Positions 1-51,002 of a DNA stretch of 51,002 nt are shown here, in pieces. The stretch covers positions 1-51,002 of the forward strand of contig CAIVDS010000035.1 in the NCBI GenBank assembly GCA_903904685.1. Direction: 5' to 3'. Numbering within the stretch: the stretch's first letter is position 1; each line of letters begins with the position of its first letter. Both the position numbers and the translations under genes were made by a program. The DNA comes from an uncultured Verrucomicrobiota bacterium. Lineage in GTDB: Bacteria; Verrucomicrobiota; Verrucomicrobiia; Opitutales; Opitutaceae. The notes under the pieces were generated by a model. It saw only the letters and a list, made by a program, of their open reading frames with translations, did not search any database and had not been told where the DNA came from.

Positions 1-119
1 GCCCGCTGAAACGCGGCATGCTGTAGTCGGAAATGACAACGTCCCACGGCTGGCGACCCAGCGCGGCTCGCATCGCCTCGGGCGTGTCCACGCGCTCCCA
101 CGTCACGTCGTAGCCGCCG
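1..119. repeat. Direct repeat, receiver copy 1
   Basis: These 119 bases are identical, by base-by-base reading, to 3130-3248. Similarity continues with scattered differences to about base 199. Both copies code for the same part of a receiver domain. Confidence 0.85.
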
Positions 120-205
120 TCGCGCAGTTGGCGAAGCAGCAGCAGCGCGTCGTCTTCGGCGTCCTCGACGATCAGGCAGCGCAGCGTTCGGGCGGTGACG
201 CTCAT
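1..205 (-). CDS. Receiver-domain protein, N-terminal part only
   Basis: The gene runs off the left edge, so only about 68 codons are visible. They encode the first half of a CheY-like receiver: the acidic pocket VEDAEDD near residue 14 and the phospho-acceptor region VISDYSMP near residue 58. The ATG at 205 overlaps the stop of the upstream response regulator as ATGA, which suggests translational coupling. The reading frame is nearly the same as the receiver at the start of the PAS kinase at 659-3367, so this is probably the start of a paralogous hybrid kinase or stand-alone regulator. The output domain lies outside the window and cannot be named. Confidence 0.75.
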   Translation of the reverse strand, partial: MSVTARTLRCLIVEDAEDDALLLLRQLRDGGYDVTWERVDTPEAMRAALGRQPWDVVISDYSMPRFSG

Positions 206-642
206 TTGAGATGGGGAGGCGGTTCGTTGATGAGCAGCCAGTAGAGACCGAGCTGGCGGGCGGCCTCGATGAATTGCTCGAAGTCCACCGGCTTGCGCAC
301 GTAGCTGTTCGCGCCTAGCTGGTAGCCCGCCACCATGTCCTGCTCTTCTTTCGACGAGGTGAGGATGACCACGGGTTGCAACGCGGTCCTGGAGTCGGCG
401 CGAATGCGGCGCAACACCTCCAGCCCGTCGAGTTTCGGCAGCTTGAGATCGAGAAACACGACGGCCGGACGATCGCCCATGTCGCGTCCGGCGAACCGGC
501 CCGTGCCGAAAAGATAGTCGACGGCCTCCACCCCGTCGCCCGCGACGATGATTTCGTTGCCAATCTTGTTTTTATTGAACGCCCGGAGCGTGAGTTTCAC
601 GTCGTCGGGATTGTCTTCCACGAGCAGGATTTTGCCATTCAT
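202..642 (-). CDS. Rcp1-like single-domain response regulator
   Basis: This 146-residue protein is a receiver domain with no output domain. The acidic pocket is VEDNPDD at residues 8-14, the phospho-acceptor Asp is D65 in FLDLKLP, and the conserved Lys lies in VRKP near residue 118. The long loop between helix 1 and strand 2 and the GVEAVDYLF motif are typical of the Rcp1 family, which accepts phosphate from phytochrome-like and PAS histidine kinases. The ATG at 642 was chosen because the receiver fold starts there and AGGAGA sits 6 nt upstream; the open frame continues further upstream but has no domain. It lies 16 nt downstream of the kinase gene, so the kinase is its likely phosphodonor. 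Confidence 0.88.
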   Translation of the reverse strand: MNGKILLVEDNPDDVKLTLRAFNKNKIGNEIIVAGDGVEAVDYLFGTGRFAGRDMGDRPAVVFLDLKLPKLDGLEVLRRIRADSRTALQPVVILTSSKEEQDMVAGYQLGANSYVRKPVDFEQFIEAARQLGLYWLLINEPPPHLK

Positions 643-658
643 GCGTTTCTCCTTCGAA

Positions 659-3367
659 TTACGTTGATGCCTCGATGTTAAACCAAAACGTTGCGCCCTT
701 GTCCACCTCTCCCTCGGCCCATACCCGGCCGCCGTGGCGGTGGACGATGCGCTGCACGGTCGCCAGACCGATGCCAGAGCCGGGAAATTCCGCGCTGCTG
801 TGCAGCCGTTGAAACGCGCCGAACAGCCTTGCGGCGTAGGCGGCGTCGAAGCCGGCGCCGTTGTCCCGGACGAAGCAGTCCATCCGCCCGATCCGCCGCA
901 CCGCGCCAAACTCGATGCGGGCGTGTTCGCGCCTGCCCGTGAATTTCCACGCGTTGCCCAAAAGATTGTCCAGCACCACGCGCAGCAGGCGCGGATCGCC
1001 CCCGGCCACGATGCCGTCGGCCACCGCCAGTTCCACCGCCCGCCCGGGTTCGCGCTGCCGCAGATCGGCGACGACGGCGCGGGCCAGCGCGCTCAGGTCC
1101 ACCTGCTCGCGGTGCAGTTCGGCGCGTGTGCAGCGAGAGAGGTTGAGCAGGTCGTCGATGAGTTCCGACATGCGCTGCGCGGCGGCGCGAACACGGCCAA
1201 GATTGTCGCAACCTTCGGCGTCGAGCTTGTCGGCGTAATCCTCGAGCAGGATGCTGCTGAAGCCGTCGATGCTGCGCAATGGAGCCCGCAAATCGTGGGA
1301 CACCGAGTAGGAAAATGCCTCGAGCTCCTTGTTGGCGGCCTGAAGTTCGCCGGTGCGTTCGGCCACGCGTTTTTCCAACTCGGCGTTCAGGTGGCGGAGG
1401 GCCTCTTCCATCCGTTTGCGCTCGGTGATGTCCTGCACGATGCCGGCCATCCGCACCAGCACGCCTTCCGTGTTTCGCTGATGTCTTCCGGCGGCCATGA
1501 TCCAACGCGTTGCGCCATCGGCGCGACGGATGCGGCATTCAAAGTTCCAATCGGTTTGCGCCGTTGTCGCTTCACGGAACTTTCGGTCCACCTCCGGACG
1601 ATCCTCGGACAAAACGTGTTCAAGAAACATCTCGTAGGTCCACTGCGGCAACAGCGTCTCGTAGCCAAAAATCCGATCATGGGTCGGCGTTCGATACGCG
1701 GAATGCTTCAGCAGGTCCAGTTCCCATGCGCCGGTCTGGATCGTTTGCAGGGCGAAGTTCAACCTATCTTCACTGGCCCTCATTTCATTCTCCGCCCGCT
1801 TGCGCTCGGTGATGACGTCGAACACGGCCACAAAATGTCCGGGCGCCGGGCGATACACCGAAACCCAGAACCACATCTGCAGGACGTTGACGAACGTCTC
1901 GAAATGTTCGGGCTGGCCGGTACTGGCGACCCGTCCGTAGCATGCGAACAGTTCCGGGTCGGACTCGCGGATGCCGGGAATAACCTCGGAGACCTTTTTG
2001 CCGACGACGTTTTTCAGCCCGGTCTGCTTTTCAAAGGCGTCATTGACGGCGAGGTAGATGAAGTCATCGGGGTTTCCATCCTCGAACAACATCCGGCAAT
2101 AAGCGAAGCCGTTGAGCATGTTTGCGAACAGGGAACGATAGAGTTCCTCGCTCTTGTGCAGCGCCAATTGAATCTTCGTTATGTCCGTGATGTCCGAACC
2201 CGTGGTGATGAAGTATTCACCCATCGGAACGCTCGTGAACCGGAAATATTTGTCCCCCGGCTGGGGAAAGTGGTCCACAAAGGAATACGGAACACCTTCG
2301 GTCATGATCTTCTGCACCATCGGCATGAAATGCTCCGTGGCACCGGGATAGATTTCATCGGCCATTTTCCCAATGGTGTCTTCGCGCGACTTACGGCCCC
2401 AAGCCTTGAGCGTGGGCGCGTTCACGTCAACCACCTGCCAAGTCTTGATTTGACCGCGCTCATCGCGGACCAGTTTCCAGAAATGCACTTCCTCGGCCAT
2501 GTTCTCGAACAGGTTCCGGTATTTCGCTTCGCTTTCCCGCAACTTATCCTCCGCCTGCTTGCGCTCGGTGATGTCCTGGAAGATACAATGAGTTTGCCGG
2601 AAGCTGCCGTCGGGATTGTGCGCGATGCTTCCTGCAAAGGCGACGAACCTCCGCGCGCCATTCTTGCGGATCATCTCAAACTCGGAATGAATTTTTCCCG
2701 CCGCCTTGAACATCTGAAACCGCTGGCGGAACGCCTCCACGTATTCCGGGGCAAGGAAATCGCCGAACCATTTGCCCATGACCTCTTCCTTGCCGTAGCC
2801 CAGGGTGGTCAGCCAGGCTTCATTGACCACGATGAAGCGACCGTCCGCATCGAGCGACTGGTAGCCAAGGGGTGCTTTTTCGAACAGATTGGAGAGATGT
2901 TCCTCGCTCGTCCGCAGCGCCGCCTCCGCCTGCTTGCGCTCGCGGCGCCTGGCCGCCTCGCGCAACTCGCGTTGCACGGCGGGCGCGAGCCGCGCCAGCT
3001 TGCCCTTCATCAGATAATCATGCGCCCCCGCCTTCATCGCCGCCACGGCCACGTCCTCGCCGATCGTGCCCGATACGACGATGAACGGCAGGTCGAGACC
3101 GCTGGCCTGCAGCAGCTCCAGCGCGGCCAGCCCGCTGAAACGCGGCATGCTGTAGTCGGAAATGACAACGTCCCACGGCTGGCGACCCAGCGCGGCTCGC
3201 ATCGCCTCGGGCGTGTCCACGCGCTCCCACGTCACGTCGTAGCCGCCGGCGCGGAGTTGGCGAAGCAGCGGCACCACGTCGTCTTCCGCATCCTCGACGA
3301 TCAGGCAGCGCAGCGGTCGGGCGGTGACGACACGGTGGTTTTCCCCACCCTTAGGTTGTGTGCTCAT
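659..3367 (-). CDS. Hybrid sensor histidine kinase: receiver plus four PAS domains
   Basis: The 902-residue protein reads, in order: a receiver (about 20-135, phospho-acceptor D71 in VISDYSMP), four PAS/PAC units (about 155-650, three closed by DITERK- or VITERK-type PAC ends), a HisKA domain with [11 protein letters not shown], and a HATPase domain with N box [11 protein letters not shown]1 DNGAGFD and G2 GSGIGLATV. There is no transmembrane segment, so it is a cytoplasmic sensor. An N-terminal receiver means that it may also receive phosphate. ATG 3367 is chosen because the receiver begins just after it; there is no clear ribosome binding site, and the frame stays open for 86 more codons upstream. 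Signal unknown. It forms an operon with the response regulator downstream. Confidence 0.9.
3130..3248. repeat. Direct repeat, receiver copy 2
   Basis: Second copy of the 119-base identical segment found at 1-119, here inside the receiver of the PAS kinase. It supports a recent duplication or gene conversion between neighbouring receiver genes. Confidence 0.85.
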
Positions 3368-3581
3368 GGGACGGCGCAGGCTTGCAATGTGCCGCCGGAA
3401 TCCTCCGTTGATGCATCGTGCGGCGAAAAAAATCGTAATGACATGACGAACCCAGTCAACGGGATCCTGCGGGGCAGACCGGAGCTGGAAACGGAAGACC
3501 TGAAGGATAAAACTGGAAACCCAAGGTTGGCGCGCGGCCTCCGGGCGCGTTTTCAAAACCGGCGAACGGCGCCGATTCCGC

Positions 3582-4796
3582 TCAGAAGGTGTGCGTGAAC
3601 AGGCCCGAGCGCAGCTTCGGCTCAAACCAGGTGCTCTTCGGCGGCATGATCTGGCCCGCGTCGGCGATGGCCATGAGCTGCGCCACCGTCGTTGGAAACA
3701 TCGAGAACGCCACGCCGCCCTCGGCGTCCACGCGCTTCACCAACTCGCCGGGACCGCGGATGCCGCCGACAAAATCCACGCGCTTGCTGGTGCGCGGATC
3801 TTCGATGCCGAGCAGCGGGGCGAGCAGCTTGTCCTGCAGCACGCTCACGTCGAGCCGGCCCACCGGGTCGGCCTTGGGATCGACGGGACAGCGAAGGCCA
3901 TACCATTTGCCGCCGAAATACATGCTCACCCGCCCGCCCACGGCGGGCGACGGCACGGCGTTTTCCTCAAGACCGAAGACGGCCTTCACCTTGGCGAGAA
4001 ACGCCTCGGGCGCGTGGCCGTTGAGATCAAACACCACGCGGTTGTAAGGCAGAATCTTGAGTTCGCTGGCGGGGAAAAGCACGCAAAGGAACCAATTGTA
4101 ATCCTCGGCGCCGGTATGCGCGGGGTTCTTCTCGCGACGAAGCCGGGCCACGCGGGCCGCGCTGGCCGCGCGATGATGGCCGTCGGCGATATAGCTGAGG
4201 GGCACGCGCTCAAACGCCTTAACCCATTCCGCTCCGCCGGCGATGCGCCACGCGGTGTGCCGGATGCCGTCCGGCGCGGTGAAATCGTGCTGCGGCGCTT
4301 CCTTGACCTTGGCGTTGACGAGCGCGGTGACGGCGGCCTCATCGCGATAGGTCAGGAATACCGGACCGGTGTTGGCCGCCAGCGTATCGATGAGACGGGT
4401 GCGGTCGTCCTCCTTGTCCTTGCGGGTCTTCTCGTGCTTCTTAATGAGCTCGGCGTCGTAGTCCTCGACATTGCAGACCGCGACGAGGCCGCGCTGGATG
4501 TGGTTGCCCATTTGCTGCTGATAAACGTAAAGGCAGGGGCCGGATTCGCGCACGAGCACGCCGTCGCGCTGGAGGGCGAGAAAGTTTTCGCGGGCCTTGT
4601 TGTAAACAGCGGCGCTGTAAGGATCGGTGCCGACGGGCAGGTCGATCTCGGCACGGTCAACATGGAGAAGGCTGCGCGGCTTGCCGGCGGCGAGCGCGGC
4701 GGCCTCGGAGGCGTTGACGACATCGTAAGGAACGCAGGCCACTTCGGGCGCGTGCGCGGGAACCGGGACAAGACCTTTGAAGGCATGGATTCGCAT
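3582..4796 (-). CDS. DUF1015 family protein
   Basis: A 404-residue soluble protein that matches the DUF1015 family from memory of its conserved blocks: [11 protein letters not shown] near residue 22, then [17 protein letters not shown] near residue 138, and the block [12 protein letters not shown] near residue 200. The family is widespread in bacteria, often near serine or D-3-phosphoglycerate genes, and has no assigned reaction. Full length and uninterrupted; the ATG at 4796 is the first start. It is 69 nt downstream of the DNA polymerase gene on the same strand, so it may be co-transcribed with it, but the two functions are not obviously linked. Confidence 0.8.
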
Positions 4797-4865
4797 GGTA
4801 AACCGGCGATGAAGGCGGTCGGGGCATCCTGCGTCAAGCGGTCAGGAGCCGCCCCGTCCCCACTC

Positions 4866-7040
4866 TCATGCGAACCAATCGCCCTGCACGCCACCGGGAG
4901 GCTTGACGCCGAGAAACGGACCGTAGCGTTCGAGCCAGTCGTCGAGTTTGTCGGTATAATAACCGGGATCATACGGGGCTGCCGCCGCGTCGTAGAGCGC
5001 GACGGGCCGGGCCCGCTGCCAGTCGCTCGTTTTGCCCTTCTGCTTCGGCATGATATAATACGCCACCCGTTCGCCCATGCGAGGGCGCGGCGTCAGTTGC
5101 AACGCTGCTTCCGCCGAGGCGCGACGCGGCTTGCCACCCTCGGCGATGAAGCGTTCGTAGGCGTCGGGGTTCATGCCGAGCACCTCGGACTTCGCCACTT
5201 CTGCAACCGGCAACTGCCGCGAAGCGAGGCGCGCGCGATAGTCGTCCACCAGGGCAAGCGGCGATTCCGGGCTCGCGCCGACCAGAAAATGTACAAGCTG
5301 GTTGCCCAACTTCTTTAGGAACGGCTCGATTCCGCGCGATCGCAGCGCGCTGCCGCGAATCGTTATTTTTTTGCCGTCGTAGAGCGCGTAGTTCTTGGCC
5401 TTGTAGCTCCACATCGCGGTGTAACGTCCGTCGTGTTCCAGCTCGATTCCCGGCGGCAGGATGCCCGTCACTTTCGCCAGCAATGCGTCGGGTTCGTCAA
5501 AATATCGCGCCGACGACAGGTAGATGCCGTCGGTGTCCGCTTCGAGGATCGTGCAGTCGTGCTTCGTGAACTCGTCGATGAGCACCTGCAGCAGTTCGCG
5601 TCCGCGCCGCGTCACCTCGGCCGCCAGTTCGCCGTCGCCAAATCGCGCGCCGGAGAAACCGAGGTAGCCGTAGAACGAGTTGATGAGGATTTTGAAACTC
5701 GCCTGCCGCGCCTGATATTCGGACCGCAGCTCCTCCGTCTCCGCCGTGCGGGCGAGCTGTTTGTATTTCAAACGGTATTCGCGCAGCGTTTTCAGCAGCG
5801 GGATGAACACTCCCAGCGCGTCGTTGCGCGGATTGCGCCCGATGGCGAGCAGGAGACTCGGGTAAAGCGACGCCACGTCGAAATGCAGCACGTGCTTGAA
5901 AACGCCTTCCTGGAACCTCCTCGTGTAGCCGCCCTCGAACGGCGCGACTTCGGGTGGCACGGGGCACGCCTGCCGGGCGTGGTAGTATTCCTCGAGGAAG
6001 AGCAGGTCGATCTTGCTCGTCGTGCCGCGCAGCGTGGCCTCCTGGAGCAGGATCGGGAACGTCTTAACCTGCTCGAAATAGGTCGGCAGCAGCAGGTCGG
6101 CGATGCCCTGCGTCTCGCGAAGATCGTCGCCGAGATAGGCGAGAAACTTGGCGCGGTCGTTGAGGAACGCGTCATGGATCTTGTCGCCCGCGAGGTAGGT
6201 GCGTTCGTCGTCGTCCTCGGTGATGCCAAAGTAGGCCGCCACCGCCTTCAACCCGTAGGACGTGAGCTCGCGGGTGGTGATGTCGTATTGCTGTACGAGC
6301 AGGTAGGTGTCCACCACCGTGCGTCCCGGCAGGTCGCAACGCGGAAAATCCACCATGCGTTCGGCGATCTTGAGACGGCTGTTTCGAAACGCGGCCTTCT
6401 GCCCGAACCGCCCCCACGCACAGGGAACCTTGAGCCGCTTCGCCCGCTGGCGCAGGTAATCGAGGTCGAACTTGAAGATGTTGTGCCCCTCGATGACGTC
6501 GGGATCTTCCTCGGCCAGTGTGGTGTTGAGCGACTCCAATAGGCGCTTTTCGGCTTCGTCCGTCGTGGCGTCAAGAACGAGGATGCGGTTGCGCCCGCCG
6601 AAGCGCAAGCCGATGGCCAGCACGCGGTCGTCGGGCTTGGCGGCATCGCTGAACGAGCCGTCGGCCGAGCCTGTTTCGATGTCGAGCTGGCAGCGGCGGA
6701 GCTGGGCGAAACTCAAATCACGGTAGAGTCGCTCGCGCCGTTGCAAGAGAAACTGGCTCTCCAGCGGGCGAATCGCATCCACGCCGCCGGTGCTCTTGGC
6801 CGCCTTTAAAAACGCATCGTAAGCCTCCAGTGTTTCCGCGTGCGCCAGCCGGTTGAACACACCTTCGCCATTCAGCGGCTCAATGGCGACACCGGGCGTT
6901 ATCGCCGTGACCATCGCTTGGAGCCACGTGAACGGACGGAGCGTTTCCACACCGGACGCACGGGTTCCGTCGGCCTTGGCGACCACGGTGTGAACGCGAC
7001 CGTCGTCATCCACCCACGCGCCACAGAGTGATTCGGCCAT
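4866..7040 (-). CDS. Family-B DNA polymerase
   Basis: A 724-residue family-B polymerase. The 3'-5' exonuclease has Exo I LDIET (D120, E122), Exo II GHNIFKFD (about 185-192) and an Exo III-like YLGDD (302-306). The polymerase has motif A DVASLYPS (D388), motif B KILINSFYG (from K450) and motif C ADTDG (D502, D504), so all catalytic acids are present. Motif C ends in Gly where Pol II has Ser. It is a little shorter than E. coli Pol II (783 residues) and most closely resembles the archaeal-like B polymerases scattered through bacteria. Role is inferred to be repair or translesion synthesis, as no PolC/DnaE-type replicative partner is nearby. It starts 15 nt after a small membrane protein gene. 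Confidence 0.92.
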   Translation of the reverse strand: MAESLCGAWVDDDGRVHTVVAKADGTRASGVETLRPFTWLQAMVTAITPGVAIEPLNGEGVFNRLAHAETLEAYDAFLKAAKSTGGVDAIRPLESQFLLQRRERLYRDLSFAQLRRCQLDIETGSADGSFSDAAKPDDRVLAIGLRFGGRNRILVLDATTDEAEKRLLESLNTTLAEEDPDVIEGHNIFKFDLDYLRQRAKRLKVPCAWGRFGQKAAFRNSRLKIAERMVDFPRCDLPGRTVVDTYLLVQQYDITTRELTSYGLKAVAAYFGITEDDDERTYLAGDKIHDAFLNDRAKFLAYLGDDLRETQGIADLLLPTYFEQVKTFPILLQEATLRGTTSKIDLLFLEEYYHARQACPVPPEVAPFEGGYTRRFQEGVFKHVLHFDVASLYPSLLLAIGRNPRNDALGVFIPLLKTLREYRLKYKQLARTAETEELRSEYQARQASFKILINSFYGYLGFSGARFGDGELAAEVTRRGRELLQVLIDEFTKHDCTILEADTDGIYLSSARYFDEPDALLAKVTGILPPGIELEHDGRYTAMWSYKAKNYALYDGKKITIRGSALRSRGIEPFLKKLGNQLVHFLVGASPESPLALVDDYRARLASRQLPVAEVAKSEVLGMNPDAYERFIAEGGKPRRASAEAALQLTPRPRMGERVAYYIMPKQKGKTSDWQRARPVALYDAAAAPYDPGYYTDKLDDWLERYGPFLGVKPPGGVQGDWFA

Positions 7041-7055
7041 GGCGTCTATTCCCGG

Positions 7056-7400
7056 TTAAAACGACGGCTTCAGGTAGACCATCGTCACCGCAACCACCGC
7101 AAGCACGACCGCAATCGCTGAAAGCACGGAAGTCGCCCCGCGACGGCGGTAGCCGATGCCGGAAAGTGCGGCCAGACCGAGCCACGCGACGAATTTAACG
7201 ATCATCCAGCCAAAGAAATGATTGCCATAAATCTTGGCCACCAGCCCGAGGCCGCCAAACAGCGCCAACAGGCTGGCGATCCCCGTGATCATGAGCACTT
7301 TTTTGCGGGTCTCAGGCGCGGCAGAAAAAGAGTAGAAAGTGTAGCCGAACAAAACCAGCACCGCGCTGACATGGAGGATATAATAGAACGTTGGATTCAT
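7056..7400 (-). CDS. Small integral membrane protein, unknown
   Basis: A 114-residue protein with about four predicted transmembrane segments (roughly 6-26, 35-57, 62-82, 90-110) joined by short charged loops. There is no signal peptide cleavage motif and no recognisable catalytic motif. I do not recognise the family. It ends 15 nt before the family-B DNA polymerase start and is probably transcribed with it. ATG 7400 is the first start in the frame; the only purine-rich stretch (GGAG) is about 13 nt upstream, which is distant for a ribosome binding site. Confidence 0.6.
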   Translation of the reverse strand: MNPTFYYILHVSAVLVLFGYTFYSFSAAPETRKKVLMITGIASLLALFGGLGLVAKIYGNHFFGWMIVKFVAWLGLAALSGIGYRRRGATSVLSAIAVVLAVVAVTMVYLKPSF

Positions 7401-7761
7401 GGTAAAAGAGTGACACTCCGCCTATGCCGTATGCCCAAAGGCTCGAGAACCTTTTTGAGATAAGGTGGGCGCCTCCGGATGGTTTCATGCTTTCCGATTT
7501 ACGGCCTAGCACTCCGCCGCCCGTTCCGGCTCCCGAATAATTTCAAAGGAAAAGAGCAGTTATTGAAAGCACCTCGAACACTGCAGGGTGTCGGCAGAAA
7601 GGTAGGTCTGTCACGGGCACCGTCAACCGCCATCAGTCGATATTTTTTGATTTTTATTGAAAAATCCACTCATGCCCATGCCGCCACGCATGCCGATCAA
7701 CGCACCGCAACCTTCATGAGCCCATCGCGAACGAGCAGCAGGCCGCGCCAACGGCAGACGA
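7401..7761. other. Intergenic gap, 361 bp
   Basis: It separates two minus-strand units: the 3' end of the ClpS pair on the right and the start of the membrane protein-polymerase unit on the left. It should contain a terminator and a promoter, but I see no convincing hairpin with a T-run and no clear -35/-10 pair. The plus-strand frame running through it is arginine- and serine-rich in its last third and looks non-coding. Confidence 0.4.
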
Positions 7762-8247
7762 CTATCGATCGATCTCTTCGTCCCCGTCAGCGCTGAGCGG
7801 ATCGAGATATTTCAGGATGATTTTTTGCAGCTCATCCAGAAAAATGAAGCAGGCGAAGGCCTTTTTCTCGGTTTCGGCGAACCGGTCCATGTTGCTGCTG
7901 GCCTCCAGCGCCTCCAGTTCCTCGTCGGTGATTTTTTCAAGATGCGTGCCGCGAAAACGCAGCCTCAGCGCGGCGCAGGCGCGCAGCACCGCCTCGGCGT
8001 TGTCGCGATCGAAGGCCACGACGCCGTCGGAGAAAAACTCCTGGTCGAAAAGCGAAAAAAGCCGGTCGCAATCCTCGCGCTGCGACTTGAGCAGCTCCTC
8101 GCGCCACACCTCGGCGAAATCCACATCCGCTCCGACCAGCGCGACCGGCACGGCGACATGGACGCGCAGCTCGTCGGCCACGGCTTTGATCAGATCGAGC
8201 AGCGGAGCGACGGCGGCGATGCTCAGCCGCACTTCAACTCGTTTCAT
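7762..8247 (-). CDS. ClpS-linked protein of unknown function
   Basis: A 161-residue acidic soluble protein beginning MKRVEVRLSIAAV. Helical content looks high; there are no membrane segments and no motif that I recognise. The ATG at 8247 lies 14 nt inside the end of clpS, so the two are translationally coupled. A longer frame exists upstream but it is the antisense-like, cysteine- and proline-rich readthrough of clpS in another phase. In Actinobacteria clpS is followed by a DUF2017 gene; this partner may be the equivalent by position, but I cannot confirm homology. Likely tied to ClpS function or expression. Confidence 0.6.
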   Translation of the reverse strand: MKRVEVRLSIAAVAPLLDLIKAVADELRVHVAVPVALVGADVDFAEVWREELLKSQREDCDRLFSLFDQEFFSDGVVAFDRDNAEAVLRACAALRLRFRGTHLEKITDEELEALEASSNMDRFAETEKKAFACFIFLDELQKIILKYLDPLSADGDEEIDR

Positions 8248-8533
8248 CGGCTTCAAGGGTCGCGGACAGGTGCCATTGTTGCAGGGAAAAAACGTAGGCC
8301 TCGGCGTTTTCGCGCAGCCCAACCCACACGATGGTGCGGCCATGTTCATGGGCCTCCATCATGTGATGCGTGGCCTTCGCCTCATCAAAGCCGAAGATTT
8401 TTCGCAGCACCATCACTGCATAGGACATGCGGGTAACCGCATCGTCTAAAAACACCACGCGCCACAAACCATGCTGCACAATGATCGGCTGGGGGACTTG
8501 CTGTGGCGATGTATTGGAACTATGCGGAGTCAA
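8234..8533 (-). CDS. clpS: ClpS-like adaptor of the Clp protease
   Basis: About 99 residues. The core from WRVVFLDDAVTRMSY through VLRKIFGFDEAKATHHMM and EAHEHGRTIV follows the ClpS fold, which hands N-degron substrates to ClpA/ClpC. The conserved His of the N-degron pocket is kept (EAHEHG). The usual NDD is LDD here, and there appears to be one extra residue before the conserved Met, so the pocket is altered. The start is uncertain: no ATG fits. TTG 8533 is preferred because the residues encoded upstream (8534-8614) look non-coding; TTG 8614, 6 nt after the proS stop, is the alternative. It lies directly downstream of proS and overlaps the next gene. clpP is elsewhere in the window at 26769. 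Confidence 0.78.
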   Translation of the reverse strand: MTPHSSNTSPQQVPQPIIVQHGLWRVVFLDDAVTRMSYAVMVLRKIFGFDEAKATHHMMEAHEHGRTIVWVGLRENAEAYVFSLQQWHLSATLEADETS

Positions 8534-8620
8534 TCTAAGGATGAGTAAACGCAGAACATTGTACCTGCGCAACTCCACAAGAGCGCCTCGTGGAATTGCG
8601 TCATCGTTCGTCAACTGAGC

Positions 8621-10390
<1,770 letters not shown>

Positions 10391-10732
10391 GAAGTCGGAC
10401 AACGAAACAGCCGCCACCGTCATGGGCAAATGTATTTAGGTGGACGGCCTGCTTCTAAAGTATTCCCTCACTCCGCCCGTCAAATCAGGGTACCTCATTG
10501 TTCATGACGGACTCCATTTCTACCCCCGGCACCGGCCGCTTGACCTTAGCGGCAACGTCGTTTGCCGAGGTGTTCGGCATATTTCTCACCCTTCGCCTTG
10601 TGTTGATTAACGTCGATTAGCTACTGCACTCAGAGCAAATTGTGCGCAGATTCTGACAAAAAACTCCCCTGCTTGGATATTGAATCAAAAGATGCCGTCC
10701 CAGTAGCGTTTCTTTTTCAGTCAAATCTACGA
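10391..10732. other. Divergent intergenic region, proS / nuoA
   Basis: This region must hold the promoters for proS (leftward) and for the 12-gene complex I operon (rightward). Base composition becomes AT-richer toward nuoA, from about 10600. I found no -35/-10 pair good enough to call and no operator-like palindrome. The open frame running into nuoA from 10640 is unlikely to be translated, because NuoA homology starts at the ATG at 10733. Confidence 0.4.
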
Positions 10733-11104
10733 ATGAATAGCCACCCATATGCTTTCCTCACCCTGTTTTTTGGGGTAGCGATTGCCTTCCCCTTGATAAT
10801 GTTAGGGGTAGCGCAGCTCTGGGTTAAGTGCTTCCAAGCGGCCAAACCCGGCGTGTTGAAAAACGCCACCTACGAGTGCGGTCTTGCCGCCTCCGGCGAC
10901 TCGTGGATCCAGTTCAAGGCACATTACTATCTCTACGCCATTCTTTTCCTGATTTTCGATGTCGAGGTGCTATTCCTTCTGCCCTTCGCCGTCAACTTTA
11001 CCACTCTGCCCGTAGGCGCGCTCATCGCCATGCTGGTCTTTATCCTAATGCTTGCCGAAGGCCTTGTGTGGGCTTGGCATCGCGGCCATCTGGACTGGAA
11101 ATGA
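10733..11104 (+). CDS. nuoA: NADH-quinone oxidoreductase subunit A
   Basis: A 123-residue membrane subunit of complex I with three transmembrane segments. The conserved loop [21 protein letters not shown]... (residues about 42-60) carries the family's Glu-Cys-Gly (ECG) of the quinone-side loop, followed by the block [15 protein letters not shown]. It sits next to NuoH, NuoJ and NuoK in the complex. ATG 10733 is chosen because it gives the usual NuoA N-terminus. First gene of the cluster; its stop overlaps the nuoB start as ATGA. Confidence 0.93.
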
Positions 11105-11772
11105 GCGACGCCATCGACAAACCCGTCCCCTTCCCCGCCGCCGGCAACATCTCGGATGCCGAGCGTGAAGAATTGCGCCGCCACGGCATCCTCATGACCA
11201 GCTTGGAGGAGCTTTACAATTGGGGCCGCAGCAACTCCATTTGGCCGCTCCAATTCGGCCTCGCCTGCTGCGCCATCGAGATGATCGCCGCCGCCACCGC
11301 CCGCTTCGATATCGCCCGCTTCGGAGCCGAGATTTTCCGCCCATCCCCCCGCCAAGCCGACCTGATGATCGTCTCCGGCACCGTCACCAAGAAGATGGCC
11401 CCGCAGGTCGTCCGTCTTTGGAACCAGATGCCCGAGCCTAAATACTGCATCGCGATGGGCGCCTGCGCCATCTCCGGCGGCCCGTTCAAGCAGGGTTACA
11501 ACGTCCTTAAAGGCATTGATCGTTTCATCCCCGTCGATATCTACATCCCCGGCTGTCCTCCGCGCCCCGAAGCGTTGCTCAACGGCCTCATGGAGCTGCA
11601 AAAGCAAATCCAAGGCGAGCGCCTGACCGGTCCCGACGCAGCCCGGCACACGCGCCCCGATATGCCGAGCGAGTTTTCCGTGCCGAGCTACGGCGAGCAC
11701 GATCTCCAACCGACGAAGAACGCCGAAGTTTGGAAGCCGGCGACTCCTCTCACCCGTTCAGGAAAAGGCTGA
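11101..11772 (+). CDS. nuoB: NADH-quinone oxidoreductase subunit B
   Basis: A 223-residue peripheral subunit that holds the terminal 4Fe-4S cluster N2, which passes electrons to quinone. The four cysteine ligands are visible in [18 protein letters not shown] and PGCPPRPE. After the conserved core, about 50 residues of charged, proline-rich tail follow, longer than in many bacterial NuoB. Start overlaps the nuoA stop (ATGA). With NuoC, NuoD and NuoI it makes the hydrogenase-like connecting module, the part that remains when NuoE, NuoF and NuoG are absent. Confidence 0.95.
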
Positions 11773-11775
11773 GCC

Positions 11776-12453
11776 ATGGAAGCCCTCGATCAAATCCGTG
11801 ACCGCCTCCTCGCCCGTTTCTCGGGCGCATCGGTCGCGCTTGTGACAAATCCCGGCCCGGCCGCCGAGCACTCATTGCTTCTCGACCCCGCTCATGCCCG
11901 CGAGATCGCCCTTTTCCTGCGCGACGACTCCGCGTTGCAACTCGACTATTGCTCCAACGCCACCGGCATCGACTGGCCGGAAAAAGAAATCGTCGAGACG
12001 AAGAAAGTCTCAGTCCTCGATCCCGCCGGAGGTCCCGCCAAAATCACCGAAGAGAAGACCAAGCGCGTAGAACCCGGCTGCCTGGAGGCCGTTTACCATC
12101 TCTACTCGATGGCGTTGCGCCACGGTCCGGTCGTCATCCGGATGCGCACGGCCAACCGCTCCGACAAGGTCAACCTGCCTTCGCTCACCCCGGTGTGGCG
12201 TTCATGTGATTTCCAAGAGCGGGAGATCTTCGACCTCTACGGCATCGTTTTCGACGGCCATCCCGACCTGCGCCGCCTGCTCATGTGGGACGAGTTCAAG
12301 GATCACCCGATGCGCAAAGACTACGTCGATCCCGACGATTTCGAATGGGAACCCACTCCGCACGCCGGAGTGCTCGACCGCGCCAAGATGCATTATTCTG
12401 CTCCCGCGACTCTCGCCGTTTCCGCCGCACCGCAACCGGAGGTCAAACCATGA
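11776..12453 (+). CDS. nuoC: NADH-quinone oxidoreductase subunit C
   Basis: A 225-residue 30-kDa-type subunit. The family signature is clear in [20 protein letters not shown] (about 147-166), followed by LLMWDEF and the DHPMRKDY end. A charged insertion of about 25 residues ([16 protein letters not shown] region) precedes the conserved part. NuoC is separate from NuoD here, unlike the fused NuoCD of E. coli. ATG 11776 has AAAGG upstream and lies 3 nt after nuoB; the stop overlaps the nuoD start. Confidence 0.94.
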
Positions 12454-13622
12454 TCACCGCCGCCCCCGCTCCCTTTGGCCAGTCCTCCGGCCCGACCGTT
12501 CGCCGCGTCAACGACCCGTTGCATGGCGACCTGCTTGAGGTCTCGATGGGGCCGCAGCACCCGTCCACACACGGTGTTTTCCGCATGGATGTGACGCTCG
12601 ACGGCGAAGTCATCGTCAAGCTCAAGCCCGTCTTCGGCTACCTGCACCGCAACCACGAGAAGATCGCCGAGAACACGAGTTACCTCTCGTCGATGCCCTA
12701 CACCGACCGGCTAGACTACCTCTGCTCGATGTCCACCAACTGGGCCTACGCGATGGCCGTCGAGAAGCTCTCCGGCCAGGCCGTGCCGGACCGCGCCCAA
12801 TACCTGCGCGTGATCCTCGCCGAGCTCACGCGCATCGTGAACCACGCCTGCCTCGTCGGCTTCCTTTTCAACGATCTCGGCACCTCGTTCACGCCTCTCC
12901 TCTACGCCTTCCGCGAACGCGAAAAGATCATCGACCTTTTCGAGGCGCTCAGCGGCTCGCGCATGATGTGCAACTATCAGCGCTTCGGCGGCTGCCGCGT
13001 CGATCCCACGCCGGAGTGGCTCGCCGCCGCCAGCAAGCTCGTGGACAACTTCCCGCGTTTCCTCGACGAGTATGAGACGATGCTCACGGGCAACGAGATC
13101 CTGCTCGCCCGCACCCAGGGCGTCGGTCGCCTCGACCCGAAGCACGCCGTCAACGCCGGCATCACCGGCCCGGTCCTCCGCGCCTGCGGCGTCAACTACG
13201 ACCTCCGCAAGGTGGACGCCTACGGCTTCTACCCGCGTTTCGATTTCCGCGTCCCCCTCGGCGAACACGGTGACACCTATGACCGCTACATGATGCGCAT
13301 CCTCGAAATGCGCGAATCGGTCAAAATTCTCCAGCAAGCGTTCAAGGTTCTCCCCGCCGGTCCGATCATGGACCCGAAGGCCAAGCTCCGCGGCTTCCGC
13401 CCGAAGCCCGGCGAGACCTACGGCCGTCTGGAAGGCCCCAAGGGCGAACTCGGTTTCTATCTTCTCAGCGACGGCACGCCCAATCCCTACCGCTACCGCG
13501 TGCGTCCGCCTTCCCTCATCAACCTCACCTTGCTTGAGGAGATGTGCCTTGGCCACACCGTGGCCGACGCCGTCGTCATCCTCGGCTCCATCGACATCGT
13601 CCTCGGGGAGGTCGATCGCTAA
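12450..13622 (+). CDS. nuoD: NADH-quinone oxidoreductase subunit D
   Basis: A 390-residue 49-kDa-type subunit that forms the quinone pocket with NuoB and Nuo[15 protein letters not shown] at about residues 31-44 carries the quinone-ligand His; [12 protein letters not shown] and the C-terminal DIVLGEVDR are diagnostic. ATG 12450 (ATGA overlap with nuoC, GGAGG just upstream) is preferred over the much longer open frame that starts inside nuoC. Canonical operons would have nuoE, nuoF and nuoG after this gene; here nuoI follows after 6 nt. Confidence 0.96.
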
Positions 13623-13628
13623 CCCGCC

Positions 13629-14285
13629 ATGCTCGGCTCCGGCATAATCAAAGGTCTCGCAGTCACCGCGAAAAACTTCGTGGGCAGCTATTTTGTCCCC
13701 GAACGCATGGTGACGGAACAGTATCCGGAGGATCGCCCCAAGCTCCCGGAGAACTACCGCAGTTTCCCCCTGCTCGTCTCCGAGACCGCCGAAGATCCCA
13801 TGGGCACGCTGCGCTGCGTAGCCTGCCAGATCTGCGAGAAGGAGTGCCCGCCGCAGTGCATCTATATAGAGAAGAGCAAAGACAAGAAGCCCGACGCCAC
13901 GGGCAAGATGCAGCTCTATCCCGTCGTCTTCGCCATCGACACCTCCGTCTGCATGAGCTGCGGGCTCTGCGCCGAGCTTTGTCCTTTCGACTCGATCAAG
14001 ATGGACCAGGTCTTCGAGGTCGCCGCGACCAACCGCTTTGCCGGACTCCTGTTGAACCGCGAACAGCTCGCCAAGTCCAACGCCTACTACCACTCGATTC
14101 GCCCGGTCGAAGCCGCCGAGGTTGACGCCCGTCTCGCCGCCGACCGTCAGGCCGCCGAGGCAAAAGCCAAGGCGGCCGCCGCCGCCAAAGCCGCCGCAGC
14201 CGCGGCGAAGGCTGCCGCCCCCGCCGCCCAACCCGCACCCGCGCCCGTCGCGGAGGCACCCAAGCCACCGTCTCCCGCCGCATGA
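13629..14285 (+). CDS. nuoI: NADH-quinone oxidoreductase subunit I with alanine-rich tail
   Basis: This 218-residue ferredoxin-like subunit binds clusters N6a and N6b. The eight ligands are in CVACQICEKEC (C63, C66, C69, C73) and CMSCGLCAELC (C108, C111, C114, C118). After about residue 160 the sequence becomes a low-complexity Ala-, Lys- and Pro-rich tail to the C-terminus, some 50 residues absent from ordinary NuoI. Because NuoG is missing from the cluster, N6a would be the entry point for electrons, so the tail may help dock an unusual donor; that is inference. Overlaps nuoH as ATGA. Confidence 0.95.
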   Translation: MLGSGIIKGLAVTAKNFVGSYFVPERMVTEQYPEDRPKLPENYRSFPLLVSETAEDPMGTLRCVACQICEKECPPQCIYIEKSKDKKPDATGKMQLYPVVFAIDTSVCMSCGLCAELCPFDSIKMDQVFEVAATNRFAGLLLNREQLAKSNAYYHSIRPVEAAEVDARLAADRQAAEAKAKAAAAAKAAAAAAKAAAPAAQPAPAPVAEAPKPPSPAA

Positions 14286-15526
14286 GCGCCTCCACCGACT
14301 CCTTTCTTGAACGCGCCCCGATCGAGGCACGCGACTGGCTGGTGCAACTCCTCCCGGCGCCGCTGCAATGGTTCACGCACCATCTGATCACGATCGGCGC
14401 CATCCTCGCGGTCTTCGGCCTGTTCTTCGCCTTCACCACCGTCGCCGAGCGCAAACTTCTTGGCCGCCTCCAAAACCGCCTCGGTCCGAACCGCTCCGGC
14501 CTGCCTAAGTTCTCCGCCCTTCCCTGGCACCTGAAGCACAAGCTCTTCGGCCTCACACAACCGTTCGCCGACGCCGTGAAGGCGCTCACCAAGGAAGACA
14601 TCGTGCCCGCCGCCGCCGACAAGCTCCTGCACTTCCTCGCGCCGGTGCTCGTGGTGGCGTTCTCTTTGCTGACGTTCGCCGTGCTGCCGTTTGGCCGGAA
14701 CATGGTCCCGGTCGATCTTGACGCAGGCCTGCTTTATTTCTTCGCGGCGGGCTCCGCCACCGAGCTGACCATCTTCATGGCCGGCTGGGCGAGCCGTAAC
14801 AAATATTCGCTGCTCGCCGCCATGCGCGCGCTGGCCCAGGTCATCAGCTACGAACTGCCGCTGCTGCTCTCCGTCGTGCCGGTCGTGCTCGTCGCCGGCA
14901 CGCTCTCGACAAATGAAATCGTCACCGCGCAAGGCGGCTGGAGCTTCGGCATCCTGCCGCATTGGAATATTTTCACCCCGTGGGGTTTCATTGGTTTTCT
15001 CCTTTTCCTTGTCGCCGCGCTGGCCGAGTGCAACCGCTCGCCGTTCGATCTTCCCGAAGCCGAAAGCGAACTGATCGCCGGCCATCTCACCGAGTATTCC
15101 GGCTTCAAGTATGCGCTGTTTTTCATGGCCGAATATTTCGGGCTCACCGCGTTGAGCGGCCTCGGCGTCACGCTTTTCCTCGGCGGCTGGCAGGCACCGT
15201 GCGACTTCCTCCCGTTCATTCCGTCCTATGTCTGGTTTATGGGAAAACTGGTTATGATGATCGTATTTTTCATCTGGGTGCGCGGTACGCTGCTCCGTCT
15301 CCGCATCGACCAACTCACCCGCCTCGCCTGGCAATTCATCGTGCCGCTCGCGCTCATCAACCTCGGCAACGCCGCCTTCTGGGCGCTGACGGCTAGCTGG
15401 GCCGGTCCGCTGCAACTCGTCCGCCTCGGTGTGTCGCTCGCTCTGGTCGTCGGACCGTTCATCCTGCTTGGCCGCCGACTCAACATCGGTCGCGGCCCAC
15501 GCACCTACCGTTACGCCACGTCATGA
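14282..15526 (+). CDS. nuoH: NADH-quinone oxidoreductase subunit H
   Basis: A 414-residue, roughly eight- to nine-helix subunit that forms the quinone tunnel and links the peripheral arm to the pumps. ERKLLGRLQNRLGPNR and the following QPFADAVKALTKEDIVP match the family. An insertion of about 11 residues sits between GPNRSG and the LTQPFAD block. The acidic loop NRSPFDLPEAESEL is intact. Longer than E. coli NuoH (325) because of extra N- and C-terminal sequence. Starts within the nuoI stop and ends overlapping nuoJ (ATGA in both). Confidence 0.95.
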   Translation: MSASTDSFLERAPIEARDWLVQLLPAPLQWFTHHLITIGAILAVFGLFFAFTTVAERKLLGRLQNRLGPNRSGLPKFSALPWHLKHKLFGLTQPFADAVKALTKEDIVPAAADKLLHFLAPVLVVAFSLLTFAVLPFGRNMVPVDLDAGLLYFFAAGSATELTIFMAGWASRNKYSLLAAMRALAQVISYELPLLLSVVPVVLVAGTLSTNEIVTAQGGWSFGILPHWNIFTPWGFIGFLLFLVAALAECNRSPFDLPEAESELIAGHLTEYSGFKYALFFMAEYFGLTALSGLGVTLFLGGWQAPCDFLPFIPSYVWFMGKLVMMIVFFIWVRGTLLRLRIDQLTRLAWQFIVPLALINLGNAAFWALTASWAGPLQLVRLGVSLALVVGPFILLGRRLNIGRGPRTYRYATS

Positions 15527-16041
15527 CCCTCGCGCTGATCCTCCTCTCCGTGTTGATTCTCGGCTCCGCCGCCGTAGCGATAGCCCTGCGCAACCTGATC
15601 CACAGCGCGCTGCTGTTCGTCGGCTGCTGGGCCGGCATCGCGGCATTTTACCTGTGGGCAGGCGCCGAATTCGTGGCCTTCGCCCAAGTGCTGATCTACG
15701 TCGGCGCCGTCTCGATGGTGGTGCTTTTCGCGGTGCTCCTCACTCGGCAGGGCAACGAGCTCGAGCCAGTGAAAGACGATTCGTTCAACCGCTTCATCCG
15801 TGCGCTCATCGCCGGAGGCAGCGTGGCGGGCGTGCTGCTCGGAGCCATCCTCGGCACGCCGATGGATGTAAACACCGCAAGCCCGGCGCCGACGATGACG
15901 GTCCGTGAACTCGGCGCGCGACTGATGGGACCGCACGCCGCCGCGCTGCTGATTGTCGGCGTGCTGCTCACCGTCGCCTTGCTCGGCGCCGTCGTGCTGG
16001 CGGCGGTGGATCGTTCAGACCAACCGGAGGACGCGCCATGA
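15523..16041 (+). CDS. nuoJ: NADH-quinone oxidoreductase subunit J
   Basis: A 172-residue membrane subunit with five transmembrane segments. The segment EFVAFAQVLIYVGAVSMVVLF (about residues 48-68) is the conserved TM3, whose pi-bulge rotates during coupling. It lies between nuoH and nuoK and overlaps both as ATGA. Confidence 0.94.
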   Translation: MTLALILLSVLILGSAAVAIALRNLIHSALLFVGCWAGIAAFYLWAGAEFVAFAQVLIYVGAVSMVVLFAVLLTRQGNELEPVKDDSFNRFIRALIAGGSVAGVLLGAILGTPMDVNTASPAPTMTVRELGARLMGPHAAALLIVGVLLTVALLGAVVLAAVDRSDQPEDAP

Positions 16042-16349
16042 GTCAGCTTCAACTCTGTCTGGTTCTTTCCAGTTTCCTTTTCTGTATCGGCCTCATCGGT
16101 GCGATGGCGCGCAGCAACACCATCCTCGTCCTCCTCGGAGTCGAGCTGATGCTGAACGCAGCCAACATCAATTTCATTGCCTTCTGGCGCTACGGCCCTG
16201 ACCACGCCGCCGGCACCGGCATCCTCTTCGTCCTGTTTTCCATCGCCATCGCCGCCTCGGAGGCGGCCGTCGGCCTCGCGCTGGTGATCGCGGTTTACCG
16301 CCACCAGAAAAACATCCGCCTTCAGGAGGCGAACAGGCTCAAAGGCTGA
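16038..16349 (+). CDS. nuoK: NADH-quinone oxidoreductase subunit K
   Basis: A 103-residue, three-helix subunit homologous to MrpC. Both buried glutamates needed for proton transfer are present, in LGVELMLNAANI and in ASEAAVGLA. Normal length. It overlaps nuoJ and is separated from nuoL by 3 nt. Confidence 0.95.
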   Translation: MSQLQLCLVLSSFLFCIGLIGAMARSNTILVLLGVELMLNAANINFIAFWRYGPDHAAGTGILFVLFSIAIAASEAAVGLALVIAVYRHQKNIRLQEANRLKG

Positions 16350-16352
16350 GAT

Positions 16353-18368
16353 ATGTATTTTCCCGCCTCACACCTCTGGATCATCCCCGCGCTGCCGCTC
16401 GTGGCCGCCGCCATCGGCGCGCTGGTGCCGCGCAGCGGACGCGCCCTCGCCTCCGGCGCTGCCATCGCGTCGATGGTCGCGGCGTTCTTCGTCTCCTGCC
16501 TCGCGCTGCACACCGCGCTGGCCGACCCCGCCGCCCACGCCGCGCACAACTTCGCCTGGTTCGATGTCGGCTCCGGCGCGATGCGCCTCGGCTGGCTGCT
16601 TGATCCCCTCACCGCGTTCATGTGCGTGATGGTCACGTTCGTCAGCTCACTGATCTTCATCTTCAGCCTCGGCTACATGAAGGAGGACGCGAACTTCAAG
16701 CAGTTCTTCTGCTTCCTGAGCCTCTTCGCCGCCGCCATGCTCGGCCTGCTCGTCGCCAACAGTCTCCTGTTGCTCTTCATCTGCTGGGAACTGGTCGGCC
16801 TCGCGTCGTATCTGCTCATCGGTTTCTGGTTTCACAAACCGTCCGCCGCCGCCGCCGCCAAAAAAGCCTTCATCACGACGCGCATCGGCGACCTCGGTTT
16901 TCTGATCGGCCTGCTCTGGCTCTACGACTCCACCGGCTCGCTGCTCTTCTTTGATGGCGGCCACGGCGTGCTCGAAGCCGCGACCCTAACCGCGCTCACG
17001 GGGAAAACTCTCGTGTGCTGCGGCCTCACCGTATCCACCGCCATTGGTCTTCTCATCTTCTGCGGCGCGGTCGGCAAGTCCGGCCAGTTCCCGCTGCACG
17101 TATGGCTCCCTGACGCGATGGAAGGTCCGACGCCCGTCTCCGCACTCATCCACGCCGCCACGATGGTGGCTGCCGGTGTTTTCCTGATCGCCCGCGTTTA
17201 TCCGCTGATGTCCGCCGACCAGGTGCTAGCTAACGTGCCGCTGCACGCGTTGACCGTCGTCGCGTTCATCGGTGCGATCACGGCTCTCCTCGGCGCATGC
17301 ATCGCCGTCGCTCAAAACGACATCAAGCGCATCCTCGCCTTCTCCACCGTTTCCCAACTCGGCTACATGATGCTCGCGCTCGGCGTCGGCTCGTGGACAG
17401 CGGCGATCTTCCATCTGCTCACGCACGCCTTCTTCAAGGCCCTCCTCTTCCTGGGAGCCGGTTCGGTCATCCACGCCGCGCACCACGAACAGGACATCCG
17501 CCGACTCGGCGGCTTGGGCGCAAAGATGAAAATCACCTTCGCCACCTTCGCCATCGGCATGATGGCGCTCTCCGGCGTGCCGTTCCTCTTCTCCGGCTTC
17601 TGGAGCAAGGAGGGCATCCTCCACGCCGCGCACGAGTGGGATGTCTCCCATCTGCCGCTTTACGCCGGGCTCGCCGCCGTCGTGCTCACCGCGTTCTACA
17701 TGACGCGCCTCATGGCCGAGACCTTCTTTGGCAAATCCCGTTCGCACGAGTCCGGTCACGCGCATGAAAACTCCGCCGTGATGACGGTGCCTCTCGTGCT
17801 TCTCGCCGCCTGCGCCATCCTGCTAAGCCTGCTGGCGTGGCCTTCCCCGTGGCTGCAACATCAACTCGATCCATCGGCGCACAGCGAACCGGGCGGCATC
17901 AGTCTCATGGTTCTTTCCATCGTGCTCGTCGCCGTGGGCATCGGCAGCGGCTGGGCGATTTATGGTCGCAAGCCCCGCGCCACCGAAGCCTCTCCCGATC
18001 CGCTCGAAACCGCCGCGCCCGACATCATCGCGGCGCTTGCCGCACGACTCGGCTTCGACGAACTCTACGCCGCCACCGTTGGCCGCCTCAACAGCGGCTT
18101 TGCCTCGTTGGCCGACTTCATGGAACGCTGGATATGGGGCGGCGCGGTGACGCTGCTGGCCCGGTTCGGCGAGTTCACCGGTGTGGTGAACCGCGAGACC
18201 GATGAAAACACCCTCAACGGCGGTTTCGACTCCGTGAGCCACCAAATCCGCGGCACCGGTCGCGCCTATTCCCGCGCCCAGACCGGCGATGCGCATGGTT
18301 ACATGCGGTTCATCGCGCTGGGTTTCGTCGTGCTCATGCTGTTCGTGATGCTGGGAGGTTCCCGATGA
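16353..18368 (+). CDS. nuoL: NADH-quinone oxidoreductase subunit L, with extended lateral-helix region
   Basis: A 671-residue antiporter-like distal pump. Key charged residues are in place: Glu in ICWELVGLASYLL, Lys in AVGKSGQFPLHVWLP and Lys in FWSKEGILHA. The C-terminus normally carries the long lateral helix that lies along NuoM and NuoN. From FDELY to the last transmembrane helix (GYMRF) I count about 81 residues, against about 48 in E. coli NuoL and about 52 in typical homologues. That is some 30 extra residues, which is what a complex with one more NuoM would need to span. No insertion of that size is obvious elsewhere. Confidence 0.95.
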   Translation: MYFPASHLWIIPALPLVAAAIGALVPRSGRALASGAAIASMVAAFFVSCLALHTALADPAAHAAHNFAWFDVGSGAMRLGWLLDPLTAFMCVMVTFVSSLIFIFSLGYMKEDANFKQFFCFLSLFAAAMLGLLVANSLLLLFICWELVGLASYLLIGFWFHKPSAAAAAKKAFITTRIGDLGFLIGLLWLYDSTGSLLFFDGGHGVLEAATLTALTGKTLVCCGLTVSTAIGLLIFCGAVGKSGQFPLHVWLPDAMEGPTPVSALIHAATMVAAGVFLIARVYPLMSADQVLANVPLHALTVVAFIGAITALLGACIAVAQNDIKRILAFSTVSQLGYMMLALGVGSWTAAIFHLLTHAFFKALLFLGAGSVIHAAHHEQDIRRLGGLGAKMKITFATFAIGMMALSGVPFLFSGFWSKEGILHAAHEWDVSHLPLYAGLAAVVLTAFYMTRLMAETFFGKSRSHESGHAHENSAVMTVPLVLLAACAILLSLLAWPSPWLQHQLDPSAHSEPGGISLMVLSIVLVAVGIGSGWAIYGRKPRATEASPDPLETAAPDIIAALAARLGFDELYAATVGRLNSGFASLADFMERWIWGGAVTLLARFGEFTGVVNRETDENTLNGGFDSVSHQIRGTGRAYSRAQTGDAHGYMRFIALGFVVLMLFVMLGGSR

Positions 18369-19885
18369 GTTCTCTGCCCATTCTTTCCTTGATTGTTTTT
18401 GCGCCATGGATCGGCGCGCTGCTGCTCGCCCTCTTCGGGCGAAACCTCGGCGCCAACGCACGCCGCGCGCTAGGCCTGGTCTTCAGCGGCTCGACGCTCG
18501 TGCTGGCTCTCGTCGTGGTCGGATTATTCAATCCCGCCGCGGCCGGTTATCAGTTTGGCGAGAGTCACGCGTGGATCACCACGCTGAACGTGAACTATAG
18601 GCTCGGCCTCGACGGCTTGAGCCTGCTGCTCGTGTTGCTCACCGGCATCGTCTCGCCGCTCTGCCTGATGGCCTCGTGGCGGATCGAACGCGACACGCAC
18701 ACCTTCGGCGCCTTGTTTCTGCTGCTCCAAGGCGCGGCCCTCGGCGTGTTTCTCGCGCTGGATTTCTTCCACTGGTTCCTTTTCTGGGAACTGACCCTCG
18801 TGCCGGCCTTCTTCCTCATCAAACTGTGGGGCGGTCCCGGCGCAACGCGTGCGGCCTATCAGTTTGTCATCTACACCCTCGCTGGCGGCGCGTTCATGCT
18901 ACTCGGCTTTGCCGCGCTCTACGTGGCGACCGGCACATTGGATTTTGCCGAACTGACCCGACTGGCAGCCACCGGCGGACTCGCCCCGAAACTCGCCGCT
19001 CTCGGCGGTTTTTGGCCCACGGCGGTTTTTGTCGGCGTGTTTCTTGGCCTCGCGGTCAAGGTTCCGCTTTTCCCCTTTCATACCTGGTTGCCTTCGGCCT
19101 ACGCCGAAGCCCCGACCGGCGCCTCGATGTTCCTCACCGGCGTCATGTCGAAGATGGGCGTCTACGGCTTCCTGCGAATTCTCTGGCCGCTTTTCCCTGC
19201 GCAACTGCACGCCGCTGCTCCTTGCCTGCTCTGGCTGGCGCTGGGCGGAGTGGTGCTCGGCGCCTTCGCGGCGATGAAGCAGACCGACCTCAAGCGTATG
19301 GTCGCCTATTCCTCGATCAACCATCTGAGCTACTGCCTGCTCGCGCTCTTCGCCGTCGCCAGCGCAACCAAGCCCGATGCCGCCGCGTCCGCGCTCAGCG
19401 GCACGCTGCTGCAGATGTTCAACCACGGTCTCTCCGCCGCCGCGCTGTTCGCGTGCGTCGGCATCTTGGAAGCACGCTCCGGCGGACTTCGCGGACTTAA
19501 TGATTTCGGCGGCGTGCGCACGGTCGCCCCGCTGTTCGCCGGTCTCTGCGGCGTGGCTATGTTCTCCTCCCTTGGTCTTCCCGGACTGAACGGATTCGTC
19601 GGCGAATTCCTTATTTTCAGCGGCGTCTTCGGGCTCGCTCCATGGGCAGCCGCCGTCGCCTGCCTCGGCTTGCTCGCCACCGCGCTCTTCCTGCTCACGT
19701 TCTGGCAACGCGTCTTCCACGGCCCCGTGGGCGCGGGCGTCGCGGCTTTCCGCGATCTCGACCGCGTTGAGATTCTCACGCTGCTGCCGTTCGCCATCCT
19801 GATGTTCCTGTTCGGCGTGCTGCCGCAGATCGTCATCATCCTCTTCAACCCGCTCGTCACCACGTGGGCCGCGCATCTGCCATGA
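18365..19885 (+). CDS. nuoM: NADH-quinone oxidoreductase subunit M, first copy
   Basis: A 506-residue antiporter-like pump subunit with about 14 transmembrane segments. All main charged residues of NuoM are present: E142 in FLFWELTLVP, K232 in AVKVPLFPFHTWLP, K263 in GVMSKMGVYGF and the Glu in GFVGEFLIF. It looks like a fully competent pump channel. It overlaps nuoL before it and the second nuoM after it as ATGA, so the two NuoM proteins should be made in equal amounts. Confidence 0.94.
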   Translation: MSSLPILSLIVFAPWIGALLLALFGRNLGANARRALGLVFSGSTLVLALVVVGLFNPAAAGYQFGESHAWITTLNVNYRLGLDGLSLLLVLLTGIVSPLCLMASWRIERDTHTFGALFLLLQGAALGVFLALDFFHWFLFWELTLVPAFFLIKLWGGPGATRAAYQFVIYTLAGGAFMLLGFAALYVATGTLDFAELTRLAATGGLAPKLAALGGFWPTAVFVGVFLGLAVKVPLFPFHTWLPSAYAEAPTGASMFLTGVMSKMGVYGFLRILWPLFPAQLHAAAPCLLWLALGGVVLGAFAAMKQTDLKRMVAYSSINHLSYCLLALFAVASATKPDAAASALSGTLLQMFNHGLSAAALFACVGILEARSGGLRGLNDFGGVRTVAPLFAGLCGVAMFSSLGLPGLNGFVGEFLIFSGVFGLAPWAAAVACLGLLATALFLLTFWQRVFHGPVGAGVAAFRDLDRVEILTLLPFAILMFLFGVLPQIVIILFNPLVTTWAAHLP

Positions 19886-21387
19886 ACCTGCTGCCTTGGA
19901 CCATCTACGTCTCGTTCGCCGGCGCGTTCCTCGCGCTGCTTGCCGGGACGCGCTCGGCCTCCGCGGCCCGTTGGGTCGCCCTTGCCACCGCCGTGGCCGG
20001 CACGCTTCTCACCCTGCTTGCCGCGCAATCCTTCACGCCGGGTCCGGCGATGCAGACCTTGGTTGACGTGCCGTGGATCGGCGAACTCGGGGTGCGCTAT
20101 CACCTCGCCGTCGATGGCATCAGCCTGACGCTACTCGTGCTCACCGGTCTCGCCGCGACGGCGGGCATCCTGTTTTCCTGGAACATCGAGGAGCGCACGG
20201 GTGAGTTTTTCTCGCTCTACCTCGCCCTCATCGGCGGCGTCTATGGCGTCTTCATGAGCGTCGACGCCTTCGTGCTGTTTGTTTTCTACGAGATCGCGAT
20301 CGTGCCGAAGTATTTCCTCATCGCGATCTGGGGCTCCACCAACCGCGAATACGGCGCGATGAAGCTCGTGCTCTACTCGTTTGCCGGCAGCGCGCTCGTG
20401 CTCGCCGGCCTGCTCTGGGCCTACGCCGCCGGTGGCGCGCACGGCTTCGGGTTGGACGAACTCACGATCGCCGCGACCCATATTTCTCATCCGAGTCAAA
20501 TCGCGATCTTCGCGCTGGTCTTCCTCGGCTTTGCGGTGCTGGCGGGCATGTTCCCCTTCCACACTTGGGCGCCGACCGGCCATGTGGCCGCGCCGACCGC
20601 CGCCTCGATGCTGCTCGCCGGCGTGGTCATGAAACTCGGCGCCTACGGTTGCCTGCGCGTCGCGCTGCCGATGTTCCCCGGGGCTTTCGCCGCCTGCCAG
20701 CCGATTATCGCCTGGCTCGCCATCGCGGGCATCATTTACGCCGGTTTCATCGCGCTGGTGCAGGAGGACTTCAAGTTCGTCATCGGTTATTCCAGCGTGA
20801 GTCACATGGGATTTGTGCTGCTCGGCATCGCGGCGGCCACTCCCCTCGCGCTGGCCGGTGCCGTGCTCCAGATGTTTTCTCATGGTGTCATCGCCGGACT
20901 GCTCTTCGCCGTCGTCGGCCGCATGGTCTACGAACGCACGCATACCCGCCAGCTCGCCGCCCTCACGGCGATGCCGCTGCACCGGTTGCTGCCATTTGCC
21001 GCAGTGGTCTTTGTGCTGGCCGGACTCGCCTCGCTCGGCCTGCCGGGCTTCAGCGGATTCCCCGCCGAACTGAGCATCCTTATCGGCACATGGCAGGCGA
21101 AACCGCTTTGGGCCCTCGTCGCCGCCGTCGGCATCGTGGTCGCCGGCGCGTTCACCTTGAGAGCGATCCAAGTGGCGTTCTTCGGCTCGACCGGCGCCCG
21201 GGCCTCCTCCGTTGACGCGCACGCCCACCCGCTGCCACCAATCACTCTCGCCGAAAAATCCGGCGCACTGCTTCTCCTTGCCGCGACTCTTTTCGTCGGC
21301 CTCAAGCCTGATGTGCTCCTCAATTGGATCGTGCCCGCGCTCCAGTCACCGGCGTTTCAGGCCGTCATTAAAGGAGGCACGCCATGA
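19882..21387 (+). CDS. nuoM: NADH-quinone oxidoreductase subunit M, second copy, missing one lysine
   Basis: A 501-residue second NuoM, divergent from its neighbour and not a recent copy. E137 in FVFYEIAIVPKYFLI, K251 in GVVMKLGAYG and the Glu in FPAELSIL are kept. The lysine of the discontinuous helix, AVKVPLFPFHTW in the first copy, is replaced: AVLAGMFPFHTW with L220 at that place. So either this half-channel works with a different residue or it does not pump in the usual way. ATG 19882 overlaps the first nuoM stop as ATGA. Mrp or hydrogenase antiporter subunits were considered, but position and sequence fit NuoM. Confidence 0.93.
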   Translation: MNLLPWTIYVSFAGAFLALLAGTRSASAARWVALATAVAGTLLTLLAAQSFTPGPAMQTLVDVPWIGELGVRYHLAVDGISLTLLVLTGLAATAGILFSWNIEERTGEFFSLYLALIGGVYGVFMSVDAFVLFVFYEIAIVPKYFLIAIWGSTNREYGAMKLVLYSFAGSALVLAGLLWAYAAGGAHGFGLDELTIAATHISHPSQIAIFALVFLGFAVLAGMFPFHTWAPTGHVAAPTAASMLLAGVVMKLGAYGCLRVALPMFPGAFAACQPIIAWLAIAGIIYAGFIALVQEDFKFVIGYSSVSHMGFVLLGIAAATPLALAGAVLQMFSHGVIAGLLFAVVGRMVYERTHTRQLAALTAMPLHRLLPFAAVVFVLAGLASLGLPGFSGFPAELSILIGTWQAKPLWALVAAVGIVVAGAFTLRAIQVAFFGSTGARASSVDAHAHPLPPITLAEKSGALLLLAATLFVGLKPDVLLNWIVPALQSPAFQAVIKGGTP

Positions 21388-22832
21388 ACACCCCTTACGG
21401 TGAACTTCTCGTCGCCCTGCGGCCAGAACTCTGCCTCGTCGTCGGCGCGCTGGTCGCGCTCGCCGTGGACCTGCCGAAATCGTCGCGCAGCCCGACACAA
21501 CGCCTGCAAATCTCCAGCACCATCGGCGCCATCGCGATCATCGCCGCCCTCGTGTGCGGCCTCGATGCCGGTCTTCCGGGACAACTCTTCAGCGGAGTCT
21601 TTAATTTGGACATGCTGGCGCAGGCCTCTCGCGCCGGTGTGCTAGGACTCGCGCTGCTGACGCTCGGGATCACCGCCGGGACCTCGCGTCTGCGCCACCC
21701 GGCGGAGTTTGTCGCCATCATCCTGTTCGCCACGGCGGGCTTCACCCTGATGGCCGTCGCACAGCAACTGTTGCTGGCGTTTCTCGCGCTCGAACTGGCC
21801 AGCCTATCGCTCTACGTGCTCGCGGGCTTCGACAAGACCCGCCCCGAATCCGCCGAGGCAGCGTTAAAGTATTTCCTTTTCGGCGGCGTTTCCGCAGCCT
21901 TCATGCTGTTCGGCTTCAGCCTGATCTATGGCATCACCGGCTCGATCGAGCTGCCCGAGATCGCCCACCGACTGGCGATGACCGACACTAGTCCGCTCCT
22001 CATGGTGGCGCTCGTGATGGTTCTTGTCGCCTTCGGTTTCAAAGCTGCCGCCGCGCCATTCCACCTGTGGGCTCCGGATGTTTACGAAGGTGCTCCCGCC
22101 CCGGCCTCGGCTCTCATCGCTTCGGCCTCCAAACTGGCTGGTTTTACTTTGTTCCTGCGCTTGCTCTGGCCGGGCTTGGGCGCGGTCTCCGGCAATCTCA
22201 CCGGCACCGCCGGCTGGTTGCCTGTGGTGGCGCTGATCGCCGTTGCCTCGATGTTGCTGAGCAACCTCGCCGCTCTCGCGCAAAGCAACGTCCGCCGACT
22301 CCTCGCCTACTCGGCCATCGCCCATGCCGGTGCATTGTTACTCGGTGTGATCGCCGCCGGAACCTCGGGACCATCGCCTGTGTTCTATTATGCGGCGACC
22401 TACGGACTCGCGACAGTCGGGGCCTTCGGCGTCATCGCCGTAATCGAACGCACCGGACCTTGCCACAGCCTCTCTGATCTCGCCGGCCTGCGCACGCGTT
22501 CCCCGCTGCTCACCGGATGCCTGTTCGTCTTTATCCTGTCGCTGGCAGGCATTCCCCCGCTGGCCGGATTCGTCGGAAAATTCGTTGTGTTCTCCGCCGC
22601 ACTGAAATTGGGCGGGTTGGCCGGATGGATGGCGCTGCTCGCGATTTTCCTGAGCGCCATCGCGCTTTATTACTATCTGCTCATTCTGAAACAGGCGCTG
22701 GTGGTCCCGGCAGCCGCGCCGACGTCCGCACCGCTAAGGGTGCCGCCGGTCGCAGCTTTCGCGCTGCTGATCACCGCAGGACTTATCGTCCTCCTCGGCC
22801 TCTGGCCCTCGCTATTGCTAGGGTTGTTCTAG
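21384..22832 (+). CDS. nuoN: NADH-quinone oxidoreductase subunit N
   Basis: A 482-residue antiporter-like subunit that contacts NuoK and NuoJ. Family blocks are FGFKAAAAPFHLWAPDVYEG (about 213-232, with the pumping Lys), SASKLAGFTLFLR and GIPPLAGFVGKFVVFS. Last gene of the operon; its ATG overlaps the second nuoM stop. No convincing terminator follows within the next 170 bp, although CCTTAAGG sits 10 nt after the stop. Confidence 0.95.
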   Translation: MNTPYGELLVALRPELCLVVGALVALAVDLPKSSRSPTQRLQISSTIGAIAIIAALVCGLDAGLPGQLFSGVFNLDMLAQASRAGVLGLALLTLGITAGTSRLRHPAEFVAIILFATAGFTLMAVAQQLLLAFLALELASLSLYVLAGFDKTRPESAEAALKYFLFGGVSAAFMLFGFSLIYGITGSIELPEIAHRLAMTDTSPLLMVALVMVLVAFGFKAAAAPFHLWAPDVYEGAPAPASALIASASKLAGFTLFLRLLWPGLGAVSGNLTGTAGWLPVVALIAVASMLLSNLAALAQSNVRRLLAYSAIAHAGALLLGVIAAGTSGPSPVFYYAATYGLATVGAFGVIAVIERTGPCHSLSDLAGLRTRSPLLTGCLFVFILSLAGIPPLAGFVGKFVVFSAALKLGGLAGWMALLAIFLSAIALYYYLLILKQALVVPAAAPTSAPLRVPPVAAFALLITAGLIVLLGLWPSLLLGLF

Positions 22833-23005
22833 CCCTCTGGCCTTAAGGGGGAAAGTTTGATTCGGTGCGATCCGGCGCAACTCGTGATGATGACCGGTGC
22901 GACCGCCACGGTCGCCGAACAGAACTGGCCGGGGTATCTTGTGCTCCGAGCTTCATGAAAAACATGGAACGGCTCTTGGCGAAGCCACCTTTCATGATAC
23001 AAAAA

Positions 23006-23035
23006 GCGCGGTCGTCCACCCCTGGACGACCGCGC
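23006..23035 (-). terminator. Intrinsic terminator of the pyrophosphatase gene
   Basis: A perfect 13-bp stem (23006-23018 with 23023-23035) and a CCCC loop. Read on the minus strand it is followed at once by TTTTTGTATC. It lies about 95 bp after the hppA stop. The plus side lacks a T-run, so it is not expected to end the nuo transcript efficiently. The rest of the 22833-23130 gap shows nothing else. Confidence 0.85.
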
Positions 23036-23130
23036 ATAACCCAAAACCCGAATGCCCGCGCATCCGGAAAGTGTTCAGTCAAAAACGTCCAAGCACTGGT
23101 TCACACCGGTGACAGCGGAACCAAGCCTGA

Positions 23131-25683
<2,553 letters not shown>

Positions 25684-25737
25684 GATGGTGCTACAGGGAT
25701 GGGTGTTGAAAGGGAGCGGATCGGCAGACAGACACGG

Positions 25738-26514
25738 TCAGCCGCCGAAAGTGGAATGGGCGGAGCGCCACCAGTGATAGTAGGTCGTCTCAAGTTCATC
25801 CTTGGAGGGCATGGGAAAATAAACGAAGCCCCCGCCGGCCGAAGCGGCGTAGAAGCCCTTGCGCAAGGTGCGATAAAGGACGTCCTGCTGAAGAAAACGT
25901 ATGACCGTTTTGGTGGACTTGCCGGGCTTGGTGTAGAACTCGCGCAGGCAGTCGCGCAGATGCGGCATGTTGGGATAGGGCAGATTATCCACGTCGGGGG
26001 CGTCGGCGTTTTCAGCGAGACGCTCCAACTTGAGCTCGGCGAAAACAATAGCCGGCAGGGAAACCTTCTGGCTCAGGTCGGTGATGCGGGCCGCGAACAC
26101 CTTTGGGTCGAGCGTGCTGACAACGCGCGGCGTGACGGGACAAAACTCCTGATAAAGGTGCATCCGAGGAGCGGCGTCAGACTCGTAGGTGCCGGGTTTC
26201 AGCGTGAGATTACGCCCATCCTCGGTAATAAGGTGCAGCGATTCGAGGGCCGTGAGCGGCACCTGTTCGAGCACGCGGTAAATCGAAAGATACGACGAAC
26301 GGCGGGCGGGCCCTCCTGGCTGGCCCAAATCGGAACCGATGCCAAGCCGGGCGAACTGCTGCTCGGCGTAGCCATCGGTCAGCTTGAAAAAAATAGCCTG
26401 GCCTCGAGCCCGCTTTTGCGTGCCGGTTGCCAAGTAGGCGCCGTAATCCTCGGGGTTAAGATGCGAGGCGACCAAGGCCTCGGGAAGGAGTGTCATGTAG
26501 AGGTATGTTTTCAT
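25738..26514 (-). CDS. Conserved-looking protein of unknown function
   Basis: A 258-residue soluble protein beginning MKTYLYMTLLPEALVASHL. No signal peptide, membrane segment or known motif. It contains LPEALVASHLNPEDYGAYLA and a closing SKDELETTYYHWW block with many aromatic residues. It is a clean frame with normal composition and an AT-rich upstream region, so it is very likely a gene. It is 54 nt upstream of hppA and probably co-transcribed, but nothing shows a link to pyrophosphate. I do not recognise its family. Confidence 0.7.
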   Translation of the reverse strand: MKTYLYMTLLPEALVASHLNPEDYGAYLATGTQKRARGQAIFFKLTDGYAEQQFARLGIGSDLGQPGGPARRSSYLSIYRVLEQVPLTALESLHLITEDGRNLTLKPGTYESDAAPRMHLYQEFCPVTPRVVSTLDPKVFAARITDLSQKVSLPAIVFAELKLERLAENADAPDVDNLPYPNMPHLRDCLREFYTKPGKSTKTVIRFLQQDVLYRTLRKGFYAASAGGGFVYFPMPSKDELETTYYHWWRSAHSTFGG

Positions 26515-26579
26515 GGCAATAATACAGGTGATAAAACGATAATCCGAATTATTTTTATATTAGAATATTTTATACAACG

Positions 26580-26595
26580 ACTGCTGCGCAGCAGT
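26580..26595. promoter_or_regulatory. 16-nt perfect palindrome between divergent genes
   Basis: ACTGCTGCGCAGCAGT reads the same on both strands. It lies in the space between the leftward unknown gene-hppA unit and the rightward clpP, beside a strongly AT-rich stretch (26520-26579) that has the look of a promoter for the leftward unit. It may be an operator. No regulator gene is adjacent. Confidence 0.3.
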
Positions 26596-26768
26596 TGGCC
26601 AAAGTTACGCAGTGGTTGCGAAACTCATGTGCCCTCCTGCAACCCGCTTCCCCGACAATGCCCTGCGGGACCGCCATGCCATAAACAACGGCAACGTCAT
26701 TTTAGGCCTCCATCATGTGTCTCCTCGGCACTTGCCAAGCGCCTAACGGCACGCAACGTGGTTCCATC

Positions 26769-27425
26769 ATGCATTTCGACAATCTCCAGCCCGGTCTCTC
26801 CGCCCCTTTGCCTCGCGCCGACGATGACGAGGATGACGACGACAAGGAATCTGACGCCACCGTCAAGAAGGCCTCTGCGCCCGTCGCCATGCTCATCCAG
26901 AAAAAGTTCCTCGATGAACGTAAGATTTTCCTCTGGGGCGCCGTAACCGACGAGACGGCCAAGGACATCACCGAAAAACTTCTCTACCTCGAAGCCAAGG
27001 CTCCCGGTAAGGAGATTTTCTTCTACATCAACACTCCCGGCGGATCCATCACCGCCGGCATGGCCGTCTATGATACCATGCAACTCGTCACCTCGCCCAT
27101 CACCGTGATTGTCACCGGCATGGCCGCCTCGATGGGTTCCATTCTCCTCTCGGGCGCCAAGAAAGGCCGCCGCCTTCTCTATCCGCACTCGCGCGTACTC
27201 ATCCACCAACCTCTCATCTCCGGCCGCATGGTCGGTCCGGCGACCGACATCAACATCCAGGCCCGCGAAATGGAAAAACTCCGCGCCGAGCTGAACGAGA
27301 TTCTCGCCAAGGCCTCCGGCCAGCCCATCGAGACCATCAATCGCGACACCGACCGTGATTTTTATCTCAACGCATCGGAAGCCATCGCCTACGGCCTGGC
27401 CGACAAGATCGTGAACAAAATCTGA
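26769..27425 (+). CDS. clpP: ATP-dependent Clp protease proteolytic subunit
   Basis: A 218-residue serine peptidase that forms the ClpP barrel. Catalytic triad: S121 in TGMAASMGS, H146 in LIHQP, D193 in NRDTDRDF. Before the ClpP core (from about residue 40) is an acidic N-terminal segment with a run of Asp/Glu (DDDEDDDD), longer than usual. ATG 26769 is the internal start used because homology and the acidic segment begin there; the frame is open for 18 more codons upstream. A strong terminator follows. ClpX is not beside it; ClpS is elsewhere in the window. Confidence 0.92.
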   Translation: MHFDNLQPGLSAPLPRADDDEDDDDKESDATVKKASAPVAMLIQKKFLDERKIFLWGAVTDETAKDITEKLLYLEAKAPGKEIFFYINTPGGSITAGMAVYDTMQLVTSPITVIVTGMAASMGSILLSGAKKGRRLLYPHSRVLIHQPLISGRMVGPATDINIQAREMEKLRAELNEILAKASGQPIETINRDTDRDFYLNASEAIAYGLADKIVNKI

Positions 27426-27443
27426 AGCCGCATCGCCATCGCC

Positions 27444-29111
27444 TTATCTTATCGAGGACGGACCGACGGGTCCGTCCTTTTTTATTTCCTGCGGCGGAAG
27501 CAACGTCTCGAGCTCTTCCAGCCAGCGTGCGGCTTGATTGACGTTCTTCGCCGACCGTGCGGCGGCAAGCGCCGGACGCAGCCACTCGATCCGCACCTCG
27601 TCGGGCAGCGACCGGTTTCCGAGCACGCGTTGCCACACGGCCAGCGCCAGGCTGTGCTCCCCCGATGACATCAGGCGTTGCGCGACGATTGCCGCCATCG
27701 GCGCCTCGGCCAGCGTGAAACTCCTGCGCATGATCACCGCGTCGAGGGCCATGCGGGGCCCCGAAATATCACCGGCCTCCTGTTGCAGATCCGCGATTCC
27801 CAGAGCCACGGCTACGCTTGGGCCGGCCTTCTGCGCCTCCATCCCCGCCCAGATCGCCTCGTTGCGCCGGCCCGCCTTATCCAATTGGCGCATCCGCCTC
27901 AAGACGACGTAGGGCCGCAGCTCGGAGGGCAACTCGCCCAGCCGCTTCCACTGTTCATCGAAAGACACCTTGAACGGCCGGTAAAGCGGATCGCCGATCA
28001 CAATGCCCTGCCAACTGTAAACAGGGATCGAATACGCCGCCGCATCCCCCAGCGTGTCGCCGCGCGCCAGCGATTTCAGGATGAGCTGGGGCCGGTGGGT
28101 AAACTCAAGATACGGTTCCGTCACATTGCCAAAGGTGGCCGTCACCCCCCTGGCCACGAGCGGCCCCACCCAGTTGCGCAAAGACGACCGGACGGTGTCC
28201 GCCGAAAAACTGTGGATGTGCAACGCGATCGCCCCCGGCGGGAACATGAAGTCCGGCATCGTGAACGGCCCGTTGACGCTGCCGGCATACCACCCGAAAT
28301 AGAGCGCCGGCGCGTCAAACCGCGCCCATGTCGCAAACGTGCCGGCCGACCGATCCACGTCGCCATCGAATCCGAGCGCCGCCAGTTGTTTTGCCGTTTC
28401 CTCCAGCCACATGTCACCGGAGGGATGCGGACCGCCGATATCGACATAACTCCGGCCGATCAGGCCGTTTTTTTCGACTGTGATGGCTTGGTCGATCAAC
28501 CGTCTGGCATCTTCCAAAGTCGGCCCGTCCAGACGGCCCACCTTTACCACCAGACCCAAATCCAGGGCCGTGGGTGCGTCGTTCCGATAAAGCGGGTTGG
28601 GCACGAATGCGATGAGCGGCGTCTGACTTTGCGCAAGCAACGCCAGCTCGGAATCGACCGCCGCCGTCTGGGTGTGCATGGCGGGGTTGATATTCGGACT
28701 GCTCGTCTCGACCGGCATATCGCCGTCGGCGATCACCCTCAGCGGCACTCCGCGGCACACCACGAGATAGGAGATGCGGTGCCCCGACATCGCATACTTT
28801 CTCCGACCCAGCGAATCCGAGGCATTCATGGCCACCCCGTCCACCCAGCCGCGTTTCACCAATTCATCCTGCAAGGGTTGAAACAGCGTCCGCACGAACT
28901 CGTGCCAGCCCACCGACTCCGTCAGCGGCAGCTTGAGCGCGATGATATTGTCCACCGGCACGCTGCGGCGGTTCGCATAATACTCCGCCAGCTTCACCGA
29001 ATCGGGGTCGTCGCTGTTCGCGAGGATGATCACCCGCGCGGCGTCGGGCTCGGCCGCGCCGGCCAGCCTTGAAGCCAAAAGCACGATGAAAAACCACCGG
29101 ATACAAAACAT
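27444..29111 (-). CDS. TIGR03790 family secreted protein
   Basis: A 555-residue exported protein. Signal peptide: FCIRWFFIVLLASRLAGA, cut before AEPDA. The mature start VIILANSDDPDSVKLAEYYA and the block YLVVCRGVPLRV are the marks of TIGR03790, a family of unknown function reported mostly in genomes that also carry exosortase (PEP-CTERM sorting). The middle has GDMWLEETAKQLAALGFD and a His-rich IALHIHSFSA. The C-terminal 150 residues look helical and repeat-like. ATG 29111 is chosen for the signal peptide; there is no ribosome binding site. The 3' end overlaps the clpP terminator. No exosortase or PEP-CTERM substrate is in the window. Confidence 0.82.
   Translation of the reverse strand: MFCIRWFFIVLLASRLAGAAEPDAARVIILANSDDPDSVKLAEYYANRRSVPVDNIIALKLPLTESVGWHEFVRTLFQPLQDELVKRGWVDGVAMNASDSLGRRKYAMSGHRISYLVVCRGVPLRVIADGDMPVETSSPNINPAMHTQTAAVDSELALLAQSQTPLIAFVPNPLYRNDAPTALDLGLVVKVGRLDGPTLEDARRLIDQAITVEKNGLIGRSYVDIGGPHPSGDMWLEETAKQLAALGFDGDVDRSAGTFATWARFDAPALYFGWYAGSVNGPFTMPDFMFPPGAIALHIHSFSADTVRSSLRNWVGPLVARGVTATFGNVTEPYLEFTHRPQLILKSLARGDTLGDAAAYSIPVYSWQGIVIGDPLYRPFKVSFDEQWKRLGELPSELRPYVVLRRMRQLDKAGRRNEAIWAGMEAQKAGPSVAVALGIADLQQEAGDISGPRMALDAVIMRRSFTLAEAPMAAIVAQRLMSSGEHSLALAVWQRVLGNRSLPDEVRIEWLRPALAAARSAKNVNQAARWLEELETLLPPQEIKKDGPVGPSSIR
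27455..27483 (+). terminator. Intrinsic terminator of clpP
   Basis: A 10-bp perfect stem AGGACGGACC / GGTCCGTCCT with a 4-nt loop, followed by TTTTTT. It sits 29 nt after the clpP stop and lies inside the 3' end of the convergent gene, whose last codons it forms. Confidence 0.88.
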
Positions 29112-29217
29112 CGGGAGGATGATTGTGGAATTCCTCCGGGATTTTCGAGACTGATTAAAGGCACCCCGTGATAAAAAAGAATCGGAAACCGGCCAGGCTT
29201 GCGCCAATCCCTAAGGC

Positions 29218-30261
29218 ATGCCCCTCCGCCGCCTTCTCCTGGTCAGCGTGTTTTTAGGAACGACCGCTCTCTGTCATGCGTGGGATTACGAGGGCCACCG
29301 CATCGTCAACCAACTCGCCCTCGCCGGCCTGCCCGACGATCTTCCGGCGTTCGTCCGCGCACCCGACGCCGCCGCGCGCATTGCTTTCCTCGCCGGAGAA
29401 CCCGACCGCTGGCGCAACCAGCCCGACCTGCCGCTCAAACAGGCCAACGGCATGGATCACTATCTCGACATCGAGCAGCTCGCCGCCGCCGGTTTCACTC
29501 CCGAGACCATCAGCCCGCTGCGCTACGAATTCGCCGCCCAGTTTGCCGCCGCCCGCGCCGCGCATCCGGAAAAATTTCCCGCCATCGACCCCGCCAAAAA
29601 CGCCGACCACTCCCGCGAATGGCCCGGCTTCCTCCCTTGGGCCATCACCGAGAACTACGCCAAGCTCAAAGCCTCCTTCTCCTACCTGAAGGCCTATGAA
29701 GAAGCCGGCACGCCCGCGGAGATCGCCAACGCCCAGGCCAACGTCATCTACCTCATGGGCGTCATGGGCCACTACGTCGGCGACGGCGCACAACCGCTCC
29801 ACACCACCGTCCACGCCAACGGCTGGACCGGCGACAACCCGCACGGCTACACCACATGGAATCGTTTCCACGCCTGGATCGACGGCGGTTTCATCGGCAA
29901 GATCGGCCTGAAATTCACCGACGTGAGCCCGAAGGCCCGCGCCGCCAAAGTCCTCGTCGGCCCGCCCTCGCCCGATCAACGCGACCCCATGTTCGATGCG
30001 GTCATGCGCTACCTTCTCGTCCAGCACGCGCAAGTCGTCCCGCTCTACGAGCTCGACAAGGCCCGCAAGCTCAAGGCCGACCCCGCCGACAACAACGACG
30101 AAGGCCGCGCCTTCTTCGAGGAACAGCTCCTGCGCGGCGGCGAGATGCTCGGCAGCGTCTGGCTCACCGCCTGGCGCGACGCCGGCCCCGACATCTACCT
30201 GCGCGCGCACTTGCTCAAGCGGCGGTCAACGCCGCCCGCCGATCCCGCCCCCGCTCCCTGA
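29218..30261 (+). CDS. S1/P1-type zinc nuclease, secreted
   Basis: A 347-residue protein with a signal peptide (RLLLVSVFLGTTALCHA) cut just before Trp, so mature W is the N-terminal zinc ligand as in S1/P1 nucleases. Other ligand motifs: WDYEGHRIVN, GMDHYLDI, YLMGVMGHYVGDGAQPLH and WNRFHAWID. The family degrades single-stranded DNA and RNA and 3'-nucleotides in the periplasm or outside the cell. AAGG precedes ATG 29218. The C-terminal 15 residues are Pro/Ala-rich. Divergent from the TIGR03790 gene, convergent with the ClC gene. Confidence 0.88.
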   Translation: MPLRRLLLVSVFLGTTALCHAWDYEGHRIVNQLALAGLPDDLPAFVRAPDAAARIAFLAGEPDRWRNQPDLPLKQANGMDHYLDIEQLAAAGFTPETISPLRYEFAAQFAAARAAHPEKFPAIDPAKNADHSREWPGFLPWAITENYAKLKASFSYLKAYEEAGTPAEIANAQANVIYLMGVMGHYVGDGAQPLHTTVHANGWTGDNPHGYTTWNRFHAWIDGGFIGKIGLKFTDVSPKARAAKVLVGPPSPDQRDPMFDAVMRYLLVQHAQVVPLYELDKARKLKADPADNNDEGRAFFEEQLLRGGEMLGSVWLTAWRDAGPDIYLRAHLLKRRSTPPADPAPAP

Positions 30262-30281
30262 ACATCGGGGACGCGCCGCTT

Positions 30282-31652
30282 TCAGCCGGTCGCGACGGCT
30301 TCGTTTGCCGCCGCCTTCGCCTCCATCGCCTTGCGCTGCGTGCGGTGGAGCAGCGCCTCGTAGACCGGCACGTCGCGCAGCCCCTCGGCCACCCCGTAGG
30401 CGGTCAGGCACGCGGCCAGCAGCGGCAGCATGAAACCGTATTGCCCGGTCAACTCCACCATCAGCACGATCCCCGTGAGCGGCGCCCGCACGATCGCCGT
30501 GAACAACGCGCCCATCCCCAGCACCGCAAAAATCTCCGGATGCGCGATCGTGGCCGGCAGCAGCCAGTGCGCCCAGTGTCCGAGCAGCAGCCCGCCCAGC
30601 GCCCCCAGCGCCAGCAACGGCGCGAAGATGCCGCCCGCCGCCCCGCTGCCATAGCTCACCATCGTGAGGAGGAAGCGCAGCGCCATCCACACCGCGATCA
30701 CCTTCACCGCAAACCCGCCCGCCAGCGACTGCTCCACCAGCGTGCCGCCCGAGCCCGTCAGACCGGGCAGAAACGCCCCCGCCAGCCCGAGCACGGCCCC
30801 GGCCAGCGCGCCCACCAAAAACGACGGCCAGCGCTTCAACCGGTCGAACGTGTCCAGGCTCCAGAGCAGCGAACGGTTGAACACCACGCCCGTCACCCCC
30901 GCCAGCGCGCCCAGCACCAAGGCCCACGGCAGCACCTCCAGCCCCGGCGCCACCATCCCGGGCAGCGGGAAAACCGGCGCGTCTCCCGTGAGCACGCGGC
31001 ACACGACATCCGACGCCACCGACGCCAGGAAGGACGCCACGAACACCACCGGCGTGAAATTCCCCTGCAGTTCCTCCAGCACGAACATCACCCCCGCCAG
31101 CGGCGCGTTGAACGCCGCCGCGATGCCCGCGCCCGCGCCCGCGCTGATCAGCGCGCGCCGCTCGCCCTCGCCCACCTTCACCCGCAGCACCTTCGCCACC
31201 AGCAAACCGGCCGATCCGCCCATCTGCACCGTCGGCCCCTCGCGGCCCAAGGCCAGACCGCCGCCGATGCCCGCCAGCCCCGCCAGAAACTTCACCGGGA
31301 TCACCCGCGCCCAGCGCAGTTCCTCCTGCTTCAACACCACCGCCTTCAGATGGGGGATGCCGCTGCCCGCCGTCTCCGGCGCGAAACGACGCACCAGCCA
31401 CAAACCAAGGCCGCTCCCGAGCGCGCCGATCGCCACACCGCCCGCGATGCGCCATGGCAACGTCAGGCCGGCCAGCCATTCCACGCGAAAACTCTCCGCG
31501 TGCGTGAGCGAGATGCGGAAACCCGCCGCCACCGTCCCGGCCACCACGCCGACCAACAGGGCCTTCAGCAGGATATGGCGGCGTTTTATCTCCGCTGTCC
31601 TCAGGCCTGATCCTGCTTCCTGGCTCGGTGTCATAAGAGGACAACAAGCCAT
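30282..31652 (-). CDS. ClC-family chloride/proton exchanger
   Basis: A 456-residue membrane protein with the ClC ion-selectivity signatures GSGIP (96-100), GREGP (136-140) and GGIFAP (about 350). The gating glutamate E138 in GREGP is present, and a Glu pair (E193, E194) stands where the proton-transfer glutamate of E. coli ClC-ec1 lies, so it is more likely an exchanger than a channel. It has no CBS domains. The start may be 31634 instead (six residues shorter); neither has a ribosome binding site. Its 3' end is 20 nt from the end of the nuclease gene. It may be transcribed with the small EamA gene, 60 nt upstream. Confidence 0.92.
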   Translation of the reverse strand: MACCPLMTPSQEAGSGLRTAEIKRRHILLKALLVGVVAGTVAAGFRISLTHAESFRVEWLAGLTLPWRIAGGVAIGALGSGLGLWLVRRFAPETAGSGIPHLKAVVLKQEELRWARVIPVKFLAGLAGIGGGLALGREGPTVQMGGSAGLLVAKVLRVKVGEGERRALISAGAGAGIAAAFNAPLAGVMFVLEELQGNFTPVVFVASFLASVASDVVCRVLTGDAPVFPLPGMVAPGLEVLPWALVLGALAGVTGVVFNRSLLWSLDTFDRLKRWPSFLVGALAGAVLGLAGAFLPGLTGSGGTLVEQSLAGGFAVKVIAVWMALRFLLTMVSYGSGAAGGIFAPLLALGALGGLLLGHWAHWLLPATIAHPEIFAVLGMGALFTAIVRAPLTGIVLMVELTGQYGFMLPLLAACLTAYGVAEGLRDVPVYEALLHRTQRKAMEAKAAANEAVATG

Positions 31653-31712
31653 GCCCGCCCCGTTGAAACAAGTTTTTTGCCCGTGCGGTCCGTTCGGAGC
31701 CCCCGGATGTGT

Positions 31713-32132
31713 TTACTTCAACGCCAGCACCACCGCGCCCGCCACGATCAGCGCGCCGCCCACGCCCGTGCGCCAGCTGAGCGATTCGCCGAGAAACAGC
31801 GCGGCAAACAAGAGCACGAACACCACGCTCAGCTTGTCGATCGGCGCGACCTTCGACGCCTCGCCCAGTTGCAGCGCGCGGAAATAGCACAGCCACGACA
31901 ACCCCGTGGCCACGCCCGACAGCGCGAGAAACAGCCACGTGCGCCGCGACAGGCCCAGCACCGCGTTCGCCGGGCAGGTGGCCAGCGCCACGCCCCACGC
32001 GAACACCAGCACCACCGTCGTCCTCACCGCCGTCGCGAGATTCGAGTCCACCCCCGACACTCCCGCCTTGGCGAGGATGGCGGTGAGCCCCGCGAACAAC
32101 GCGGACAACAGCGACCAGAAAAGCCAGTTCAT
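31713..32132 (-). CDS. Single-domain EamA/DMT family membrane protein
   Basis: A 139-residue protein with about five transmembrane helices, matching one EamA unit: WLFWSLLSALFAGLTAILAK at the N-terminus and LSVVFVLLFAALFLGESLSW near the end. Typical DMT transporters have two such units, so this one would act as a dimer. The substrate is unknown. ATG 32132 is chosen because the first helix begins there; the longer frame adds a non-hydrophobic stretch. Confidence 0.82.
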   Translation of the reverse strand: MNWLFWSLLSALFAGLTAILAKAGVSGVDSNLATAVRTTVVLVFAWGVALATCPANAVLGLSRRTWLFLALSGVATGLSWLCYFRALQLGEASKVAPIDKLSVVFVLLFAALFLGESLSWRTGVGGALIVAGAVVLALK

Positions 32133-32363
32133 GCCAAAAGACTTGGACGCCTCCGCCCCCGAAGGCAAGCGGACCCCGCTCGCCTCATGGCGAGACAAGC
32201 CCCTCCCTTGCGGGAGCGGACGGGCGCCGGCGCAACTCGCAGGCGCGATCCCAACCGATTGTTTCGCGCGTCCGGCTTCCAGGCGGACGGCGTTGCAGCG
32301 GCGCGGGCGGCCTTAAAATATTGAACTGCATCCGCCCGATGGATTGCCTGCCCTGCACACCCA

Positions 32364-33455
32364 ATGACACCGAAAGAACGAATGCATGCGGCGCTGGAGC
32401 GCAAACCCGTGGACCGGGTTCCCGTCTTCATGTGGTTTCATCCCGAGACGAGCGCGCGGCTTGGGAAGCTGCTGGAGATCCCCGCCGGTCGGGTGGACGT
32501 CGCGATGGGCAACGACGCCTGCCAGACTTGGGTGAACAACAACTACGCCATGGAAGGCATCGTCCACGAGCGCGACGGCGAATCGCACACGGACGACTGG
32601 GGCATCCGCTGGGTCAAGGACGGGGCGTTCAACCAGATCGACCGCTACCCGCTGGCCGGCGCCGCCGATGCCGCGACGGTGCTCGCCTACCGGTTTCCGT
32701 ATCGGCACCGGGAAAAACTGCTCCGGCAGATGGAACCGGTCGCGCGCGCCGCCGGACAACGGTTTCTCGGCTGCGACATTTCGCCGTGCGGGTTCGAGAT
32801 GTATTGGCGGCTGCGCGGGATGGAGAACGCCCTGCTGGATTTTGTGGGCGAGCCCGAGCTGGCGTCGGAGATGGTGGGGCGCTGCGCCGACTTCGCCATC
32901 GCGCTCGGGGAGGCCGCCTGCGAGAGATTCCCCTTGGATTGGTTGTGGACCGGGGACGATGTGGCGAGCCAGACCGGGATGATGATGAGTCCGGCCATGT
33001 GGAGGGAAATCGTCCGTCCGCATTTGCAGCGCGTCTTCGACGTCGGGCGGAAACGCGGGCTGTGGGTCGCCTACCATTGCTGCGGGGCCCTGCGGCCCAT
33101 CATCGGCGACCTGGTGGAAATGGGGCTCGATGTGCTCAACCCCGTTCAATGCAATTGCCCCGGCATGGACGCCGCGGAACTGAAAAAGGAATTCGGCGGC
33201 AGGCTCGCGTTCATGGGCGGCGTGGACACGCAGGACACGCTGCCCAACGGCAGCGCCGACGATGTGCGCCGGGCCACGCGGCATCTGCTGGATGTGATGA
33301 CCGCGGACAGAGGCGGTTACATTCTGGCGGCCTCGCACACCATTCCGCCCGAAACGCCCGACGAGAATATCTTCGCGATGTATGCCGAGGCGGGCATCAC
33401 GCGGGAAGAGATCTTCGATCACGCGGCGGCCATTCGGAAAAGCCTCCCGTCCTGA
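32364..33455 (+). CDS. Uroporphyrinogen decarboxylase-like (MtaA/CmuA-type) protein
   Basis: A 363-residue TIM-barrel protein of the URO-D superfamily. MTPKERMHAALERKPVDRVPVF at the N-terminus and GGVDTQDTLPNG near the end are family blocks. YHCCGALRPII and VQCNCPGMD supply His and Cys residues at the place where methylcobamide methyltransferases bind zinc. HemE has a different N-terminal motif, so this is more likely a methyl-transfer relative, the kind present in many copies in Verrucomicrobia and Planctomycetes. The acceptor is unknown. No corrinoid protein is adjacent. It is divergent from the EamA gene. Confidence 0.8.
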   Translation: MTPKERMHAALERKPVDRVPVFMWFHPETSARLGKLLEIPAGRVDVAMGNDACQTWVNNNYAMEGIVHERDGESHTDDWGIRWVKDGAFNQIDRYPLAGAADAATVLAYRFPYRHREKLLRQMEPVARAAGQRFLGCDISPCGFEMYWRLRGMENALLDFVGEPELASEMVGRCADFAIALGEAACERFPLDWLWTGDDVASQTGMMMSPAMWREIVRPHLQRVFDVGRKRGLWVAYHCCGALRPIIGDLVEMGLDVLNPVQCNCPGMDAAELKKEFGGRLAFMGGVDTQDTLPNGSADDVRRATRHLLDVMTADRGGYILAASHTIPPETPDENIFAMYAEAGITREEIFDHAAAIRKSLPS

Positions 33456-33476
33456 TCCCGTTCTTGCCCCGGGCTC

Positions 33477-33875
33477 GCACCCTCTGCCGCGAGGGTCCGC
33501 AATCTCCATCCGTTGGTATAACGGGCCCTCATGGAGCCTCAACCGGCTTCGACGGACGGCCAGTCGGCATGACCGGACAGCTCTGCGGATGCACCCGACA
33601 GCCCAAAACCCATCGCCACCGTGCCAACACCTTTCGCGATCAAAGGCTGGGGATGCGTGGATGAGGTAGGGCGAGGCGTCTCTGCCGAACCGCGGCTCAC
33701 CGGGGCGGTTCGCCCTGCCATTCTGATACCTTTGACTGCGAAAAGGTATAAAACCCCCATCATCGGCGCTCAAAAGGTAGGCCCAGAAGCCAAAAACCCT
33801 TTCGCCACTGCGCAATAGGCTGCAAACGAAGGAGAAAACAGCCTCATTGACGCTAAAACCGACTTCGCCAACAGA
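33477..33875 (+). repeat. Dispersed element, conserved part, copy A
   Basis: It begins 21 nt after the UroD-like gene stop and matches 50438-50813 in the same order and orientation, with many substitutions and small indels. Shared blocks include CCTCAACCGGCTTCGACGGA, CGATCAAA followed by GATGCGTGG or AATGCGTGG, an imperfect GC-rich palindrome around CCGCGGCTC flanked by GGGCGAGGC and GGTTCGCCC, GATACCTTT, and CTTCGCCAAC just before a 21-nt array. No protein-coding frame is convincing across both copies. Confidence 0.75.
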
Positions 33876-34274
33876 GATTCGGGAAGCATTTTCGGTGATT
33901 CTTAATCCGTAGAAGGAAGATTGGAATCCATAGAAGTAAGTTCGCCTTCCATTGAAGGAACATCGCCTTCCATAGAAGCAAGTTCGTCTTCCGTAGAAGG
34001 AAGATTGGAATCCATAGAAGTAAGTTCGTCTTCCATAGAAGGAACATCGCCTTCCATAGAAGTAAGTTCGCCTTCCATATAAGGAAGATTGGAATCCGTA
34101 GAAGTAAGTTCGGGTTCCATAGAAGGAAGATCGGAAGCCGTAGAAGGAGGTTCGGAAGCCCCATAAGTAAGTTCGGAAGCCATAGTCGGCGTGTCGGAAT
34201 ACTTTTTAGGATTGGCGGAATCTGTTTTCGGATTGTCTGAAGCCATTTTTGGATTGTTGGAAAGGGTTTTTGTG
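33876..34274 (+). repeat. 21-nt tandem array, copy A (about 19 units)
   Basis: Nineteen degenerate units of exactly 21 nt, for example GATTGGAATCCATAGAAGTA in the left part. From 33906 to 34262 there are 17 units without a length change. A higher-order period of four units (84 nt) is visible: units 1, 5 and 9 carry GGAAGATTGGAA, units 3 and 7 GGAACATCGCCT. The right-hand units drift toward TTTTTGGATTGTTGGAA, close to the array at 50814. Because 21 is a multiple of three, several frames stay open; the minus strand encodes heptads such as SMEGDVP and SMDSNLP (33902-34312) in one frame and LLLWIPI in another. Confidence 0.9.
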
Positions 34275-34379
34275 CAACCAGCATGCACCAACGGCAAAAA
34301 AATCATCGCCAACAGACAGTCGGGAGTCGCCGGAAGCCCAAACCGTCCGCCAGCGAGCAGTCGGCTACCGGCTCTCCGC

Positions 34380-34491
34380 TTTCACCCTTCACTCTTCACC
34401 GTTCACCTTTCCTATTTCCGCCCTCCGCTTTCACCGTTCACCATTCTCCATTCGCTTTTCACCCTTCACCCTTCACTCTTCATTCCTCAAC
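34380..34491 (+). repeat. Heptamer array, 16 units
   Basis: Sixteen 7-nt units around the consensus TTTCACC / CTTCACT / GTTCACC, without length change. It is pyrimidine-rich on the plus strand. It stands between the 21-nt array and the truncated integrase-like gene and resembles the short tandemly repeated heptamers known in cyanobacteria and some other bacteria. Confidence 0.85.
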
Positions 34492-34515
34492 CCCCGTCAC
34501 CCGTCCACCGGAATT

Positions 34516-34869
34516 TCACCGCGTGGCGCGCAGCGCCTTTACGCGGCCCACTCCGGACCGACCAAACAAAACCAACGCCTGTTTCAACTGCTCCACCTGC
34601 CAGTCCGCCGGGCTTCCCTGCTTGAAGAACGCAATGTAAGACTCCACCGCCACGGGAAACTCTAAAAGCTCGCCATGCTTTCTCGTATGATTCACAAAAC
34701 GCTCCATGTGGTATCCCAGCCAGAATGCCTCCTTGTCCGGCAACTCCACTCCGGCAGCCGTCAATATCCGCCGCACCGCATCCTTCGGTTTCAACTCCCC
34801 AATGGCAGCTCCCGTTTTGAGTGACTTCGGACCCAGTTGCGCCTCTTGCGCCGGTTCGTTCGTTTCCAT
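34516..34869 (-). pseudogene. Integrase-like N-terminal fragment (possible integron integrase)
   Basis: 117 residues from METNEPAQ. The part FVNHTRKHGELLEFPVAVESYIAFF and DWQVEQLKQALVLFGR resembles the helical core-binding N-terminal domain of tyrosine recombinases, in particular the long IntI forms of environmental bacteria. The catalytic domain, with its Arg-His-Arg-Tyr residues, is missing: the frame stops just beside the heptamer array, as if cut by it. It points away from a cassette-type core site 97 nt upstream, the usual divergent layout of an integron. Assignment rests on a domain fragment and on context, so it is tentative. Confidence 0.45.
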
Positions 34870-34965
34870 CCTGAAACCAGAAAAAAGTCCTACGCCTAAA
34901 AAGTCCACCTTCTCTCGGCTTTCCCCCCTTCGTTCCGGATTAGGCCAACTTTTTTCCATCTAAAC

Positions 34966-34975
34966 AACGTTAGGC
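34966..34975 (+). other. Integron-type core recombination site
   Basis: AACGTTAGGC fits the consensus GTTRRRY of cassette boundaries (cut after the first G). It lies between the integrase-like fragment and an ATG only 6 nt further on, as expected for a gene cassette. Confidence 0.5.
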
Positions 34976-34980
34976 AAAGC

Positions 34981-35427
34981 ATGAAACTCATCCTTCTAGT
35001 TATTGCTGCGTCGCTCCTCCAAGCCTGTAGCTTTTCGCGCGGTGATTTGGTATTTTCGAAGCCACTTGCCCAAGATTTAGTCGGCATGTACTCCGTAGAT
35101 AGCGTTTCCTGGCTGACGCCGAAACGAAGCGAGATCAAAAAAACGGTGCTAAGGCTTTCTGCCGATGGTTCGTTTACAGCCGAAATCGACCAAGGTATTT
35201 CGAGCAGTCCTCTTCTTCCAGCAACGTCTGGTCGATGGGATATGGTCGAAGTCTATGGTTTCGACTTAGGATCCAGAGCGAGTTGGGCTGTTCGCTTTAC
35301 TTCGACGGACACCTCTTCGAGGAGCGCCGTCTGCCTGAATGCGACACCTCCATATAAGTTGATGTTCGTTGATTGCCCAGCAGGAAGCCATCACGACGAC
35401 ACTTTAGTGATGAAAAAAGACAGATGA
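34981..35427 (+). CDS. Small lipoprotein, probable gene cassette
   Basis: 148 residues with a lipoprotein signal: KLILLVIAASLLQAC, lipobox LLQAC, so the mature protein is probably anchored to a membrane by Cys16. The rest (residues 17-148) is a beta-rich domain with a FTAEIDQG block and a late CPAGSHHDD; no family recognised. Base composition is clearly AT-richer than its neighbours. It has a very short leader (6 nt after the core site) and is followed 8 nt after its stop by GCCCAAC, so it looks like an integron cassette captured from elsewhere. Confidence 0.7.
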   Translation: MKLILLVIAASLLQACSFSRGDLVFSKPLAQDLVGMYSVDSVSWLTPKRSEIKKTVLRLSADGSFTAEIDQGISSSPLLPATSGRWDMVEVYGFDLGSRASWAVRFTSTDTSSRSAVCLNATPPYKLMFVDCPAGSHHDDTLVMKKDR

Positions 35428-35434
35428 CAACGGA

Positions 35435-35482
35435 GCCCAACCAGTAGGAATGAGAAGGCGTGAAGTATGCTCTTCACGCCTT
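35435..35482 (+). other. Probable attC remnant with hairpin
   Basis: GCCCAAC at 35435-35441 fits the RYYYAAC core that opens an attC. An 11-bp perfect stem follows (35455-35465 with 35472-35482, loop TATGCT). The expected closing GTTRRRY is not clearly left: GTTAGGA at 35509 fits the pattern but lies inside the transposase reading frame. The hairpin could instead be a terminator or the end of the IS. I read this as an attC interrupted by the IS110-type fragment. Confidence 0.4.
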
Positions 35483-35485
35483 TCT

Positions 35486-35667
35486 ATGCATACCACCAAA
35501 AATTACACGTTAGGACTGGATCTGGGAGACCGCCGGAGCACGTATTGCCTGCTCGACGCCGCCGGGAAGATCGAAGCCGAGGACGCGGTGGCGACTTCGC
35601 GGGAATGTTTCGAAGCCTTGTCCGCCCGTCACCCGCAAGCGGTGATCGCGATGGAAACCGGCAGCAG
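35486..35667 (+). pseudogene. IS110-family transposase, N-terminal fragment
   Basis: About 60 residues starting MHTTKNYTLGLDLGDRR. The GLDLGDRRSTYCLLDAAG block with the first catalytic Asp and the later VIAMETGSS match the DEDD-type RuvC-like N-terminus of IS110/IS1111 transposases (normally 300-400 residues). Similarity ends near 35667 and the frame runs on into the 3' end of the convergent HupE-like gene, so the element is truncated and inactive. IS1111-group members are known to insert into attC sites, which fits its place beside a cassette. Confidence 0.7.
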
Positions 35668-35675
35668 TGTTCGAC

Positions 35676-36842
35676 TCACCGCGAAAAGACCTGCTCGCGC
35701 AACGCCACCGCCAGATAATAGGCGCCACATCCGGCAATGACGACCGAGCCCCGGCGAAGCCAGACGGCATGCAAGCCGGCCTCGCATTTGAGCCGGCCCA
35801 GCGTCAGCAGGCCGAACAGCGGCAGCACCACGATCTGATGGCCGATTTCCACGCCGAGACTGAAGGCGACGAGCGCAATCCAGACCCCGACGGGCGGCAG
35901 CCCCGCCATCGCGTCCAACAGGCCGCCGGCGAAGCCCAGCCCGTGAATCAACCCAAAGCCAAACGCCACGGCAAGGCGGACCCGCGAACGGGAGCGGTCC
36001 GGCCACAGGATGTTTTCCAACGCCACGAACAGGATGCTCAGCGCAATGCCCGGCTCGACGATGAACGAGGGCAGCCGGAAGATGTCGAAGACCGACAGCG
36101 CCAGCGTCAGGGTGTGGGCGCAGGTGAACGCGGCGACGACCTTGAACATTTCCCAGAAGCGGCGCGCGGCCAGCACCAGCGCCGCCACGAAGAGCAGATG
36201 ATCGTAGCCGGTGAGAATATGCACCACGCCGTGCCGCAGATAATCGCGGAACGTGCGCCAGCGGTTCGCGGGCGGCGGCGACGCGGAGGCGGCGACCGTC
36301 CCCGGCCACCCCGTGGCCACCGTCACATGCCGGCCGCCGGGCAGCAGCCGGACATCGGCCGCGGCGGCGCCCGGTTTCGTCAGGCGCACGACGTAGCTGA
36401 CGTTCCACGCCGTGCCCGCCGCGTAGGGCCATTCTTCAAGCATGTCGTGAAACAACGTCAGCTCAGCCGGCGGCGGTCCGGCCAGCGGGTATTCGAGTTC
36501 GTAGCGGTAGAAGGTGTTTTCCGCCTGATCAATCGCGGCGGGCGGCGTCACGCCTACGACCTTGCCGGCAAGAGACCCGGTTCCCGCGGAAATCACCAGA
36601 TGGGCGAGCACGTAGCCGCGATGCCGCTCCACCCCCGCCTGCACGACGCCCGCATCCACCGCGCCAAACGGACCGAAGGCGATGCTTTGGGCCACGCAGA
36701 TCTCCCTGAGCGATACGTTCACGGCGACATCCACGCGTCGCGGCTCGACCCGCACCCACATCGCATCCTGCAGATTCGGATGCGCCTGCGCGGTGAAAAC
36801 GCCGACGCCCGCGACGATGAAAATCAGGAGAACGACGCGCAT
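35676..36842 (-). CDS. HupE/UreJ-like membrane protein with periplasmic domain
   Basis: 388 residues. A signal peptide (VVLLIFIVAGVGVFTAQA) leads to a periplasmic domain of about 200 residues, then about six helices with the HupE/UreJ signatures HILTGYDHLLFVAAL, FTCAHTLTLAL, EPGIALSI and FGFGLIHGLGFA. The His- and Asp-rich helices suggest a metal (nickel or cobalt) or small-solute channel, as in HupE; the substrate here is not known. It is 123 nt after the DUF190 gene on the same strand and may share the fluoride-switched transcript. ATG 36842 was chosen for the signal peptide. Its 3' end abuts the IS fragment. Confidence 0.85.
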   Translation of the reverse strand: MRVVLLIFIVAGVGVFTAQAHPNLQDAMWVRVEPRRVDVAVNVSLREICVAQSIAFGPFGAVDAGVVQAGVERHRGYVLAHLVISAGTGSLAGKVVGVTPPAAIDQAENTFYRYELEYPLAGPPPAELTLFHDMLEEWPYAAGTAWNVSYVVRLTKPGAAAADVRLLPGGRHVTVATGWPGTVAASASPPPANRWRTFRDYLRHGVVHILTGYDHLLFVAALVLAARRFWEMFKVVAAFTCAHTLTLALSVFDIFRLPSFIVEPGIALSILFVALENILWPDRSRSRVRLAVAFGFGLIHGLGFAGGLLDAMAGLPPVGVWIALVAFSLGVEIGHQIVVLPLFGLLTLGRLKCEAGLHAVWLRRGSVVIAGCGAYYLAVALREQVFSR

Positions 36843-36965
36843 GGACGGCAAACCCGACCGGCGCGACAAACCATATCCCGGCGAGTCCGGCCGTTGTTGG
36901 CAAAGCTTGAGCGGACCGAATGGCACGGGATGAGACAGGCGGGAAGGCGCAAGCGGGGCGGCGGC

Positions 36966-37304
36966 TCAGGCCCGCCGGGGGCGGTAGTGCAGCACCTTCA
37001 CCGTTTCCAGCGTGACCAGACCGCCGTCCATCATCCCGTCGAGCACGGGGAGAAAGGCGTTCACCTTCGCCTCGGTATCCACGATCTCGACGATCATGGG
37101 CAGGTCGTCGGACAGGCGGAGGATCTTGGCCGTGTGCAGGCGGCTGGCCGCCCCGAAGCCCATCGGGCTGCGGAGCACGGTGGCGCCGGCCAGGCCAAGC
37201 TCGCGGGCCTTCAGCACGACGGCCTCGTAGAGCGGCGCCCCGTCAAAACGGTCGGACTCGCCGATGAAAACACGGAGCAGAACGGATTCCTGGGGCAGTT
37301 GCAT
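36966..37304 (-). CDS. DUF190 protein, CrcB partner
   Basis: 112 residues with a PII-like fold pattern: LLRVFIGESDRFDGAPLYEAV at the N-terminus and LHTAKILRLSDDLPMIVEIVD in the middle. DUF190 genes usually sit beside crcB and are thought to modulate the fluoride channel. It starts 12 nt after the crcB stop, in one operon. No catalytic motif. Full length. Confidence 0.88.
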   Translation of the reverse strand: MQLPQESVLLRVFIGESDRFDGAPLYEAVVLKARELGLAGATVLRSPMGFGAASRLHTAKILRLSDDLPMIVEIVDTEAKVNAFLPVLDGMMDGGLVTLETVKVLHYRPRRA

Positions 37305-37316
37305 GGCGGGAGGGTT

Positions 37317-37709
37317 TTAACGGGAGGAGTTGAGGGAAAACGCGAGCAGATGGCCGATCCACACGGCCACGAGGCAAAGCACCACCGAGCCGACGACGTT
37401 GCCCCCGGCGCGCAGCCACTCGCCCTCGCGGGAAAGCGCGAGCGTCTGCAGGCTGAACGACGAGAAGGTCGTGAACCCGCCCAGCACGCCGGTCATGAAG
37501 AACTGCCGTCCGGCGGAGTTCACGAGATAGCGTCCGTCGGGCCCCGTGAACGTGGCGAAGAACCCGATGACGAACGAGCCGAGCACGTTCACCAGAAGCG
37601 TGCCCCAGGGGAAGGTCTCGCCCGCATGATGCGCGACGAAGCCGGACATGGCGAACCGCATCACGCTGCCGAGCGCGCCGCCGATGGCGATCAGGAGATA
37701 AAGATACAT
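37317..37709 (-). CDS. crcB: Fluoride channel CrcB (Fluc)
   Basis: 130 residues with four transmembrane helices. Family motifs: IGGALGSVMRF near residue 9, the fluoride-pathway Asn in GTLLVNVLGSF and GFTTFSSF (about 78-85), whose Phe residues line the pore. It works as a dual-topology dimer that expels fluoride. A fluoride riboswitch lies directly upstream, and DUF190 follows, so regulation by fluoride is well supported. No Shine-Dalgarno is seen before ATG 37709. Confidence 0.95.
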   Translation of the reverse strand: MYLYLLIAIGGALGSVMRFAMSGFVAHHAGETFPWGTLLVNVLGSFVIGFFATFTGPDGRYLVNSAGRQFFMTGVLGGFTTFSSFSLQTLALSREGEWLRAGGNVVGSVVLCLVAVWIGHLLAFSLNSSR

Positions 37710-37738
37710 GGAGTGTCCCAGTGCGTGGTTGTTTTCGC

Positions 37739-37812
37739 AGCAGGAGTCATCAGCGCCGGCGCACGCGCCGGGCGGTTTACCCGGAGACCGGGAAGGCAGA
37801 ATCCATTGCCGG
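37739..37812 (-). promoter_or_regulatory. Fluoride riboswitch (crcB motif)
   Basis: On the minus strand the conserved parts appear in order: GGCAATGGATTCTGCC (first stem-loop with ATGG), then AAACCGCC, a GC-rich stem CGGCGCGTGCGCCG, and GCTGATGACTCCTGC. These are the fluoride aptamer's landmarks. The region between the first stem and AAACCGCC is extended by an extra small stem. The aptamer ends 29 nt upstream of crcB. Confidence 0.85.
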
Positions 37813-37887
37813 GAAAAAGAGATTCCGTCCGGCGTGCCGTGTCAAACGGCTTTTACCCGCGCAGGAGAAAGGGTCGCCGGCTCTCTC

Positions 37888-38937
37888 TCATCGCGTCTTC
37901 GCCGTGGTGATGGCCAGCGCGTAGGCGCGCACGCCCTCGGCGATGCCCTCGGCGATGTCGTCCCGGTAGGCGGCGGTGCAGATTTTGCGCGCCTCGATGT
38001 TGTTGGAAAGGTAGCCGCTCTCCACGAGCACCGCCGGGGTGTTCACCAGTCGCAGCACGGCGAAACGCGCGCGCTTCAGTCCCCGGTCGACGGAACCCAG
38101 TTTGCCGAGCAACCGGGTCTGCATGTGGTAGCCGAGAACGGCGTTCCACGGGTCGTTGCGGTTGCCGGGATAAGCCATGACGTCGCCGGCATCGCGCTGG
38201 GCGTTTGGCGTCGAGGTGGATCGCTGAAACTGAGGCGTCATCGTGTAGGCCTCGGTGCCGCACACCATCGAGGATCCTTCGACGGAATTGAAGTGGATGC
38301 TGATGAACAGGTCGGCACCGGCCTTGTTGGCGATCTCCGCGCGCTCGGGCAGCGCGATATAGCGGTCGTCGGTGCGCGTCATCACCACCTTGTAGCCCTG
38401 CGCGAGCAACAGGGCCCGCAGGCGCAGGCCCACATCCAGCGTGAAGATTTTTTCGTTGAGATGGAGCGCCTTGTTTTGCGTGCCGGTGTCCTGGCCTCCA
38501 TGTCCCGGGTCGATCACGATGACCCGCGGAACGGGGGCCGGAGGCGCGGTGACGCCGGCGGGGTTGAGTACGGGGGCGAACAACTTCTCGGCATCAATGC
38601 GGGCGAGATAAAGCGCGCCGCCGCGAGCCACCACCGCATCGCCCAAGACGACACGCACGCCGTTCAACTCCGCATCGCGTTTTTCCGCCTCGATCCCGAT
38701 CCGCACCTTGGCGCTTTGAAAACGAAGCCCGTGGCCGTCCGCGGTCCACGAAGCCTTGAACCCATAGCGCGAAAAAAACACCCGGGCATCCGTGTAGGCG
38801 ACGCCCCCCATTGTGATGTTGGCGGTGTTGAGCGTCGCGGGCATCCTGCCCGGTCCCGCGGCGCAACGGGCGGCAGACAATCCCATGAGCGCGGCCAATG
38901 TCGCGCACCGGAAAAAACCGCATTGGTAAAAAGCCAT
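37888..38937 (-). CDS. N-acetylmuramoyl-L-alanine amidase
   Basis: 349 residues, exported (signal peptide in the first 27 residues; MAFYQCGFFRCATLAALMG). Residues about 35-125 form a small domain like the copper-amine-oxidase N-terminal type often linked to cell-wall enzymes. The Amidase_3 domain follows with its zinc ligands: H146 in DPGHGG, Glu in LNEKIF, His in SIHFN and the catalytic Glu in VESGYLSN. It cleaves the bond between MurNAc and the peptide stem. Start 38937 lies 13 nt after infC, an unusual neighbour. Confidence 0.92.
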   Translation of the reverse strand: MAFYQCGFFRCATLAALMGLSAARCAAGPGRMPATLNTANITMGGVAYTDARVFFSRYGFKASWTADGHGLRFQSAKVRIGIEAEKRDAELNGVRVVLGDAVVARGGALYLARIDAEKLFAPVLNPAGVTAPPAPVPRVIVIDPGHGGQDTGTQNKALHLNEKIFTLDVGLRLRALLLAQGYKVVMTRTDDRYIALPERAEIANKAGADLFISIHFNSVEGSSMVCGTEAYTMTPQFQRSTSTPNAQRDAGDVMAYPGNRNDPWNAVLGYHMQTRLLGKLGSVDRGLKRARFAVLRLVNTPAVLVESGYLSNNIEARKICTAAYRDDIAEGIAEGVRAYALAITTAKTR

Positions 38938-38950
38938 GCCCCGCGCCCTG

Positions 38951-39625
38951 TCAGGCTGTTTCCGGAGCTTCGTCATCGCCGGCGTCGGAGCCGGTGTCGT
39001 CAATGGCCTGCTCGTTGGCTTGCAAGGTGTATTTGCGCTTCCTCTTGTTTTCAGGGAGCGGGGTGAGCATGACGTTGATCTGCTTGCCCATGAGCTTGGC
39101 CTGATTGTCGGGATGGCCCATGCCTTCAAGCTCGGCGAGCGCCTTCTTCATCAGCTCGAAACCGATCTCCGTGTGCGCCATCTCGCGGCCGCGAAACTTG
39201 AGGCGGAGCTTCACCTTGCTGCCGTGGGAAAGGAATTCCTCGGCGTGGCGGATCTTGGTGAGGAAATCGCCGCCGGCGATGCGGGGCGTGAACTCGATTT
39301 CCTTCAACCGCGCCGCGGTGGACTTCACATGGCTGGCCTTCTTCTGCTCCTCGTAGACGTATTTGCCGAAATCCATGATGCGGCAAACCGGCGGCTTGGC
39401 GGTCGCGGCCATCTCGACAAGATCGAGATTGAACTGCTGGGCCAGGGCCAGCGCGCGCTCGGTCTGCATGATGCCAAGCTGCTTTCCCTCGGGACTGATG
39501 ACGCGGATCTCGGGATCCTTGATGCGGGCGTTGCGACGGATGTGCGCGAAAGGGTCGTTGTTACGACGCTGATAATAACTGGAACCGGAGCGGTTGCCGC
39601 CCGGGGAGGGAAACGAATTAGCCAT
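38951..39625 (-). CDS. infC: Translation initiation factor IF-3
   Basis: 224 residues. It binds the 30S subunit and checks start codon pairing. N-domain: NARIKDPEIRVISPEGKQLG; C-domain: KLRLKFRGREMAHTEIGFELM and a Lys-rich linker with VYEEQKKA. The C-terminus has an acidic tail of about 20 residues. ATG 39625 is chosen since the conserved part starts just after; a longer frame exists upstream. The usual partners rpmI and rplT do not follow; an amidase gene does. Confidence 0.94.
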   Translation of the reverse strand: MANSFPSPGGNRSGSSYYQRRNNDPFAHIRRNARIKDPEIRVISPEGKQLGIMQTERALALAQQFNLDLVEMAATAKPPVCRIMDFGKYVYEEQKKASHVKSTAARLKEIEFTPRIAGGDFLTKIRHAEEFLSHGSKVKLRLKFRGREMAHTEIGFELMKKALAELEGMGHPDNQAKLMGKQINVMLTPLPENKRKRKYTLQANEQAIDDTGSDAGDDEAPETA

Positions 39626-39723
39626 CAATAAGGAGGTTGCGGTGTGAGATCGGCGGAAATAATTCGCGGAGGCCGCGGGGGAAGACAATCACGAAGTGGC
39701 AACCCGTGAAAATCCCCGGCGAC

Positions 39724-40134
39724 TCATACGCTGAAACTCTCGCCGCAGGAGCAACTGGCCTTGGCGTTGGGGTTGGCGAACTTGAAGCCGCCGGCGATGA
39801 GCTTGCTCGAATAATCGAGCACCGTGCCCTTGAGATAGAGGGCGGTCTTGGCGTCGACGACCACCGGAACCTCCGCCGAGCGTACCAGGATGTCGCCTTT
39901 GCGCGGTTCGGGGACGAACTTCATCTTGTAGCTGAGGCCGTTGCAGCCGCCGCCGGTGATGGCGATGCGCAGGAAGCCGCCCTGGCTTTCACGGGCGATA
40001 AGCGCGCGAACCTTTGCGCCGGCCGGTTCCGTCAGGCGCACGAGGTTCTCGTTTCCCTCGCGCACACCCTCGGGAAGCACGGCGGACGGCGATGGCACCA
40101 CGACGGAGGAGACTGTTTCGGCTGAACTGGACAT
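39724..40134 (-). CDS. A-type iron-sulfur carrier (IscA/ErpA/SufA family)
   Basis: 136 residues. The three cluster-binding cysteines are in GGGCNGLSY and CSCGESF at the C-terminus. The core from VRLTEPAGAKVRALI is standard; a variable N-terminal stretch of about 35 residues precedes it. It delivers Fe-S clusters to target enzymes. No isc or suf operon is nearby, so ErpA-like function is the better guess. ATG 40134 is preferred to ATG 40146, which would overlap pdxA. Confidence 0.92.
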   Translation of the reverse strand: MSSSAETVSSVVVPSPSAVLPEGVREGNENLVRLTEPAGAKVRALIARESQGGFLRIAITGGGCNGLSYKMKFVPEPRKGDILVRSAEVPVVVDAKTALYLKGTVLDYSSKLIAGGFKFANPNAKASCSCGESFSV

Positions 40135-40145
40135 TAAGGAAACCA

Positions 40146-41072
40146 TTACCCAACCCGGGAGTTTATCAAGCGCCGCGCCACGGTCACCGCGTTGGCAAAA
40201 CTCGTGCCGCTCGCCACGCCCCGGCCCGCAATGCCAAAAGCGGTGCCATGATCCGGACTCGTCCGCACAAAGGGCAGGCCGAGCGTGACATTCACCGCCT
40301 CGTCGAAATCAATGACCTTCAGCGGTGCCAGCCCCTGATCATGGTAGAGCGCGATCACCACGTCGAACTCGCCGCGCAACGCCCGCCCGAAAAGCGTGTC
40401 GCCCGGCTCCGCCCGCGAGAGACCGGGAAATTCCCCGCGCAACGCGTCGAGGATCGGATTGATCACGTCGCGTTCCTCGGAACCGAGCAACCCGCCCTCC
40501 CCGGCATGCGGATTCAGTCCGCACACGCCGATGCGAGGAACCGGAATGCCCTCCGCCTGCGCCAGCACAGCCGACGCCCGCACCGTTCGCTCGAATGCTT
40601 CCGATGTGAGTTCGCCCGACACGCGAGTCAGCGGAATATGCCATGTAAGCAACACCACGCGAAGGCGCCCGCCGCAAAAGGCCATGATCGGCTCGCCTCC
40701 CCAGCGCGCGGCAAAAAACTCGGTCTGCCCCGGATACGCATAACCCACCCGCGCCAGCTCGGCTTTGCTCACCGGCCCGGTCACGACTCCCGCCCAGTCA
40801 CCCGTGCGACAACCGTCCGCCGCCGCTTCCATCGCCGCCATCGCCACCCGCGCCCCCTCGGCATCGGGCACGCCGGGCACGGCCGCGTAATCCGCCGGCC
40901 CGACCGGGATGCGCTTCGCTCCCACGGGCAATGTTTCCAGCCAGCGCGCCGGCCCGACCACCGCGATTCCACCGGTCTCCGCCGGATGCAGCGACAGCCA
41001 CGCGGCAATGATCTCCGGTCCGACCCCGGCCGGGTCGCCGCACGTAAAGGCAAGCTTTGGAAACGATGCCAT
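40146..41072 (-). CDS. pdxA: 4-Hydroxythreonine-4-phosphate dehydrogenase
   Basis: 308 residues. It oxidises 4-phosphohydroxy-L-threonine in the DXP-dependent route to pyridoxal phosphate. Metal-binding histidines are in LTWHIPL, LYHDQGL and TSPDHGTAFG; TCGDPAGVGPE at the N-terminus and GLNPHAGEGG are family signatures. Slightly shorter than E. coli PdxA (329). 15 nt after lpxA, part of the same minus-strand run. Confidence 0.95.
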   Translation of the reverse strand: MASFPKLAFTCGDPAGVGPEIIAAWLSLHPAETGGIAVVGPARWLETLPVGAKRIPVGPADYAAVPGVPDAEGARVAMAAMEAAADGCRTGDWAGVVTGPVSKAELARVGYAYPGQTEFFAARWGGEPIMAFCGGRLRVVLLTWHIPLTRVSGELTSEAFERTVRASAVLAQAEGIPVPRIGVCGLNPHAGEGGLLGSEERDVINPILDALRGEFPGLSRAEPGDTLFGRALRGEFDVVIALYHDQGLAPLKVIDFDEAVNVTLGLPFVRTSPDHGTAFGIAGRGVASGTSFANAVTVARRLINSRVG

Positions 41073-41087
41073 GGCGCAGACGCCGCG

Positions 41088-41852
41088 TCAGGCGGGCAAA
41101 ACCGGATGAATCCTGGGCTCGCGTCTGGGCCGTGCGAAACCGCGCTTGCCCGTCGTAAAGAACTCCAGGAAACGCCGTGTCTCCGGCGTGCTGGCCAACG
41201 GTCCGGCAAGATGCCTGGTCGCGATCTGGCGGATGTTGCCAGGAGTGAAATACACCATGCGAAACGCCTCCTTGATCTCGCGAATGGCATCACGCGAAAA
41301 CCCGCGGCGCTTCAGGCCGAGCAGGTTGAGCCCGATGATCTCGTTGCGCTCGGCGATCAGCGCAAATGGCGGCACATCCTGACCCACGCGGGACAGCCCG
41401 CTCACCATCACACTCTCGCCGATGCGGGCGAACTGGTGAACGCCCGCCCCGCCGCCGACAAAAGTGAACGATCCCACGCGCACGTGGCCGGCCAGCATCG
41501 CGTTGTTCGCCAGCACCACGTCGTCGGCCACCACGCAATCGTGACCCACATGGGAATTGGCCATCAGGAAACACCGCTCGCCCACGACGGTGTTCGCCCC
41601 GGCGCCCACCGCGCGATTGATCGTCACATGTTCGCGAATGACCGTGCCGCTGCCGACGCGCACACCCGACGGCGTGCCCCGGTCAAACTTGAGATACTGC
41701 GGATCGCCGCCCACGACGGCGTAAGGATGCACGACGACGCGCTCGCCAAGAATCGAATGCCGGCGGATGACCGCGCCCATCTGGATTTCGCAGCCGTCGC
41801 CAAGGACAACGCCTTCTTCGACGACCGCGCTGGGATGGATGGAAATGCTCAT
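41088..41852 (-). CDS. lpxA: UDP-N-acetylglucosamine O-acyltransferase
   Basis: 254 residues. First enzyme of lipid A synthesis, acyl-ACP dependent. The left-handed beta-helix shows as repeated hexapeptides (IHPSAVVEEG, VVLGDGCEIQMGAVI), and the catalytic His lies in ANSHVGHDC. The C-terminal helical domain begins at RRGFSRDAIREI. It shows that the organism makes lipid A and so has an outer membrane. It starts 5 nt after the unknown gene upstream and ends 15 nt before pdxA. Other lpx genes are not adjacent. Confidence 0.95.
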   Translation of the reverse strand: MSISIHPSAVVEEGVVLGDGCEIQMGAVIRRHSILGERVVVHPYAVVGGDPQYLKFDRGTPSGVRVGSGTVIREHVTINRAVGAGANTVVGERCFLMANSHVGHDCVVADDVVLANNAMLAGHVRVGSFTFVGGGAGVHQFARIGESVMVSGLSRVGQDVPPFALIAERNEIIGLNLLGLKRRGFSRDAIREIKEAFRMVYFTPGNIRQIATRHLAGPLASTPETRRFLEFFTTGKRGFARPRREPRIHPVLPA

Positions 41853-41857
41853 GAAAA

Positions 41858-42490
41858 TCAGGGGTTCGTCCGCCGTGCGGCGGGCGGGCGTTCGGACAGC
41901 AAGTCGAGTTGCGCGTCTTTCAACAAGTCGTAGTTTTTTAAAATTCGCATCACCTGCAGCGTGTCGCTCTTGCCGTAGTTGCGGTTGATTTCAACCTTGT
42001 CGACCAGATCGAGCAGCATGGAGCGAAAGGAAATGATCGCATCCACCCCTCGCTCCTTGAGCAGCTCCACGCTCTGCGAACGAAACGGCTCCTGCGTCGG
42101 CAGACTGGGCAGCACGAGGATTTTGGTGAGGCCGTCGTCTCCGATGGCATCGGCATCCGTCGGGAAAAACCGCGTCGCCTCCTTCAGCACGTTATCCTCA
42201 AGGAAACGAAAAATCTCCGGCGAGCTCCTCAGCATGTTGGGCGTAAACACACCCGTGTGCCAACCCTTCACCGCGATCATCGCGCGGTGGACCAAAGGAA
42301 GCTCGTTGGAAAACAGGAAGAAATCGGGGCGCTTGGACCCGCGCTGCCACGCCGGATTGTAGACGAGCAGGTCGATTTCCTCGTCTCCCGTCTTGCGGCG
42401 CGCGGACACCTGATACTTGCGAACTTGGCGCACGAGGAAGCCGTTTTGCTCAAAGTATTCCCGAACAATGCCTTCATCTATGGCGGACAT
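41858..42490 (-). CDS. Unknown soluble protein, possible PD-(D/E)XK fold
   Basis: 210 residues, no signal peptide or membrane segment. After a start like a DNA-end-binding fold (REYFEQNGFLVRQVRKY) come EEIDLLVYNP and, some 30 residues on, RAMIAVKGW. This spacing of Asp and xVK resembles the PD-(D/E)XK nuclease core, with the usual acidic residue before Lys replaced by Ala. That is pattern reading only. It lies in the aroB-lpxA-pdxA run, 5 nt before lpxA, and is probably a lineage-specific conserved gene. Confidence 0.65.
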   Translation of the reverse strand: MSAIDEGIVREYFEQNGFLVRQVRKYQVSARRKTGDEEIDLLVYNPAWQRGSKRPDFFLFSNELPLVHRAMIAVKGWHTGVFTPNMLRSSPEIFRFLEDNVLKEATRFFPTDADAIGDDGLTKILVLPSLPTQEPFRSQSVELLKERGVDAIISFRSMLLDLVDKVEINRNYGKSDTLQVMRILKNYDLLKDAQLDLLSERPPAARRTNP

Positions 42491-42534
42491 GTGAGACAGT
42501 TAACCAAAAAAAAGTCCGAAAGTCACAAAAAGAA

Positions 42535-43620
42535 TCACATCGCGCCAACTTCGCGGAAACTCGCCTCCACCAAGGATGGATCGATGCCGCCCTGCGTGGC
42601 GGCCTCGCCCAGCGACTTCAGCACCACGAAGCGCAAGGCGCCCGCCCGCGTTTTTTTGTCCCGAGCCATCGCCGCCATGAGCGGGGCCAGCGGCAGCGGT
42701 GCGCGCAACTTCAACGGCAGTTGATGCGAAACGACGACCGCTTCGACCCGCGCCACCGCCCGGTCATCGATGTGTCCCAGTTTCCGCGACAACCGCGCCG
42801 CGGCGGCCAACCCGATGGCCACCGCCTCGCCGTGCAAATAGGCGCCGTATCCGGTGACCTGCTCGATCGCATGGCCGAAAGTATGACCGAGGTTGAGCAG
42901 CGCGCGCCCGCCTTCCTGCGCGGTTTCATGCTCATCGGCCTCGACCACGCGGGCCTTGAGCGCGCAGCACCGGCGGACAACCGCCGACAACGCCGGACTG
43001 TTCACCGTGAGCGCGGCGTGTTCGAGTTGGGCGAACAAATCGGCATCGCCCAGCAGCCCGGTTTTGATGACCTCGGCCATGCCGGCGGCAAACTCGCGCG
43101 GCGGCAGCGTCGCCAGCAACCAAGTACCGACAAACACTCCGCGCGGCTGGTGGAACGCACCGACCAGATTTTTCCCCGCCTTGAGATTGATGCCGGTCTT
43201 CCCGCCCACCGAACTATCGACCATCGAGAGCAACGTCGTGGGCACCTGATAAAACGCGATGCCGCGCAAATACGCCGCCGCCGCAAATCCGGCCAGATCG
43301 CCAATCACCCCGCCACCCACCGCGAAAAGCGCACCGCTGCGGTCCACGCGGTTCTCCGCCAAAAAATCAAGCGTGCGGCCCAGTTCACGCAGCGATTTGG
43401 TTTCCTCTCCCGGTTCCAGCACGAGCGTCGCCTGCCCGCCAAACATCGTGCGCAACACCTCGGGTTGGTGGCGCGCGAGATTGCGGTCCGTCACGACCAC
43501 GATCTTCCGACCTGCGGCGACCAATGCCTCCACCTGCGCCTGCACCACGGCCGATACATCGGCCCCGAAGTGAATAGGGTAACTGCGTTCGCCAAGATTG
43601 ACGGTAAGATTTTCAACCAT
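42535..43620 (-). CDS. aroB: 3-Dehydroquinate synthase
   Basis: 361 residues. Converts DAHP to 3-dehydroquinate in the shikimate pathway, using NAD+ and zinc. NAD-binding GGGVIGDLAGFAAA and substrate/zinc residues in VGGKTGINL, EVIKTGLLGD and LNLGHTFGHAIE are intact. ATG 43620 (MVENLTVNLGERSYP) is the natural start; the open frame continues 160 codons upstream without homology. First gene of the 37888-43620 run. Confidence 0.95.
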   Translation of the reverse strand: MVENLTVNLGERSYPIHFGADVSAVVQAQVEALVAAGRKIVVVTDRNLARHQPEVLRTMFGGQATLVLEPGEETKSLRELGRTLDFLAENRVDRSGALFAVGGGVIGDLAGFAAAAYLRGIAFYQVPTTLLSMVDSSVGGKTGINLKAGKNLVGAFHQPRGVFVGTWLLATLPPREFAAGMAEVIKTGLLGDADLFAQLEHAALTVNSPALSAVVRRCCALKARVVEADEHETAQEGGRALLNLGHTFGHAIEQVTGYGAYLHGEAVAIGLAAAARLSRKLGHIDDRAVARVEAVVVSHQLPLKLRAPLPLAPLMAAMARDKKTRAGALRFVVLKSLGEAATQGGIDPSLVEASFREVGAM

Positions 43621-43839
43621 GAACGGGTTAAATGTAAGCACGCCGCCGGGGTCAACCTCGCGCAGCGGCCTGATGCGCTTATGGTCGCGATACGGGGAAC
43701 CTTTCAATGCTCTGATCATCTCCGCTTGCCGGCGATGACGGGTGGCGCCTCCGGCCATCATAAGGGAAATCGGGTTCGGATTTGCCTTCCACTTGGGAAC
43801 GGTTGCCACAAGGAACGTGGGGAATTTCCCTTTCTCCAC

Positions 43840-46296
43840 ATGACATCCTCCCCTCATTCTGTTCTTTGGTATGACCAACCGGCCGATTCCGATTGGAACC
43901 GCGCGCTGCCCATCGGCAACGGCCGTCTCGGCGCCATGATTTATGGCAACGTCGTGGCCGAGCGCTTCCAGCTCAACGAGGATTCGCTTTGGAACGGCGG
44001 CCCGCGCGACCGTTGCAATCCCGACACGCGTGAACATCTGCCCGAGTTGCGCCGTTTGTTGGAGGAAGGTCGTCTTGCCGAGGCGCACCGCCGCGTTCAT
44101 GACGTGATGGGTGGCATACCGGACAGCCAGCGTTGCTACGAACCGCTGGCCGACCTGTTCTTACGTTTGGCTCATCCGGGGGTGACCGTGACCGTACCGC
44201 CCGGCCAGATGGCCTTGGCGGACGGCTACACCACACCGGACTTTGAACGCGCGTTGCTCACCTCCTATCGTCGTGAACTCGATCTGCGCACGGCGATCCT
44301 GTCCACGCACTACACCCTGAATGGCGTAGGTTACTCGCGGCGGCACCTGGCCAGCGATGTCGATCAGGCCATTGTTGTCCGTCTGGAGGCTGATCGGCCC
44401 GGCGCCCTTTCCATGCAGGTGCGCATGGAGCGCGGCCCGCGCGAGAGTTACTCCACCCGCTTCGCCGACTCGGTCGGCTTTGTTCGACAGGAAGGCGCCG
44501 CCAGACCGGTGCTGCTCCTGCGCGGCCGGGCGGGCGGCGAGGATGGAGTGAAGTTCGCCGCCGTCATGGGCGCCTCGATCGAAGGGGGCTCCATGCGCAC
44601 CATCGGCGAAACGCTTTATATCGAGGGTGCCGATGCCGTCACCCTTGCGCTGGCGGCGGCGACCAGTTTCCGGGAGACCGACCCCGCCGCCGCGTCCGTC
44701 TCCCGCGTGCATGCGGTGCTTGACCGCAGTTGGGTGCAGATCCGCGCCGACCATGAGCGTGAATACCGCAGGCTTTACGACCGGGCGGAACTGACCCTGG
44801 GCGGAGCGACGACAGCCTCGTCGATGTTGCCGACCGACCAGCGCCTCCGAAATTTCGGGAAATCCGGCGGCGACCCTGCGTTGGCATCGCTGTATTTCAA
44901 CTACGCTCGCTACCTGCTCATCTCATCAAGCCGCCCGGGCAGTCTGCCCGCGAACGCCCAGGGACTTTGGAACAAGGATTTTTGGCCGTCCTGGGGATCT
45001 AAATACACGATCAACATCAACACCGAGATGAACTATTGGATCGCGGAGCCGGCCAATCTGGCCGTTTGCCACCGGGCGCTCTTCGATCATCTCGACCGCG
45101 TGGTCGAGTCCGGTCGCCGCACGGCGCAGACCATGTATGGCTGCCGTGGATTCGTCGCCCACCACAATACCGACCTCTGGGCGGACACGACCCCGACGGA
45201 CCGCAATGCCGGGGCGTCCTATTGGCTGCTTGGCGGGGCCTGGCTCGTGCTGCACGCGTGGGACAACTATGATTTTGGCCGCGATCCCGCATCCTTGCAC
45301 AAGGCCTGCGATCTCCTCATGGAGGCGAGCCTGTTTTTCCTGGATTTCCTGGTGGAGGACAAAAAGGGACGCCTGATCGTGTCGCCCACCTGCTCGCCGG
45401 AAAACACCTATCGCCTGCCGAACGGCGAGGTGGGCGTGCTTTGCGCGGGCTCGACCATGGACAGCCAGCTTCTGGCCATCCTCTTCCGCCGGACGCAACA
45501 AGCCGCTCATCTGCTCGGTCGAACCTCCGAAACCGCCGAGAGCCGCGCCTTCTTTGACAGGCTCGCGGCGGCGGCCGTCCGACTTCCCCGCCCCGAGATC
45601 GGCCGACATGGCCAGTTGATGGAGTGGCTCGAGGATTACGAGGAACAGGAACCTCAGCACCGTCACGTTTCCCATGGCTTCGGTCTTCACCCGGGAGACA
45701 TCATCTCACCCCGGCAAACACCCGCGCTGGCCAAGGCCATGCGGACGACATTGGAACGTCGCGGCGACGAAGGCACCGGCTGGGGCATGGCATGGAAGGC
45801 GTGTTTTTGGGCGCGGCTCGGCGACGGGGACCACGCGCACCGATTGCTGCGCAACCTGCTCGCCCCGGTGGACGCGATCGATCTCAAAAGCAAGGACACC
45901 ACCTACGAACGGGGAGGGTCCTACGCCAACCTGTTCTGCGCGCATCCGCCCTTCCAGATCGACGGCAATTTCGGTGGCGCGGCGGCCATCCTCGAGATGC
46001 TGCTGCAGAGTCACGAAACCGCTCCCGATAAGCACGGCGGCTCCCATGCGCCAGGGAAGCCGGTTGTCCACCTTCTGCCCGCACTGCCAGCCGCTTGGAG
46101 CGAGGGGACGTTTCGCGGCTTGCGCGTGCGAGGAGGATGCGAAGTGGATCTTTGCTGGAGTCGGCATCGCCCGACCCGCGTCGCCCTGCGCAACACACTC
46201 GCGATCGAAACCGAACTGGTGCTTTGCCATGCCGGCAAGACGAGGGAACTGCGCCTGGAGCCGGGCCGGGAATTCGTCATCGAAAACGATTTTTGA
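43840..46296 (+). CDS. Glycoside hydrolase family 95 (alpha-L-fucosidase type)
   Basis: 818 residues in the usual three parts: N-terminal beta domain (PIGNGRLGAMIYG, LNEDSLWNGG), a helical (alpha/alpha)6 barrel, and a C-terminal beta domain. The inverting GH95 machinery is visible: the Asn pair N392 and N394 in TININTEMNYW, the acid E521 in TCSPENTY and D708 in QIDGNFGG. The family removes alpha-1,2-fucose (some members act on galactose). No signal peptide is present, so it is probably cytoplasmic and works on imported oligosaccharides. Divergent from aroB; rph follows 91 nt on. No transporter or regulator beside it. Confidence 0.93.
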   Translation: MTSSPHSVLWYDQPADSDWNRALPIGNGRLGAMIYGNVVAERFQLNEDSLWNGGPRDRCNPDTREHLPELRRLLEEGRLAEAHRRVHDVMGGIPDSQRCYEPLADLFLRLAHPGVTVTVPPGQMALADGYTTPDFERALLTSYRRELDLRTAILSTHYTLNGVGYSRRHLASDVDQAIVVRLEADRPGALSMQVRMERGPRESYSTRFADSVGFVRQEGAARPVLLLRGRAGGEDGVKFAAVMGASIEGGSMRTIGETLYIEGADAVTLALAAATSFRETDPAAASVSRVHAVLDRSWVQIRADHEREYRRLYDRAELTLGGATTASSMLPTDQRLRNFGKSGGDPALASLYFNYARYLLISSSRPGSLPANAQGLWNKDFWPSWGSKYTININTEMNYWIAEPANLAVCHRALFDHLDRVVESGRRTAQTMYGCRGFVAHHNTDLWADTTPTDRNAGASYWLLGGAWLVLHAWDNYDFGRDPASLHKACDLLMEASLFFLDFLVEDKKGRLIVSPTCSPENTYRLPNGEVGVLCAGSTMDSQLLAILFRRTQQAAHLLGRTSETAESRAFFDRLAAAAVRLPRPEIGRHGQLMEWLEDYEEQEPQHRHVSHGFGLHPGDIISPRQTPALAKAMRTTLERRGDEGTGWGMAWKACFWARLGDGDHAHRLLRNLLAPVDAIDLKSKDTTYERGGSYANLFCAHPPFQIDGNFGGAAAILEMLLQSHETAPDKHGGSHAPGKPVVHLLPALPAAWSEGTFRGLRVRGGCEVDLCWSRHRPTRVALRNTLAIETELVLCHAGKTRELRLEPGREFVIENDF

Positions 46297-46387
46297 GCAA
46301 TGCGAGGCGCGGTGGTCTCGGCGGCGGCATGATGATGCCCGCATTTCGCGATGGCGGTCGATCCTTTGCCCGCTAGCGTCACATGGA

Positions 46388-47140
46388 ATGACTTCACCCG
46401 CCCTCCGCTCAGACGGCCGCAAGCCCGACCAACTCCGCTCCATCACTTTCGAGGCCAACATCGCCCCGCACGCCACCGGTTCGGTGCTCGTGTCCTTCGG
46501 CACCACCCGCGTGATCTGCGCCGCCACTATCGAACCCAAGGTGCCCGCCTGGATGAAACAGCAGCGCGTTCCCGGCGGCTGGCTCACCGCCGAATACTCC
46601 CTCCTCCCCTACAGCACCCACGAGCGCAAGCAGCGCGACATTTCACGAGGCAAACTCGATGGCCGCACCGTCGAGATCCAGCGCCTCATCGGCAGCTCCC
46701 TGCGCGCCGTGCTCGATCTGAAAAAACTCGGCGAGAATACCCTGTGGATCGACTGCGACGTCCTCCAGGCCGACGGCGGCACCCGCACCGCCTCCATCAC
46801 CGGTGCCTACCTCGCCGCCCGCCTCGCTATCCAGACGCTCCTCGACGCCAAGCGCATCCCCGAAAACCCGCTCACCGACTCCGTCGCCGCCGTAAGCGTC
46901 GGCATCTACGATGGCCGCGAACTCCTCGATCTCCCCTACGTCGAAGACAAGGACGCCGAGGTTGACTTCAACGTCGTCATGACCGGCCAGGGCAAATTCG
47001 TCGAAGTCCAGGGCTGCGGCGAAGAAGCCACCTTCACCCACGACCAGCTCCTCAGCCTGATCGCCCTCGCCCAAAAAGGCCTCAAGGAAATCAACGCCCT
47101 CCAGACCGCGTTCCTGACCAAGCAACTCCTCAAGTTCTGA
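46388..47140 (+). CDS. rph: Ribonuclease PH
   Basis: 250 residues. Phosphorolytic 3'-5' exoribonuclease that trims tRNA 3' ends. Signatures: DGRKPDQLRSITFE, RVPGGWLTAEYSLLPYSTH, GRTVEIQRLIGSSLRA and DCDVLQADGGTRTASITG. Full length and uninterrupted. ATG 46388 is used because DGR follows at residue 9. In some lineages rph is followed by rdgB; here a porin gene comes in from the other side. Confidence 0.95.
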   Translation: MTSPALRSDGRKPDQLRSITFEANIAPHATGSVLVSFGTTRVICAATIEPKVPAWMKQQRVPGGWLTAEYSLLPYSTHERKQRDISRGKLDGRTVEIQRLIGSSLRAVLDLKKLGENTLWIDCDVLQADGGTRTASITGAYLAARLAIQTLLDAKRIPENPLTDSVAAVSVGIYDGRELLDLPYVEDKDAEVDFNVVMTGQGKFVEVQGCGEEATFTHDQLLSLIALAQKGLKEINALQTAFLTKQLLKF

Positions 47141-47154
47141 TCGGCAACGGACGC

Positions 47155-47198
47155 AAAAAGGGCGGGCTGCGGAGATCACCGAGAACCGCAGCCCGCCC
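47155..47198 (-). terminator. Terminator of the porin transcript (probably serves rph too)
   Basis: A perfect 13-bp stem GGGCGGGCTGCGG / CCGCAGCCCGCCC (47160-47172, 47186-47198) with a 13-nt loop. Read leftward it is followed by TTTTT, as an intrinsic terminator should be. The rightward side has no T-run, but the hairpin is 19 nt after the rph stop and may slow that transcript. Confidence 0.8.
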
Positions 47199-47225
47199 TA
47201 CATTACTTTGAACTACCGACTGAAA

Positions 47226-47283
47226 CACCGGCGATTAAAACCCTGCGTGAAGGAACTACTCTCCACGCAAAAAATCGCCGGTG
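47226..47283 (-). other. Long hairpin in the porin 3' untranslated region
   Basis: CACCGGCGATT (47226-47236) pairs exactly with AATCGCCGGTG (47273-47283), and an inner stem TGCGTG / CACGCA (47244-47249, 47264-47269) lies inside it. It starts 22 nt after the porin stop and precedes the terminator, so the mRNA or a 3'-derived RNA would carry two stacked structures. Confidence 0.6.
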
Positions 47284-47305
47284 CGTAAGGAAGAACAAAA
47301 CCTGA

Positions 47306-48319
47306 TCAGAAGGTGAACAGGGCCTGGACGCCGTAGAAGGCTCCCTTCTTTCCACTGACCGAAACGGCGCCTGCGGCGCTATCGGCATAGGAAACCTCAC
47401 CACGAACCGACAGGTTGCTCGTGATCTTGTAGGAAGGCGCGAGCGTGAAGTAGGTGCCGGCATTGACACCCTCGTATTTGATGCCGGAGATGCGCGCGAT
47501 GCCGGAGAACTTGTCGGTGAAGTTGTATTGGGCGAAGGTCAGCCAACCGTTGTTCTTGACCGTGCCAATGTCGGCATAGGTCCATTCGGCGGCCAAGGTC
47601 GTCTTGGCGTTCAGCGCGTAGCTGGCCCAAAGATCGTTCACGAAGTCGTTATAGAAGCCGGCGGGGCCGGTGGTGGTCGGGTCTTGATCGCCGTAGCCGA
47701 TGCCTTCCCAGAGGGTCAGCTTGTCGATGCCGGAGTAGGTCACATAAACCTCGGTGCCGACATGCTTGTAATTGCCGTCGCCGCGATTGAAGCCGGTGCT
47801 GGCAAACTCCGAGTCAGTCACGGACACGCCTGCGCCGAATGTCTTGGTCGTGTAATCAATCTTGGCGCCCGTGTGATAGGTGTCGATGTCAGCGATCGTC
47901 GAACCATAGGTGAGCTGGTTCATGCTCGAGGCAAAGAACGACTCATAGCCCATATAGCTGTTGAATTTGCCGACGGTGACGGTGACCTCGCCCTTGGTGT
48001 AGGCCACGTAGGCGTCCAAAATGCCGGAAGTGTCGGCGGCGGTGCCCTTGTTGGGAACATAGAAGAGACTCACCTTGGCGGTGAAATCCTGATATTTCCC
48101 GTTAGCCGCGACCAACGCGGAATCGAGATTGGCGTGGCCCGAGTTGAACAGCGTATCCTTGGGGGATGTGGAGGGATTGGTGTCCGTTATCGTTCCCGCG
48201 GCGGCGGCGTAGCCGCTAAGCGAGAGGTTGTCGTTGACTTTGACATCGGCGGAGGCGGTCGCGGCCAGCGCCACGAGGGACGCGGTCCAACCAGTCAGTT
48301 TGGTCATATGTTTGATCAT
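47306..48319 (-). CDS. Outer-membrane beta-barrel porin-like protein
   Basis: 337 residues with a signal peptide (TGWTASLVALAATASA, cut before DVKVND). The mature part is alternating beta strands, rich in Gly, Tyr, Thr and Asn, and ends in Phe (GVQALFTF), the outer-membrane assembly signal. No charged catalytic motif. A general porin or barrel with unknown selectivity. Expression seems to start at a sigma-54-type promoter. ATG 48319 or ATG 48307 are both possible; no ribosome binding site is obvious. Confidence 0.85.
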   Translation of the reverse strand: MIKHMTKLTGWTASLVALAATASADVKVNDNLSLSGYAAAAGTITDTNPSTSPKDTLFNSGHANLDSALVAANGKYQDFTAKVSLFYVPNKGTAADTSGILDAYVAYTKGEVTVTVGKFNSYMGYESFFASSMNQLTYGSTIADIDTYHTGAKIDYTTKTFGAGVSVTDSEFASTGFNRGDGNYKHVGTEVYVTYSGIDKLTLWEGIGYGDQDPTTTGPAGFYNDFVNDLWASYALNAKTTLAAEWTYADIGTVKNNGWLTFAQYNFTDKFSGIARISGIKYEGVNAGTYFTLAPSYKITSNLSVRGEVSYADSAAGAVSVSGKKGAFYGVQALFTF

Positions 48320-48634
48320 GGCTTGTGTGTTTTGTTTGTAGGTCGGCCTGGTCTTCCCCGCAGTTTGTCCGCGGCGAATGTTTTAGCCGGGTTCTCCCTA
48401 GCAAATCATATGCCAAGCAAGGACCCTGCGGCGATTCTCTGCACGGAAAGGGCGTATCACCCTCTGTCGACCGCCCGTTCGGTGCCGCGTTCAAACCGCC
48501 CCGGCTTCGCCAAGGCATCCCATCGGTCCATTCGGCAACGGCCAAGCCAAGGGGTCGCTTGACAACAAGATCGCATGAAACCACCACAACTCACCGTGAA
48601 CCTGAAGCCGACCGGGGAATCCCGGCCAATCGTC
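48320..48634. other. Divergent intergenic region, porin / SGNH hydrolase
   Basis: It holds the sigma-54-type site for the porin at 48400-48416. A TTGACA at about 48558 could be a -35 for the rightward gene, but no -10 stands at the right distance. Nothing else is visible. Confidence 0.4.
48400..48416 (-). promoter_or_regulatory. Sigma-54-type promoter for the porin gene
   Basis: Minus strand TTGGCATATGATTTGCT. It matches TGGCAY-N5-TTGCT, with the invariant GG and GC separated by exactly 10 nt. The expected transcript start is about 48388, giving a leader of about 70 nt before the ATG at 48319. A sigma-54 activator would be needed; none is in the window. Confidence 0.6.
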
Positions 48635-50341
48635 ATGACTACCCTTCGCACCGCCGCCTGTCTCGCGCTTTTTTCCCTCCTCCTCGGCCTCGCCCTGCCC
48701 GGCGTTTCGCTCCGAGCCGACACCATCGTCCGCGACAACGACCGCATCCTCTTCTGTGGCGACAGCATCACCGCCCAAGGCTGGAAAGGCGGCAAAGGAG
48801 GCTTCGTCTCCATGGTCGCCCAAGCGATCACCGACGCCCACCCCGGCTGGCACATCTCCGTCAACGCCCTCGGCGCCAGCGGCGCGGCGGTCGGCAGTTG
48901 GCAGGGCATGGAGATAAAAAGCCGCACCCAGCCCGTCTTCCTCGACAAGCCCGACAGCCCCACGCCCATGGAGGTCAAATCCGGCCTCGATGCCGGCGCC
49001 GACATCGTCGTCGTCATGCTCGGCATGAACGACCTCCTCTACCCCCAGGTCTCCGAGAAACCCGCCGACCTCGACGCCTGGAAAAACCGCTACCACGACC
49101 TCGTCGAAGCCATCCGCGCCCGCGCCCATCCGCGCCTGTTCGCCTTCGGCACCATCACCCCGCTCACCGAGGATCTCGACGGCCCCAAGATTCGCATCGA
49201 GAACGAACTCAACCACCGCCTCGTCGAGCTCGCGCAGGAAGAACACGCCGTCATCCTGCCCACCCACGAGGCCGCCGTCGAATACCTCAACCTCGGTCGC
49301 GGCTACAAGCCCGACTTCCACTTCGCGGGCGACTTCGTCCACCCCTCCATGCCTGTCGCCGTCGCCGTCGGCATGTTGCGCGGCCTGGGCGAGACCGACG
49401 CCGCCGAGCGGCTCAAGCAGAAATACGCCGGCGTCTACCTCCCCGCCGACAAGGACCTGCCCGCCCTCTCCTACGCCTTCGACATCCGGCCCGGCACCCC
49501 CGATGACGCCAAACACACCTTCGTCATCCACTACCAGTGGACGCCGCCGACCGCCTCCTCCTCCAACGTGAACGTCACCGCCACCGTCCCCGCCGGCTGG
49601 GACGTCGCGCCGCCGAGCCAGACCGCCGCGAAAGGCGACTTCACCGTCTCCGGCCCGCTCGACCGGCTCGTCAACAAGATCACCCTCGTCGCCGCCGCCG
49701 GCGACCTCGTCCGCACCGCCGAGGTTGTCATCCCCGCCGCCTGGCGCATCGCCACCGGCCCCGGTCGCGGTCTCGGCCTGATTCGCGGCACCACCGATTT
49801 CGATCCCGCCAAGGACATCGAACCTCTCGACCAGACCCTCCGGCAGGATTCCGCCTGGCTCGCTCCCGTCACCTTCGACGGTGCGCACGGCGAGCAGACC
49901 ACGCCGCCTTGGCAACGCTACATCGCCACCGTCAACTACCCCGGTCGCGGCGCTCCCGGCAGCGTCGATCTTTCCGCCGTCGGCTTCTTCCAGCAGCGCG
50001 ACATCGCCTACGGCGCCCGCTGGATTCGCAGCGACAAGGACCGCACCGTCCAGGTCACTCTCGGCTCCCAGACCTTTACCCGTGTCCACGCCGAAAGACT
50101 CTGGATGAACAACGACCTCCTCTTCGAGGGCAAGGTCTTCGCCGCGCCCCGCACCCAGGTCGTCGTCGACGCCAAACTCCGCGCCGGCTGGAACCGCCTC
50201 TGGTTTTATTCCAATTTCTTCCAGTGGCAGTGGCAGTTCTCCATCGATCTCGCCGGCAAAGACGGCGACGACCTCTCCGACCTCCGCTACGCGACGACGC
50301 CCCCCGCGCCAGGCAGTCCCGCCTTGGCAATCAAGCCTTAA
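48635..50341 (+). CDS. Secreted SGNH/GDSL hydrolase with C-terminal domain
   Basis: 568 residues. Signal peptide LRTAACLALFSLLLGLALPG. SGNH domain (about 32-265): nucleophile S44 in FCGDSITAQG, Gly in ALGASG, Asn132 in GMND and D233/H236 in GDFVHPS. The C-terminal 300 residues are a beta-rich domain of unknown kind that ends in a WNRLWFYSNFFQWQWQF aromatic block and may bind carbohydrate. Families like this deacetylate or de-esterify polysaccharides; the substrate is not known. An upstream ATG at 48575 would add 20 residues before the signal peptide. Part of a carbohydrate-related zone with the GH95 gene, but not in its operon. Confidence 0.85.
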   Translation: MTTLRTAACLALFSLLLGLALPGVSLRADTIVRDNDRILFCGDSITAQGWKGGKGGFVSMVAQAITDAHPGWHISVNALGASGAAVGSWQGMEIKSRTQPVFLDKPDSPTPMEVKSGLDAGADIVVVMLGMNDLLYPQVSEKPADLDAWKNRYHDLVEAIRARAHPRLFAFGTITPLTEDLDGPKIRIENELNHRLVELAQEEHAVILPTHEAAVEYLNLGRGYKPDFHFAGDFVHPSMPVAVAVGMLRGLGETDAAERLKQKYAGVYLPADKDLPALSYAFDIRPGTPDDAKHTFVIHYQWTPPTASSSNVNVTATVPAGWDVAPPSQTAAKGDFTVSGPLDRLVNKITLVAAAGDLVRTAEVVIPAAWRIATGPGRGLGLIRGTTDFDPAKDIEPLDQTLRQDSAWLAPVTFDGAHGEQTTPPWQRYIATVNYPGRGAPGSVDLSAVGFFQQRDIAYGARWIRSDKDRTVQVTLGSQTFTRVHAERLWMNNDLLFEGKVFAAPRTQVVVDAKLRAGWNRLWFYSNFFQWQWQFSIDLAGKDGDDLSDLRYATTPPAPGSPALAIKP

Positions 50342-50437
50342 AAACCAAGTGCGGCGGCCCATCGCCTGCCCGTATAAATCGATACCGCTCGCTCCGGCCC
50401 CTTCGGATTGACCCCGACCGGCTTGTCTGGTGCCAAC

Positions 50438-50813
50438 GCGCACTCTGCCGAGGGTCAGCAAACTCCTACCATTGGCAAAACCGGCTTCTCCGGAGCCTCA
50501 ACCGGCTTCGACGGACGGCAAACCGGCATGGCCGGACGGCCTTGGGGCTGCCCCGATGGGCAAACCTCTTCGTTCCCGCGCAACACCCTTTCTCGATCAA
50601 AAGCCTAGGAATGCGTGGTGACGGTTGGGCGAACCGTCCCGGTGAGCCGCGGCTCGGCAGGGATGCCTCGCCCTACCCTTTTGATACCTTTTGAATGCGA
50701 TAGGGCGCAAAAGGCCTTTGCCGGCACGCCCCAAGTCGACCCCGAGGGGTGAAAAACCTTGGCCATCGCGCAAAATGCTTCCAACCAGGAGAAAAAGGCT
50801 TCGCCAACGCAGA
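50438..50813 (+). repeat. Dispersed element, conserved part, copy B
   Basis: It matches 33477-33875 in order and orientation: CTCTGCCGAGGGTCAGCAA at the left, CCTCAACCGGCTTCGACGGA in the middle, the GC-rich palindromic block around CCGCGGCTC, GATACCTTTT and CTTCGCCAACGC at the right end, where a 21-nt array begins. It lies about 95 bp after the stop of the SGNH gene, as copy A lies just after a gene stop. No gene is seen from 50342 to the window end. Confidence 0.75.
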
Positions 50814-51002
50814 GTTGGGAATAGTTTTTCTCATGTTTGGAATAGTTGATGCAATGTTGGGAATAGTTAATCGAGTGTTGGGAATAGTTTTTGTGATGTT
50901 TGGAATAGTTAATCGAGAGTTGGGAATAGTTTTTTCGATGTTGGGAATAGTTTTTCCAGTGTTGGGAATAGTTTTTTTGGAGTTGGGAAATGTTGGCGGA
51001 GA
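50814..51002 (+). repeat. 21-nt tandem array, copy B (9 units, runs off the edge)
   Basis: Nine units of exactly 21 nt, GTTGGGAATAGTTTTTNNNNN, fill 50814 to the last base of the window. Only the last five positions and a few others vary. Both strands have open frames; the minus strand reads heptads with TIPN (KTIPNIE, LTIPNIT), the plus strand LGIVF. The array starts at the same place relative to the conserved element as the one at 33876. Confidence 0.92.

Follow-up and report, generated by a model that had tools for sequence, protein, structure and literature searches.

A 21-nt DNA array paired with a downstream orphan gene recurs in an Opitutaceae genome

What is the intergenic element that occurs twice in this 51,002-nt stretch of an uncultured Verrucomicrobiota bacterium, and what, if anything, goes with the 21-nt array that ends it? 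The stretch, which we call the window, is contig C35 of genome G000, an assembly of 3.23 Mb in 114 contigs. A preliminary description of the window had proposed a dispersed element, found in one orientation, in which a conserved block and an array move or evolve together.

The two copies in the window

Both copies are present where the preliminary description placed them, at 33477 and 50438, and both are indeed preceded by a same-strand gene stop. Copy 1 begins 22 nt past the stop of a gene of the URO-D family (32364 to 33455, plus strand; gene call, Pfam PF01208, E 4.2e-27). Copy 2 follows a gene of the GDSL lipase family (48575 to 50341, plus strand; gene call and domain match); with its start taken as 50380 it lies 39 nt past the stop at 50341, while BLAST puts the start of its front at 50430. 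In a genome BLAST search, 33477 to 33900 matched 50443 to 50700 at 76% identity over 260 nt of the query. The front block of copy 1 (33477 to 33600, plus strand) is GC-rich and itself phased at 21 nt, and it matches 10 other loci of the genome, including the front block of window copy 2 (50430 to 50570, plus strand, by BLAST).

The conserved block had been described as about 400 nt long. Its front is shared, but about 33630 to 33770 is a separate inverted-repeat element that also occurs on its own elsewhere. In copy 1 this nested element matches sequences on C113, C22, and C9 on both strands and has a fold z of -3.3 on the plus strand. Its counterpart in copy 2 has approximate outer limits of 50605 and 50700, within which 50627 to 50677 matches the copy 1 element, on the opposite strand too. 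The element is dispersed and MITE-like, of the form GGTAGGGCGAGG...CGGTTCGCCCTACC, and is found on C105 as well, both nested in array elements and alone. A second MITE-like element, about 150 nt long and with termini resembling AGCGTTTCAAGTGAAACTGTAGCC, was recognized by eye at C14 (about 2060 to 2215) and C67 (about 9325 to 9470), either nested in an array element or next to one. C14 also matches C19 over 155 nt.

A link segment leads into each array. In copy 1 it spans 33791 to 33900 (plus strand), contains CTTCGCCAACAGAGATTCGGGAA, and is common to other loci of the family; in copy 2 it spans 50741 to 50813 (plus strand) and ends CTTCGCCAACGCAGA, as placed by BLAST comparison of loci. The string CTTCGCCAAC occurs in both, at 33863 and at 50799, and as described an exact 21-nt array follows it in the same register. 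The copy 1 array (33912 to 34268, plus strand) has 17 units without an indel, at 25% mismatch to its own consensus, and the copy 2 array (50814 to 51002, plus strand) has 9 units and runs up to the contig end. That the two arrays differ in sequence and share a phase was borne out. The common core (G)TTGGAAT that had been proposed is weak: TTGGAAT occurs in 3 of the 17 units and in 2 of the 9 units of the second array, which reads mostly GTTGGGAAT.

Only copy 1 (33477 to 34375) is complete. Its array is followed by a conserved tail (34256 to 34375, plus strand) that is common to C12, C19, C21, C58, C85, C87, and C98. Directly 3' of this tail, at 34381 to 34482, the heptanucleotide TTCACCC is repeated 14.6 times; among the relatives sampled, tandem repeats most often have period 7. 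Copy 2 is cut by the contig end, and its last 129 nt are the start of contig C12, the sole such overlap in a comparison of 12 of the 114 contigs. C12 continues with the end of an array and the tail, and then with a remnant (23 C-terminal residues) of the orphan gene discussed below. The two contigs are thus likely joined, with copy 2 continuing into array, tail, and gene remnant. On C12, a gene for an MmeI-like restriction-methylase (602 to 3832) comes after the array and the remnant.

Arrays and front blocks across the genome

Further copies in the genome had been set as the test of a dispersed element, and we found them. In 831 kb of nonredundant sequence from the window's own genome, a sample picked partly for holding copies, there were 31 regions of period 21, a few of them weak, at about 30 array loci. 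At the same threshold, periods 18, 20, 22, and 24 gave 2, 2, 0, and 0 regions. With a lag score and codon-phase controls, 710 kb of this genome held 29 regions of period 21 versus 0 to 3 for each of nine other periods. By the same score, 385 kb from six relatives held one region of period 21, and 0 to 3 of other periods. A further 172 kb, from 20 contigs taken by number, held a single period-21 region, at a contig end. Contigs C19, C113, and C9 each carry a second array. One copy used as a DNA query had no match at E 1e-6 among the best candidates (up to 12 per genome) in 55 relatives.

The units of these arrays fall into many sequence families, and in some regions the phase persists through about 40 units of changing sequence. 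When units were compared between array families, similarity reached p 0.05 in 11 of 66 pairs, and in 8 of 66 by a second run, which falls short of showing a common ancestry of all units. Among gene-bearing arrays, unit similarity had no strand preference (37 of 66 pairs).

How firmly does the front block go with the array? The block occurs at 11 loci, with an array downstream in 10 of them (weak at C17 and C41) and none at C92, and it is absent from most of the roughly 30 array loci. That arrays should occur mostly without the block had been named beforehand as counting against the pairing. Thus, block and array are not a fixed pair, and the proposal that they move or evolve together is weakened. 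The element is dispersed, as proposed, but its single orientation is a tendency: the gene preceding the array shares its strand in 19 of 27 cases (two-sided p = 0.052). Where an array had neither front nor gene, its orientation was assigned by unit similarity. Because some arrays were oriented by that likeness, we did not use the agreement in orientation between array-only and gene-bearing arrays as evidence.

Array and orphan gene form a cassette

A partner that recurs at these loci is a gene for an orphan protein of about 240 aa (family alignment of 12 rows). Searches of Pfam, NCBIfam, PHROGs, and PDB gave nothing significant for the family; the top hits were at chance level (E 0.01 to 0.03), and no DNA-binding, transposase, or Rep domain was recognized. 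In its own genome we found 13 matches to one member and 14 to the family profile. Ten copies are near intact (C113, C98, C94, C19, C26, C9, C114, C43, C14, and C24, with C14 cut by a contig end), and four are short remnants (C4, C42, C49, and C12). A profile search of the genus gave matches in 7 of 13 genomes, its own included. Across 387 genomes of the phylum, among the best candidates (up to seven per genome), matches were confined to its own genome, G010, and G033, the last being partial.

All nine near-intact copies with enough upstream sequence are closely preceded by a 21-nt array of the same orientation; the tenth, on C43, begins 14 nt from a contig end and was left out. The two intact copies in congeners (G010 and G011, one intact copy in each) likewise have a 21-nt array directly upstream, with a different unit sequence. 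When G010 was searched with the DNA of its array region, no second full copy was found. Arrays also lie directly upstream of the remnants on C49 and C12 and of one in the congener G003, and no array accompanies the short C-terminal remnants at C4, C42, G004, G006, G008, and G033. Two of these array-less loci, C4 (2626 to 3230) and G033 (C33, 4358 to 4896), have two small adjacent genes in common (55% and 64% identity).

In nine neighborhoods of 3.5 to 19 kb with an array before the gene, a set that left out contigs C19, C113, and C9, another 21-phased stretch was present in none of eight, and one was present in G011. Apart from the orphan gene, what the loci have in common is limited to nine scattered matches between paralogues (26 to 64% identity) and the synteny between G004 and G006. 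An array at every testable near-intact gene, with little else common to the loci, makes array and gene a recurring unit. Its layout is array, spacer, and orphan gene, the spacer being mostly about 200 to 310 nt long (none on C113 and C26, about 510 nt on C19); conserved sequence 3' of the gene is short and patchy. On C113 the orphan gene has 289 codons and starts inside the array, in phase, so that the array crosses the start codon in phase. These comparisons show that the array and the downstream orphan gene form a cassette, with ten near-intact copies here and one intact copy in each of two congeners. The pairing of the array with this gene is stronger than its pairing with the front block.

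Window copy 1 has no such gene. It matches the array region of C19 at 78% over 550 nt. In all, a match to the array stretch of a gene or gene remnant was found for 15 of the 19 array-only stretches, some of which take in link or tail sequence. The other four, C85b, C21b, C96, and C17, have no match to any such stretch. Three of the 19 (C35b, C67, and C22) are cut by a contig end, so that a gene could lie beyond, and on C47 two arrays flank what looks by eye like a piece of the gene. A congener gave a similar picture: an array-only copy in G011, with no orphan gene in the 6 kb read, is homologous to the G003 array at 78% over 312 nt without a gap. Array-only copies, window copy 1 included, are thus related to the arrays of the cassette.

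Is the gene under constraint? In five close paralogue pairs Ka/Ks was 0.64 to 0.94, with no stops in the aligned frames, and it was not significantly below 1 for C98/C19, C114/C43, and C9/C94. In the C98/C19 pair the last 60 codons are calmer, with 12 of 22 changes nonsynonymous versus 74 of 93 in the rest. Under simulated neutral change the probability of seeing no stop was 0.015 for C9/C94, 0.065 for C98/C19, and 0.27 for C114/C43. Therefore, judged pair by pair, there is a moderate case that the frame is maintained.

Cassettes that lie in largely unrelated neighborhoods, with gene-less copies that resemble gene-bearing ones, could form a transposon-like family. The orphan protein would then be a novel transposase or recombinase, the arrays its subterminal binding sites, and array-only copies its nonautonomous derivatives; in Tn7 and Mu, transposase sites lie about 22 bp apart. 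We consider this quite improbable, since no catalytic domain was recognized in the family and the conserved sequence after the gene is so short and patchy. In addition, no terminal repeats or target duplications were found when boundaries were compared by BLAST, a comparison made without an empty site. The gene before copy 1 had no orthologue in 14 relatives at E 1e-30, and so offered no empty site to compare. A well-known dispersed system of this type is that of REP elements, intergenic palindromic repeats with a cognate Y1 (HUH) transposase, the RAYT, and with gene-less copies. The elements described here are also dispersed intergenic repeats with a cognate gene and gene-less copies, but they have no consistent palindromic structure and no transposase domain by Pfam, NCBIfam, or PHROGs.

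Constant pitch and a putative array-binding protein

The most regular property of the arrays is their pitch. Units of G010, of G003, of G011, and of the window's own genome differ in sequence, and all are 21 nt long. Array and protein families do not run simply in parallel: C19 and C98 encode proteins that are 69% identical and have different array units. In 17 alignments of related elements we counted 118 gaps, of which 55 were at least 15 nt long, and 40 of those 55 were multiples of 21. The remaining 63 gaps were shorter than 15 nt; the front block has many small gaps, and the alignment of C87 with C113 scatters. Across 25 arrays (8,070 nt), there were two one-base deletions, identically placed in a pair of related copies, versus 2,475 mismatches to the cyclic consensus. 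This indel count was made on arrays trimmed to in-phase blocks, and C9 and C47 each have one more one-base shift by eye. Units of these arrays are 16 to 51% off their own consensus. The spacer between array and gene in C9, C14, and C94 is gap-free too, at 17 to 34% mismatch; since spacers also lack indels, the low indel rate may need no selection on phase.

This last point bears on whether the arrays are neutral, satellite-like DNA that grows by unit duplication and spreads by gene conversion or as a passenger, with the orphan gene carried along or itself a selfish gene spreading with its upstream DNA. An abundance that differs sharply from that in relatives and the gain and loss of whole units agree with such an origin, as do the spacers. 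However, units that far off their consensus would have to coexist with only two called indels, congeners have another unit sequence of the same length in the same place before the gene, and the arrays of G003 and G011 (C69) have stayed gap-free over the aligned 312 nt. We regard a neutral origin as unlikely.

We also asked whether the arrays act as RNA. An array could be transcribed, either as the orphan gene's leader or as an RNA of its own, and be bound single-stranded by the protein or an oligomer of it, each subunit taking one 21-nt unit. The arrays are upstream of the gene in the same direction, and many are no more structured than their shuffles, as expected of open RNA. A common fold was rejected: both strands of 14 stretches (13 besides the nested inverted repeat) had no consistent excess of structure over shuffles. 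The exceptions, other than the nested element, were the minus strand of C85b (z -5.6) and several at about -2 to -2.9, the window arrays among them. Against a role as RNA, there is no consistent strand bias in composition between arrays, and array-only copies without a downstream gene are common; we think it improbable. Rfam gave nothing at the window arrays at gathering score, and six other loci had no match even with E values of up to 0.5 allowed. Elsewhere in the window it recognized a 6S RNA (7411 to 7592, minus strand) and a fluoride riboswitch (37734 to 37819, minus strand).

A length of 21 nt is also seven codons, and arrays might encode heptapeptide-repeat proteins. At least one frame is open in 6 of 18 arrays, including the two of the window (for example, the minus strand of 33905 to 34270), and the last units on C113 form the N terminus of the orphan protein. 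However, the strand of the open frame changes from array to array, and the other 12 of 18 have stops in all six frames, a single one in the best frame of 7 of them. As a general account coding was rejected, and we give it very little credence. An exact scan of the genome collection for a GC-rich unit pair returned 40 stretches, mostly from other phyla; 13 of the 40 contain a 21-phased stretch, all 13 are open in at least one frame, and the orphan family is in none of the 40. In viral contigs there were nine matches to the array pattern and no relative of the orphan protein. Two other candidates were set aside: the units vary and have no repeat-spacer pattern of a CRISPR array, and DNA curvature reached p <=0.01 in 2 of 13 arrays (computed with a wedge table), which is not general.

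A protein that binds the array would best tie together three observations: the link of gene and array in more than one species, units that drift at an unchanging pitch, and rapid change in the protein. Our preferred reading, to which we assign a probability of about 45%, is that the orphan protein binds its own helically phased array cooperatively and that the array is a cis-acting DNA site. We infer both the binding and selection on phase from sequence, as predicted functions. Counting against it are the absence of a recognized DNA-binding domain, the lack of simple parallels between array and protein families, the missing strand preference in unit similarity, and the short gene remnants that have no array. 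RNA binding, neutral satellites with a hitchhiking gene, and a transposon stay in competition with it. A pitch of 21 bp is two turns of B-DNA, and every unit then shows the same face. The pitch would be kept because assembly depends on spacing, and unit sequence could drift as long as it matched its own protein. Protein and array would change together, and such joint change fits fast protein evolution. Array-only copies would be derelict cassettes that have lost their gene, or else outlying binding sites. The nucleoprotein might behave as iterons or centromere arrays do, or it might serve in autoregulation. More tentatively, these loci may represent a new class of chromosomal array-binding systems, in which fast paralogous orphan proteins each read their own 21-bp phased array, spacing is selected while sequence drifts, and array-only satellites are scattered after genes.

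Which known systems does this resemble? Plasmid iterons, bound by Rep initiators, and the parC centromeres of ParR are direct repeats about two helical turns apart beside the gene of their binder. By analogy, these would work most like the proposed system, as 21-nt direct repeats lie here next to the gene of a putative binder. The differences are that here there are many loci, different unit sequences, and an orphan protein. Neither Rep nor ParR was recognized in the family, and no partition NTPase recurs as a neighbor; in neighborhoods annotated in part, only the orphan gene recurs. Pneumococcal BOX and mycobacterial MIRU elements are modular intergenic repeats with fixed ends and a variable number of internal units, features that these elements share. 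Unlike them, the elements described here extend over hundreds of bases in diverged units of one exact pitch, lack a consistent RNA fold, and are linked to an orphan gene.

Archaeal Borg elements carry many intergenic head-to-tail arrays of about 20-nt units, each with its own sequence and nearly absent in the host (PMC9879509). The likeness lies in many intergenic arrays of such units with sequences of their own. However, repeats in Borgs are perfect and vary in unit length (18-, 20-, and 21-nt units are named), and about half of them lie in open reading frames (PMC9879509), whereas the units here are all 21 nt and 16 to 51% off consensus. Our literature search, in which most papers were judged by their listing, found no description of such an array with an orphan gene. 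The array before every checkable near-intact gene copy, in two congeners too, points to an undescribed system of DNA array plus protein.

If pitch and not sequence is what is conserved, this would be a bacterial DNA array evolving together with its cognate protein, with several array-protein pairs in one genome and single pairs in relatives. Coevolution of an array with its binding protein would then be directly testable in bacteria, and could be likened to that of centromere satellites with their proteins in eukaryotes. The finding gives the orphan protein family a context and explains a group of intergenic repeats, several of which lie where contigs end. At C47 (about 26168 to 27320), a pair of array elements oriented toward each other lies between convergent genes, and what appears by eye to be a remnant of the orphan gene is at their junction.
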